From positions 62,001-126,000 of the forward strand of contig CAMPDV010000079.1 in NCBI GenBank assembly GCA_946699065.1: DNA of 64,000 bases, given 5' to 3'. This document shows, piece by piece, positions 1 to 64,000 of the stretch (positions within the stretch are counted from its first letter, which is position 1; each line of letters opens with the position of its first letter). The DNA is from Loxodes magnus. Its lineage: Eukaryota; Ciliophora; Karyorelictea; Loxodida; Loxodidae. Made by a program: the position numbers and the translations under genes. The notes beneath the pieces were generated by a model. That model was not told where the DNA came from, made no database searches, and saw nothing but the letters and a program-made list of their open reading frames with translations.

Positions 1-755
1 TTAATACCAAATTTAATAGAAATGATAATTAACTATATTTGATGATAAAATCTTAGTTAGTTAATAAAAGAATAAGCTAGCAGATCTAATAGGTTTATAG
101 TAATAAAACTTGAAAATTACTCTTTGCTTAGCAGGTTTTTAGACATTTATTTTTAGCAATCAATTCAGAATCAAGAATTCTTTGCCTTACTGAAAATTTA
201 ATTAAAAACTAATATCAGGACATATATATACGTCTTATATCCAAATATAGATATCTACGAATTTCTTGCTAAACTAATAACAATTAATTGAAGGCTGAAC
301 AAAGGTAGAGCTTAATAATTTATTTTTAATATTAAAGCAAACAGTTACAAAATGCTGATTACAACAGTTTTAAATTTCATATTCGACTACGTAATAAAGC
401 TCTTAGAAATATTTAATAAATAGAATTTTGATAAAATGTGTTAACCAAGTTTTTGTCTTATTAATCTAAAATTAATTTTAAGTATAAAGGGAAATAATAA
501 AAGTGACTTTTAATCAATTTTGAATTATCAAGCTTTTTAATACTTAAATCAAAAAATCCTAAACTGAAATATAAATTCAGAGTAATATCTAAGGCTTAAA
601 TAAAATTGATTTAAGTACCTAAATATTAGTTTAAGTTTTGTTAGTGTAATAAAATAACTTTAGGGAGTTTAAACTAAAAAGCTTAGTTAAGTTATAATTA
701 TTAAAGCTAAGATAGGATTTCTAATATTTAAGCAACTTCAGTTTTATAAAAAGAA
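1..755. other. AT-rich intergenic DNA
   Basis: I see no ORF with coherent codon structure, no tandem repeat and no telomeric repeat here. The base composition is uniformly AT-rich up to the tRNA-Lys gene. Confidence 0.6.
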
Positions 756-828
756 GCCCGGCTAGCTCAGTCGGTAGAGCGTCAGACTCTTAATCTGGTG
801 GTCGTGAGTTCGAGCCCCACGTTGTGCG
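756..828 (+). tRNA. tRNA-Lys (anticodon CTT), possibly degenerate
   Basis: A cloverleaf can be drawn with D-arm sequence TAGCTCAGTCGGTAGAGC, an anticodon loop CTCTTAA (anticodon CTT, decoding AAG) closed by a five-pair stem, and T-loop TTCGAGC. Two stems each carry a mismatch: C3 faces U70 in the acceptor stem, and an A faces a C in the T stem. A standard eukaryotic tRNA-Lys would have paired bases at both. No intron and no encoded CCA are visible. It may be functional with weakened stems, or a decaying copy. It lies 39 bp from the oppositely oriented tRNA-Glu gene. Confidence 0.85.
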
Positions 829-867
829 TTTTTAATTTTATATACTTAGTAGGGATTAGCAAAATAG

Positions 868-939
868 TTCCGCATCCGGGGCTTGAACCCGGGTCTTTCG
901 GGTGAGAGCCGAATATCCTAACCACTAGACTAATGCGGA
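868..939 (-). tRNA. tRNA-Glu (anticodon CTC)
   Basis: Read on the minus strand this is a 72-nt intronless tRNA. It has a perfect seven-pair acceptor stem (TCCGCAT with ATGCGGA), discriminator A, D-arm TCTAGTGGTTAGGATA typical of eukaryotic tRNA-Glu, anticodon loop CTCTCAC and T-loop TTCAAGC. Anticodon CTC reads the glutamate codon GAG. All stems are intact, so it should be functional. In this genome UAA and UAG are read as glutamine, which needs separate suppressor-type tRNA-Gln genes; none is present in the window. Confidence 0.95.
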
Positions 940-2106
940 TTCAATTTAACAGCAACGAAATTATTTAATATGCTAAATATTAAAAAAACCTATCAAATCT
1001 TATGTTTAATCTACAGAACTAGCAAAAATATAAAAATCATAAATACAAATACAAAATTTATCTATTATAATTAAAGGTGGGAGATTAAATTAAAATATAA
1101 CAAGACTTATAAATATATTCTCTATATTCTTACTTATATATTATATACTAAGTAAACTTAGGATTTATAGATATAATAATTATTATTATTCAAGTTTATG
1201 AAGAAATAATATTCTAGATTTATAGGAAATATTGTAAATTTAAATAAATTATTTCAAGCATTTTATCTTAGTTTCTTATATATAAATTAAATCCTAAGCT
1301 TTATATATCATTTTTATAATTTGAAACATGAATACTTTAAATCTCATTTTAGATATAACTAGATACGTAGCAAGGTTAATAATTTTATTAAGTAAACTAC
1401 TTTTTTATTTAGACATAACTTTAAAGTTCATTATTCTTTATTTTTTGATTATGAAACTGGAGGTTTATTGATATATAATAGTTTGTAGAGATATTTGATA
1501 CTCACTTAATTAATAGACAGATAAGATATGATAAACACTTTATGATAGATTTATAAGTATTAATAGGAAATGAAATGATTATATTTATTATTTTAATTCT
1601 TAATCTAAACTAATTATATAACTTATACATGCTTAAATATCTATTTACTATCTTCAGAATTATAGAGATTCTTCATATAATTTATTTTAATATGAAAGTT
1701 ATATTCAAATAGATTAAAAAGGATTATTATATTAAAATTAAATTGAAGACAAGAGTTTAAAGGAATTATTTTAGGAGATTAAATATGACTTGTATTTGAT
1801 TAAAGGAAAACAAATATAGTGAAGTCTAAAATAATATTTCGCTAAAAAGCATTAAAAGATTTAAAACTGTTAAACGCTGGGTAAAAAACGCAAAACCTTT
1901 TTAATTTTATATTGTATTTTAATAAAGAAAATAAATGTAATAAATTAAAAAAAACAACCTAAAATAATTAAGTTTTAAATTTTCGACGAAAGTTTAAAAA
2001 AAATTAAAAATAATATTAAATAATAATAGCCAAAAATATTAAATATTAAACAATCAAATTTTAAAATAAAAATGGCAAAAAAACTTAAAAATTTTAATTA
2101 AAAAAA
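940..2106. other. AT-rich intergenic DNA
   Basis: No gene, repeat array or structured element could be supported between the tRNA pair and the coiled-coil ORF. Short open frames exist only because UGA is rare in such AT-rich DNA. Confidence 0.5.
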
Positions 2107-3099
2107 ATGTAAAAAGATATTGAAAAATCTAGATAGAAAACTTGTAAAATTAAAAACAAGCAATAAAAAGAAGAAAATTAAGTTGAAAAAATAATTTAGA
2201 AATAAATCACTTATGATTCAAGAATTTCAAACAGAATTCTTGAATATCAGATTATAATGATAAGTTTATGAGAGAAGTAAGAAATAGACAAAGAAAAAGC
2301 ATAATTAAAAAAAACTGAATGAAAATATCGAAAGTCAGAATTTTCAAATAATTTAAGATGTGACTTTAATAATAAGCTTAAAAGTGAATTCTGAAGTAAG
2401 AAAATGATAAATCTTAACTATTTATCAACTAAATTCATTCAATGACAGACATAAATTAAGAATACTTTAAGATATAAATTTATTAAAAAGCTTAAGAGTG
2501 AAGTCTGAAGTAAGAAAGAGATCAGGCTTAACTAAGTAAAGCTGAATGAATAAATCAAAAGATAGAAATTAGAATAAGCGAATATATTACTTAAAAAAAG
2601 CTTAAGAAAGAAATTTGAAGCAAGTCAGAGAAAAAACATAATTAAGTAAAAATTGAATTTTTTCATTGAAGGAAAGAAGATTTGAATATTGGAAGATGTG
2701 ACTTTTCAGAAGCGCTTTAGAGAGAAGTTTTAACAAGATATGGAAAAGTATAGATAAGGCAAACTGGATTCATTTGATTACAGAAAGAAACTAAAAAATT
2801 TGAAGGATAGACCTTAGTTTAAAGATATTTAAAAAGTAAGAATGAGATCAGAAATATGAATATCTAAGTAACAACTGAATTTTTCATCGAAATTCAGAAG
2901 ATTTGAATAATTAAAGATGTGACTTTAAACCGTAGCTTAAGAGAGAGAAGTTTAAAGATGATAAGGAAAAAAGCATAGGTATTCAAACTGTTTCTCTTGA
3001 TTAGTTCTAGTCTTAAAATTCAAAGAATAAGAAACTCTTGTGTATTATTATCACTTCTACAAAACTTGTAATTTTATATACTTGAGATTTTAGAAATGA
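2107..3099 (+). CDS. putative lysine-rich coiled-coil repeat protein (330 aa)
   Basis: One frame runs from ATG 2107 to TGA 3097-3099 if UAA/UAG are glutamine and UGA tryptophan. The product is rich in Lys, Glu, Gln and Arg and reads as a charged coiled coil. It contains diverged repeats of roughly 45-50 residues: KLKSEFWSKK and KLKSEVWSKK recur with following LN-containing segments, and the DNA repeats a block around TTTAATAATAAGCTTAA. About ten in-frame UGA and no UGG occur. No domain is recognised. GC by codon position is almost flat, so the coding call rests on the repeats and coherent reading. It could also be a diverged non-coding repeat. Confidence 0.4.
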
Positions 3100-3404
3100 A
3101 ACTTATTGTCGAATTATTATAATTAATGATTATATCTACGTCAATTTATAAAAATCCTAATCTTTTATCAATCAATTAAATTTCTAATTTTCTTCTTTGC
3201 AAATTTTTTCGATAAAATCTCGTTAAACTCTCAAAATGGAGTGAGTAATAATCTTTAATTAAGAGTCTTAGATTAGAGCTATCAAAAGTATTAATTTAAT
3301 GTTTAATAGTTTTAGGATTTTAACCACGATATAATTTTACAAAGTAACAACTAACTTTAAAAATAATAGCTTTATTAAATAAAAAATATTATGATAATTT
3401 AAAA
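3100..3404. other. AT-rich spacer
   Basis: About 300 bp of AT-rich sequence between the coiled-coil ORF and the Gag-like ORF. Nothing recognisable was found in it. Confidence 0.5.
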
Positions 3405-3880
3405 ATGGCATCTAAGAAAGCGATTTCTTCCATAAAATTCAGAATATCTTAGCTAGATACTACAGATGAACTATATTTTTTGTAGTTAGAGATCAAAAAA
3501 TAAAAACAGTAAGTGATCTAAGCCGATAAACTGAGAATTTGATGACATCCATTAATCTACTTATAAATGAAAATAAAATTATAAGACAAGAAATAAACTG
3601 GATTACTCTATCTTAATAAATATTGCTGTAAATTAATGCAATTTAAAATAGCCTAAAAAAGATGCAAATTTAAAGATATTTTGGATTGGAGTAAACCTAA
3701 CTAAATGAAGAAAATAATCCAAAATAATTGATCAATATCTTTTCACCGAAATCCTAAAATTTTAGTAGAAAAATAATGAGGTGCTGATACTGCAAATGTA
3801 AAGGGCATATGGTAAGGTAATGATTTGAATTTCTCTAAAAAAAGCGTAAATAGGAAAAAGTTTTTGCATAATATGTTTGA
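3405..3880 (+). CDS. Gag/ORF1-like coiled-coil zinc-knuckle protein (about 153 aa, one tiny intron)
   Basis: The ORF starts MASKK at 3405 and is read in two frames joined by a candidate 14-nt intron at 3509-3522. Removing that intron gives exactly 154 codons ending in TGA 3878-3880. Residues about 40-115 are a Gln/Leu/Asn-rich predicted coiled coil. The C-terminal part has a CCHC-type motif, CWYCKCKGH followed by MVRQ, in which the second residue is UGA. The expected last cysteine is also a UGA (Trp or a lost Cys), so the knuckle is incomplete. Small coiled-coil plus CCHC proteins are typical nucleic-acid-binding ORF1/Gag proteins of retroelements. No reverse transcriptase follows, so this may be a fragment of an element. 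A frameshift instead of an intron is possible. Confidence 0.55.
3509..3522 (+). other. candidate 14-nt intron
   Basis: GTAAGTGATCTAAG has GT-AG borders and a consensus donor. Its removal joins the MASKK-containing frame to the coiled-coil and zinc-knuckle frame. The length is below known spliceosomal introns, which reach about 15 nt in heterotrich ciliates, so a simple frameshift must be kept as the alternative. Confidence 0.35.
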
Positions 3881-3974
3881 GATATATTGATCATCGAACG
3901 GAAAACTCAAAAGTGTTGTAATAAACTTTATACTATATAATTAAATTAATAATTTTAACTAAAATAATTTTGGG

Positions 3975-4190
3975 AACTGAAACTCCTTTCTAGTTATACG
4001 ACCCGATTCTCTCTTTTTTAGGAATACTTGGGATATCCTATTGTGTTCAAACGCAGATGTAAGGAAAATCCATCGCTAAGAGCAGCCAGGCTTCAAGCCA
4101 TACCAAGAGATAACCTAGAGATAGCGTTTCCTTAGTCAAAGAAGCGGTCAATCTAGCCAGCAAGAAGGTCCCAGTTCCCACATTCTTTTG
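3975..4190 (+). ncRNA. structured RNA or SINE-like element, copy 1
   Basis: A GC-richer island in AT-rich DNA. It is clearly homologous to the reverse complement of 39400-39657. Shared blocks include TACGACCCGA versus CACGACCCGA, GGGATATCCT, CCATCGCTA and AGCCAGGCTTCAAGCC. The copies differ by substitutions and single-base indels, including one within the conserved core, so conservation is not of a reading frame. A hairpin after GGGATATCCT is kept by paired change: TGTGT with ACGCA here, TGTGC with GCACA in copy 2. GGCTTCAAGCC can also fold and includes a TTCAAGC box like a polymerase III B box. It does not match 5S, SRP, RNase P or spliceosomal RNAs that I can recall. Confidence 0.5.
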
Positions 4191-4199
4191 AATTATATT

Positions 4200-4560
4200 A
4201 TATAATTAAATAATTCTCTAAAACTTTCTTTCTTATTTTTTTTTGGTGTGGTAGTTATGCTAAATTTTGAAATCTGGAAGAAAGTTTGTTTAAATTTTTG
4301 TGTAGTCATAAATGAAATAACTGTTTTAACTGAAGTAAAAATAAGCAAATTATGCTAAAAAATCATGAATGGCGAAATGGAAAATAATAAAACTAAAATG
4401 TTTATAATTGAAAGGAGCAAAAATTATAACTTGTTTATAATTTAAATGTTTTTTGTTTTTAGTCATTAAAAAATCTGAAATCCAGTATTCTAGTTTAATA
4501 TTTATAGAATAAAGTGTCTATTAAAGTTAATAATAGATAAAAAATTAATATAAAAATTTT
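4200..4560. other. AT-rich intergenic DNA
   Basis: Nothing recognisable; AT-rich with short homopolymer runs. Confidence 0.5.
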
Positions 4561-4569
4561 AATTTGCTT

Positions 4570-4815
4570 AAGAACCCAATTTCGGAATCAAGAAAGCCTT
4601 AAATACAACACATAATAGCCTCACTAAAATCTATGCTTGAGAATTTATCTTTTCTACGCCTAATTTGTAGATAATGCCAAGTCATCATCGAATCTGCAAT
4701 CCATTGTAAATATTGCGAAATATTAGACTCCAAGCCTCCTTATCTAAATCTCATATTCCCAAAATAGTTAAGAAAGCACATCACCTCATACACCAATTAA
4801 AGGGTACAATAACCA
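4570..4815 (-). other. GC-richer island, possible coding remnant
   Basis: This stretch is less AT-rich than its surroundings. On the minus strand two overlapping frames read through as protein-like text once UGA is taken as Trp, one containing WIADSMMTWHYLQIRRRK. GC counts by codon position do not clearly favour either frame, so I cannot assign a gene. It could be an exon fragment or another non-coding repeat. Confidence 0.25.
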
Positions 4816-5640
4816 AAATAATTACTTGAATTTAACTGCTTGTACGATTCCCTTTTTTTCAATATTTAATTATAGCATTTTTGATATTATACTAAATTAT
4901 TCTATTAAAGTTAGCTTTTTGAGATTAAATTATTATTAAAAAAATAAAAATCTAACGTGTAAACCTAATTATCTTAAATAAGTCCTAATATTTATATGTA
5001 AACCAGAGAAAGTCTTAGAATTTATTTTTGTAAATAAATAAATCAAAATATTTTTTATATAAGTGATTAAGAAATTACCTCCTTAATAAATAAAATTTTA
5101 TATATTATTCTAATTATTTTATTAATACTGTATATAAATTTTTTACTTACTTTGGTTTTTCTTACGATTTGGATATTTATGGTGATTAAACAAAATTTAA
5201 AAATTTAAAATGCTAAATTTCTGTTAAAATGTTAACAAAATTTTTTTAATTAGACATATATTTCTATGCTAATATAATTAGTATACCTAATATTTTTAAA
5301 TCATAAAATAATAATAATTTCATAAATATTATTTAAAAGAGTATTGAAATTTCAAAATTTTAATTTAAGATTAAATATGAAATTTTTATAATGATCTAAC
5401 ATGTTTCACTCACTTATTCTATTATTAAAATTAACTTAAGATGATATTAATAATTTCAACTTAATTTTTTTATAACATCTTCTAGATTTTTTAATTTCTT
5501 AATATTTAATATAAATTAATAAATTTAATTATTTAAATTTTTTTTAGGTTTTAGCCTTTTGTATTTTACTTCTTTTTAAACTTATAATTTATTTTTTAAG
5601 AATATTTTAAATTAAATTAAATTAATTAAAATTGAATTAG
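4816..5640. other. AT-rich intergenic DNA
   Basis: About 800 bp of extremely AT-rich sequence with long A and T runs. No gene or repeat could be supported. Confidence 0.5.
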
Positions 5641-5724
5641 GTTCTTCTTTCGACTTTATTGAATCTAAAAAATGGTTTAATTTCTTGTTTCTCTCTACGA
5701 TACTACCTAAATAATACTTACCTT

Positions 5725-5885
5725 TTCTCAAAAAAGGCAAGAAAGGATGAGATCAGAATGGAATATTTCGCCCTTGAAGCTGAAAGCTTCCAAACAGTGT
5801 TGGTGTTCAGTATTAATTGCGCACCTCCGCTTACTAGATTGCAAAAAACGTCCACAGTCAATTTCCATCTGGTCTCCACTTTTTA
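5725..5885. other. GC-richer island without codon periodicity
   Basis: A short GC-rich block flanked by AT-rich DNA. Minus-strand reading with UGA as Trp is open, but third codon positions are as GC-rich as the others, unlike genes in this window. A structured RNA or repeat is as likely as an exon. A 15-nt GT-AG unit, GTAAGTATTATTTAG, lies at its left edge on the minus strand. Confidence 0.25.
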
Positions 5886-6288
5886 TATAATTTTAGATAA
5901 TTAATAAATTCTAATTTTATACTTATTTTATGTTAATTTTTTAACTTAATTTGATATATTTATAATTTATACCGCTTAAACAATTTTGAAAACTATTAAG
6001 TTTAATTAAAATACTAATAGTATTTTAATTTCTAATTTAATAAAAATTTATTTCAAAAATTCATATAATTTAACCATTTTGTTTACTGTTATTTTAACTT
6101 TTGCAAAAGCCTTGAATAAAATGAAATTTTTAGTAAAAATAATAGATTGAACGTGAGCTTAGTCATCAAAATAAAACTTACAGAAGTAAATTAAAAAAAT
6201 GTGGTTAATAATGATCCAAATAAAGCTGCATAAGCAATAGTTTAAACTATAATATCATAATTATGAGTTTACTATTTTTAATGAATAC
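5886..6288. other. AT-rich intergenic DNA
   Basis: No supported feature. Confidence 0.5.
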
Positions 6289-6700
6289 ATGGATGTTGGC
6301 AGTGGTCAGAAAAACTAATATGTAATCTGGTCCAGTGTATTCTGCAGTGTATACTGTATTGCGAGTATCCGCGCACTAGATATCACCTGGGGAAAGGTGG
6401 AAAAGCTTGGAAGAAACAAATCTAACTTACCCAGAGGTCCTCGCTAGCAGTATGTACATTTGACTAACGGGCCTTCTAAAGGTTTAATTACTAATTCTTA
6501 TTTTGATCTTATTCAAGAAGACTCGAGCATTTGATTCAAGATTTGAGAATAATCTTTAATAAACAGATTCTAATTTGGAGAAATTGATATGACTCATTGG
6601 ATGGTTAGAACGACTACAAGAAGCACGAGAAAACTTTCTTTTAATATTAATATTGAAAGAAATGGGCGCCATCTAGGTGCTACACGCTCTATAATCATAA
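6289..6700 (+). other. GC-rich island with an open frame; RNA/repeat or foreign exon
   Basis: From ATG 6289 one frame stays open with UGA as Trp and yields a hydrophobic segment followed by ALDITWGKVEK. That faintly recalls the DxSWG motif after membrane helices of family-2 glycosyltransferases. However, in the 6289-6460 part all three codon positions are equally GC-rich, unlike the other genes here, so a structured RNA or mobile repeat is equally plausible. The block contains a CACCT/AGGTG hairpin. Near its right end, at about 6675-6698, lies a 21-nt sequence that recurs on the opposite strand at about 43862-43882. Confidence 0.3.
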
Positions 6701-7950
6701 TATTTATTTGATATTTTAAAGCCATAAAGGCTTCCGTAACAATTTTCTTTATAATATTGCTACAATTGACATCGAAATTAGTTCCAATTTATCACATTCA
6801 CTGTCAGAGAAATTTCTTAAGCCATAGTTATGAGTTAATCAGAATTTAAAAATTTTTTAAATTATAATCGTGCTAGCACTTTAACTTTATATTAATAGAT
6901 TAATTTGAATCTCGTTCTAAATTTTTTTTCACTTTTTTAGTTTTCCAGTACCATTACTGTAAATTTTCGAGTTTTAATATTATTATCTTTAAACCCAAGA
7001 TTTTTGGGTATTTCACCTTTGCACTTTTTCTTATCTTTACTTCGTGGGTGAGTGTTTCAAGTTATCTGATGACACTTTATGACTCATTTCCTGGTTCTAT
7101 TCTCTATTAATATCTATTTTAAATTTTTTAGATGCTAATAATATCAATTTTAGTTTCACCTTTTACATTAAAAAAAATTATAGTGAAATTTTATCACATT
7201 TATTCAGAATTCATTAAACTATTACATTTAAGAACGAGTAAATATAAAAAGATCTAAAAATAATTTCTTAACATATTTGATTATTTTGATAATTTCTTTA
7301 AAGACTTTTTCATTTCTCATTAAACAGACTTCTGATAATTAAAAAAATATGTTTTTCAAGAAAAGTTTAAATAGCAAAAGAGAATAAAAAAATTTTATAT
7401 CATTTCTTCCCATAAATTATTTTATAATAATTAAAGAAGTTATAAGTTTTAACTTGATGAAAATAAAATAAGTTTTCCATTAATTAAATATATTTTATTT
7501 TTAATTATAAAATAAGCGACTTAATATTCAATAGTGACTATAACTTTTCATTTAAGATTCAAATTTTTAATGTTTTTTCATTCAATATTTTGATTTTTTT
7601 TTAATTTTTAGAGGCAAGCTTCATATTTATACACTTTTCTCTCAAAGATCATAAAATAAAAGTGCATTTTATATTTAAAAAGGTTTGAAAGATGTTTAGA
7701 ATTTCTTTCAAATTTCTTGATTTTATATATTTTTATAATTAGCATCAAGCTTAAAAGTAGGATAAAAAATTAATTTAATGAAAACCGCGCCTTAGAATAA
7801 ATAAGATTTAGTTGCTTTTTCTTCTTTCTTTATATATAAAATTAATCTATTCATGAGTATACTTTTATTTAAGCTGAATATTTCTATTATGTAACTTAAA
7901 TAATTTTATCTACAAAATAGAAAATTATTTTTTATTCATTTTAAAAATAA
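6701..7950. other. AT-rich DNA before the satellite
   Basis: A largely featureless AT-rich stretch. Nothing matching the satellite unit is seen until 7951, so the array edge is abrupt. Confidence 0.5.
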
Positions 7951-10900
7951 AAAAATTAGGAAAAATTTATTTTTTAAAATAGTTTTTTTCTAAATTTGTA
8001 ATTATTAATTTCTCAAGATGAAATTAAAAAAGAGATTAAGAATTACCTATTAGAATTTTTGTTACTATCAAAGATAAAAATGCTTTTTCTCATTTTAAGT
8101 TTAAATAAAGTGTAAATAAGAATCTTAAATGATATTAAAATAACTAAAATATTTATTATAAATAAATTTAATTTTTTAACTAAATTAATGTTTTCTAAAT
8201 TATTTTAATTTATAATTATGAAATATCTTATAAATTTTATAAAAATAACTAAAGAATATTCAGGTTAAAATCTTGATTCATCCTTCATTATTTTCTTACA
8301 TTTTTATCTATAAATTTATTTTTATGCTTTTTTATGCTTTTTTGAATTTTCAGTATTTTTAAATATTGCTATCTTAGTGATAAATTATAATTTATAATTA
8401 TTTCTGATTTCTTTAATCATTAAAAATAATTTAATCTTAATAAAAATGATGATTATTTTTCTTTTAATTTAAAAAATTCTATCTCATTTTATGTTTTTCA
8501 AATTTTATAAAAATTGGAAAAAGATTTATAAATAATTAAACTAAGATAAACTTTTTTGTTATTCCATATTTAAGATTTTGTTAAACATTTGTAATTTAAA
8601 AGTTTGTTTAAAAAATACTTTTCTTATTATTTGTTTCCATAAACATGTTTTTTATTACATAAAAATATTGTGAAAATAATGTATTCATTTGTTTAAAAAA
8701 TTTTAATTCTTTGAATTTTTAAAATTAATTTAAAATCTCTTTTAATTGGATTTAGTATTAATTTTATTTACTTTTTAAAAGTTCGATAATTAAAGAAATA
8801 ATTTATCAAAATACAAGAAATTTTAATAAAAATAATTTCGCATCGAGTTATATCAAATAAAAATTAGGAAAAATTTATTTTTTAAAATAGTTTTTTTCTA
8901 AATTTGTAATTATTAATTTCTCAAGATGAAATTAAAAAAGAGATTAAGAATTACCTATTAGAATTTTTGTTACTATCAAAGATAAAAATGCTTTTTCTCA
9001 TTTTAAGTTTAAATAAAGTGTAAATAAGAATCTTAAATGATATTAAAATAACTAAAATATTTATTATAAATAAATTTAATTTTTTAACTAAATTAATGTT
9101 TTCTAAATTATTTTAATTTATAATTATGAAATATCTTATAAATTTTATAAAAATAACTAAAGAATATTCAGGTTAAAATCTTGATTCATCCTTCATTATT
9201 TTCTTACATTTTTATCTATAAATTTATTTTTATGCTTTTTTATGCTTTTTTGAATTTTCAGTATTTTTAAATATTGCTATCTTAGTGATAAATTATAATT
9301 TATAATTATTTCTGATTTCTTTAATCATTAAAAATAATTTAATCTTAATAAAAATGATGATTATTTTTCTTTTAATTTAAAAAATTCTATCTCATTTTAT
9401 GTTTTTCAAATTTTATAAAAATTGGAAAAAGATTTATAAATAATTAAACTAAGATAAACTTTTTTGTTATTCCATATTTAAGATTTTGTTAAACATTTGT
9501 AATTTAAAAGTTTGTTTAAAAAATACTTTTCTTATTATTTGTTTCCATAAACATGTTTTTTATTACATAAAAATATTGTGAAAATAATGTATTCATTTGT
9601 TTAAAAAATTTTAATTCTTTGAATTTTTAAAATTAATTTAAAATCTCTTTTAATTGGATTTAGTATTAATTTTATTTACTTTTTAAAAGTTCGATAATTA
9701 AAGAAATAATTTATCAAAATACAAGAAATTTTAATAAAAATAATTTCGCATCGAGTTATATCAAATAAAAATTAGGAAAAATTTATTTTTTAAAATAGTT
9801 TTTTTCTAAATTTGTAATTATTAATTTCTCAAGATGAAATTAAAAAAGAGATTAAGAATTACCTATTAGAATTTTTGTTACTATCAAAGATAAAAATGCT
9901 TTTTCTCATTTTAAGTTTAAATAAAGTGTAAATAAGAATCTTAAATGATATTAAAATAACTAAAATATTTATTATAAATAAATTTAATTTTTTAACTAAA
10001 TTAATGTTTTCTAAATTATTTTAATTTATAATTATGAAATATCTTATAAATTTTATAAAAATAACTAAAGAATATTCAGGTTAAAATCTTGATTCATCCT
10101 TCATTATTTTCTTACATTTTTATCTATAAATTTATTTTTATGCTTTTTTATGCTTTTTTGAATTTTCAGTATTTTTAAATATTGCTATCTTAGTGATAAA
10201 TTATAATTTATAATTATTTCTGATTTCTTTAATCATTAAAAATAATTTAATCTTAATAAAAATGATGATTATTTTTCTTTTAATTTAAAAAATTCTATCT
10301 CATTTTATGTTTTTCAAATTTTATAAAAATTGGAAAAAGATTTATAAATAATTAAACTAAGATAAACTTTTTTGTTATTCCATATTTAAGATTTTGTTAA
10401 ACATTTGTAATTTAAAAGTTTGTTTAAAAAATACTTTTCTTATTATTTGTTTCCATAAACATGTTTTTTATTACATAAAAATATTGTGAAAATAATGTAT
10501 TCATTTGTTTAAAAAATTTTAATTCTTTGAATTTTTAAAATTAATTTAAAATCTCTTTTAATTGGATTTAGTATTAATTTTATTTACTTTTTAAAAGTTC
10601 GATAATTAAAGAAATAATTTATCAAAATACAAGAAATTTTAATAAAAATAATTTCGCATCGAGTTATATCAAATAAAAATTAGGAAAAATTTATTTTTTA
10701 AAATAGTTTTTTTCTAAATTTGTAATTATTAATTTCTCAAGATGAAATTAAAAAAGAGATTAAGAATTACCTATTAGAATTTTTGTTACTATCAAAGATA
10801 AAAATGCTTTTTCTCATTTTAAGTTTAAATAAAGTGTAAATAAGAATCTTAAATGATATTAAAATAACTAAAATATTTATTATAAATAAATTTAAATTTT

Positions 10901-13900
10901 TTAACTAAATTAATGTTTTCTAAATTATTTTAATTTATAATTATGAAATATCTTATAAATTTTATAAAAATAACTAAAGAATATTCAGGTTAAAATCTTG
11001 ATTCATCCTTCATTATTTTCTTACATTTTTATCTATAAATTTATTTTTATGCTTTTTTATGCTTTTTTGAATTTTCAGTATTTTTAAATATTGCTATCTT
11101 AGTGATAAATTATAATTTATAATTATTTCTGATTTCTTTAATCATTAAAAATAATTTAATCTTAATAAAAATGATGATTATTTTTCTTTTAATTTAAAAA
11201 ATTCTATCTCATTTTATGTTTTTCAAATTTTATAAAAATTGGAAAAAGATTTATAAATAATTAAACTAAGATAAACTTTTTTGTTATTCCATATTTAAGA
11301 TTTTGTTAAACATTTGTAATTTAAAAGTTTGTTTAAAAAATACTTTTCTTATTATTTGTTTCCATAAACATGTTTTTTATTACATAAAAATATTGTGAAA
11401 ATAATGTATTCATTTGTTTAAAAAATTTTAATTCTTTGAATTTTTAAAATTAATTTAAAATCTCTTTTAATTGGATTTAGTATTAATTTTATTTACTTTT
11501 TAAAAGTTCGATAATTAAAGAAATAATTTATCAAAATACAAGAAATTTTAATAAAAATAATTTCGCATCGAGTTATATCAAATAAAAATTAGGAAAAATT
11601 TATTTTTTAAAATAGTTTTTTTCTAAATTTGTAATTATTAATTTCTCAAGATGAAATTAAAAAAGAGATTAAGAATTACCTATTAGAATTTTTGTTACTA
11701 TCAAAGATAAAAATGCTTTTTCTCATTTTAAGTTTAAATAAAGTGTAAATAAGAATCTTAAATGATATTAAAATAACTAAAATATTTATTATAAATAAAT
11801 TTAATTTTTTAACTAAATTAATGTTTTCTAAATTATTTTAATTTATAATTATGAAATATCTTATAAATTTTATAAAAATAACTAAAGAATATTCAGGTTA
11901 AAATCTTGATTCATCCTTCATTATTTTCTTACATTTTTATCTATAAATTTATTTTTATGCTTTTTTATGCTTTTTTGAATTTTCAGTATTTTTAAATATT
12001 GCTATCTTAGTGATAAATTATAATTTATAATTATTTCTGATTTCTTTAATCATTAAAAATAATTTAATCTTAATAAAAATGATGATTATTTTTCTTTTAA
12101 TTTAAAAAATTCTATCTCATTTTATGTTTTTCAAATTTTATAAAAATTGGAAAAAGATTTATAAATAATTAAACTAAGATAAACTTTTTTGTTATTCCAT
12201 ATTTAAGATTTTGTTAAACATTTGTAATTTAAAAGTTTGTTTAAAAAATACTTTTCTTATTATTTGTTTCCATAAACATGTTTTTTATTACATAAAAATA
12301 TTGTGAAAATAATGTATTCATTTGTTTAAAAAATTTTAATTCTTTGAATTTTTAAAATTAATTTAAAATCTCTTTTAATTGGATTTAGTATTAATTTTAT
12401 TTACTTTTTAAAAGTTCGATAATTAAAGAAATAATTTATCAAAATACAAGAAATTTTAATAAAAATAATTTCGCATCGAGTTATATCAAATAAAAATTAG
12501 GAAAAATTTATTTTTTAAAATAGTTTTTTTCTAAATTTGTAATTATTAATTTCTCAAGATGAAATTAAAAAAGAGATTAAGAATTACCTATTAGAATTTT
12601 TGTTACTATCAAAGATAAAAATGCTTTTTCTCATTTTAAGTTTAAATAAAGTGTAAATAAGAATCTTAAATGATATTAAAATAACTAAAATATTTATTAT
12701 AAATAAATTTAATTTTTTAACTAAATTAATGTTTTCTAAATTATTTTAATTTATAATTATGAAATATCTTATAAATTTTATAAAAATAACTAAAGAATAT
12801 TCAGGTTAAAATCTTGATTCATCCTTCATTATTTTCTTACATTTTTATCTATAAATTTATTTTTATGCTTTTTTATGCTTTTTTGAATTTTCAGTATTTT
12901 TAAATATTGCTATCTTAGTGATAAATTATAATTTATAATTATTTCTGATTTCTTTAATCATTAAAAATAATTTAATCTTAATAAAAATGATGATTATTTT
13001 TCTTTTAATTTAAAAAATTCTATCTCATTTTATGTTTTTCAAATTTTATAAAAATTGGAAAAAGATTTATAAATAATTAAACTAAGATAAACTTTTTTGT
13101 TATTCCATATTTAAGATTTTGTTAAACATTTGTAATTTAAAAGTTTGTTTAAAAAATACTTTTCTTATTATTTGTTTCCATAAACATGTTTTTTATTACA
13201 TAAAAATATTGTGAAAATAATGTATTCATTTGTTTAAAAAATTTTAATTCTTTGAATTTTTAAAATTAATTTAAAATCTCTTTTAATTGGATTTAGTATT
13301 AATTTTATTTACTTTTTAAAAGTTCGATAATTAAAGAAATAATTTATCAAAATACAAGAAATTTTAATAAAAATAATTTCGCATCGAGTTATATCAAATA
13401 AAAATTAGGAAAAATTTATTTTTTAAAATAGTTTTTTTCTAAATTTGTAATTATTAATTTCTCAAGATGAAATTAAAAAAGAGATTAAGAATTACCTATT
13501 AGAATTTTTGTTACTATCAAAGATAAAAATGCTTTTTCTCATTTTAAGTTTAAATAAAGTGTAAATAAGAATCTTAAATGATATTAAAATAACTAAAATA
13601 TTTATTATAAATAAATTTAATTTTTAACTAAATTAATGTTTTCTAAATTATTTTAATTTATAATTATGAAATATCTTATAAATTTTATAAAAATAACTAA
13701 AGAATATTCAGGTTAAAATCTTGATTCATCCTTCATTATTTTCTTACATTTTTATCTATAAAATTTATGCTTTTTTATGCTTTTTTGAATTTTCAGTATT
13801 TTTAAATATTGCTATCTTAGTGATAAATTATAATTTATAATTATTTCTGATTTCTTTAATCATTAAAAATAATTTAATCTTAATAAAAATGATGATTATT

Positions 13901-16900
13901 TTTCTTTTAATTTAAAAAATTCTATCTCATTTTATGTTTTTCAAATTTTATAAAAATTGGAAAAAGATTTATAAATAATTAAACTAAGATAAACTTTTTT
14001 GTTATTCCATATTTAAGATTTTGTTAAACATTTGTAATTTAAAAGTTTGTTTAAAAAATACTTTTCTTATTATTTGTTTCCATAAACATGTTTTTTATTA
14101 CATAAAAATATTGTGAAAATAATGTATTCATTTGTTTAAAAAATTTTAATTCTTTGAATTTTTAAAATTAATTTAAAATCTCTTTTAATTGGATTTAGTA
14201 TTAATTTTATTTACTTTTTAAAAGTTCGATAATTAAAGAAATAATTTATCAAAATACAAGAAATTTTAATAAAAATAATTTCGCATCGAGTTATATCAAA
14301 TAAAAATTAGGAAAAATTTATTTTTTAAAATAGTTTTTTTCTAAATTTGTAATTATTAATTTCTCAAGATGAAATTAAAAAAGAGATTAAGAATTACCTA
14401 TTAGAATTTTTGTTACTATCAAAGATAAAAATGCTTTTTCTCATTTTAAGTTTAAATAAAGTGTAAATAAGAATCTTAAATGATATTAAAATAACTAAAA
14501 TATTTATTATAAATAAATTTAATTTTTTAACTAAATTAATGTTTTCTAAATTATTTTAATTTATAATTATGAAATATCTTATAAATTTTATAAAAATAAC
14601 TAAAGAATATTCAGGTTAAAATCTTGATTCATCCTTCATTATTTTCTTACATTTTTATCTATAAATTTATTTTTATGCTTTTTTGAATTTTCAGTATTTT
14701 TAAATATTGCTATCTTAGTGATAAATTATAATTTATAATTATTTCTGATTTCTTTAATCATTAAAAATAATTTAATCTTAATAAAAATGATGATTATTTT
14801 TCTTTTAATTTAAAAAATTCTATCTCATTTTATGTTTTTCAAATTTTATAAAAATTGGAAAAAGATTTATAAATAATTAAACTAAGATAAACTTTTTTGT
14901 TATTCCATATTTAAGATTTTGTTAAACATTTGTAATTTAAAAGTTTGTTTAAAAAATACTTTTCTTATTATTTGTTTCCATAAACATGTTTTTTATTACA
15001 TAAAAATATTGTGAAAATAATGTATTCATTTGTTTAAAAAATTTTAATTCTTTGAATTTTTAAAATTAATTTAAAATCTCTTTTAATTGGATTTAGTATT
15101 AATTTTATTTACTTTTTAAAAGTTCGATAATTAAAGAAATAATTTATCAAAATACAAGAAATTTTAATAAAAATAATTTCGCATCGAGTTATATCAAATA
15201 AAAATTAGGAAAAATTTATTTTTTAAAATAGTTTTTTTCTAAATTTGTAATTATTAATTTCTCAAGATGAAATTAAAAAAGAGATTAAGAATTACCTATT
15301 AGAATTTTTGTTACTATCAAAGATAAAAATGCTTTTTCTCATTTTAAGTTTAAATAAAGTGTAAATAAGAATCTTAAATGATATTAAAATAACTAAAATA
15401 TTTATTATAAATAAATTTAATTTTTTTTTAACTAAATTAATGTTTTCTAAATTATTTTAATTTATAATTATGAAATATCTTATAAATTTTATAAAAATAA
15501 CTAAAGAATATTCAGGTTAAAATCTTGATTCATCCTTCATTATTTTCTTACATTTTTATCTATAAAATGTTTTTTTATTTTTTTATGCTTTTTTGAATTT
15601 TCAGTATTTTTAAATATTGCTATCTTAGTGATAAATTATAATTTATAATTATTTCTGATTTCTTTAATCATTAAAAATAATTTAATCTTAATAAAAATGA
15701 TGATTATTTTTCTTTTAATTTAAAAAATTCTATCTCATTTTATGTTTTTCAAATTTTATAAAAATTGGAAAAAGATTTATAAATAATTAAACTAAGATAA
15801 ACTTTTTTGTTATTCCATATTTAAGATTTTGTTAAACATTTGTAATTTAAAAGTTTGTTTAAAAAATACTTTTCTTATTATTTGTTTCCATAAACATGTT
15901 TTTTATTACATAAAAATATTGTGAAAATAATGTATTCATTTGTTTAAAAAATTTTAATTCTTTGAATTTTTAAAATTAATTTAAAATCTCTTTTAATTGG
16001 ATTTAGTATTAATTTTATTTACTTTTTAAAAGTTCGATAATTAAAGAAATAATTTATCAAAATACAAGAAATTTTAATAAAAATAATTTCGCATCGAGTT
16101 ATATCAAATAAAAATTAGGAAAAATTTATTTTTTAAAATAGTTTTTTTCTAAATTTGTAATTATTAATTTCTCAAGATGAAATTAAAAAAGAGATTAAGA
16201 ATTACCTATTAGAATTTTTGTTACTATCAAAGATAAAAATGCTTTTTCTCATTTTAAGTTTAAATAAAGTGTAAATAAGAATCTTAAATGATATTAAAAT
16301 AACTAAAATATTTATTATAAATAAATTTAATTTTTTAAATTAATGTTTTCTAAATTATTTTAATTTATAATTATGAAATATCTTATAAATTTTATAAAAA
16401 TAACTAAAGAATATTCAGGTTAAAATCTTGATTCATCCTTCATTATTTTCTTACATTTTTATCTATAAATTTTTATGTTTTTTTATTTTTTTATGCTTTT
16501 TTGAATTTTCAGTATTTTTAAATATTGCTATCTTAGTGATAAATTATAATTTATAATTATTTCTGATTTCTTTAATCATTAAAAATAATTTAATCTTAAT
16601 AAAAATGATGATTATTTTTCTTTTAATTTAAAAAATTCTATCTCATTTTATGTTTTTCAAATTTTATAAAAATTGGAAAAAGATTTATAAATAATTAAAC
16701 TAAGATAAACTTTTTTGTTATTCCATATTTAAGATTTTGTTAAACATTTGTAATTTAAAAGTTTGTTTAAAAAATACTTTTCTTATTATTTGTTTCCATA
16801 AACATGTTTTTTATTACATAAAAATATTGTGAAAATAATGTATTCATTTGTTTAAAAAAAAAAATTTTAATTCTTTGAATTTTTAAAATTAATTTAAAAT

Positions 16901-19900
16901 CTCTTTTAATTGGATTTAGTATTAATTTTATTTACTTTTTAAAAGTTCGATAATTAAAGAAATAATTTATCAAAATACAAGAAATTTTAATAAAAATAAT
17001 TTCGCATCGAGTTATATCAAATAAAAATTAGGAAAAATTTATTTTTTAAAATAGTTTTTTTCTAAATTTGTAATTATTAATTTCTCAAGATGAAATTAAA
17101 AAAGAGATTAAGAATTACCTATTAGAATTTTTGTTACTATCAAAGATAAAAATGCTTTTTCTCATTTTAAGTTTAAATAAAGTGTAAATAAGAATCTTAA
17201 ATGATATTAAAATAACTAAAATATTTATTATAAATAAATTTAATTTTTTTTTAACTAAATTAATGTTTTCTAAATTATTTTAATTTATAATTATGAAATA
17301 TCTTATAAATTTTATAAAAATAACTAAAGAATATTCAGGTTAAAATCTTGATTCATCCTTCATTATTTTCTTACATTTTTATCTATAAATTTTTATGTTT
17401 TTTTATGCTTTTTTGAATTTTCAGTATTTTCAAATTTTGCTATCTTAGTGATAAATTATAATTTATAATTATTTCTGATTTCTTTAATCATTAAAAATAA
17501 TTTAATCTTAATAAAAATGATGATTATTTTTCTTTTAATTTAAAAAATTCTATCTCATTTTATGTTTTTCAAATTTTATAAAAATTGGAAAAAGATTTAT
17601 AAATAATTAAACTAAGATAAACTTTTTTGTTATTCCATATTTAAGATTTTGTTAAACATTTGTAATTTAAAAGTTTGTTTAAAAAATACTTTTCTTATTA
17701 TTTGTTTCCATAAACATGTTTTTTATTACATAAAAATATTGTGAAAATAATGTATTCATTTGTTTAAAAAAAAAAATTTTAATTCTTTGAATTTTTAAAA
17801 TTAATTTAAAATCTCTTTTAATTGGATTTAGTATTAATTTTATTTACTGTATTTTTTTTTAAAAGTTCGATAATTAAAGAAATAATTTATCAAAATACAA
17901 GAAATTTTAATAAAAATAATTTCGCATCGAGTTATATCAAATAAAAATTAGGAAAAATTTATTTTTTAAAATAGTTTTTTTCTAAATTTGTAATTATTAA
18001 TTTCTCAAGATGAAATTAAAAAAGAGATTAAGAATTACCTATTAGAATTTTTGTTACTATCAAAGATAAAAATGCTTTTTCTCATTTTAAGTTTAAATAA
18101 AGTGTAAATAAGAATCTTAAATGATATTAAAATAACTAAAATATTTATTATAAATAAATTTAATTTTTTTTTAACTAAATTAATGTTTTCTAAATTATTT
18201 TAATTTATAATTTTATGAAATATCTTATAAATTTTATAAAAATAACTAAAGAATATTCAGGTTAAAATCTTGATTCATCCTTCATTATTTTCTTACATTT
18301 TTATCTATAAAATTTTTATGTTTTTTTAATTTTTTTAAATGCTTTTTTGAATTTTCAGTATTTTTTATTGCTATCTTAGTGATAAATTATAATTTTTTAT
18401 AATTATTTCTGATTTCTTTAATCATTAAAAATAATTTAATAAAAATAAAAATGATGATTATTTTTCTTTTAATTTAAAAAATTCTTCTCATTTTATGTTT
18501 TTCAAATTTTATAAAAATTGGAAAAAGATTTATAAATAATTAAACTAAGATAAACTTTTTTGTTATTCCATATTTAAGATTTTGTTAAACATTTGTAATT
18601 TAAAAGTTTGTTTAAAAAATACTTTTCTTATTATTTGTTTCCATAAACATGTTTTTTATTACATAAAAATATTGTGAAAATAATGTATTCATTTGTTTAA
18701 AAAAAAAAATTTTAATTCTTTGAATTTTTAAAATTAATTTAAAATCTCTTTTAATTGGATTTAGTATTAATTTTATTTACTTTTTAAAAGTTCGATAATT
18801 AAAGAAATAATTTATCAAAATACAAGAAATTTTAATAAAAATAATTTCGCATCGAGTTATATCAAATAAAAATTAGGAAAAATTTATTTTTTAAAATAGT
18901 TTTTTTCTAAATTTGTAATTATTAATTTCTCAAGATGAAATTAAAAAAGAGATTAAGAATTACCTATTAGAATTTTTGTTACTATCAAAGATAAAAATGC
19001 TTTTTCTCATTTTAAGTTTAAATAAAGTGTAAATAAGAATCTTAAATGATATTAAAATAACTAAAATATTTATTATAAATAAATTTAATTTTTTTTTAAC
19101 TAAATTAATGTTTTCTAAATTATTTTAATTTATAATTATGAAATATCTTATAAATTTTATAAAAATAACTAAAGAATATTCAGGTTAAAATCTTGATTCA
19201 TCCTTCATTATTTTCTTACATTTTTATCTATAAATTTTTATGTTTTTTTATTTTTTTATGCTTTTTTGAATTTTCAGTATTTTTAAATATTGCTATCTTA
19301 GTGATAAATTATAATTTATAATTATTTCTGATTTCTTTAATCATTAAAAATAATTTAATCTTAATAAAAATGATGATTATTTTTCTTTTAATTTAAAAAA
19401 TTCTATCTCATTTAAATATGTTTTTCAAATTTTATAAAAATTGGAAAAAGATTTATAAATAATTAAACTAAGATAAACTTTTTTGTTATTCCATATTTAA
19501 GATTTTGTTAAACATTTGTAATTTAAAAGTTTGTTTAAAAAATACTTTTCTTATTATTTGTTTCCATAAACATGTTTTTTATTACATAAAAATATTGTGA
19601 AAATAATGTATTCATTTGTTTAAAAAATTTTAATTCTTTGAATTTTTAAAATTAATTTAAAATCTCTTTTAATTGGATTTAGTATTAATTTTATTTACTT
19701 TTTAAAAGTTCGATAATTAAAGAAATAATTTATCAAAATACAAGAAATTTTAATAAAAATAATTTCGCATCGAGTTATATCAAATAAAAATTAGGAAAAA
19801 TTTATTTTTTAAAATAGTTTTTTTCTAAATTTGTAATTATTAATTTCTCAAGATGAAATTAAAAAAGAGATTAAGAATTACCTATTAGAATTTTTGTTAC

Positions 19901-22900
19901 TATCAAAGATAAAAATGCTTTTTCTCATTTTAAGTTTAAATAAAGTGTAAATAAGAATCTTAAATGATATTAAAATAACTAAAATATTTATTATAAATAA
20001 ATTTAATTTTTTTTTAACTAAATTAATGTTTTCTAAATTATTTTAATTTATAATTATGAAATATCTTATAAATTTTATAAAAATAACTAAAGAATATTCA
20101 GGTTAAAATCTTGATTCATCCTTCATTATTTTCTTACATTTTTATCTATAAAATTTTTATGCTTTTTTATGCTTTTTTATGCTTTTTTGAATTTTCAGTA
20201 TTTTTAAATATTGCTATCTTAGTGATAAATTATAATTTATAATTATTTCTGATTTCTTTAATCATTAAAAATAATTTAATCTTAATAAAAATGATGATTA
20301 TTTTTCTTTTAATTTAAAAAATTCTATCTCATTTTATGTTTTTCAAATTTTATAAAAATTGGAAAAAGATTTATAAATAATTAAACTAAGATAAACTTTT
20401 TTGTTATTCCATATTTAAGATTTTGTTAAACATTTGTAATTTAAAAGTTTGTTTAAAAAATACTTTTCTTATTATTTGTTTCCATAAACATGTTTTTTAT
20501 TACATAAAAATATTGTGAAAATAATGTATTCATTTGTTTAAAAAATTTTAATTCTTTGAATTTTTAAAATTAATTTAAAATCTCTTTTAATTGGATTTAG
20601 TATTAATTTTATTTACTTTTTAAAAGTTCGATAATTAAAGAAATAATTTATCAAAATACAAGAAATTTTAATAAAAATAATTTCGCATCGAGTTATATCA
20701 AATAAAAATTAGGAAAAATTTATTTTTTAAAATAGTTTTTTTCTAAATTTGTAATTATTAATTTCTCAAGATGAAATTAAAAAAGAGATTAAGAATTACC
20801 TATTAGAATTTTTGTTACTATCAAAGATAAAAATGCTTTTTCTCATTTTAAGTTTAAATAAAGTGTAAATAAGAATCTTAAATGATATTAAAATAACTAA
20901 AATATTTATTATAAATAAATTTAATTTTTTAACTAAATTAATGTTTTCTAAATTATTTTAATTTATAATTATGAAATATCTTATAAATTTTATAAAAATA
21001 ACTAAAGAATATTCAGGTTAAAATCTTGATTCATCCTTCATTATTTTCTTACATTTTTATCTATAAATTTATTTTTATGCTTTTTTATGCTTTTTTGAAT
21101 TTTCAGTATTTTTAAATATTGCTATCTTAGTGATAAATTATAATTTATAATTATTTCTGATTTCTTTAATCATTAAAAATAATTTAATCTTAATAAAAAT
21201 GATGATTATTTTTCTTTTAATTTAAAAAATTCTATCTCATTTTATGTTTTTCAAATTTTATAAAAATTGGAAAAAGATTTATAAATAATTAAACTAAGAT
21301 AAACTTTTTTGTTATTCCATATTTAAGATTTTGTTAAACATTTGTAATTTAAAAGTTTGTTTAAAAAATACTTTTCTTATTATTTGTTTCCATAAACATG
21401 TTTTTTATTACATAAAAATATTGTGAAAATAATGTATTCATTTGTTTAAAAAATTTTAATTCTTTGAATTTTTAAAATTAATTTAAAATCTCTTTTAATT
21501 GGATTTAGTATTAATTTTATTTACTTTTTAAAAGTTCGATAATTAAAGAAATAATTTATCAAAATACAAGAAATTTTAATAAAAATAATTTCGCATCGAG
21601 TTATATCAAATAAAAATTAGGAAAAATTTATTTTTTAAAATAGTTTTTTTCTAAATTTGTAATTATTAATTTCTCAAGATGAAATTAAAAAAGAGATTAA
21701 GAATTACCTATTAGAATTTTTGTTACTATCAAAGATAAAAATGCTTTTTCTCATTTTAAGTTTAAATAAAGTGTAAATAAGAATCTTAAATGATATTAAA
21801 ATAACTAAAATATTTATTATAAATAAATTTAATTTTTTAACTAAATTAATGTTTTCTAAATTATTTTAATTTATAATTATGAAATATCTTATAAATTTTA
21901 TAAAAATAACTAAAGAATATTCAGGTTAAAATCTTGATTCATCCTTCATTATTTTCTTACATTTTTATCTATAAAAATTTATGCTTTTTTATGCTTTTTT
22001 GAATTTTCAGTATTTTTAAATATTGCTATCTTAGTGATAAATTATAATTTATAATTATTTCTGATTTCTTTAATCATTAAAAATAATTTAATCTTAATAA
22101 AAATGATGATTATTTTTCTTTTAATTTAAAAAATTCTATCTCATTTTATGTTTTTCAAATTTTATAAAAATTGGAAAAAGATTTATAAATAATTAAACTA
22201 AGATAAACTTTTTTGTTATTCCATATTTAAGATTTTGTTAAACATTTGTAATTTAAAAGTTTGTTTAAAAAATACTTTTCTTATTATTTGTTTCCATAAA
22301 CATGTTTTTTATTACATAAAAATATTGTGAAAATAATGTATTCATTTGTTTAAAAAATTTTAATTCTTTGAATTTTTAAAATTAATTTAAAATCTCTTTT
22401 AATTGGATTTAGTATTAATTTTATTTACTTTTTAAAAGTTCGATAATTAAAGAAATAATTTATCAAAATACAAGAAATTTTAATAAAAATAATTTCGCAT
22501 CGAGTTATATCAAATAAAAATTAGGAAAAATTTATTTTTTAAAATAGTTTTTTTCTAAATTTGTAATTATTAATTTCTCAAGATGAAATTAAAAAAGAGA
22601 TTAAGAATTACCTATTAGAATTTTTGTTACTATCAAAGATAAAAATGCTTTTTCTCATTTTAAGTTTAAATAAAGTGTAAATAAGAATCTTAAATGATAT
22701 TAAAATAACTAAAATATTTATTATAAATAAATTTAATTTTTTAACTAAATTAATGTTTTCTAAATTATTTTAATTTATAATTATGAAATATCTTATAAAT
22801 TTTATAAAAATAACTAAAGAATATTCAGGTTAAAATCTTGATTCATCCTTCATTATTTTCTTACATTTTTATCTATAAATTTATTTTTATGCTTTTTTAT

Positions 22901-25900
22901 GCTTTTTTGAATTTTCAGTATTTTTAAATATTGCTATCTTAGTGATAAATTATAATTTATAATTATTTCTGATTTCTTTAATCATTAAAAATAATTTAAT
23001 CTTAATAAAAATGATGATTATTTTTCTTTTAATTTAAAAAATTCTATCTCATTTTATGTTTTTCAAATTTTATAAAAATTGGAAAAAGATTTATAAATAA
23101 TTAAACTAAGATAAACTTTTTTGTTATTCCATATTTAAGATTTTGTTAAACATTTGTAATTTAAAAGTTTGTTTAAAAAATACTTTTCTTATTATTTGTT
23201 TCCATAAACATGTTTTTTATTACATAAAAATATTGTGAAAATAATGTATTCATTTGTTTAAAAAATTTTAATTCTTTGAATTTTTAAAATTAATTTAAAA
23301 TCTCTTTTAATTGGATTTAGTATTAATTTTATTTACTTTTTAAAAGTTCGATAATTAAAGAAATAATTTATCAAAATACAAGAAATTTTAATAAAAATAA
23401 TTTCGCATCGAGTTATATCAAATAAAAATTAGGAAAAATTTATTTTTTAAAATAGTTTTTTTCTAAATTTGTAATTATTAATTTCTCAAGATGAAATTAA
23501 AAAAGAGATTAAGAATTACCTATTAGAATTTTTGTTACTATCAAAGATAAAAATGCTTTTTCTCATTTTAAGTTTAAATAAAGTGTAAATAAGAATCTTA
23601 AATGATATTAAAATAACTAAAATATTTATTATAAATAAATTTAATTTTTTAACTAAATTAATGTTTTCTAAATTATTTTAATTTATAATTATGAAATATC
23701 TTATAAATTTTATAAAAATAACTAAAGAATATTCAGGTTAAAATCTTGATTCATCCTTCATTATTTTCTTACATTTTTATCTATAAATTTATTTTTATGC
23801 TTTTTTATGCTTTTTTGAATTTTCAGTATTTTTAAATATTGCTATCTTAGTGATAAATTATAATTTATAATTATTTCTGATTTCTTTAATCATTAAAAAT
23901 AATTTAATCTTAATAAAAATGATGATTATTTTTCTTTTAATTTAAAAAATTCTATCTCATTTTATGTTTTTCAAATTTTATAAAAATTGGAAAAAGATTT
24001 ATAAATAATTAAACTAAGATAAACTTTTTTGTTATTCCATATTTAAGATTTTGTTAAACATTTGTAATTTAAAAGTTTGTTTAAAAAATACTTTTCTTAT
24101 TATTTGTTTCCATAAACATGTTTTTTATTACATAAAAATATTGTGAAAATAATGTATTCATTTGTTTAAAAAATTTTAATTCTTTGAATTTTTAAAATTA
24201 ATTTAAAATCTCTTTTAATTGGATTTAGTATTAATTTTATTTACTTTTTAAAAGTTCGATAATTAAAGAAATAATTTATCAAAATACAAGAAATTTTAAT
24301 AAAAATAATTTCGCATCGAGTTATATCAAATAAAAATTAGGAAAAATTTATTTTTTAAAATAGTTTTTTTCTAAATTTGTAATTATTAATTTCTCAAGAT
24401 GAAATTAAAAAAGAGATTAAGAATTACCTATTAGAATTTTTGTTACTATCAAAGATAAAAATGCTTTTTCTCATTTTAAGTTTAAATAAAGTGTAAATAA
24501 GAATCTTAAATGATATTAAAATAACTAAAATATTTATTATAAATAAATTTAATTTTTAACTAAATTAATGTTTTCTAAATTATTTTAATTTATAATTATG
24601 AAATATCTTATAAATTTTATAAAAATAACTAAAGAATATTCAGGTTAAAATCTTGATTCATCCTTCATTATTTTCTTACATTTTTATCTATAAATTTTTA
24701 TGCTTTTTTATGCTTTTTTGAATTTTCAGTATTTTTAAATATTGCTATCTTAGTGATAAATTATAATTTATAATTATTTCTGATTTCTTTAATCATTAAA
24801 AATAATTTAATCTTAATAAAAATGATGATTATTTTTCTTTTAATTTAAAAAATTCTATCTCATTTTATGTTTTTCAAATTTTATAAAAATTGGAAAAAGA
24901 TTTATAAATAATTAAACTAAGATAAACTTTTTTGTTATTCCATATTTAAGATTTTGTTAAACATTTGTAATTTAAAAGTTTGTTTAAAAAATACTTTTCT
25001 TATTATTTGTTTCCATAAACATGTTTTTTATTACATAAAAATATTGTGAAAATAATGTATTCATTTGTTTAAAAAATTTTAATTCTTTGAATTTTTAAAA
25101 TTAATTTAAAATCTCTTTTAATTGGATTTAGTATTAATTTTATTTACTTTTTAAAAGTTCGATAATTAAAGAAATAATTTATCAAAATACAAGAAATTTT
25201 AATAAAAATAATTTCGCATCGAGTTATATCAAATAAAAATTAGGAAAAATTTATTTTTTAAAATAGTTTTTTTCTAAATTTGTAATTATTAATTTCTCAA
25301 GATGAAATTAAAAAAGAGATTAAGAATTACCTATTAGAATTTTTGTTACTATCAAAGATAAAAATGCTTTTTCTCATTTTAAGTTTAAATAAAGTGTAAA
25401 TAAGAATCTTAAATGATATTAAAATAACTAAAATATTTATTATAAATAAATTTAATTTTTAACTAAATTAATGTTTTCTAAATTATTTTAATTTATAATT
25501 ATGAAATATCTTATAAATTTTATAAAAATAACTAAAGAATATTCAGGTTAAAATCTTGATTCATCCTTCATTATTTTCTTACATTTTTATCTATAAATTT
25601 TTATGCTTTTTTATGCTTTTTTGAATTTTCAGTATTTTTAAATATTGCTATCTTAGTGATAAATTATAATTTATAATTATTTCTGATTTCTTTAATCATT
25701 AAAAATAATTTAATCTTAATAAAAATGATGATTATTTTTCTTTTAATTTAAAAAATTCTATCTCATTTTATGTTTTTCAAATTTTATAAAAATTGGAAAA
25801 AGATTTATAAATAATTAAACTAAGATAAACTTTTTTGTTATTCCATATTTAAGATTTTGTTAAACATTTGTAATTTAAAAGTTTGTTTAAAAAATACTTT

Positions 25901-28900
25901 TCTTATTATTTGTTTCCATAAACATGTTTTTTATTACATAAAAATATTGTGAAAATAATGTATTCATTTGTTTAAAAAATTTTAATTCTTTGAATTTTTA
26001 AAATTAATTTAAAATCTCTTTTAATTGGATTTAGTATTAATTTTATTTACTTTTTAAAAGTTCGATAATTAAAGAAATAATTTATCAAAATACAAGAAAT
26101 TTTAATAAAAATAATTTCGCATCGAGTTATATCAAATAAAAATTAGGAAAAATTTATTTTTTAAAATAGTTTTTTTCTAAATTTGTAATTATTAATTTCT
26201 CAAGATGAAATTAAAAAAGAGATTAAGAATTACCTATTAGAATTTTTGTTACTATCAAAGATAAAAATGCTTTTTCTCATTTTAAGTTTAAATAAAGTGT
26301 AAATAAGAATCTTAAATGATATTAAAATAACTAAAATATTTATTATAAATAAATTTAATTTTTAACTAAATTAATGTTTTCTAAATTATTTTAATTTATA
26401 ATTATGAAATATCTTATAAATTTTATAAAAATAACTAAAGAATATTCAGGTTAAAATCTTGATTCATCCTTCATTATTTTCTTACATTTTTATCTATAAA
26501 TTTTTATGCTTTTTTATGCTTTTTTGAATTTTCAGTATTTTTAAATATTGCTATCTTAGTGATAAATTATAATTTATAATTATTTCTGATTTCTTTAATC
26601 ATTAAAAATAATTTAATCTTAATAAAAATGATGATTATTTTTCTTTTAATTTAAAAAATTCTATCTCATTTTATGTTTTTCAAATTTTATAAAAATTGGA
26701 AAAAGATTTATAAATAATTAAACTAAGATAAACTTTTTTGTTATTCCATATTTAAGATTTTGTTAAACATTTGTAATTTAAAAGTTTGTTTAAAAAATAC
26801 TTTTCTTATTATTTGTTTCCATAAACATGTTTTTTATTACATAAAAATATTGTGAAAATAATGTATTCATTTGTTTAAAAAATTTTAATTCTTTGAATTT
26901 TTAAAATTAATTTAAAATCTCTTTTAATTGGATTTAGTATTAATTTTATTTACTTTTTAAAAGTTCGATAATTAAAGAAATAATTTATCAAAATACAAGA
27001 AATTTTAATAAAAATAATTTCGCATCGAGTTATATCAAATAAAAATTAGGAAAAATTTATTTTTTAAAATAGTTTTTTTCTAAATTTGTAATTATTAATT
27101 TCTCAAGATGAAATTAAAAAAGAGATTAAGAATTACCTATTAGAATTTTTGTTACTATCAAAGATAAAAATGCTTTTTCTCATTTTAAGTTTAAATAAAG
27201 TGTAAATAAGAATCTTAAATGATATTAAAATAACTAAAATATTTATTATAAATAAATTTAATTTTTTAAATTAATGTTTTCTAAATTATTTTAATTTATA
27301 ATTATGAAATATCTTATAAATTTTATAAAAATAACTAAAGAATATTCAGGTTAAAATCTTGATTCATCCTTCATTATTTTCTTACATTTTTATCTATAAA
27401 TTTATTTTTATGCTTTTTTGAATTTTCAGTATTTTTAAATATTGCTATCTTAGTGATAAATTATAATTTATAATTATTTCTGATTTCTTTAATCATTAAA
27501 AATAATTTAATCTTAATAAAAATGATGATTATTTTTCTTTTAATTTAAAAAATTCTATCTCATTTTATGTTTTTCAAATTTTATAAAAATTGGAAAAAGA
27601 TTTATAAATAATTAAACTAAGATAAACTTTTTTGTTATTCCATATTTAAGATTTTGTTAAACATTTGTAATTTAAAAGTTTGTTTAAAAAATACTTTTCT
27701 TATTATTTGTTTCCATAAACATGTTTTTTATTACATAAAAATATTGTGAAAATAATGTATTCATTTGTTTAAAAAATTTTAATTCTTTGAATTTTTAAAA
27801 TTAATTTAAAATCTCTTTTAATTGGATTTAGTATTAATTTTATTTACTTTTTAAAAGTTCGATAATTAAAGAAATAATTTATCAAAATACAAGAAATTTT
27901 AATAAAAATAATTTCGCATCGAGTTATATCAAATAAAAATTAGGAAAAATTTATTTTTTAAAATAGTTTTTTTCTAAATTTGTAATTATTAATTTCTCAA
28001 GATGAAATTAAAAAAGAGATTAAGAATTACCTATTAGAATTTTTGTTACTATCAAAGATAAAAATGCTTTTTCTCATTTTAAGTTTAAATAAAGTGTAAA
28101 TAAGAATCTTAAATGATATTAAAATAACTAAAATATTTATTATAAATAAATTTAATTTTTTAAATTAATGTTTTCTAAATTATTTTAATTTATAATTATG
28201 AAATATCTTATAAATTTTATAAAAATAACTAAAGAATATTCAGGTTAAAATCTTGATTCATCCTTCATTATTTTCTTACATTTTTATCTATAAATTTATT
28301 TTTATGCTTTTTTGAATTTTCAGTATTTTTAAATATTGCTATCTTAGTGATAAATTATAATTTATAATTATTTCTGATTTCTTTAATCATTAAAAATAAT
28401 TTAATCTTAATAAAAATGATGATTATTTTTCTTTTAATTTAAAAAATTCTATCTCATTTTATGTTTTTCAAATTTTATAAAAATTGGAAAAAGATTTATA
28501 AATAATTAAACTAAGATAAACTTTTTTGTTATTCCATATTTAAGATTTTGTTAAACATTTGTAATTTAAAAGTTTGTTTAAAAAATACTTTTCTTATTAT
28601 TTGTTTCCATAAACATGTTTTTTATTACATAAAAATATTGTGAAAATAATGTATTCATTTGTTTAAAAAATTTTAATTCTTTGAATTTTTAAAATTAATT
28701 TAAAATCTCTTTTAATTGGATTTAGTATTAATTTTATTTACTTTTTAAAAGTTCGATAATTAAAGAAATAATTTATCAAAATACAAGAAATTTTAATAAA
28801 AATAATTTCGCATCGAGTTATATCAAATAAAAATTAGGAAAAATTTATTTTTTAAAATAGTTTTTTTCTAAATTTGTAATTATTAATTTCTCAAGATGAA

Positions 28901-29768
28901 ATTAAAAAAGAGATTAAGAATTACCTATTAGAATTTTTGTTACTATCAAAGATAAAAATGCTTTTTCTCATTTTAAGTTTAAATAAAGTGTAAATAAGAA
29001 TCTTAAATGATATTAAAATAACTAAAATATTTATTATAAATAAATTTAATTTTTTAAATTAATGTTTTCTAAATTATTTTAATTTATAATTATGAAATAT
29101 CTTATAAATTTTATAAAAATAACTAAAGAATATTCAGGTTAAAATCTTGATTCATCCTTCATTATTTTCTTACATTTTTATCTATAAATTTATTTTTATG
29201 CTTTTTTGAATTTTCAGTATTTTTAAATATTGCTATCTTAGTGATAAATTATAATTTATAATTATTTCTGATTTCTTTAATCATTAAAAATAATTTAATC
29301 TTAATAAAAATGATGATTATTTTTCTTTTAATTTAAAAAATTCTATCTCATTTTATGTTTTTCAAATTTTATAAAAATTGGAAAAAGATTTATAAATAAT
29401 TAAACTAAGATAAACTTTTTTGTTATTCCATATTTAAGATTTTGTTAAACATTTGTAATTTAAAAGTTTGTTTAAAAAATACTTTTCTTATTATTTGTTT
29501 CCATAAACATGTTTTTTATTACATAAAAATATTGTGAAAATAATGTATTCATTTGTTTAAAAAATTTTAATTCTTTGAATTTTTAAAATTAATTTAAAAT
29601 CTCTTTTAATTGGATTTAGTATTAATTTTATTTACTTTTTAAAAGTTCGATAATTAAAGAAATAATTTATCAAAATACAAGAAATTTTAATAAAAATAAT
29701 TTCGCATCGAGTTATATCAAATAAAAATTAGGAAAAATTTATTTTTTAAAATAGTTTTTTTCTAAATT
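7951..29768. repeat. tandem satellite, about 24 copies of a ~908-bp AT-rich unit
   Basis: The landmark TCTCAAGATG recurs 24 times, from 8011 to 28889. Spacing is 908 bp in most copies, 894-913 in many others and up to 925 in the middle. Copies are almost identical outside three length-variable sites: a T-run in AATTTAATTTTTTAACTAAA, a block of one to three TATGCTTTTT repeats, and an A-run after TTTGTTT. The array begins and ends abruptly; the last partial unit stops at about 29768. The unit encodes nothing convincing: its longest frame under the ciliate code is about 70 codons of AT-biased residues. Such homogeneous satellites are typical of heterochromatic, subtelomeric or germline-limited DNA, but no telomere repeat is present. 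Confidence 0.97.
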
Positions 29769-31324
29769 GTATAAAAATAATGTTAGAGGACTGCTGTTTT
29801 TCCATTACAAAAACTTATACTTTGAACGCGTATTCTACTGTTTAAATAAGAATATTTCTTGTTATATCTCTTTCTTTGTTATTGTTTTCTTTTCGAAAAA
29901 TAATCTTTTGAGTTGCTTTTATGTTTGTGATTGCTTGTCTTCTTTGAGAATGGGTGACAAGTTATAAGTATTTTTATTACATTTTGAAAGTCAAGTAAAA
30001 AAAATTCAAAAGGCTAAACGTGTTTTTTTTTAAAAATCTATTAAATGATATCAATAAGATTCAAAGCATTTTTATATATAAAAAATTTAATTATTTCTTT
30101 TAAAAAATTTCGTTAAGTCTTTTTCCTTAACAAATTAAAAAGTATAATTCTTATTTTAAAATTATCTATTCACTCCATATTCATTTTAAAAAATATATAA
30201 TATTTATTAACTTTTAATTGTCTTTAACTTTCAAATCTTTTTCATTTTAATCATAATTTAATCAGATTTTAAATTTATTTAGCGAAATATTTTTTTATTT
30301 AAACTTAAATAATATATTGATTCGTTATCTTATATTTTTTTAGATTTTTTTTTATTTACTTTTTGTTTAAATTCTTTTAAATTTTTCATTAATTTTAATT
30401 TTCTTTCAATAAAAAATTTCGTAAGATTTTGGATTTTACATTTCCACATCCTTAAAGTTCTTGCATTCTTAAATTTATCTTGCTTGTTTTTTCTTTAAAA
30501 GATTTTAAATTATAAAAGTTTTTCTTTTTATTTTTTTCTCATTTTCCTTTACAATTTCTCTTTATATCATTTTATTTGAATTTAAAATTAAAATAAAAAA
30601 TTAAATTTGTCAGTTTAAAATTTTTTTTATATTTTAAAACTTGTAGCAAAAATAAAATATTATCTATAATTTTATAAGCTTTTATTTACTTCTCATTTTT
30701 AAGTAGACTTTTGCATTTTTTTTAACTTTAAAATAACTACACAACTTTTTAGCATTTTTCATTTGATCTTGTATTAATCCACTCTTTCTAACATTTACTC
30801 TATATATTATGTATTATATTATATTTTTTATTTCTTTTATAAATTTTTAAAATATGCAAGAATTTTTTAATCTCCTACTACTTTTTTTTTATATTTTCTC
30901 TATTCTGCTAACTTCTTTTTAATTCAATTTTTCATATTTTTAGTCCGTCCCAAAATCAGTTTCAATCTTAAAATCTAAAAAAAAACTTTTGCTTATGTTT
31001 ATTAAATAACTTTTAATACTTTTTAATTACATTAACAATTAAAAGAAGCAAAACTATTCGATTTAAAATATAAAAAACTATGAAATATTATGAACATCCT
31101 TCTGGCTTAATTTTAAAAGTTTTTTTCATTTTATTATCTTTTTAATTTTTATACTTATCTTTTTTTTAAATTGCTATTATTTCCCATTAAAAAATAATTA
31201 ACGCTAAAATAATAACTATATTATTTTCTTTAATTGATTTTTAATCCCTAAATAATACATATTTACATTTAAACTTTCAATTACTTAAAAGACTTATTTT
31301 TATAAAATTATTATAAACTCATTT
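29769..31324. other. AT-rich DNA right of the satellite
   Basis: A featureless pyrimidine-rich AT stretch. The 66-codon frame at 29767-29967 has no codon bias or motif and is not called. Confidence 0.5.
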
Positions 31325-31804
31325 TCATAAATTATGAAATAGTAAAATTTATGTAGTTAGTTTCAAAACCTAAAACTCGGCCAACGCCAAGTATCATAGG
31401 TACAACTTTTAACTCTTAACGCTAAAATTTTTCATTTCGTATATTCGCTCTAAAATTAGTTCTTTTCGGTTTTTAGTTTACCTACCTCAAAGTTTTTAAT
31501 CTGAATTACGTCTTGCAATCCCTAGATTTATTGGTTCAACATCATGCTGTTCTATTCATAACTCTATATTTAGTTTTTCTAGTTAAGTAATTAGATTTGC
31601 ATCTAGTCTATTTATTACTTCAGACTGCTATCTTTTGCAAAGTTACTACTCTCATACTGCTGAACTTGTAGCTAATACTTCTACAACTCTTGATTAATTT
31701 ACTAGATCCTAGTATTAATGTTTTCTTCTTTCTGCTGCATATCTTATTATAGCTTCCTTGCTTCTATCTATTAAGCTTAGAGTTGTTATTTTTCAAAATT
31801 TCAT
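31325..31804 (-). CDS. unrecognised coiled-coil ORF (159 aa)
   Basis: Minus-strand ATG 31804 to TGA 31325-31327. The product is rich in Ala, Arg, Glu and Gln with helical segments such as AIIRYAAERRKHQYQDL and ANLITQLEKLNIELW, and reads as an alpha-helical or coiled-coil protein. Five in-frame UGA codons would be Trp. In the first 72 codons GC falls from 26 and 25 at positions one and two to 11 at position three, a clear coding pattern. It is divergent from the zinc-knuckle ORF at 31973, with 168 bp between the two ATGs. No family is recognised. Confidence 0.55.
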
Positions 31805-31972
31805 TCTTTATAAATTGTTTTTATATTTTTATAAAAAATATGTAATTAAATTTTAATTAAATGAAAACTATTCTTTTTCGAAAAATGATTCATTAAATTC
31901 TTTTAAATTATTTAACTTTAAAAATAAATAAATAATTTTTTAATTTAATAAAATACATTTTTTAAGAAAAAA

Positions 31973-32908
31973 ATGGAATAAAGTTTCAGGAAAGGCTTCT
32001 ATACCACCTCTTCCTAAGCCAAAAAGGAAGAGAGGAAGCAGGAAACTATCTCTTCTCTGTCTTCTTAATAATAACCTTAATCTTCTTCTTAATAAAAACC
32101 TGAAACTTAACAAGATTAACAAAAGATAACCTTAAAGACATCCCATACGGAAACCCCAACCTCAAGTGAAAAACCGAGGAAGCAGATGAAGTCTGCTCTC
32201 CACTAGGAGGTCTCTTAATTTAATCCTTCTGGCCAGATGAGCATGGAATAGCTCATAAAAGTAGTACTAAACCTCCAGGAAGAGGTTAAAAAGCTTCGCA
32301 AGGAGAACACGAAGTTGACGGAGCTGATCTCTCATGGAATTTAAGATACACTTGATCTTAGAATGGCCAATTAGGAGAGGGAACTCGACGCTCTTTGGAA
32401 TTACTAACGAGAGTAATTTAGTTAGACGAACTCCTAAGTGCAAAAGATTCAAGACTAGAGCTAACAGATCGAAAATATCTTACAAAGTCAGAAAAGCTTC
32501 CAAAATTTGCAAATTCCATTGGAGTAAATTCTATCTGATAAGATGGAGATCGAGAAGAATCCTTAAGTTAAGATGAAAACTAATCAAAAACCTCGGATTG
32601 TGAAACTGTGCTACTATTGTAAAAGTAAATGGCACAAATGGAAGAACTGTGGTGAGTTTCGTAAAGTAAAAGAAATTACATGGAAAAAACAAGTCTAGCA
32701 AAGAATAAGAAAGAGCAAGAACCAGATCTTATGTAGAACAAATGGAGAAGTTTACAGATTGAAAAGTAACATTGAACTGGAAGAATTTGGAGATAGAGCT
32801 AAAATAAAATATAGTGGGAGATGAAAGATCAGAGGAGCAAGACTCAAGAATCCTAGAACTAGAAACAAACAAGCTAAAGATAACTTTAAAACTTCTTTTT
32901 AGTGGTGA
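31973..32908 (+). CDS. Gag/ORF1-like protein with coiled coil and CCHC zinc knuckle (311 aa)
   Basis: A continuous frame from ATG 31973. Residues 1-90 are a Ser/Gln/Lys-rich low-complexity region. Residues about 100-190 form a heptad-rich coiled coil beginning LQEEVKKLRKENTKL. Residues 213-226 are a perfect CX2CX4HX4C knuckle, CYYCKSKWHKWKNC. Proteins of this design bind nucleic acid as ORF1/Gag of retroelements. Relatives lie at 55110-55853 and 60014-60790. The first in-frame UGA is at 32822 (codon 284), but basic, protein-like sequence continues to a UGA at 32906-32908, just before composition drops to pure AT; I take that as the stop. It is followed by AAATA-type repeats that may be an element tail. 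No reverse transcriptase lies downstream. Confidence 0.75.
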
Positions 32909-32929
32909 CTAATTGGCGCCACAAAACAA

Positions 32930-33217
32930 TTTAAATAAAATAAAATAAAATAAAGTACATCTTTTATAATTTCTTCTCTTTTAAAAACAAAATTTATCTT
33001 TTAAAATTCTTTTTATTTATTTATCTTTATGTTGAATTCAAATTTAACTTTTTATAAATTTTTGTATATATATCAAGCATTTTACTTTTTTTATTTAAAT
33101 TTTAAGATATTTTTATTCTTGTTTCTTTTTTAAACTAAAAAAATTATATTAACTATTACTTAAATTTAAATAAAATTAACTTAAAAGATTATAATTTCAA
33201 TAAACCTTGAAACGTTC
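32930..33217. other. AT-rich spacer with short A/T repeats
   Basis: Begins with a short run of AAATA units directly after the Gag-like gene, perhaps the 3-prime tail of a retroelement copy. The remainder is featureless. Confidence 0.4.
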
Positions 33218-34760
33218 TCAGAATATCATGCATTTGTTTGCAAAAAGTTTTTTATCTTCTTCACTCATTATAGTATTTTTAAAGCTACAATTCTTTAATT
33301 CTATCCGGTTCTTCACGTGTTTCTCATTTCAAAAAATAGTCTTTATTTATTTGTAAAATTCTTACTTACCTTCTCCTTATATCCTTTTGATGAGGCTAAT
33401 AGTTTCTAGACATCCCACTTTCTTAACGTACTATCACTATTTCCCGATATGATTCATTTCTGATCACTTGATATCGCTACAGTCATTACAGAACTCGTAT
33501 GTCCCTTCAAAGTACTCTTACATTAACCAGTTGTAAAGTCCCATATCTTTATCGTATAATCAACACTTCCCGATACAATTCATTTCTGGTCACTTGATAT
33601 TGTTACAGATTTAACAAAACCCGAATGTCCCTACATTAAGTTGTTTTGGCTTAGAAAAATATTAGTCATATTCGCGTTGTCAAATTAGCAATTCGAAATT
33701 TTAGCTTTCCATAGATTAACTTCTTAGAGATCTGCATTACTAAAATCACATTACTTGAAATATGTTTTACTAAGATCCGCTCGTTTTATTTTTACATCTC
33801 TAAAATCTTAATTTATGAATTAGAAATTTAATTAATTCAAAATTGTTATCGCATTAGCTGCTGCTTAGATTACTTAATTACTTTATTTAGTAGCTTTTAT
33901 CACCTCTATCAGTTTTTACTCCAATATATCATCTCTTGCACTTTCGAACAATTTATCGATGTTACATTAATATATTAAACCTGCATTATTTAGAATTTAG
34001 ATTTTAAATACTCAATAGATAAATTTTCTTTTTTGAATTGAATCAGAAATCATTATATTTCTTAACTGCTTTAACTCATTAAACTTTTATTTTATTAAGG
34101 TAGCTACTTTATTTCTAAGGCTGCTGTTTAGTTCTATTCGTTATATTTTTATTCTTCATAATTAGCAATATTTTGAATAAAACTAGAATACTTTTTTTAT
34201 AAGTATGAATCATTAACTCGAATTTTTTCTTAATATTAAACCAATTTTTGTAACTATAATTTTATTGCCTCTAAATCTAATCTATTTGCTGGCTCTTATT
34301 ACCAACATCCTTAAATTATTTAGGCAAATACTTCTGGACAGTCTTATGTAATTTTTTCTCTTTTTTAATTTTGAACACCATTTATTATTACTTTACCTTA
34401 TACGCCAACATAAGGAACTTATCTAGCTGCTATTTCCCATAATAATATTCCTGATGAATATATATCTGATTGTCTACTATATTTAGGATTAAAATTTAAT
34501 AACTCAGGCGCCATCCAACGTATTGTTCCTTTTTAAGAATATGTATTTATAGACTATGACTCTGTTTTCACCTTTGTTAACCCAAAATCAGTATTTTTGC
34601 ATTGTAATAACTGTCCAATTGTATATTTAAGCTTTTCAAATCTCTATGAATAATGTCTTGTTTATGAATATACTCTAGGCCTGAAACTATATTCATACTT
34701 ATTAGGATTCAGGTGAGATTGGAATTAAAGGAGGTAAATTCCAAAACAGTCTGTTGTATA
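33218..34760 (-). pseudogene. TKL protein kinase - pentapeptide repeat - WD40 fusion gene, 5-prime part unclear, two frame breaks
   Basis: Read right to left on the minus strand. A tyrosine-kinase-like catalytic domain comes first: GLEYIHKQDIIHRDLKSLNI, then DFGLTKV, KGTIRWMAPELL, SDIYSSGILLWEIAARQVPY and GCWQQEPANRLDLEAI. A helical linker ending ANAITILNQLNF leads to pentapeptide-type repeats (DLSKTYFKQCDFSNADLQEV). Then come WD40 repeats (GHSGFVKSVTISSDQK, DYTIKIWDF, GHTSSVMTVAISSDQK) and a terminal pentapeptide-like segment (NRIELKNCSFKNTIMSEED) ending at TGA 33218-33220. In both WD40 repeats the residue after SSDQK is UGA where Trp fits. A 29-nt intron at 33341-33369 restores frame near the end. 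Two single-base losses, just before DFG and after the kinase, suggest a pseudogene or sequence errors. The kinase N-lobe is not recognisable beyond 34760. Confidence 0.75.
33341..33369 (-). other. 29-nt intron in the kinase-WD40 gene
   Basis: On the minus strand it starts GTAAGTAAG and ends AAATAAAG. Removing 29 nt joins the WD40 frame to the C-terminal segment with KNRIELKNCSFKNT, which matches the tail expected after WD40/pentapeptide domains in such proteins. Confidence 0.55.
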
Positions 34761-35182
34761 ATTGATTTGTAAAAGGGTACTAAGATTAAATAAAGACTCT
34801 TTTGGATGTTTAACTATCACTATTTACTATGATTGTTTCAAAAGATAATAAATAGAAATATATATGGATAAAAGTCTAGTACCTATAATCCATTTACTCT
34901 TCCAAATTAAATAACACTTAAGCATTTAAAGATAAAGGATTTTCTTTATATGTTAAAACTAAAAAATTGCTTATAAGTAGAAGATGTAAATTACATAAAA
35001 GCCAAGAAATGGAGCAAATGCTGAGTTTAGATCTTAGTATCTTTCAATTTTAATCAATGAATTTCAGTTGATAGAAGAGCAATGGTTATACCTCATGGAT
35101 AGAGTGCACAAGAAAACAGTCATTGAGAAAACCTCTCAAGAGAGTTTCTATCTTTTTTAAGCTATATAATACTTATGAATGT

Positions 35183-37753
35183 TAGATAGTAAGATATAAA
35201 GCTTTCATAAGCAACTCTAAAATAATGCGAAAATTATACTTTCTTATATAATCGTAAAAATAGCTACGCAATACCAAAGATATGACCAAAGAAAGAGTAA
35301 ATTAATTAAGTAGAGTTAAAAGTAAAGAAGATATTTCTATTTCAGTATAATTAAAAAGCTAAGATTATATACTAAAAATGTTAATGCAAATACCACTGAA
35401 TCAGGTAAGGATATAATTATGTCCTCTATTTAGGATATAAAAGCTATAATACAAAGGAAACTGGAATGCATACTCCTTGCTACTGGAGATTAGATTTAAT
35501 ATCATTATATTTTAATTCAAACAGAAAAAACGCAGGCTGAGTCAAAAGTGTATGCAAATTAGAGAGGAAAAATAAAGATATCAAAGCGATAGCTCGTTCT
35601 ATTGAAGATAATAAATTAAGTTTGTTGAACAAATATTTTATACAAATCTAAAATAAGCATATGTTACTAGACTAATTCATGATATCTTAATCCAACTACC
35701 AATTTATCATTTTCAATATTTTCTCAAAACTAAAATATTTTCTAAGTTCTAAGGATTTAAAAGAGCTATTTAAGGTATCAAAACACTACACTAAGATTAA
35801 TTAAGATATTATTGTCTACTAATTTAAATAAATAGTCTAATAAAAAGAAGGCTAAACTTATAGCTGAATAATGTAGTAAATATAAAGTTTAATCTGTAGT
35901 TGAAACTGAAAGATAAGAGATGCTATATAAAGTAATTCACCATAAGAAAGGCTTATAAATATAAAATTAAAGGGAGCTAATGCAGAAAGTTTTGAAAGTA
36001 AGTAAATTAGCAATAAGAAGAAGAAGCTTATGTTTAATAATAGTTGAATTATTGAAAAAAGAATACTAACTAGATATTTAAACTTAATTTTTATGTTATT
36101 AAAGAAACCTTTATTGTTTAGAATATTACTAGTTGCAAGATAAGAAAGTAGTAAAATTTATGATAATCAAAGTTGTAATCAAGGAAAGAAGGCTGAGCTT
36201 TATAGAGATCATAAATCATTCAAGTCTCATACTTAGAGCTTTCTTAATTTTATTTTTCGAGATTATTGAGTTGAATCTGATGAAGTCAATATATATAATT
36301 CTTTAAAGGGAGAAAATCTAAGATAGTCAACTCTGTTTTGCTGCATCTGATCATTAACTATAATAAACTTAAACTGAATAATTAAAAGCTTTATATTTCA
36401 ATGCATCTCCAAATGGGATGATATAAGAAAGATAGGTTATAAGGATATTTTGGAATCAATAAATGTAACTAAAGGATTTAGTATAATAAAAAGGTATATG
36501 TTAATAGAAAAAGAGAAGCTAGTATATAATAAAGGAAGTATAAAACTAATCCAAGAGTAAATTCACTTTAAGTAATTTAGAAGCTTATTTATTAAAAAAT
36601 CTGGCAAATTGGAACATAAATAGATACTCTAAAAGACTAGAAGTATAGTCACTTTTGTAAATTTATTAGTTATATTAAAAGTTAAGAAACCAAATATATC
36701 CTAAGTAAAAAGCACTTGAAGAAACTAAAGGTAATTAGTCAAATCAAAAGTAAAGGAATCAATTAAGCAAGTATAATTTATTAAAAAGCCAAATATTTGG
36801 AAAATCTTTGAAAAATTGAAGAGTGTTAAATTGATATACTCTAGGAAAGTAAAACATATCTTAGTGCAAAAAAGGAAATATCATAAAAGACTTGTATTAA
36901 CAGTATATTAGATAAAGATATACTCATTCAATAAATTTCTATAAGCTATACTGATATAAGTAAATATCTTGTTAATATTATGAATAGCCAGATACTATTA
37001 AACTGACTTTAATGTTCATAAGTAAATTATAAGTAAAGTAATGTTTTGTATTTATGTAGAGAGCTTATAGTAAAGTATTGCAAGATACACTTAATTAAGA
37101 ATATTCAAATATAAGGCTCAAAATTTATATATAATTGTCTAAAGTAAATAAATAAATTAGTTAACACTATTTTTATTTTAAGAAAGGTGATCAATTAAAA
37201 CTAAAAACTTACGCTTTTATTAATAAGATAAGATATATATTTATAAGGAAGCATTAACATAACTTTATATCTAATTATAACATGAGCAATTAATATTAGC
37301 CACCTAATAAGATAATAGGATTAAGTTAATTAGTTTAAAGCAATCTAAAGAACTTAGAAAATTAACATTTAATGAGAATGGAGAGATGATTTGAAGGATA
37401 AGAAGCTATGTTGGTAAATTAAAGGAAAATTGAAAGAAAAGAGAAAATTATTAATTAGTTTCGTTATATTAGTTCATAGGATTGCTGGAAAACTAGAAAT
37501 TAGCAGAGATTCATTCGTTATTAAACGCATTGATAGATAATCTATAATGCTAAATTTCTAGCTTTTATTATTATTGCAGTTTAATGTATTTAATTAAAGA
37601 TAGTCCTTCAAGAAACTAAAGCTATTAGATCTACTTTTTGAGCTACTTAAATCTATTTTTTAAATTAAATTTAGCTTTCTTAATTTTATAGAATAAAAAA
37701 TAAAGACACTGAAAATTGTAGCATCCTGGCTTAATTTACTTATGATTTCAGCT
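35183..37753 (+). CDS. unrecognised coding-like tract, frames ambiguous
   Basis: Long open frames overlap here. The frame through 36063 is continuous over more than 2 kb if about twenty UGA are Trp. In 36121-36300 GC by codon position is 22, 17 and 8 of 60, as in a gene, with text such as SFLNFIFRDY. Elsewhere the counts are flat, and a second frame is free of UGA from 35683 to 36816, though it has a very high share of UAA/UAG. I recognise no domain. Possibilities are one large gene with tiny introns, or an old degenerate coding region. A 23-nt GT-AG unit at 37754-37776 could join it to the next block. Confidence 0.35.
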
Positions 37754-37776
37754 GTAAGAAAAAGAAATAAAAATAG

Positions 37777-38613
37777 AAATTAAATTTTTGCTTTGATCTT
37801 TAAACTATGCTTATAGCAGCTATTGAGGCTTTTCTAAAATTTGGATGAGAGAATAAATGGCTTCAAAGGTAAATGTAATAACATATTGAGAGTCTTTTGT
37901 GGAACTGTAAGCAGATCTGAATTTTATACCAAAATGAAAAGAAAACCAAAGGTTTCTTGGTATAATGAAGAGACAATATTAATATGTTAGTAAGATAAGA
38001 CTCTAAAAAAGTAGCAATCAATGAAAAAGTTTGTGCTATTAAGAATAAAACTGAATGAATAAACCAAAGAAAACCATTAAGTTTGCAGTAAAAAGCTTTT
38101 AAAGCAAAATATTATTATCCACATTAATACAGAAAAGATTGACAATAAATAAAGTGAAGTCAAAGAAGTTAGCAACAGGTAATAGAATGATAGCGATATT
38201 ATAAATACAGAAAGAAAATTATTGAAGAAATTAACATCCTTTTGAGTAAAAGCAGAGAAAGTAGACAGGCATTCTTTACATAACTTCTAGAAATGTAATG
38301 AAGCTAACTTTGACTATTTAGAAGAGAATAAAAAGGTACTGGAAAACAAAGAGCATAAGCTATTATGCATATACAAGATATGAAAGTTAGGCGGAGATAG
38401 GTGGAATTTACTATCTAAGGTGTAGATTTCTAAAGCAACCTTTTCATTAGTAAATGAGAGCTAAAATAAAGAAGAACAAAATAAATTTCTGAAAGGTTTA
38501 GATATTTGTCGAGGTGAAAGACTTTTAGATGTTACGATTCAGGATAAAACAGAAACCAAATACCAGAAAAATAAAATTATCTTTATTAATTTTAAGAAAG
38601 AAACATCAGAAGA
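37777..38613 (+). CDS. unrecognised ORF block, acidic/lysine-rich
   Basis: This frame reads coherently. A basic N-terminal segment with GKCNNILRVFCGTVSRSEFY leads to a Lys/Glu/Asn-rich helical region and a C-terminal part with RGERLLDVTIQDKTETKY. In 38342-38515 G is clearly enriched at the first codon position. Two UGA would be Trp. There may be an in-frame ATG at 37742, or it may be an exon continuing from the left through the 23-nt candidate intron. A one-base frame change near 38610 leads into the next block. No family is recognised. Confidence 0.4.
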
Positions 38614-38614
38614 G

Positions 38615-39396
38615 TAAGTGAAGATGAAAATAATACAACTCTATTATTTGCTAATTTTTGTAAGCAAAAATAATGCTAAAACTACATTCTTTTAGTCATA
38701 TAAATTTTTGGCCTATTACCTGGTCTAATATATGCCTTATATTAATTAATTAAGTTTATAATTAATAAAAGAAGTTTAATAGCAAATCATAAATCTTCCT
38801 TTTCTATTATTATTTTACTTATTTAAGTTTAACTAATTATTAATTTTAACAAAGTATTTTAATATCTTCTCTATATTATATTAAACGAGCACTATCAAGT
38901 TTATAATCATCAAATAAATGCTATTCGATACTTATTATCAAATAAGCATAAGAAATCCTCAAAATGGAATTGCTATTTAAGCTTTATTCCTAGTTATATT
39001 ATTTCTTAAGAATCTTACTAGTCTTCTCTTTTTATCTAGCCTATTATAATTATTAAGTCGTATAACAATATTATCCAAGTCTGTTTGCTAATAGCCTATG
39101 GATAAAAGAAATAATCATTTAAGGTTCTTTAGAATTTTCCACCTATTGGGTAAATCTTTTGCGAAAATTCCAAAATTCATAGAATTTCTATTCCAGGATT
39201 TAGTTTGAAGGATCAAATTTTTTAGCCTTTTTAGCATTATATTGGTTAATAACCAAACATATAATAAATTAAGCATATTAACTATTTCCACTTATAACTT
39301 AAAAATTCTACTGTAGTATATAAATGTGCTATTACTAAGATATGTTAGACAATTATTTAAATGTTATAAATATAATTGAAAAGATGCTGGGAATGA
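38615..39396 (+). CDS. unrecognised ORF block following a frame change
   Basis: In this frame the text runs SEDENNTTLLFANF, then a hydrophobic stretch LLVIQIFGLLPGLIYALYQL, then a soluble part with NFPPIGQIFCENSKIHRISI. It stays open to UGA 39394-39396, immediately before the structured element. It may be the C-terminal part of the same protein as the preceding blocks after a one-base deletion. Identity unknown. Confidence 0.35.
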
Positions 39397-39399
39397 GAA

Positions 39400-39657
39400 T
39401 GACCTTCGTGACTAAAATTTCTGGTTTTATGGCTAGGAACAAGTTCCTTTCCTATCGTTGAGAAAATCCCTGATCAGAGTCATTTTCTGAAGGGAACGCT
39501 GTCTTTGAGATTATCCGCTCTTGGTAGGGGCTTGAAGCCTGGCTGTTCATAGCGATGGAGCTCCCTTGCAACTGTGCCTGGAGCACAACAGGATATCCCC
39601 GTAATTCCATAAAAAGAGAGCGTCGGGTCGTGCAATCGGAAAGGAATTTCCGGTCCA
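39400..39657 (-). ncRNA. structured RNA or SINE-like element, copy 2
   Basis: The second, more GC-rich copy of the element at 3975-4190, on the opposite strand. It keeps the CACGACCCGA block, the GGGATATCCTGTTGTGC hairpin arm and CCAGGCTTCAAGCCCC. An ATG-initiated 68-codon frame at 39452-39658 exists only in this copy and is broken by indels in the other, so it is not called as protein. It directly abuts the end of the coding-like tract. Confidence 0.5.
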
Positions 39658-39659
39658 AA

Positions 39660-40226
39660 AACTTTTTTATTTGAAATTAATTATTTAAATGTTATAAGTA
39701 TATCTCTTATAATCTTTAATTAAAGCTACTAAATATATAATACTAATAGTCTGCTTTGTTAAAATAAAGAGTTGCTAGTAGTCTTGATAACTGTAATATA
39801 ATAATGTTAGGCTATTAAAATTAAGATATAGTGATTAGTTAATTAAAGCTAGATTGTTAATCTTATATCCTTGCTACTGTAATATCTAATTATTTGTCTA
39901 TTTAGGTTAAAATAAGTTGCTATTCAAATAAGAAGCTTTAGCTTCTTTAAGTATGTTAAGGTTTTTCAATATTTGTAGTTATAGTGAGGGAGGTGTAATT
40001 GGGTTACTACGTTTGAATAGCAATCAGTTGAGTAGACTCAAAATAGGTAGATCTAATAAAAAGCTTAGTCTAAATTAGTAATATGTGAAGCTTAAAATAT
40101 TACTTGAAGTCATTGATTGGAAATTCCTTTAGATCTTGATATGGTGAATAAAGGAACATTAAGGAAAAGTCAGAAAATGAAAAGTTAATTCTATCTTAAT
40201 AAGAAACAGTGCTCTAAAAGACAGAG
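39660..40226. other. AT-rich intergenic DNA, possible 3-prime UTR
   Basis: No supported gene. On the minus strand the frame of the adjacent membrane protein stays open past its UGA, but codon bias is lost, so this is probably untranslated. Confidence 0.4.
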
Positions 40227-41341
40227 TCAGATATCAATTTCTATAGACCAAATTTTAGTAAAAAGTAGAGAATGTTGAATGAAGTAAATAATGGACACTA
40301 AGAATGTTCTTAAAATCAAGATAAAGCGAGGTATTTGGACAATCTCATATTTGTCATTAGTTGTTTGACTGGTTGTATCTATGAATTCATCTAAGAAATA
40401 TTTGAAAGCCTCAAATACTTCCAAACGAGAGATTCTTATTGGTGATGTTAATTTCTCTAAGAATTGCTAAAAATTTAGAACTCTTTGATGAAGGTTACGG
40501 AGAACATTAAATTGCTGTCTGATTTCTACTTAACTTCATTACTAGAATTGCGATATGTTTGTAGTTAGAAATGCTTGATAAACAGATAAAGATGAAATAC
40601 AAAAATAAAGCATTCCCAGTATGAAATTCATATTTAAAATAAAGTTACATCTTCAAAGATAGAAATGAAAGCGACGGTTAACTTTTTATCCAAATCTCGT
40701 TGGATATAAATGGGTAGATTTGATAAGAAACTAAATACAATTTAAAGATTAATCTGATAAAACCATCAGCGGTTTAATAGAATTCCTACTCTTGTAAGAA
40801 TAGTTTGAGCTAAAGGAATTAAAGCAAAGAAAAAAGTATAAAAATATCCCATCAACGCAAGATCTTTAAAATTAAAGAATCTCAATGAGCCTCCTATTGT
40901 TTTTAACATGCTGAATATAACTGCCAAGTAAAACTTACTAGTAAAAAATGTTTAACCTCCCTGCTTTCAATTTTGTATATTGCAAGTTTAGTCTCGGAGC
41001 TACGCTACAATGAGGAGTTTAATCTAACGGTAAAGATACTAAGCAATTTTCTTTAAAAGGGAAAAAAAAAGCAAAAAAATTATCAATCTAAGCTATAAGA
41101 TTTAAGGATTAAGGAACATGTATATCATTTACTTATCTAATAAGTAGAATCTGGAGCTTAAAATGAAAAACATTTGATAGATTTATTTTTAAGCTTTTCG
41201 TAAAAGAAAATAGACAAATTCATATTATTCTTTTTTAGAAGATTTACAATATTGAGGCTAGGAAATAGATTTACCTTCAAGTAGCTGCTTGCTTATATGA
41301 ATCAATTAAGATAGTTTAGTTGCTGGTTCAATTTCTCCCAT
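40227..41341 (-). CDS. multi-pass membrane protein of unknown family (365 aa, one intron)
   Basis: Minus-strand ATG 41341 in context AAAATGG opens a frame of 799 nt. A short intron at 40526-40542 joins a 299-nt second exon ending at TGA 40227-40229, and the sum is exactly 366 codons. The N-terminus is soluble (MGEIEPATKLSQLIHISKQ). Hydrophobic segments follow: IIFLLFFSLL, FYLAVIFSML, MGYFYTFFFALIPLAQ, CFIFVFHLYLFI and, near the end, FILILRTFLVSIIYF. Before the last of these lies a soluble helical region with NVLRNLHQRVLNFQQFLEKL. Several UGA act as Trp (for example NRWW). GC declines from first to third codon position (20, 15, 8 of 50 in the first exon). Arrangement and size recall small peroxisomal or ER membrane proteins, but no family motif is certain. 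Confidence 0.65.
40526..40542 (-). other. 17-nt (or 14-nt) intron in the membrane-protein gene
   Basis: GTAATGAAGTTAAGTAG on the minus strand. Either the first or second AG gives the same frame. It links two frames that each show strong protein character. Confidence 0.5.
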
Positions 41342-41755
41342 TTTATCTTCTTAAAAATTTATGTTAAAGAAAGACAAACTAAGTGTAAGAGCGAGGAACT
41401 ACATATCAATGAGCAGTAAATAGAAATGATCAGAGAAGAAAGCAAGTTCAAATGACCAAAAAACAACTTTAAAGTACTAGCCTCAGAGTTAATAAATTAA
41501 TTAAAGTATTAAATTGATTATTTATTATATTGGAGCATTACTAGTTAAATTAATAAATTATTAAGATTACTAGACTCAGTATCTTTAATTAAAGATAGCC
41601 TAATTCTGTATAATACTTCTTATTTATGTATCTTAATAAACTAACAAGATACATTAAACCTTTAAATATACGATATATTTCATTCTAAGCTTTTATTTAC
41701 AAGATATTTGTTAATAAGTATCATTAAACTAATTTAAAAATAAAATTTAGCTTTA

Positions 41756-42736
41756 ATGCTTTTTTATGGTAGTTAATATTTTAGGTTCATTTTAGCTTAG
41801 AGATATAAGGAAGATTAATTAGGGTAATATGACCTAAATGAAGAAGAGAGAAGTTAAGCAGATAGAATTTTAAAAGATTTGATAGATAATTTTTTCAAGA
41901 GACTAAAGTATGAATGTTGTTGTAATTTTGGGATTTAAATTTATGCTTATTGTATAGTCTAGTGAATGAATCAACGTTCAGTCTGAGATATTGCAAAGTT
42001 GGAAAATGACTGCAATTTTTATATTCCTTAGAATATAAAAAATAAGCACAACTAAAATTTTTTGATTCAAGATAATCAAAAAAATGAAAAATTTAAAGAG
42101 TGTGTACAATTATGCTACTTTGAAAATTTAGATATCAAACTATCACATTAATATTTCAATCTAGATTTTATTTAAGTCATTGAATATTTGTCGTTCTAGA
42201 AGGATTTACATTTTTTCGTTTTTTCAAAAGGACAATTCTTAGATTTATAAGTTCAAAGTAGACATTTTGGCAACCACTTTGAACATGTATATTTCTCATT
42301 TATTTACCGCTTTTTTATTTATAACTTTGATTAATTAAATTTTAGTGACTTCGTTTTTTTCATTTAGAAGCACCGGAATTCTATAATTAATTAATTCTTC
42401 TGTAAAACTTTTGCTATTCTATTTTATCTTAAGAAACACTTGTTAAACCACACTCAATATACAATCTGTAACTACTTGCAAACTTAAATATTTTTTAAAT
42501 ATCAAGCATGTCTTTTCGTTGCAATTGATTCTTTTAATTTATTCAGAAAAAATTGCAGTTTAGAAGCTATTTCGTTCTAGATTGCAAATGATATTCTTGA
42601 ATGTTTTAATAAATAAACTTCAATTTAAGATTTAAAACTCTTACCTTGTAGGTTTAATTTGCTTCTCACTTTGATTATGTTTGTTTAAATCCTTTCTTAT
42701 TACTACTAAAGACTGTATTCTTTTTTAATTTTATGA
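41756..42736 (+). CDS. unrecognised protein of 326 aa
   Basis: A single uninterrupted frame from ATG 41756 to TGA 42734-42736. The N-terminus reads MLFYGSQYFRFILAQRYKED, followed by an acidic helical part and a cysteine-containing segment (KYECCCNFG). Most of the rest is aromatic- and leucine-rich helical sequence, with a Gln/Asn-rich loop around residue 100. Two internal UGA (41963 and 41984) read as Trp in VQWMNQRSVWDIAKL. First-position GC (25 of 63) is far above second (9) and third (16) in the middle of the gene, a good coding signal. No family is recognised. It is divergent from the membrane-protein gene; the two ATGs are 415 bp apart, so they may share a promoter region. Confidence 0.65.
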
Positions 42737-43860
42737 CTAAAACCAACTAGACTAGGATTTCTTGTGACATTAATTTTAGTTTACATAATTCATATTAGCT
42801 AATCTAATATTTATATTATCTCATGCTTATTACAAAGAAACATATTATGTTAAGTTTACTCTTTCTATTAATTCAGAAAATAGTAATAGAAGATAGTAAA
42901 AATATTTGTTATTTCTTAAAAGCTTATAAATTTTCTTAACAACAAACAACTTATTTTGAGAAAGAGAGTATTAATAGTGGTAACAATATAATATAGATTT
43001 GAATAGAATAATAGAAAAGAAATAAGTGTAATATAAAGTAAAATAATTTAGGTATTATTAATTTGAAATGATAATTACAAACATAACATAGATAATAAAT
43101 ATAATATTAGTTTGCTATAAAAGAGACAGTAATCTAAATGTGTTAATTGATTATAACTAATCTAATATCTTTATAAATTAAAGAGAAACTAAATTAATAC
43201 TAATAAAGCTAAAAGGACAAAATATTAAGTATTTAATAGACATAATTAAACATATTAAAGCTTATTTTAATAATAAAATTAAATATTATATTGATAATTG
43301 TAAGACAAAATTAGTGATACATCATTTCTAGTTAGTTTAAATATTTACTTTCTACTACTTCTATTTATTACATTTATATAACCTATTTTGCTTAGAATGA
43401 GTATTAAAAGTAATAAATTATATTAGTTTATTATTATAAGAGAGAACTTTATAAATAAAAAGTTTTAATAAAATAGTAGTAAGAAAGTGGACAATTAAAA
43501 GAGTTTATCTTATAAATTCTGAAAATGCTTTTTTTTAAATAATTTGATGTTCTTTTATATCTATTTAGACTAATTAATAAGAAACTTATTTTATTCCTTT
43601 TTTTAATTAATAAAAGCTTAAAGAAATAATTTTTGATTAAAATGTAAGTGAAGAAATAATTAATAACAGTAGCTTTAAAAGAATTGTAATATTTTATTTA
43701 TCATTAAAAAAAGTATATAAAGAAATAAGGTTTTCTTATTAAGAGTCTTTTATTTAAAACACAAATAAGTTGTAATTAATAAATGCATATTAAAGTTAAA
43801 ATAATAAAGATATAATTCTTCGTTATAAAACTTTTGATATAATAAATAAATAAATAAATT
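42737..43860. other. AT-rich intergenic DNA
   Basis: No ORF or repeat of note in about 1.1 kb of AT-rich sequence. Confidence 0.5.
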
Positions 43861-43861
43861 T

Positions 43862-43903
43862 GATTATAGAGCGCGTAGCACTCTCATTGGTGCGCAGCTC
43901 TTT
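43862..43903 (+). repeat. GC-rich imperfect hairpin, shared with the 6.7-kb region
   Basis: The segment begins TGATTATAGAGCG and contains GAGC and GCAC arms that pair with GTGC and GCTC. Its first 21 nt match the reverse complement of about 6675-6698 with one difference. It may be the terminus of a dispersed repeat. Confidence 0.4.
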
Positions 43904-44059
43904 AAAAAAAATGTTTCATACTGACAAGAGAGTTTGTTACTGATAAAATTATCAGATACTGATAGACCTTATTCAATACTAGTATAATTATTCAGTCTGA
44001 TAAAAATGTTCAATACTGATATAATTTCAGAATACTCGTAATCTTTAATACTTGTTGGA

Positions 44060-44330
44060 GGTCCAAGGACATGGCAGGATTGTGTCTCATTGCATCGCCA
44101 AAGCAGAGGACGACATGTGTCAATTATGGGTACTTAAATCCACCACCTCTGATGAAGCTCGCAATATTATTTCTTTTTAGTTCCAGAATTAAAGCTAAAC
44201 TAAGCCAGTGCCGAAGGTCTAAGAATCTTATGTCTAGAGGTCAAACCAAAGCAGAGGAAGACATAAAATCGATTATGGGTACTTAACTTCCCCAATCTCT
44301 GATGAAGATGACCTTGTTGCTCACATTCGA
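44060..44330 (+). repeat. GC-rich element built of two diverged ~148-bp direct repeats
   Basis: AAGCAGAGGA begins at 44101 and AAGCAGAGGAAGACAT at 44249. Each is followed by ATTATGGGTACTTAA and, after a C-rich stretch, by CTCTGATGAAG. CAGAG near the start pairs with CTCTG near the end of each unit, so each could fold as a hairpin-ended RNA. Single-base indels between units argue against a protein, although a 71-codon frame crosses the first unit. CTGATGA resembles a snoRNA C box or a hammerhead core, but the partner motifs are missing. Confidence 0.5.
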
Positions 44331-44604
44331 ACAACTATTTAATAATATATAATAAATTATCCTTTCATTTAAAAGTAAAAAGATATAAAATAATTAAAAT
44401 TGTAAAAGCTTGTACACTATTAGTTTTATATCCTGTCTTGTTTTAAGACAAAAATAGAATTTTTAAATAAATGTTTAAGAAACAAGATATTTATGAGTAT
44501 GCTTAATAAATAATTTAATTGTTTAATTGTATTGAAATTAAGTAAGTAAAATTTATTAAGTTATTTTAATTAAATAGTTATAAAAGTAAGTTATAAAAAT
44601 TAAA
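44331..44604. other. AT-rich upstream region of the WD40 gene
   Basis: No feature other than the expected AT-rich 5-prime flank. Confidence 0.4.
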
Positions 44605-45676
44605 ATGGAGAAAAAAGAAAAGCAATTTACTAAAAGTATTTTTTTAAGAAAACTCTTAAGAGCTAGAAACCATACTTTAGGGAAAGTATCTCTACTTCAT
44701 TTTAAGTATGAAATTCTGCCTAACTTATGCTACTAAAAGTTAATAAATAAGATCAGTTATGACCAAAGTAAAGGTATTTCTTTAATATTTTTTAGACTAA
44801 ATCCTCATTGGTCACACCTCAGCTGTTTTATCGATATCCATATCAAGTGACCTGAATTGAATTGTATCAGGTTCAGGATGTTCTGAATATTCGATAAAGA
44901 TCTGGAATTTCCAGACAGGTACTCTCCTAAGAACTTTAACAGGACATACTTTACATGTTAAATCGGTAGTAATCTCCCCTGACTCTAACTATATTATATC
45001 AGCATCTTGGGATAAAGCCATAAAGATCTGAAATTCATAGACTGGTTCTCTCATAAGTACATTAACAGGACATACTGATACAGTTTAATCGGTAGTAATC
45101 TCCCCTGACTCTAATTATATCGTATCAGGATCTGATGATAAAACCATAAAGATCTGAAATTTCCACAATGGTGCTCTCCTAAGAACTATAATAGGACATG
45201 CTTCTTATGTTTACTCGGTAGTAATCTCCTATGACTCTAGATATATTATATCGGGATCTGGCGATAGAACTATAAAGATCTGGGATTTCTAGACTGGTCA
45301 GTTTGTGCGAAATCTTACTGGGCATTCAGGCTGAGTTTTATCGGTGATAGTGTCTAAGGATGATAAGTATATAATATCGGGTTCGGTTGACAGTAATATT
45401 AAGATATGGAACTTCTCTTCTGGTTAGTGTATTCGTACTCTTCAAGGTCATGCAGATGGTATATCAAGAATTCAGTTAAGTGTTGATTCAAGTGTTATAT
45501 TTTCTGGTTCAAGAGATAAAACAATCAAGATCTGGAACTTTGATAAGGGTGAGTGTATATAGACTTTGTAAGGACATACAGAATCAATATATTCTATAGC
45601 ATTGAGTGTTGATAGTAGATGGTTGGTATCGGGAGGATATGACATGACGATAAGAAAGTGGAGGGTTTCGAGTTGA
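44605..45676 (+). CDS. WD40-repeat protein, seven blades (349 aa, one 22-nt intron)
   Basis: Exon 1 is 44605-44773 (ATG in AAAATGG), the intron 44774-44795 and exon 2 44796-45676, totalling exactly 350 codons with a UGA stop. After a basic 55-residue N-terminus come seven WD40 units, starting at residue about 60. Each has a GH dipeptide, a core like SVVISPDSNYIVSGS and an end like KTIKIWNF. Seven units make one complete beta-propeller, a protein-interaction scaffold. Four in-frame UGA (codons 78, 135, 177, 236) sit where tryptophan is expected: twice in the terminal WD position (IKI-UGA-N), once in GHSG-UGA-VLSV and once before IVSGS. UGG is used at the equivalent sites of other blades. The partner and pathway are unknown. 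The gene looks intact. Confidence 0.9.
44774..44795 (+). other. 22-nt intron of the WD40 gene
   Basis: Starts GTATTTC and ends ATTTTTTAG, with a T-rich 3-prime part. Its removal joins the ATG-initiated exon to the WD40 frame; retaining it breaks the frame. Confidence 0.8.
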
Positions 45677-46424
45677 GTAACTTATGATTTGACTTAATTT
45701 AATTTTACGATTAAAGATATAAATTATTGGTTATTCATTTAAATGAATGCTTAATGGTAATTATGTTTGTAGTTTTTGAAGTGTTTGCTTTATGCTTTTT
45801 ATTTATTTAAAAGGTTTTATATTCTTATCTTAAAAAAAATTGAGTAAATAATATAGGTTATTGAAAACTAGTGAAAGCATGTGATTTAAAAAATGGTTAT
45901 GTTTAAAAATATTTTAAATATAATTTAAGTAAATGAAGACAAATAATAAATTTAAGTTTTTTTTATTTAATAAAATTTGTTATTGATTTATTTTTAAGTT
46001 TTGTTACATTTTTAGATTTTTTTAAAATTTCAAGTTAAGTAAAAGATTTAAATTCTGAATAAATTTTCATTTTTTTTTGTGAAGTAGTTAAAATATTATT
46101 TATAATGGCAAAGTTAGTTTATAATCTTGATTATTGTTTAAAAAATTTAATTAAGTGCTTCATTTTATTTATTTTTCGCTCTGAGTTATATGCTACAAAA
46201 GATTTTCGGGATGGATAATTTTTTTAAGGGATAAAATTTTAAAAGATTTGAAAAGTTTTTTAAATGACTTTTAAGAAGTAAATTTAAAAAATAAATTACA
46301 ATTTTAGGAAGAAACAAATTAGTAAGAAAAACCACTATAAGAGCTCTAAAGTTACCTTTTATAATAGGTGCGAATTATTAAAAAAATTAATATAAAAAGA
46401 ATTTAAAAATCCATTTATGAAAAT
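45677..46424. other. AT-rich intergenic DNA
   Basis: No supported feature. Confidence 0.5.
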
Positions 46425-46994
46425 ATGAACAATCAAATAGAAAAAATGAGGTATAATGCATCTGTAATAATAAATTTACGGCCAATCTACAAAGAATTCA
46501 AAAAATTAATTAAACAAGGATCTAAATAATATATCTAACCTAAATATATCAAATATACAAATAAAAACTTATTAATCAAGTTTAAAAAATCTGTTTTATT
46601 ATAATAATAAGAAAAACATTAAAAATTTAAAAATATGTGCAAAAGGGCTTTGAAAAGAGCTTACTACGACTAATTTATCTGTTTTTTAGTTTGCGAAAAG
46701 ATGTTAATTTAGAAGAGCAAAACGGATTTTTAAGAAAAATTGCTATATTTATATTTTTTCTCTTTAAAATTTTTCTCTTTTTGTAACATTAAAGAGAAAA
46801 GCTTTAAAGATAAACTTTCTGATTACAAGCAACTTAAATATATCTACTGTGCATGTAGAAAATCGATTTTATTTATTTAGTCTTAAAATTTGAATTCTAA
46901 TGAAGCTATTTTATTAAATTAGAAAACTTAAAAAAATAGATTGATTGTTTATCATATAAAAAACATTTGCTAGTAAACTATATAAATAATTTGA
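46425..46994 (+). CDS. unrecognised basic protein (189 aa)
   Basis: ATG 46425 to TGA 46992-46994 with no internal UGA, about four being expected by chance. The product is Lys/Gln/Tyr-rich. It starts MNNQIEKMRYNASVIINLR, has a central KNMCKRALKRAYYDQFI segment and a Phe-rich stretch, and ends with Gln/Asn-rich sequence. Several cysteines are scattered without a clear zinc motif. No family is recognised. It stands alone between AT-rich spacers. Confidence 0.5.
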
Positions 46995-47789
46995 ATATAT
47001 GCAAAATTATAAAAATCTTCACTTTCTTGTAAAGTATCTTATACTTCCATCTACAATAAGAATAAAATTATATTCTAATATTAAATAGTACGATTATCAA
47101 AATGAAAGTGTAAGTAATTAAAAAATCAATATAGTTTTCATTATTTCAAAAACAATTAAAAGAAAAGCTTTAATCTTTTTTATTAATTAAAATCATTTAA
47201 AAAATGTAAGTTAATAACTGGTAGAATTATATCTATAAAAAACGGGAAATATTTCGTACAATATAAAAATAAACATATATAACATAATAAAAAGCAAAAT
47301 TTTTACTAATTCGATAATGCTAATAGTGCACAATTTCATAAATAACCTTAATAATGAGCCATTTTTGTTATATTCTAAATTATTAGACAACTAAATTGAA
47401 ATTTTTAATTTAAGCATTTCTTTAATAAATGTTTGCTTTAATATACAATATAGTATTTTTAATTTAAGATACTAAATATTCATAAACATAAAAATATTTA
47501 AAATGCTTTATTTAATATAATTTTTAAAAGATTAAGCACTTATTTTAATTTAAAAGATCTTATCAAGAAATTAAATTAAAATGTTTTCATATTTATTTTC
47601 TAATTAAAAATAGTCATTATTTATTTATTTATTCATAAAGTCTGATATCAACTGAAAATTGATAGATATTTAAAGATAAAAACTTAATTCTTAAAAAAAT
47701 TCTTTTACAAGATAAGCAGTGTTAAGATGATATTATAGCCTAAAAAGAAAATGTTTTCCTTCAAATTTATTTATAAAACAAAACTTAAT
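46995..47789. other. AT-rich intergenic DNA
   Basis: No endonuclease domain or other LINE sequence was found here, so the reverse transcriptase that follows appears 5-prime truncated. Confidence 0.45.
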
Positions 47790-49325
47790 TTTATATGAGA
47801 TTAATTGAAGATATGCAAGAATTTGAGGAAATATAAAATAAATAGGTTATAAGATGCAATAGATAGGCAAAAATATTTAGAATCTTTCCTGCAAACTTAT
47901 CTAGAATTCTTTTAGATAGATTAAGATAATCTTGAAGATTAATATGAATTTATCAAAAATAACATCTAATACAATGCTGATTAAACATTAGGATCCTTTA
48001 TTCCAGACTCAAGTTATAACAAATTTCCTCGAGACTTACTAAGAAATATGTAGGCCTAAAAGGGTTAACTCAGTATATAAAGAAGCATACATTATATCTG
48101 GAAGAATAAATTAATAAGTAACTAATCTTCATGAAGCAACGAAACAAATTTGGAAAGACTTCAAGTCTAATTTTTGAAAGTTTAAAAAATAAAGCAAAAA
48201 AGAAATTTTTACTTCTAAATGAAGATGCTAAAGAAAAATTTACATACTAAAAAAATTAAAAACCCTAAAAAATTAATTAAATTAACTTTAATTAAGAAAT
48301 CAAAAATAAATCCATTGATTCATGGGAGAATCGCACTTTTAACAAACATTCTAATCTAACTCAATAATAAATAAATCTTAGTAATTAAAAAATAGATAAA
48401 ATATAAGATAATATTTAAGAAATTAAAGATTATCAATTCTCATATTTATAAGGATTTTATCTTTTTACCATACAAGAAATACAAGAAATTATAAATAAAT
48501 TACGAATGGAAAAGCAGCTGGTCCAGACAGAATAAAAAGTGAACTTCTGAAATATGGTGGATAATATTTGTTAATAATTCATCACTCTTTTCTGAATAAT
48601 ATGTTAAGATTTGGAAGAATCCCTTAGGAATTAAATACATCAGTGATAATTCCAATATTTAAAAAAGGAAATAAAGATGACTGGAAAAACTGACTACCTA
48701 TTTCTCTTATTAATACTATTATAAAACTATATGATAAAAATTTAACAAAAAGACTGTACAATCTGATTTATTAGAGAAATTTGATTCACCCTTCATAAAT
48801 GGGATTTATGAAAAAAAGATAAAAAACTTAATAAATTTGAATAATATATCAAATAATTGATAACTATCGGAAACGTGCTAAAGATAAGACTAAATTAATA
48901 GCCACATTTATAGACGTTGAAAAATGTTTGACTCAATAGAAAGAAGACTTTTATTTGATCAATTTGAGAGAGGTAAACTACCACTTGGACTAATAAAAAT
49001 CTTAGAGTTGTTTTACAAAAACCTAAATTCTTCATTTAAAATAGATGGAAAGGAACCCAGAACGTTATAATACAACAATGAAGTTATGTAAGGAAGTTCG
49101 CATGGACCAGTTTTAGCATAATTGTATTATGGCATAGTAATTAGATATTTGGAAAGTAAAAGTACCTAATTGGGATTCAAATGCCAGGGTTGGAGTATTA
49201 GCTTCGCATGTAGAGGATGTTAATATTTAATTAAGTGCTTTAACTAATAATCAAGATATAGGTACTCTTCAGACTTAAATAAACCTAGAGAAATATAAAT
49301 AATTCCATCAGGTTAGTTCTAAGTC
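47790..49325 (+). pseudogene. LINE (non-LTR) ORF2 fragment: linker and reverse transcriptase, decayed
   Basis: The first 700 bp encode the linker between endonuclease and polymerase (YLESFLQTYLEFF, then EIIN). The reverse transcriptase follows: NGKAAGPDRIKSELLKYGG, SVIIPIFKKGNKDDWKN-UGA-LPISL (motif 1), FIDVEK then FDSIERRLLFDQFE (motif A), and QGSSHGPVLAQLYYGI (motif B). Motif C, normally YADD, reads SHVEDVNIQ, so the first catalytic Asp is gone. At least two one-base losses break the frame, one before NGKAAG and one inside motif A. UGA in motif 1 aligns with the aromatic of N-W/Y-RPISL. No endonuclease lies upstream. Dead copy, truncated at both ends. Confidence 0.85.
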
Positions 49326-49439
49326 TTATTGTTAGCTTGATTTCTGTATTCTTCTAGAAATTAATTTTATCCAAATATTCATTAGTAATTTCGAGTGTCA
49401 ATTGACAAATCAGTACCCATCTCAATCAGCTTTTTGAGA

Positions 49440-51190
49440 TAAATACCATCAGCATAAAATATGAAAATGATTAAGCCTTAGGTTTTTAGTATATTTCCAA
49501 AGTAAGCGCTATTTTCCTTTATAATTATTTGCTAAGGAATTAAGTATCTCAACTTTACATCAACTTGAGTATCTTCCTAAAGTTTTTCTAGAATAGGGCT
49601 TATTTAATAACTCTATAAAGATCATATTCTTCTCCATTTATAATAATGCATCAAGATTGAAATTGACTAAGCTTCTTTAGTTTACTCAGGATTATATTAC
49701 TAGACTAAATAGCAGAAGGAATTATGGTAATTCACAATGAAAGTTTAATCATAGGGATATAAAATCTTTAAACATTTTGTTAGACTAAAATAATTCTCCT
49801 ATAATAGTAGATCTAGGACTAGCTGGAGAATCATATCTGCAAAAACAACAAAAATTAGAGGGGCATTCTAATGGATGGCGTCTGAGCTATTTGATCATAA
49901 AGTTTATACTTAGAGTGATATTTGATTATTTGTTTGTGTTTCAATCGAAATTATTAACGAAGCTTTACCTTTTCCAGAATTAAAAGACTAAGACCAAATT
50001 AAAGATGATGTGTATACTTAAAGAAGCATCCAGCATTTTAAGCGGAAATAAAAAGTAATTAATTACTAACTAACCTTTTAACTAAATCATTTAGTTACAG
50101 TTATTAAGAGAGACCTACTATTCAAGAAATCCCTAATAGCTATCAGTAATAAAGAGCTCTTTAAATCTTAATCCCATCCTATAAAACCAGGTCTAAAATA
50201 CAGAATAGATCAGTTGCTAATAATCTTATATTTCTGATCAAAAGGATAAAAACTAAACAGATTAAAAACCTGAGAATGAGGGATTTTTAAGTGTATAGAA
50301 TGATATTTTTCATCTTTTTTTAAAGGATTGCAATACATGCTTAGTTAAAGCAGGAGTATCTTTTTAAGAATAAAAGATACAAAATAGTTAAATTGGGATG
50401 GATGAAGAAAGTTTTGTTTATTATACTTAGGAGTTTATTTATTTCGCAGGAGAAAAAATAAATAGACCCTTCTCAAAGAACTTTTGGGCAATTGACAGAG
50501 AATATTTTAAAGTAGTTACTACAGTGGAAATGATATTTCCTAGAAATGGTCCTGGACTAATTCAAAGAATAATAAATAACAACAGATATATCTGCATTAT
50601 ATCAGGAAATGAATCAAATTAATAAGACCAGTAAAAGTGTGAATACTTTGATTTCAATTTAAAGTAATGCTTTTAACTTGAAGATATAATATTTCAAGGA
50701 AAAAACTAAGATTGCTTATTAGTAGTTAAGATATAATAGTTCTAGGAGGAATCGATAAAGATTAGTTAAGATTATGCTAAATTTAGATATATAATGCTTA
50801 CTTCAATACTTGGGAAGTTGCTAAAATTATTTTACCTTAAAGTTTGTCAATCAGTGTAATAAAAGATGAAAACTAAATAGTTTACGTTTTTGGAAAGTTT
50901 CTCGAGGGTGTTTACTAGTTGAAATGGTAAAGAAATAATTCATAAATAATTAAAGTATAAAATGAACCTTATCCAGTATGACCTTGCTACTAAAGTCTTA
51001 TTATAGTTAGAAATCAAATATTCATATATGATGGACATAAAATATATATCTATGATACATAATAAAATTAATGAGTACAATATTTTAAGAAAAACCAAAA
51101 TAACTGAGTTAATAATAGCTAGAAGAGATGGAAAAAGAACTTTTTGCGATAAATTGATATTGGTATCAGACAAAACTATAATAAACTTAT
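49440..51190 (+). pseudogene. TKL protein kinase - Kelch fusion gene, frameshifted
   Basis: Kinase pieces in order: a helix with IAEGIMVIHNES, then HRDIKSLNILLD, VDLGLAG (DLG in place of DFG), IRGAFQWMASELF, SDI-UGA-LFVCVSIEII, and RPTIQEI closing the domain. UGA falls exactly on the conserved Trp of SDxWSFG. A Gln/Asp-rich linker (SDQKDKNQTDQKPENEGF) leads to a CNTCLVK motif and Kelch repeats: FIYFAGEKINRPFSKNFWAID, NRYICIISGNESN with CEYFDFN, and IIVLGGIDKD with IYNAYFNTWEVAKI and QIVYVFGKFLEGVY. At least four frame breaks, each a net loss of one base, separate the pieces. The N-lobe is poorly preserved. It starts directly after the decayed reverse transcriptase. Confidence 0.75.
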
Positions 51191-51226
51191 TTAAAAGAAT
51201 TTAAAATTAAAGCTTAAGTTAAAATA

Positions 51227-51913
51227 TTTAAAAAAGTCTTTATTCATGTATAAATCATTGCTTTCAAAATTAGAAAAATTTACATTTTTTATAAACCTAA
51301 AATATCAGATAGCACATTCATTAACTCATAAGATAAGGCTATTACTTATTGAGTTGAATAATTAAATATATAAATTTATTAAAACACTATAAAAAAGGCT
51401 AATAGTTACAATCAAAAGAAATTGGACAATCTAATTAAGAATAAAAGAACTATCTTCATAAAAATCATACAATACGACAAACATCAGTAGAAGTAGGATA
51501 TTGAACTTCTATGTAATCAGGGGTATTAAAAGCTATTTATATAATTAAGATGAGAATTTATTTTCTTTTGAAAGTTATGTAAACAAACTATAGATGTAAA
51601 GCTTATTAAGATTAATAATAATATGCTAGAATAAATTAATCTGGTAGAACCTGAACTGGAAATAAATGCATGTTTGACTTACTAATTGTTTATTATAAAA
51701 TCAAATGAACATTACTTAAATCGCCATTATGAACTTGAATCTCAGTAGAGCAATCTAATAAAATTGTTTTTTACTTTTACTTTATGCTAAGCTTGCTTAT
51801 ACTAAACTTAACTATATTCTTATTTAAATAAGGTAAAATAAGCATTTTTACTGGAGTAGATATCTTTATCCCTAGAATCCCATTAAATTCTTTATTTATA
51901 ATCTAAGTTTTGA
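51227..51913 (+). CDS. unrecognised coding frame, perhaps the C-terminal part of the kinase-Kelch gene
   Basis: The frame is open from about 51227 to TGA 51911-51913 with three UGA read as Trp. The text is coherent and mostly helical: AITYWVEQLNIQIYQNTIKK, LIKNKRTIFIKIIQYDKH, LVEPELEINACLTY. No ATG starts it, so it could be a downstream exon of the Kelch gene or an independent decayed ORF. No domain is recognised. Confidence 0.4.
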
Positions 51914-53381
51914 ATTTCTTTTTACATTTTTTTCATTTAAGCAATTTACCTTTTATTTCATAACTCAAATGTCTGAGTAAAATAATAAATATTTTTCTTA
52001 AGTATAGCTTTTCTAGTAGTTAATTTACTAACTTAATTTGATAGATATTGGACTAGATATTAAAATACAATTAGTCTTTTTAACAAACTTGCTATTAAAA
52101 GAATAAATTCTAAATTTAATTGATATTTAATCTCTAATCCTTTTGATAGATTATAATGATGTTCAGATATAGACTTTAGGATTAGCTAAAGGTTAGTAAA
52201 TATTCAGGTATATAAGAAAGGTCTTATATGATAAAATAAAGCTATATATACCTAAATCTAAATTAAACCTTATGTATAAATCTATTATTTAATTAGCTTG
52301 CTTTATAATAACTAGAATGCTTCTTACTATAAAATAAGTTAATTATAAACTCTTGAAAAAAGCTAGTAGCTTAATTCTATTTTAGACATTCAGAATTTAT
52401 TGATAAGTTTATTACTAAGAGTTGCTTACTACTTTTAGACTGAAGTTAGAGCTAGCAGGTAATAAAGCATTTAATAAAAATAAGCAAAAATAGTTCGAAG
52501 AAAACTTGACATTTAGATATGAGATTTAGAGCAACTAAGCTAATTAATGCTCCATAAATAAATTAAATCTATTTTAAAGTTAATAAATCTGTTTGATTAG
52601 AAAGGAAGAAATAAAAGTAAAGGATTAAAATTAAATCCTTTCTAAATGCTTAATTATAAATGAATATCTACCATGCTTATCTAATAATTTTCTTTTAAGA
52701 TTGTTTTACATTCTATCCTAAAAAGAAACTCTAATATTTAAGTTAAACCCAAAAGTACATATAAGCAAAAGTTATTGATGATTGCCCTTGAAACATAATG
52801 TATACTATAAATAAAAATTTATATTCCATTAAATAGAAGATGCTTAACCTTCTAGATAAATAAATAGCTACTAATTTTAAATGTAGAATAATAAAAAGAT
52901 ATAGTGCATTTTTTATTAGAAGGATTAAAAATAAACTAAATAGCATATAATCAGCATTAATTCAAAGAAAGAATCAAAACTTATTTATTTTAAAAAATGT
53001 TCACAAACAAGATCCATTAAAGAACATTAAGCTTATCTAATATTTTAATTTATAATTGCTTAAATGATTCTTTCATAATTTAAAGGATTTTGGTTAAATA
53101 AATTAAGCAAATAATTAAATAAATTATAGTCATTTAGGATTAGATTATTTCTTAATAAAAGAGGATATAACTTATAAGTATAGAGCTAACGGGTTTATCA
53201 ATTAATATTTAATTCATTTTCTTACAAATAGCAATTTAATTTGAATCAAATAATAATGATTTAATGTTTCTTAGACTTAGTCTAATTGATCTAAAAATTA
53301 TATATAATTATATTAAATTTTATATTATTAGATGGTTTTACATTTGAATTATAATAAAATATCTAGAAGCATTTATCTTTA
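51914..53381. other. AT-rich DNA
   Basis: No gene could be supported. The minus-strand 67-codon frame at 52743-52946 is hydrophobic only because of base composition. Confidence 0.45.
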
Positions 53382-54173
53382 TCACTTAAGTTTGAAATAG
53401 TTAATTATTAGTAAACTTTTAGTAAAAAAGAGCAAGTTAAATGATTTAAATTTAAGATATTAAAAGTATTAAATACATTCTAAAATAAAATTATGCATTT
53501 TGTATTATTTCTTTGGCTATGTCTTCTTCTATCTTGAGGAATAAACTCTTTTTTGATTTTTTAAAGCTTGCAACGAATTTTTTTAATTATAGACTAATAA
53601 AATCGATTTCTGAAATTAAAGCTTTCTAATTTTTATGAGTTAGCCTTATTTCCTAATCTTAAGAAATAGGAATAGCTTAAATATGCGAGTTGAAGGTTTT
53701 TTATTTTTATATTATTTCTTGCATATTTACCATTAAAAGTTTTAAATGCTTCAATCTAACTAATGTGTTTCTTCTATTAAACACATTATTTTGCCTCTCA
53801 AGTTACTATTCAAAATTTCCCTCTGGCTGGCAAAACTATTAAATTCCTTTAAAACAAGCTAAAACAATTGTTATCATAATATTAGAACATATTTAACCCT
53901 ATTTATAAGCCAAACAGTAAGAAATAAATTTGCTAATCTATATCTATTAATATCTTTAAATACTTCACTTTTGTTCCTTAAATAAATTTACAGTATAAAA
54001 GCTTTAAAAATAATCCAGAATTTAAAGATTAAAGCTAACTAATAGGCAATTAAACTAAACTAGTTCGTTCTAGAAATTTCAAGAACTTATAGTCATCAAA
54101 TATGCATCAAATAGCCGTAGCATTTAAAGAAAGCACTTCAACCACTTCTTTCATCTATAAATGATAGAAGCAT
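53382..54173 (-). CDS. unrecognised ORF (263 aa), possible frame switch in the middle
   Basis: Minus-strand ATG 54173 to TGA 53382-53384. The N-terminal half reads well: MLLSFIDERSGWSAFFKCYG, then aromatic hydrophobic helices (LIAYQLALIFKFWIIFKAF) and RYRLANLFLTVWLINRV, with several UGA as Trp. From about 53700 the neighbouring frame reads better (LISEIDFISLQLKKFVASF, SLFLKIEEDIAKEIIQNA), implying a one-base loss or a tiny intron there. The frame is also open upstream of the ATG, so the true start may lie further right. No family is recognised. Confidence 0.45.
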
Positions 54174-55100
54174 TTCAAGTACTTCTAGAACTATTTTATA
54201 AGAACAAAAAATTAAATCTTAACATTAATTAAAAATATTAAATTCTATTTTGCTTAACTTTGATCAATATATTCTGTTAAACTATATAGATAAAGCAAAG
54301 TTCCCCTTCTTAAAAAAGTAGATGATTTATAATATTATATTTATTTACTTTTTTGTATAAATTAATAATAAATTATTTTTTCAGTCTGGTTATAATTTAT
54401 TTTATTAATATATACTAATTAAAAATTAGATAATTAATTAAATATAAAAAATAAATCTTAAGCCTTTTAATTAGATATTAGATTTATATTTATATTAAAA
54501 TAGCAAAATTAAATTTATATACATTTAAAATAATTGAAAATTAGTTATATTTACTTTTAATACTTTTAATATTATATTTAAACTATTATAATTAAAATAA
54601 TACTTAATTATTTTTATACATTAAAAAGAAATTATTTAGCTAAAAGATATAAAGTTTAAAATAAAAATATTAATTATTAGTGAGAAAGTTTATTATTTGT
54701 ACTAATATATTTTATTAGTAGATTAATTAAAATATAGCATAAGTAACTAATTAATCACTATTTAGCTATTTATATTTTATTTTTGTTTATTATTTTTTTA
54801 ACTAAAGATTATTATATGGTAGTATAATAACTATTATATTTAATTAATTTAAATTTTATAATTTTAAATTTAGTATTTTTATTTAAATTTTTAAATTAAG
54901 AGTCTAAATTAAAAAATGTATTAATTATTTTCTTATAAATAATAGGTTATATCTATTTAGAATAAACTTATTATATCAAATAAAGCATTAAATTGGTTTA
55001 GGTTTATTTATTTTCTTAGCATATTAATAAAAAAGCTTAAATTATTATTTATACTAATATACTTTTTCTATTTCTATTAATCTAATATTAAGAATTAAAA
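54174..55100. other. AT-rich DNA
   Basis: Extremely AT-rich, no supported feature. Confidence 0.5.
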
Positions 55101-55109
55101 ATATTGCTA

Positions 55110-55853
55110 GTTTAAGAAGGGTTTTTAACTACCTCTTCAGAGAAGAGAAGAAAATCAGAAACACTTCATCTAACCATGTCATAACTTTAATAAGTCTAAC
55201 CTTCTTTAGACCAAACAATTAGCAAGTAAAGTAGATTTAAATAAAAAATTTAGAGCATAAAAGTTAATATTACTCTCAATACTTAAATTTAATAATGAAA
55301 AAATGAGACTACTTCACGAACAATTAAAGTTGTAATAAAAAAATAAAAAATAAATGAAGAAGATAAAGTAAGATAATTAAATATAGACCCTGGCACTTTT
55401 TATTTGGATTATGTTGAAATAGAACAAATAGATTCTTAATACACTTATAAAATATTTACTAAAACTAGAAGAGAATTAAAACTTATAGTAGGAAGAAAAA
55501 CTCGAAATAAGTAAAGACCTCATAAATCAAGAAGATGAAGTTCATAAAGTAGAATGAAGAGCTTAAGCTGGAGTCTATGAATGAATGACAGGATTAGAGA
55601 ATGATATTTGAGTAATGAATGAGTAAAGGCTAGAAAATTGAATAAAACTAAATTCAAGATACCAAAAAATTATAGAAAATTTGAAGCGAAGTTGAAGCAG
55701 ACTTAAAAAAAGCCCCCATGAAAATGGAAAGAAAAGACATTTCATATAAAGAAAGAGGATGTTATATTTGTAAGAGCACTTGACATTTATGATATGAAAT
55801 GTTGAAGACAAAAGAAGAATAAGAAGTAACATCTGACGAATATTAACTTCTAA
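55110..55853 (+). pseudogene. Gag/ORF1-like coiled-coil zinc-knuckle gene, decayed copy
   Basis: The start resembles the other two ORF1 proteins (FKKGF here, FRKGF at 31973, LKKGF at 60014), but the ATG is missing. A charged coiled coil (NEELKLESMNEWQDQRMIFEQ) leads through ADLKKAPMKMERKDISYKE to the knuckle CYICKST-UGA-HL-UGA-Y. The two UGA lie exactly where the 31973 copy has UGG in CYYCKSKWHKWKNC. The last cysteine of the knuckle is not in frame. At least one frame change occurs in the coiled coil. The minus-strand 85-codon frame across it is only its antisense. Confidence 0.65.
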
Positions 55854-56539
55854 TTAATAAATTTAATGATATCTTTGTAAACTTTATATTTTATTTTAAT
55901 CTATTAATCATTAATCATTAAAATAACTGTCTGCCTTCAGGTTTAATTGAATTTTAAATGTATAAATTATTTTAAATTATCTATTTATAAAAAATGATGA
56001 ATTATTGTAATATTTATAAATTCAAAAGTTCTAAATTTGTTTGAAGTTTATTAATTATTGTTTCTATAGTTAAGATTTACTTCATTTTTTATATTTATTT
56101 AATTTAATTTGATTATTAAAATAAAATTCTAATTTTATTAATAATTTAATTAATTTATAATTTAAAATTAAGTAAGAAGTAATTATTATGGTTTAATTTT
56201 TTTAATTAATTTTAAAATTATTAATTTTTAATAACGAGGCTTTAAAATGTTTAATTTAATTGTATTCTATAAATTATATATTATAAATATTTATATTAAT
56301 TTTATAATAACTATTTTGCATTTTAGTTCTAATTATCTTAAATATTATAAATTAGGTTTATATTTAAATTTTAGATTTATTTTACAGTATTTATATAAAA
56401 TTAATGGTTAAGTATAATATTTATTATTTATTTTTATTTAATTCTGTTAAAACGAGTAAATTTCCGTGATTAATTGTTACAACATCAAGGGCAAAATTTT
56501 CTTAAAAATAATAATAAAAGAAATGTCCTAAAACACTAA
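55854..56539. other. AT-rich DNA
   Basis: No supported feature. Confidence 0.5.
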
Positions 56540-57964
56540 ATGTTAATCGTGTTAAGGAAATTTCGATGCATAGGAAAAGATTCCTATGATTCTTCCATGC
56601 TAGCACAACATCTGTGCGTTATGTGTCTTCGATTAGTTCCAAAAAATCAAGGAAATCAAATGTTTCTAGTAAAATTGTTAACTGCCTCATAAAATAAATC
56701 CCGTAAAGTTACAAGAGGATACTCAGTTATTGAAGTATTTGGAGTTAAAGGGATTGCTCGATAGTTTATCATTACTGGAAAGTTATTAAGTTGCAATCCA
56801 ATCAGTTCGTATTTAGTTAGTTGAGTAGCAAGCAACTTTCATCTAGTAATTGATATAAAATATCAATTTATATGTCTTCAAGGACAGTTTAGCTTTATAG
56901 AAGGAATTAAAATAATCAGCTAGGGTTATCAAGTAGTAACTAAACCTTCTAAGGATCTAGTAGAACCAAATAAAGAAGAATCAATAAGGAAATTCATAGT
57001 AGTGTTAATAGATAAGTTACGATAATCCATAATTGAAATAGAAAATATAATCCTTAATATCTGAATCTTAAAGGTTTATGTAATAACTATCTTAGTTATC
57101 GACAAAGGTATTTGAGGAATTAGAGAATGCTAAGAGTTCTCTGTTTTAAGTAACTTAGGTTAATGGTTAATTATAGGTTTAGATATAATAGTTGAATTAT
57201 CAGATCTAGGTTTATTAATAAGAGAAAGGCACATTAGAAATTTAAATCAAGAAATTAGCTGATGAGAATAAGAGTCATGCGACTCAGTTGAGTTAGATAT
57301 AAAACATTTAGATTAAATAGACTTAACCTCCTTAAAAATCTTGCTAATAGTCTATATATCCTATATAGATTTTATAGTAGTCTGTCTAATAATTGTAAAT
57401 CTAATAGTAATAATAAATTTAAGTTATGCCTTAATAACTTTAGCAGCTTTAACAACCTTAACGACCTTAATAATAACTTTAGTAACTTCAAAAGTCTTAA
57501 TAGCCTTAGTAGCCTTAATAGTATTAGCAATAACCTCTCTTAAGGTAGTCTATCTAATAATAATAAGGTAATCAGTAATAAAATATTTAAGTTATGACTT
57601 AATAAAAACCTTTATAGCAACCTTAATAATAACCTTAATAAAAGTCGTAATAATAGATTTATTAGTAGCCTTAATAGTTTGAGCAACTTCTGTAGAAGAG
57701 TTAGGATATCTCTATAACAATAGTATCGCCAAACAATAAGACATTGTAGCTCTAGGTCAAATAAGATACTGAAATCTGGAAGATAAAGGAATAAATCTAA
57801 TAAAAAACTTAGTTATGTCGTTTAGACTTATTAAAGAACAGCAAAATCTTGAAGGACAAATAAACAATAGCTTAGATTAAGACAGTGAATGGAGATAGCA
57901 TTCAAATGCAATTGAGTAAGTTCTATTTTAAATAATTTACAGGTAGTAGGTGTTATACTATTGA
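56540..57964 (+). CDS. unrecognised protein (474 aa) with hydrophobic repeat region
   Basis: One frame from ATG 56540 to TGA 57962-57964, with seven internal UGA as Trp. In 56702-56880 GC by codon position is 23, 21, 10 of 60, a strong coding signal. The first 260 residues are soluble (KDSYDSSMLAQHLCVMCLR, KVTRGYSVIEVFGVKGIARQ, FICLQGQFSFIEGIKII). Then a Leu/Ile/Thr/Val-rich stretch (residues about 267-385) coincides with degenerate CTTAATAAC-type DNA repeats containing a diverged duplication of roughly 190 bp. In another frame the same DNA gives a Ser/Asn/Leu-rich low-complexity tract, so the true frame there is uncertain. The C-terminus is charged. No family is recognised. Confidence 0.55.
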
Positions 57965-58060
57965 AGATCTCGGTATAAAATTTCTAGTCAATATAATAGG
58001 AAGTACGATAAATTTCGAAACATATTTTTATTACAGTAGGTAAAGTTTTAATTCTATTTA

Positions 58061-58567
58061 TAGGTAAGTTAAGCATTTAATATGATTAAAACTATAGCTT
58101 GTAAGCATTTAATATTCTTTAAAAATTATAGACTGTAAGTTAAGCATTTAATATTCTTTAAAAATTATAGACTGTAAGTTAAGCATTTAATATTCTTTAA
58201 AAATTATAGGAGGTAAGTTAAGCATTTAATATTCTTTAAAAATTATAGGGGGTAAGTTAAGTATTTAATATTCTTTAAAAATTATAGACTGTAAGTTAAG
58301 CATTTAATATTCTTTAAAAATTATAGACTGTAAGTTAAGCATTTAATATTCTTTAAAAATTATAGACTGTAAGTTAAGCAATTAATATTCTTTAAAAATT
58401 ATAGGGAGTAAGTTAAGCATTTAATATTCTTTAAAAATTATAGACTGTAAGTTAAGCAATTAATATTCTTTAAAAATTATAGGGAGTAAGTTAAGCGTTT
58501 AATATTCTTTAAAAATTATAGACTGTAAGTTAAGCAATTAATATTCCTTAAAAATTATAGGGGGTAA
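58061..58567. repeat. 39-bp minisatellite, about 13 copies, with intron-like units
   Basis: AAGCATTTAATATTC-type starts recur every 39 bp from 58103 to 58532 (twelve regular copies), preceded by one shorter degenerate copy at 58071. Each unit is a 36-nt block beginning GTAAGTTAAG and ending AAATTATAG plus a 3-nt spacer (ACT, GGG, GAG or GGA). The spacer types alternate irregularly, showing a substructure. The block has the form of a tiny GT-AG intron. As 39 is a multiple of three, the array is also open in frame, but no protein is claimed. Confidence 0.9.
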
Positions 58568-60013
58568 TTGGCATTTTAAGTTTCTATTTAGAATGTAATA
58601 TTTTATTATATCAATAGTATGTAAGAGGAATTTATAGTTCTTTCTTTTTAGATTGTAACAGTTATTTTTATTATAATCTTTAATTAGTTGGTAATTTGTT
58701 TATTATTGCTTATAGAATGTATGTTGTGTTTGTTTAAAATTATAAATAAGGGGGTGAGTTGTGATTCATAAGTAATAAAGGACGTGAGAATCAGTTTTAC
58801 ATAGCTAAAGTGAATCCCTATTGAGAGAATGAATGACTTTATATACTTTATTTAAATTCTACTTAATTTAAAAAATTAAATATTATATTTATATCTATAT
58901 AAAAGTAGTATTTAAAGGTATTAATATTCAATTACATATATTTATGTGTGAGGTATATAAAATTATATTATATATATTATATATATATGCAATTATATAT
59001 TTAATATATTTCATCTTTTGAGTGTTTAAGGTTCTTTTTTATTTAAATTAGCCATTACATATTAATTGCATTACTAAGGTGTTTATATATTCTATGGAAT
59101 GATTTATTAAAGTTTGAAACTAATGTACTAAATAATAATAATATTAGTTATATTCTTTAAATTAATTTAGAGTTTTAGAAAGTAGTATTTAAGTATTTTT
59201 GTATTTTATTATATATGATTGTTTAAAAATGAATATATAGCTTAAGATTGTAAGGATAAGTATTATTTTTACTAATACTCTAAGGTTAATTTAAAATATT
59301 ATTTTATGTAGATTTCATGTATTTATTTGTACTAAAAAAGGTTAGAGTAAATAACGTATGATTTTTGTGAGAATAATAAGGTTTTAATTTTTGTATGAAA
59401 TGAGTGTAAGTAATAGATAAAAAGGATATTTTATAATGTTTAATGATTAGTGAGGTTTATATGATATTGTATATTTTAAATTAAGTAAGGTATCTATTTT
59501 AATTCTAATATAATTTTAATAAAAGTTTGATGATTGTAGAATCTAAAATATTTGAGAATCAAATTTAAAGTGATAAAATTATTTATTATTAATACTATTA
59601 TTTATATTGTTTATAGACATTACATAGTGGGTGAAAATTTTTTGTTTAATTAAAGTAAAACTTTTGAAGTAAAAAGTTTTTAGATAAGATATAATAGATA
59701 TATACGAATATTAAAATATTTTTTTATAATTAATTTTTGTTTTTCTCAAAGATTTTACTAAATGAATTTTTAAAAATGAGCAAATAAAATTTTTTATGGT
59801 AGATATATAAAAAAAGTAAATATTTGAGGAAATTTTTAATAATGTAATTAATTAATTTAATTTAATATATATTTTTATTATCTCTAAGTTTTTAATAAGA
59901 ATATTTACTTATTAAAAGATGTTATTTGATATTATTTATTTTTTAAATTATAATTTATTAATTTTTTTAATATAGAAAAGGATTAAAAATATAATAATAA
60001 GAAAAATAAAAAA
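58568..60013. other. AT-rich DNA
   Basis: No gene or repeat supported; contains only short AT dinucleotide runs. Confidence 0.5.
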
Positions 60014-60790
60014 ATGGCAGAAGGTCTCAAGAAGGGTTTTTTGTAGGCTCCATAGATAAAGAAGCAAAAACCAGAGACTTCTAATTCTTCATCCATCACG
60101 TCCTCTTTAATAAAATAATAATCTTCTTAAACTTAATAACCTCTAATAGTTGAAAATTAAAGACAATCTTAAATAAAATAAGAACTTAAATAAGCATAAA
60201 CAGAATAAAACTAATAATAAAATATTGACTTTCTTCCTAAACCTAGACCAAGTAACTATAGGAAATAAGAGAATCCAAAAACGATGCAAAAACAGGCAAA
60301 TGAAGAATAATTATTAATTGAAAGTCTTTTGAAATCTGTGCGTATTCTGTAAGAAGAAGTGAAAATATTAAGATAAGAAAACAAAAAATTATTAGAAAAA
60401 AGTTAAAATACTGAAGAAAGATTAGTCAAATAAGAATTCGAAGTATAGCAACTTGGACAAAAAAGAATAGAGCCTCTAATCTAAGAAATGAAAATGGAAG
60501 TAGAAGACGATAAGTAAAAAGAACCAACCAATATTAGAAGGATTCTCAAGAGATGTTACCTGTGCTAATCAAGATTCCATAGATTCAAGAGTTGCAAGAT
60601 ATACAAGGAAAAGATGAAGAGAAACAGCGAAGAAATCTGAAGAGAATTAACAAGAATTTACGTGACGATAGAAGGAAGAATTTACAGAAGAAGAATTTTC
60701 CATTCGAGTTCCAGAACTCCGAAAAAACTGGATGACCCGAACTTTTATTTTAAGCATACAGGAGCGATCACTGGATGTCAGTGGAAATGA
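60014..60790 (+). CDS. LINE ORF1: coiled-coil zinc-knuckle protein (258 codons, one internal UGA)
   Basis: ATG 60014 opens MAEGLKKGFLQAP. A Gln/Ser-rich region is followed by a coiled coil (LQEEVKILRQENKKLLEKS, residues about 110-170). Residues 181-194 are the knuckle CYLCQSRFHRFKSC, an intact CX2CX4HX4C. UGA occurs at 60638 (codon 209), aligned with the Trp of ITW in the homologue at 31973. The frame continues with TRIYVTIEGRIYRRR to UGA 60788-60790, so I read the first UGA as Trp. The protein probably binds element RNA. ORF2 with endonuclease lies 1 kb downstream on the same strand, with an opposite-strand ORF between them. Confidence 0.75.
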
Positions 60791-60881
60791 GGTTGAAATA
60801 CCTCAAAACCACAAACACTTTAATTAAGTATATTATTATTATTATTATAATAATAAGAAAAATATGAAAAAGATAAATGTT

Positions 60882-61661
60882 TCATTAAAGTTAAAAAAGT
60901 TAAAAAGCTTTGTTAAAGCCTTAGTAGTCAGCCATCTGACCTATTCTATCAGCTTGTCTCCATTAGTTTGTCTTGAATTTCTACTAGGCTTAGTTAGGCT
61001 AGCACTTCCTTAGTGCACCATCCTTTAATATTCTGAATAGTTTTGATCTTGCACGTAGCGTTCCTAATTACTTATCCAAGGATTAAGATTTGAATTAAAG
61101 AATTGTTTTCTATAAATTTTTCCGCTTTATGTTGGATATATCCTAAGTTAAATATCTTATTTATTCTTTCTTTAAGTTTCGCTTAGTTAGTATTTTCATT
61201 GGTGTTATTTATTGCACACGTAGCGTTTTATTCTTCTTTTAAACTATTATTCCTGTAACTTAATTTACTAGTTATTTTAAATAAACTGTTTATTTTGAGG
61301 CTTCATTTTCTATTTCCATCTGATTAATCGAAAATGGCGTTACCTGAATTTATTATTAAATTTAAAGAATTCTTTGTTCCAGTTTGTTTTCTATTTCTTA
61401 TGATGATTAATATTGTTTCTCAAGACGCTATTAGTTTTTCTAATTTTTCTACTTTATCAGGTATCTATTTTTGAACATAAACTCTTTTAATGACTTAGAT
61501 TTCTATTTAAGTTTATGTCTGAAGTTTTTTTAGTTCTGGATTTCCAAGTGGTTAATGTTCGACATATCATATTTCTCACTCATTGTAATTATTTGGCTTT
61601 TTTATTTTTTAGAGAATTTTCCTGTTTAAATATTTAAGTTCTGTTATTTCTTAGAAGCCAT
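60882..61661 (-). CDS. intact basic ORF (259 aa) antisense between LINE ORF1 and ORF2
   Basis: Minus-strand ATG 61661 to TGA 60882-60884 with no internal UGA in 259 codons, where about five would be expected. The protein is Lys/Gln/Arg-rich. It begins MASKKQQNLNIQTGKF, has a helical middle (LEKQYQSSQEIENKLEQRIL), and two copies of a TLR-V/A motif (KTLRVQQ and GTLRARSK). MASKK is also the start of the Gag-like ORF at 3405. It ends 92 bp from the end of ORF1 and starts 158 bp from the start of ORF2, head to head. It may be an element-encoded antisense protein or a nested second element. No domain is recognised. Confidence 0.6.
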
Positions 61662-61818
61662 TTTATTTGTTATAATAAGATTAAGAAATTTAAGTTTAAT
61701 GATAACATTAAGAAGTTGAAGTTAACACTGAAAAGTTGGAATAAAGTTAAAATTTTGTTAAAAAAACTTTATAGATATAAATCACTAAAAACTACAATAA
61801 ACATATCATTAACTTAAT

Positions 61819-64000
61819 ATGGAATTTATTTTAAATATCTAGAATAACTTAGGAAACTAGAAGAAATTATATTAAGAAAATAAGAAATTAACATCTAGTA
61901 AAATAAAAATTGAATAATAAAATCAATTTTGCTAGACAAGTTTGCTTGATGAGAATTATATAAAACTCAATTAGTTCTTTCATTAGCTAAATATGAACTT
62001 CATTTGTAACAATTAAAAGTTTGAGTAAAACTTAAGAAAATAGTAAGAAATTAATGAATAATTAATGAAAGAGATATTTGATCTAAAAACCAAGCCTTGA
62101 TAAAAAGATTATATAAGCTAAGCAAACATTAATTATATTGAAAACTAGAATAGCACTGTTATCAAATAATCAAATCCTTTCAAAAGAAAACATGAAGAAG
62201 ATAGAATTTAATATCCTCCAGCTAAACGCACTATTAAATGAAAAAATGAAAGAGAAAGTGAAAAGATAATACGATAATAAAATTTTCAACCTCCTCAACT
62301 ATAAAACTTTATCTGCCAAGGTTCGTGAAGGAGGAACTAATATTAAATGAGTAATGTTCAAGGAAGGTATATAAAAATTAATAAAGAATTAACTCAAGGC
62401 ACTATAGATAGTACCTAAAATGTTATTAAAATAGACAATAAATTACTAGAATCTTATTCGATTTAAGTAATTTACATTTTGATCTAATATTTCCACCAGC
62501 ACCCTGAGTATAAAAAAGAACTGGTACATATTTAAAGAGATTCATAAGGGACTAAATATATTTGCATATATTAGGGAGGGCTTCTTGGTGGAGCGCAAGA
62601 ATCTAAGAAAATAAAAATAGGACATGTAAATATAAGCTCAATAGCTAGTAAACAAACGGCATTATAATAATTCATCCTTGATAATGAATTTGACATTTTT
62701 CAATAAACGAAACATGAACGTAATAAACATATTGCCCAATTGTTATAGAACAATATCGTACCTATTACTAAAACGCAAATAAACGTGCAGGTGGAGTATG
62801 TCTATTAGTAAAAAAGTTACTTGATTCTTGTTAAAATTAATTAGATTTCTCAAATCTCCCTGGACATTTTATAAGCGTGAGAGTTGGAAATTTAATAATA
62901 GCATCATATTATTTGCCTACAAACGAAAAATCAAATTTTATAAGGACATTGCATATGAATACCTTAATAATATCATAAATAATAGTGACCAAAACCCTAC
63001 TATCCTTTGTGGCGACTTTAATGCCTTAATTCCTAACTACGGTAATAATTCATCACAAATCAATAATAATAATTAAAGATTACTAGACTTTATAGAAGCA
63101 AATGAATTAATAATTTTAAATGATAATGAGTCCAACACATTTATTCATAGAGCGAATAATTAATGCTATTGCAATGACTACTTCTTGGCAACTTAATATT
63201 TAAATTCTGATGATTTCGTTGACTATAAAGTTATCCAAGATTCGGGTTTGCATACTGATAATTTTCCATTAAGTATTACATTAAATTATAATTTAAAAAG
63301 AAGTGAATAAGATTAAAAATAACGATTACTCTTTAAAATTTCTAAACTATAGGATTTGGAAACGAGAAGCTATTATTAAAATCTATTTTTGGGATAATTT
63401 TATCAATTCTAGTAGCTTGATTAAAACGATGCTGAAAATTAGTACTAATTCATCTGCGATCTTGTTAGTTATAATGCTGAGATTGCGCTTGGATCTTAAA
63501 ATCAAAGGAAAAACTATTATCAATTGCCAAGTTACTTAGCTACGTTATTTGTTCAAGCAAAAAAGGAGAATATTGCATATTAGAACGCATTAACTTTGTA
63601 TGGAAGTCATAATTAAGAAGTTACCAAGCTTTACTAGCTTAAAATTTAATCTTATAAGAGTTATCTTCACAAATTTTGGAAATGAAAATAATAAAAAGCT
63701 AAGGAAAAACATAAAGATCTTAACCAAAATGCTTAAATAATGTTTAAACAAGCTAAAAATCTAATAAACCCTAAAATTCGTAATTAGATGAATTTTAAAT
63801 TTAACTAACAAAAGCAATTTATTGAAAATTGGGAAGCTAACGTTTTTGATAAACATTCGAAAATAAGTAAGATAGAATTTGACTTCTCAAATAGAAAAAT
63901 AGAGGGAATATTTAGAAATAAATCTTTTATCTTAAATTAGAAATTAAGTCATTTATAAAATATGCCTCTTTTTACGTGATTTGAAATTAAAAAAATTATA
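61819..64000 (+). CDS. LINE ORF2, N-terminal and endonuclease part, decayed, cut by window end
   Basis: ATG 61819 opens a coiled-coil N-terminus, then FKRKHEEDRIQYPPAKR, a likely nuclear-localising stretch. Three UGA follow before the endonuclease (62098, 62239, 62326), possibly Trp. An AP-endonuclease-like domain begins near 62611: IGHVNISSIASKQTALQQF, DIFQQTKHER, AGGVCLLVKK, YYLPTNE, GDFNALIPNYG, LLDFIEANELIIL and HTDNFPLSI. The usual QET reads QQT and the usual SDH reads TDN, so two catalytic residues are lost. One-base losses break the frame near 62725 and near 62960. After 63300 comes the decayed linker (QFIENWEANVFDKHSK). The reverse transcriptase would lie beyond the window. Confidence 0.85.

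What the first reader, a model, noticed from the sequence alone, without database searches (positions are those of the whole stretch)
44605..45676. UGA read as tryptophan together with UAA/UAG as glutamine
In an otherwise intact seven-blade WD40 gene all four internal UGA codons stand at Trp-type positions. Two of these are the terminal WD tryptophan itself, where sister blades use UGG. The gene still ends in UGA. The same substitution appears in the SDxW motif of a kinase (49923), after SSDQK in two minus-strand WD40 repeats, in the NxRPISL motif of a reverse transcriptase and in zinc knuckles. Together with UAR as glutamine this means no codon is a dedicated stop, as in the karyorelict and Condylostoma codes. 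The alternative, independent UGG-to-UGA mutation of dying genes, does not easily explain an intact gene.
Basis: partly seen in the sequence, partly recalled or inferred. Interest (0 to 1): 0.85.

Follow-up and report, generated by a model that had tools for sequence, protein, structure and literature searches.

The report
Ciliate gene reading UGA as tryptophan
In this ciliate the usual stop codons also spell amino acids, UGA as tryptophan, which is a code already described for this group; the gene that drew attention is very likely a working member of a large, fast-changing protein family.

Summary
The gene at 44605-45676 is a complete 349-codon, seven-blade WD40 gene once a 22-nt intron (44774-44795) is removed, with four in-frame UGA (codons 78, 135, 177, 236), eight UAR and a terminal UGA. 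The window lies in a 705.7-Mb unnamed assembly; the published Loxodes magnus macronuclear assembly is 706 Mbp and that species uses the karyorelict code, table 27. The code is therefore known. Here it is shown independently: in 56 tubulin loci, 73 of 110 aligned UGA lie on tryptophan columns (about 1 expected), while UAG lies there 0 of 223 times, which decay of UGG would not give. The genome has a tRNA with UUA anticodon (tRNA-Gln by resemblance) and long tRNA-Trp(CCA) arrays with a 4-pair anticodon stem; my patterns found no tRNA-Trp(UCA). Less expected: across the gene and 11 paralogs, amino-acid change concentrates at WD codons 6, 7, 9, 25, 27; four of these are the positively selected codons of fungal het-d/het-e repeats. 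UGA is an alternative at 7 and 9.

The parts
44605..44773 (+). exon 1 of the WD40 gene (codons 1-56 and the first base of 57; no domain recognised by eye, not scanned on its own)
   Evidence: frame and splice junction
44774..44795 (+). 22-nt intron, GT..AG, not a multiple of 3
   Evidence: joins the two frames; present in all 6 paralogs aligned first; Loxodes introns average 19.3 bp (PMC11441545)
44796..45676 (+). exon 2: seven WD40 blades and terminal UGA
   Evidence: AlphaFold2 model of codons 58-349 has 28 strands, mean pLDDT 97.7
44858..44860 (+). in-frame UGA, codon 78, WD column 19
   Evidence: UGA in 12 of 12 aligned copies
45029..45031 (+). in-frame UGA, codon 135, terminal WD tryptophan
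   Evidence: UGA in 12 of 12
45155..45157 (+). in-frame UGA, codon 177, terminal WD tryptophan
   Evidence: UGA in 12 of 12
45332..45334 (+). in-frame UGA, codon 236, hypervariable WD column 7
   Evidence: UGA in 7 of 12, else ATA 2, GGA 1, TTT 1, TAA 1
45674..45676 (+). terminal UGA (stop)
   Evidence: UGA in 12 of 12
33454..33630 (-). two WD40 repeats with UGA at column 19 (33582, 33456), downstream of a kinase domain (about 34400-34650) with a frame change near 34600
49750..49931 (+). kinase fragment with UGA (49923) in the SDxW motif; HRD and SDI lie in different frames

Best explanation
The window is somatic (macronuclear) DNA of a karyorelict ciliate, in all likelihood Loxodes magnus, and the gene is a functional WD40 gene written in the karyorelict nuclear code (NCBI table 27): UAA and UAG are glutamine, UGA is tryptophan inside the gene and stop at its end. 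Shown here: the codon assignments, by alignment; a tRNA with UUA anticodon; [quoted passage not shown] conservation of the frame and of most UGA sites among paralogs. Inferred, following published work on other species: the 4-bp stem lets tRNA-Trp(CCA) read UGA near-cognately, an altered eRF1 competes poorly at internal UGA, and termination is favoured where UGA lies close to the poly(A) tail.
For: Tubulins (56 loci, 36 of them fetched by region, 62 HSPs): UGA on a column that is Trp in human alpha or beta tubulin 73 of 110, UGG 97 of 111, UAG 0 of 223, UAA 4 of 668; UAA 373 of 668 and UAG 123 of 223 on Gln-bearing columns, CAA 242 of 351; UGA on Arg- or Gly-bearing columns 2 and 5 of 110 although AGA (718) and GGA (1009) are common. 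At the 3 columns that are Trp in both references: UGG 87, UGA 55, UAG 0, UAA 4; all 31 loci with any UGA have one on a column that is Trp in at least one reference. Paralogs of the gene: 34 of 39 keep the frame by net length (my count from the printed coordinates); UGA at codons 78, 135, 177 and the terminal UGA in 12 of 12, UGG at 93, 261, 303, 345 in 12 of 12. tRNA with anticodon UUA at L072, called tRNA-Stop by ARAGORN under the bacterial code; its body resembles eukaryotic tRNA-Gln (recalled). tRNA-Trp(CCA) pattern 130 matches, 100 listed, 48 on C67 and 48 on C148; position 27:43 is A.C in every C67 copy shown (L074-L092; 9 at locus edges printed empty) and T.C in the 4 C148 copies read, both unpaired. 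eRF1: two full copies without internal UGA, motif GRAQNIKS where the PDB chain 3j5y has GTASNIKS and FLCENTF for YLCDNKF, GGQ kept. Assembly 705,730,643 bp against 706 Mbp published.
Against: No transcript or protein data here. 37 of 110 tubulin UGA are not on Trp columns (not sorted into divergence, misalignment or real stops). The 20 best-scoring tubulins show no UGA in the aligned part, so UGA may be avoided in some genes. At WD column 7 the window gene's UGA alternates with unrelated codons in the paralogs, and in the array L001-L008 only with TCA (24 TCA, 21 TGA of 45 distinct units), never UGG, so those sites do not by themselves name the residue. Over the whole gene the paralogs' ratio of amino-acid to silent change was near neutral (omega 0.59-1.12), which at first favoured decay; it splits into about 10 at five hypervariable columns and 0.61 elsewhere. 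5 of 39 paralogs break the frame by net length and one of these (L104) is damaged at the start codon. The species is inferred from assembly size and known traits only; the rRNA search did not complete. Two C110 tRNA-Trp(CCA) genes have a full 5-bp stem.
Confidence: 0.96

Rival explanations
1. The gene and its relatives are pseudogenes; the UGA are independent G-to-A decays of UGG in an AT-rich genome.
For: Neighbouring kinases and the LINE change frame; one zinc-knuckle UGA replaces a Cys; whole-gene omega near 1; 5 of 39 paralogs break the frame by net length.
Against: Decay of UGG gives UAG as readily as UGA, yet UAG is 0 of 223 on tubulin Trp columns against UGA 73 of 110. UGA at codons 78, 135 and 177 is shared by 12 of 12 copies, up to about 10% apart, while frame is kept in 34 of 39 by net length. 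Amino-acid change is concentrated at five columns.
Confidence: 0.02
2. UGA is a sense codon but for another residue (Cys as in Euplotes, Tyr, Arg or Gly).
For: In the window's six WD40 UGA alone Tyr scores slightly above Trp (7.6 against 6.3 bits); in array L001-L008 UGA alternates with TCA at column 7.
Against: Tubulins: Trp 73 of 110 against Cys 0, Arg 2, Gly 5; of the 21 on Tyr-bearing columns 18 are the alpha-Tyr/beta-Trp column. In arrays L001-L008 109 UGA give Trp 214 bits against 98 for the next residue, but those copies are nearly identical and overlap, so they are not independent.
Confidence: 0.01
3. The code is that of Condylostoma (table 28): UAA and UAG also end genes.
For: Not excluded by anything measured here at gene ends in general.
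Against: The 12 aligned WD40 copies and both eRF1 genes appear to end at UGA; the Loxodes paper names UGA as the only stop.
Confidence: 0.03

Closest known systems
Karyorelict nuclear code, NCBI table 27 (Parduczia, Loxodes magnus)
   Same: UAR = Gln, UGA = Trp and stop, an intron near 20 nt, 706-Mbp assembly with LINEs and tandem repeats
   Different: nothing that differs in what was tested
Condylostoma magnum code, table 28
   Same: UAR = Gln, UGA = Trp, context-dependent end (PMC4967479 passages); tRNA-Trp(CCA) with 4-bp stem (PMC13092985 passages)
   Different: in Condylostoma UAA and UAG also terminate; here the few gene ends seen are UGA
Blastocrithidia nonstop
   Same: UGA = Trp with 4-bp-stem tRNA-Trp(CCA) (PMC13092985 passages)
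   Different: UAR = Glu there (PMC12153298, start of abstract in search listing)
Podospora anserina het-d/het-e (NWD) WD40 repeats
   Same: amino-acid change concentrated at WD codons 7, 9, 25, 27; arrays of nearly identical repeats (PMC1805685, PMC2873952 passages)
   Different: no NACHT or HET domain seen in the window gene; column 6 also variable; many dispersed copies; function unknown

Membership tests
Karyorelict nuclear code (table 27) | UAA and UAG encode glutamine | tested here: met
   tubulins: UAA 373 of 668, UAG 123 of 223 on Gln-bearing columns, CAA 242 of 351; tRNA with UUA anticodon
Karyorelict nuclear code (table 27) | UGA encodes tryptophan inside genes | tested here: met
   73 of 110 on Trp columns, 5 of 454 columns being Trp in a reference
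Karyorelict nuclear code (table 27) | UGA also terminates | tested here: met
   terminal UGA in 12 of 12 WD40 copies and in both full eRF1 copies, from sequence only
Karyorelict nuclear code (table 27) | UAA and UAG never terminate | not tested
   no transcript ends available
Karyorelict nuclear code (table 27) | source is a karyorelict ciliate | tested here: inconclusive
   assembly size match; rRNA search not answered
UGA decoding by 4-bp-stem tRNA-Trp(CCA) | 27:43 unpaired in tRNA-Trp(CCA) | tested here: met
   A.C on C67, T.C on the 4 C148 copies read; T-A (paired) in 2 C110 copies
UGA decoding by 4-bp-stem tRNA-Trp(CCA) | no cognate tRNA-Trp(UCA) | tested here: inconclusive
   two exact patterns gave 3 matches with a UCA loop, none called a tRNA by ARAGORN; an intron-bearing or divergent gene would be missed, and the first pattern assumed a D loop that the genome's tRNA-Trp lacks
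Condylostoma code (table 28) | UAA and UAG also terminate | not tested
   no transcript ends available
het-d/het-e-like recognition WD40 family | diversifying change at WD codons 7, 9, 25, 27 | tested here: met
   columns 6, 7, 9, 25, 27: 2 silent and 188 amino-acid codon differences summed over 11 paralogs against the window gene; array of 45 units varies chiefly at 7, 9, 25, 27; columns picked after seeing the first set, no site model run
het-d/het-e-like recognition WD40 family | HET and NACHT domains before the WD array | tested here: inconclusive
   the 57-codon N-terminus of the window gene is too short for them; N-termini of the arrays could not be fetched
het-d/het-e-like recognition WD40 family | role in non-self recognition | not testable with these tools
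   needs genetics

The most novel reading that the evidence does not exclude
Loxodes carries a large, rapidly diversifying repertoire of WD40 proteins whose variable residues (codons 7, 9, 25, 27, and 6) are those selected in fungal het-d/het-e non-self recognition genes, reached independently in a ciliate; and its ambiguous codon UGA supplies tryptophan as one of the alleles at these recognition sites, so that recognition specificity is partly written in a codon that is also the stop.
Probability: 0.5. Interest if true: 0.7.

Novelty: already known. Interest (0 to 1): 0.42.

Why it matters
The code itself is published, so the finding mainly confirms, from genomic DNA alone, that UGA is sense, and gives a clean test (UGA on Trp columns with UAG absent there) separating reassignment from decay. 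The gene family adds something not in the papers I could search: a ciliate counterpart of the hypervariable WD40 recognition genes of fungi, with UGA used at the variable sites.

Tried and rejected
Codon-bias coding scan of the window found 11 segments and was not used further. Pfam on X-masked frames of chosen stretches gave kinase, WD40, pentapeptide and endonuclease hits but no RVT_1. The first tRNA patterns assumed GGTAR in the D loop and gave 2 matches that ARAGORN does not call; the tRNA-Trp of this genome has GGCAG there. A covariance model of tRNA-Trp was built but cannot be used on this genome. WD40 profile scoring on the window alone could not separate Trp from Tyr. Whole-gene omega looked near neutral until split by column; the five columns were chosen after seeing the same 12 sequences, so the omega of 10 is descriptive; support apart from that choice is the second array and the published positions. 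The pairwise sums share the window gene and are not independent. The second-largest RNA polymerase I subunit (L112) has one in-frame UGA at a variable site, so it shows a likely essential gene open through UGA but does not tell the residue. A third eRF1-like match (C2, 47.8 bits, below cut-off, 1 UGA) was not followed.

Full report
WHAT IS THERE. The gene starts at ATG 44605, is interrupted by a 22-nt GT..AG intron at 44774-44795 and ends at UGA 45674-45676: 349 codons, seven GH..WD blades. Reading UAA and UAG as Gln (eight codons), it has UGA at codons 78, 135, 177 and 236 and UGG at seven others. No frameshift is needed. AlphaFold2 on exon 2 (codons 58-349, UGA read as Trp, 31 homologues in the alignment) gives 28 strands, i.e. 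seven four-stranded blades, mean pLDDT 97.7; this shows that the reading folds, not that UGA is Trp.

WHERE IT COMES FROM. The window is G000:C79:62001-126000 of an unnamed assembly of 705,730,643 bases in 7843 contigs. The Loxodes magnus macronuclear assembly is 706 Mbp, rich in tandem repeats and LINEs, with introns of mean 19.3 bp, and the paper states that UGA is the only stop and also encodes Trp, table 27 (PMC11441545: outline with abstract, passages, sections 9 and 11). I take the identity as very likely; the rRNA check did not complete.

IS UGA TRYPTOPHAN. UGA: 73 of 110 on columns with Trp in at least one reference, of which there are 5 in 454. UGG: 97 of 111. UAG: 0 of 223. UAA: 4 of 668. 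UAA and UAG fall on Gln-bearing columns 373 of 668 and 123 of 223 times, CAA 242 of 351. At the three columns that are Trp in both references the codons include UGG 87, UGA 55, UAA 4, UAG 0; all 31 loci that have any UGA have one on a column that is Trp in at least one reference; the UGA stand in 72 distinct contexts on Trp and 36 elsewhere. G-to-A decay of UGG would give UAG as readily as UGA, so decay is excluded as the main source. The 20 best-scoring loci show no UGA in the aligned part, and 37 of 110 UGA lie off Trp columns; I did not sort these into divergence, misalignment and real stops.

THE GENE'S OWN FAMILY. A DNA search with the gene scored 40 of 2819 candidates: itself and 39 others at 89-95% identity. 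From the printed coordinates, 30 have the same length, 4 differ by exactly 3, and 5 break the frame (-1, -2, and -14 three times). Eleven of the 39 were fetched and aligned with the window gene; apart from the ends, 8 of 11 have no indel, one has 3 nt, one 1 nt and one 14 nt; L104 lacks two bases at the start codon. UGA at codons 78, 135 and 177 and at the end is present in 12 of 12; codon 219 is UGG in 10 and UGA in 2; codon 236 is UGA in 7 of 12; UGA also occurs at codons 238 (1 of 12) and 320 (3 of 12). In WD numbering these sites are columns 19, 32, 7 and 9. At column 7 UGA alternates with unrelated codons, and in array L001-L008 with TCA only, so those sites do not themselves identify Trp. 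Over the whole gene the ratio of amino-acid to silent changes is 0.59-1.12 of the neutral expectation, a result against a constrained gene. By column it separates: columns 6, 7, 9, 25 and 27 carry 2 silent and 188 amino-acid codon differences summed over 11 comparisons (34 of 35 codon sites variable), the rest 225 and 376, 0.61 of neutral. The columns were picked from these data, and the comparisons overlap. But a separate array on contig 1503 (45 distinct units) varies in amino acids chiefly at 7, 9, 25 and 27 as well, and codons 7, 9, 25 and 27 are the ones reported under positive selection in Podospora het-d/het-e, on loops of the top face (PMC1805685 and PMC2873952, passages). In the model, column 7 lies just before, and column 9 at the start of, the first strand of a blade, and 25 and 27 between the next two strands (from the strand list), as in that description.

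HOW IT WORKS. A tRNA with UUA anticodon is present (L072); ARAGORN calls it tRNA-Stop, and I name it tRNA-Gln from recalled resemblance. A second match, L071, has an extra base in the anticodon loop by ARAGORN. A pattern for tRNA-Trp(CCA) has 130 matches, of which 100 are listed: 48 on contig 67, 48 on contig 148, 2 on contig 110, one on contig 12 that ARAGORN does not call, and one on contig 143 not examined. The stem pair 27:43 is A.C in the contig-67 copies shown and U.C in the four contig-148 copies read, so it is open in both although base 27 differs; it is U-A in the two contig-110 genes, whose T arms look imperfect to me (by eye) but which ARAGORN also calls tRNA-Trp. The matching UCA pattern gave one match that ARAGORN does not call. 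That a 4-bp stem raises UGA reading, and that Loxodes has such a tRNA, is reported in PMC13092985 and PMC12005148 (passages), citing work I did not see. eRF1 exists in two full copies whose TASNIKS region reads RAQNIKS and YLCDNKF reads FLCENTF, with GGQ intact; an effect on UGA recognition is inference. Context-dependent termination near the poly(A) tail is proposed for Condylostoma and Parduczia (PMC4967479, passages); here the last internal UGA is 114 codons from the end, which agrees but does not test it.

The kinase at 49750-49931, the kinase-WD gene on the minus strand (a frame change near 34600) and the RT near 48685-48947 change frame; in the RT and the minus-strand kinase there is no room for an intron at the shift, in the plus-strand kinase I saw no obvious one. 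They may be dead copies or carry homopolymer errors. The zinc knuckle at 3782 has one UGA in place of a Cys. These should not be used as evidence either way.

NOVELTY. The code is known. Searches of the held library for Loxodes with WD40 and for WD40, hypervariable, diversifying selection and ciliate together gave 0 papers; WD40, ciliate, positive selection and repeat gave 6, none on this subject by title. So the WD40 observation may be new, within that library.

Noticed in passing
44605-45676 and L101-L111; L001-L008: Multicopy WD40 family whose amino-acid changes concentrate at WD columns 6, 7, 9, 25, 27, four of them the positively selected codons of fungal het-d/het-e; contig C1503 has WD40 matches spread over some 90 kb.
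   Followed up: partly
8130-29700: About 24 head-to-tail copies of a roughly 900-bp AT-rich satellite (12-15% GC).
   Followed up: no
L094, L095 (contig 110): Two tRNA-Trp(CCA) genes with a full 5-bp anticodon stem, beside two arrays (48 listed matches each) whose copies read have a 4-bp stem; T arms of the two look imperfect by eye.
   Followed up: partly
L009 2779, L010 2776: Both eRF1 genes end in UGA followed by a second in-frame UGA three codons on (a third two codons later in L009).
   Followed up: no
46172-47200: Dispersed repeat, 39 further copies scored at 87-91% identity; the stretch 45677-46175 after the WD40 gene recurs in 12 places at 76-80%, in those checked about 700 bases from that repeat, so the gene may sit in a larger repeated unit.
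   Followed up: partly
34569-34650 (-) and 49750-49886 (+): Two kinase fragments each change frame within the catalytic domain; the minus-strand one shifts at a run of A.
   Followed up: partly
58102-58560: Tandem repeat of 39 bp, 11.8 copies, 93% matches, a multiple of three.
   Followed up: no
756-828 (+), 867-939 (-): tRNA-Lys(CTT) and tRNA-Glu(CTC) on opposite strands, 38 bases apart.
   Followed up: no
about 62957-63211 (+): LINE-type endonuclease domain (PF14529, 39.4 bits).
   Followed up: no
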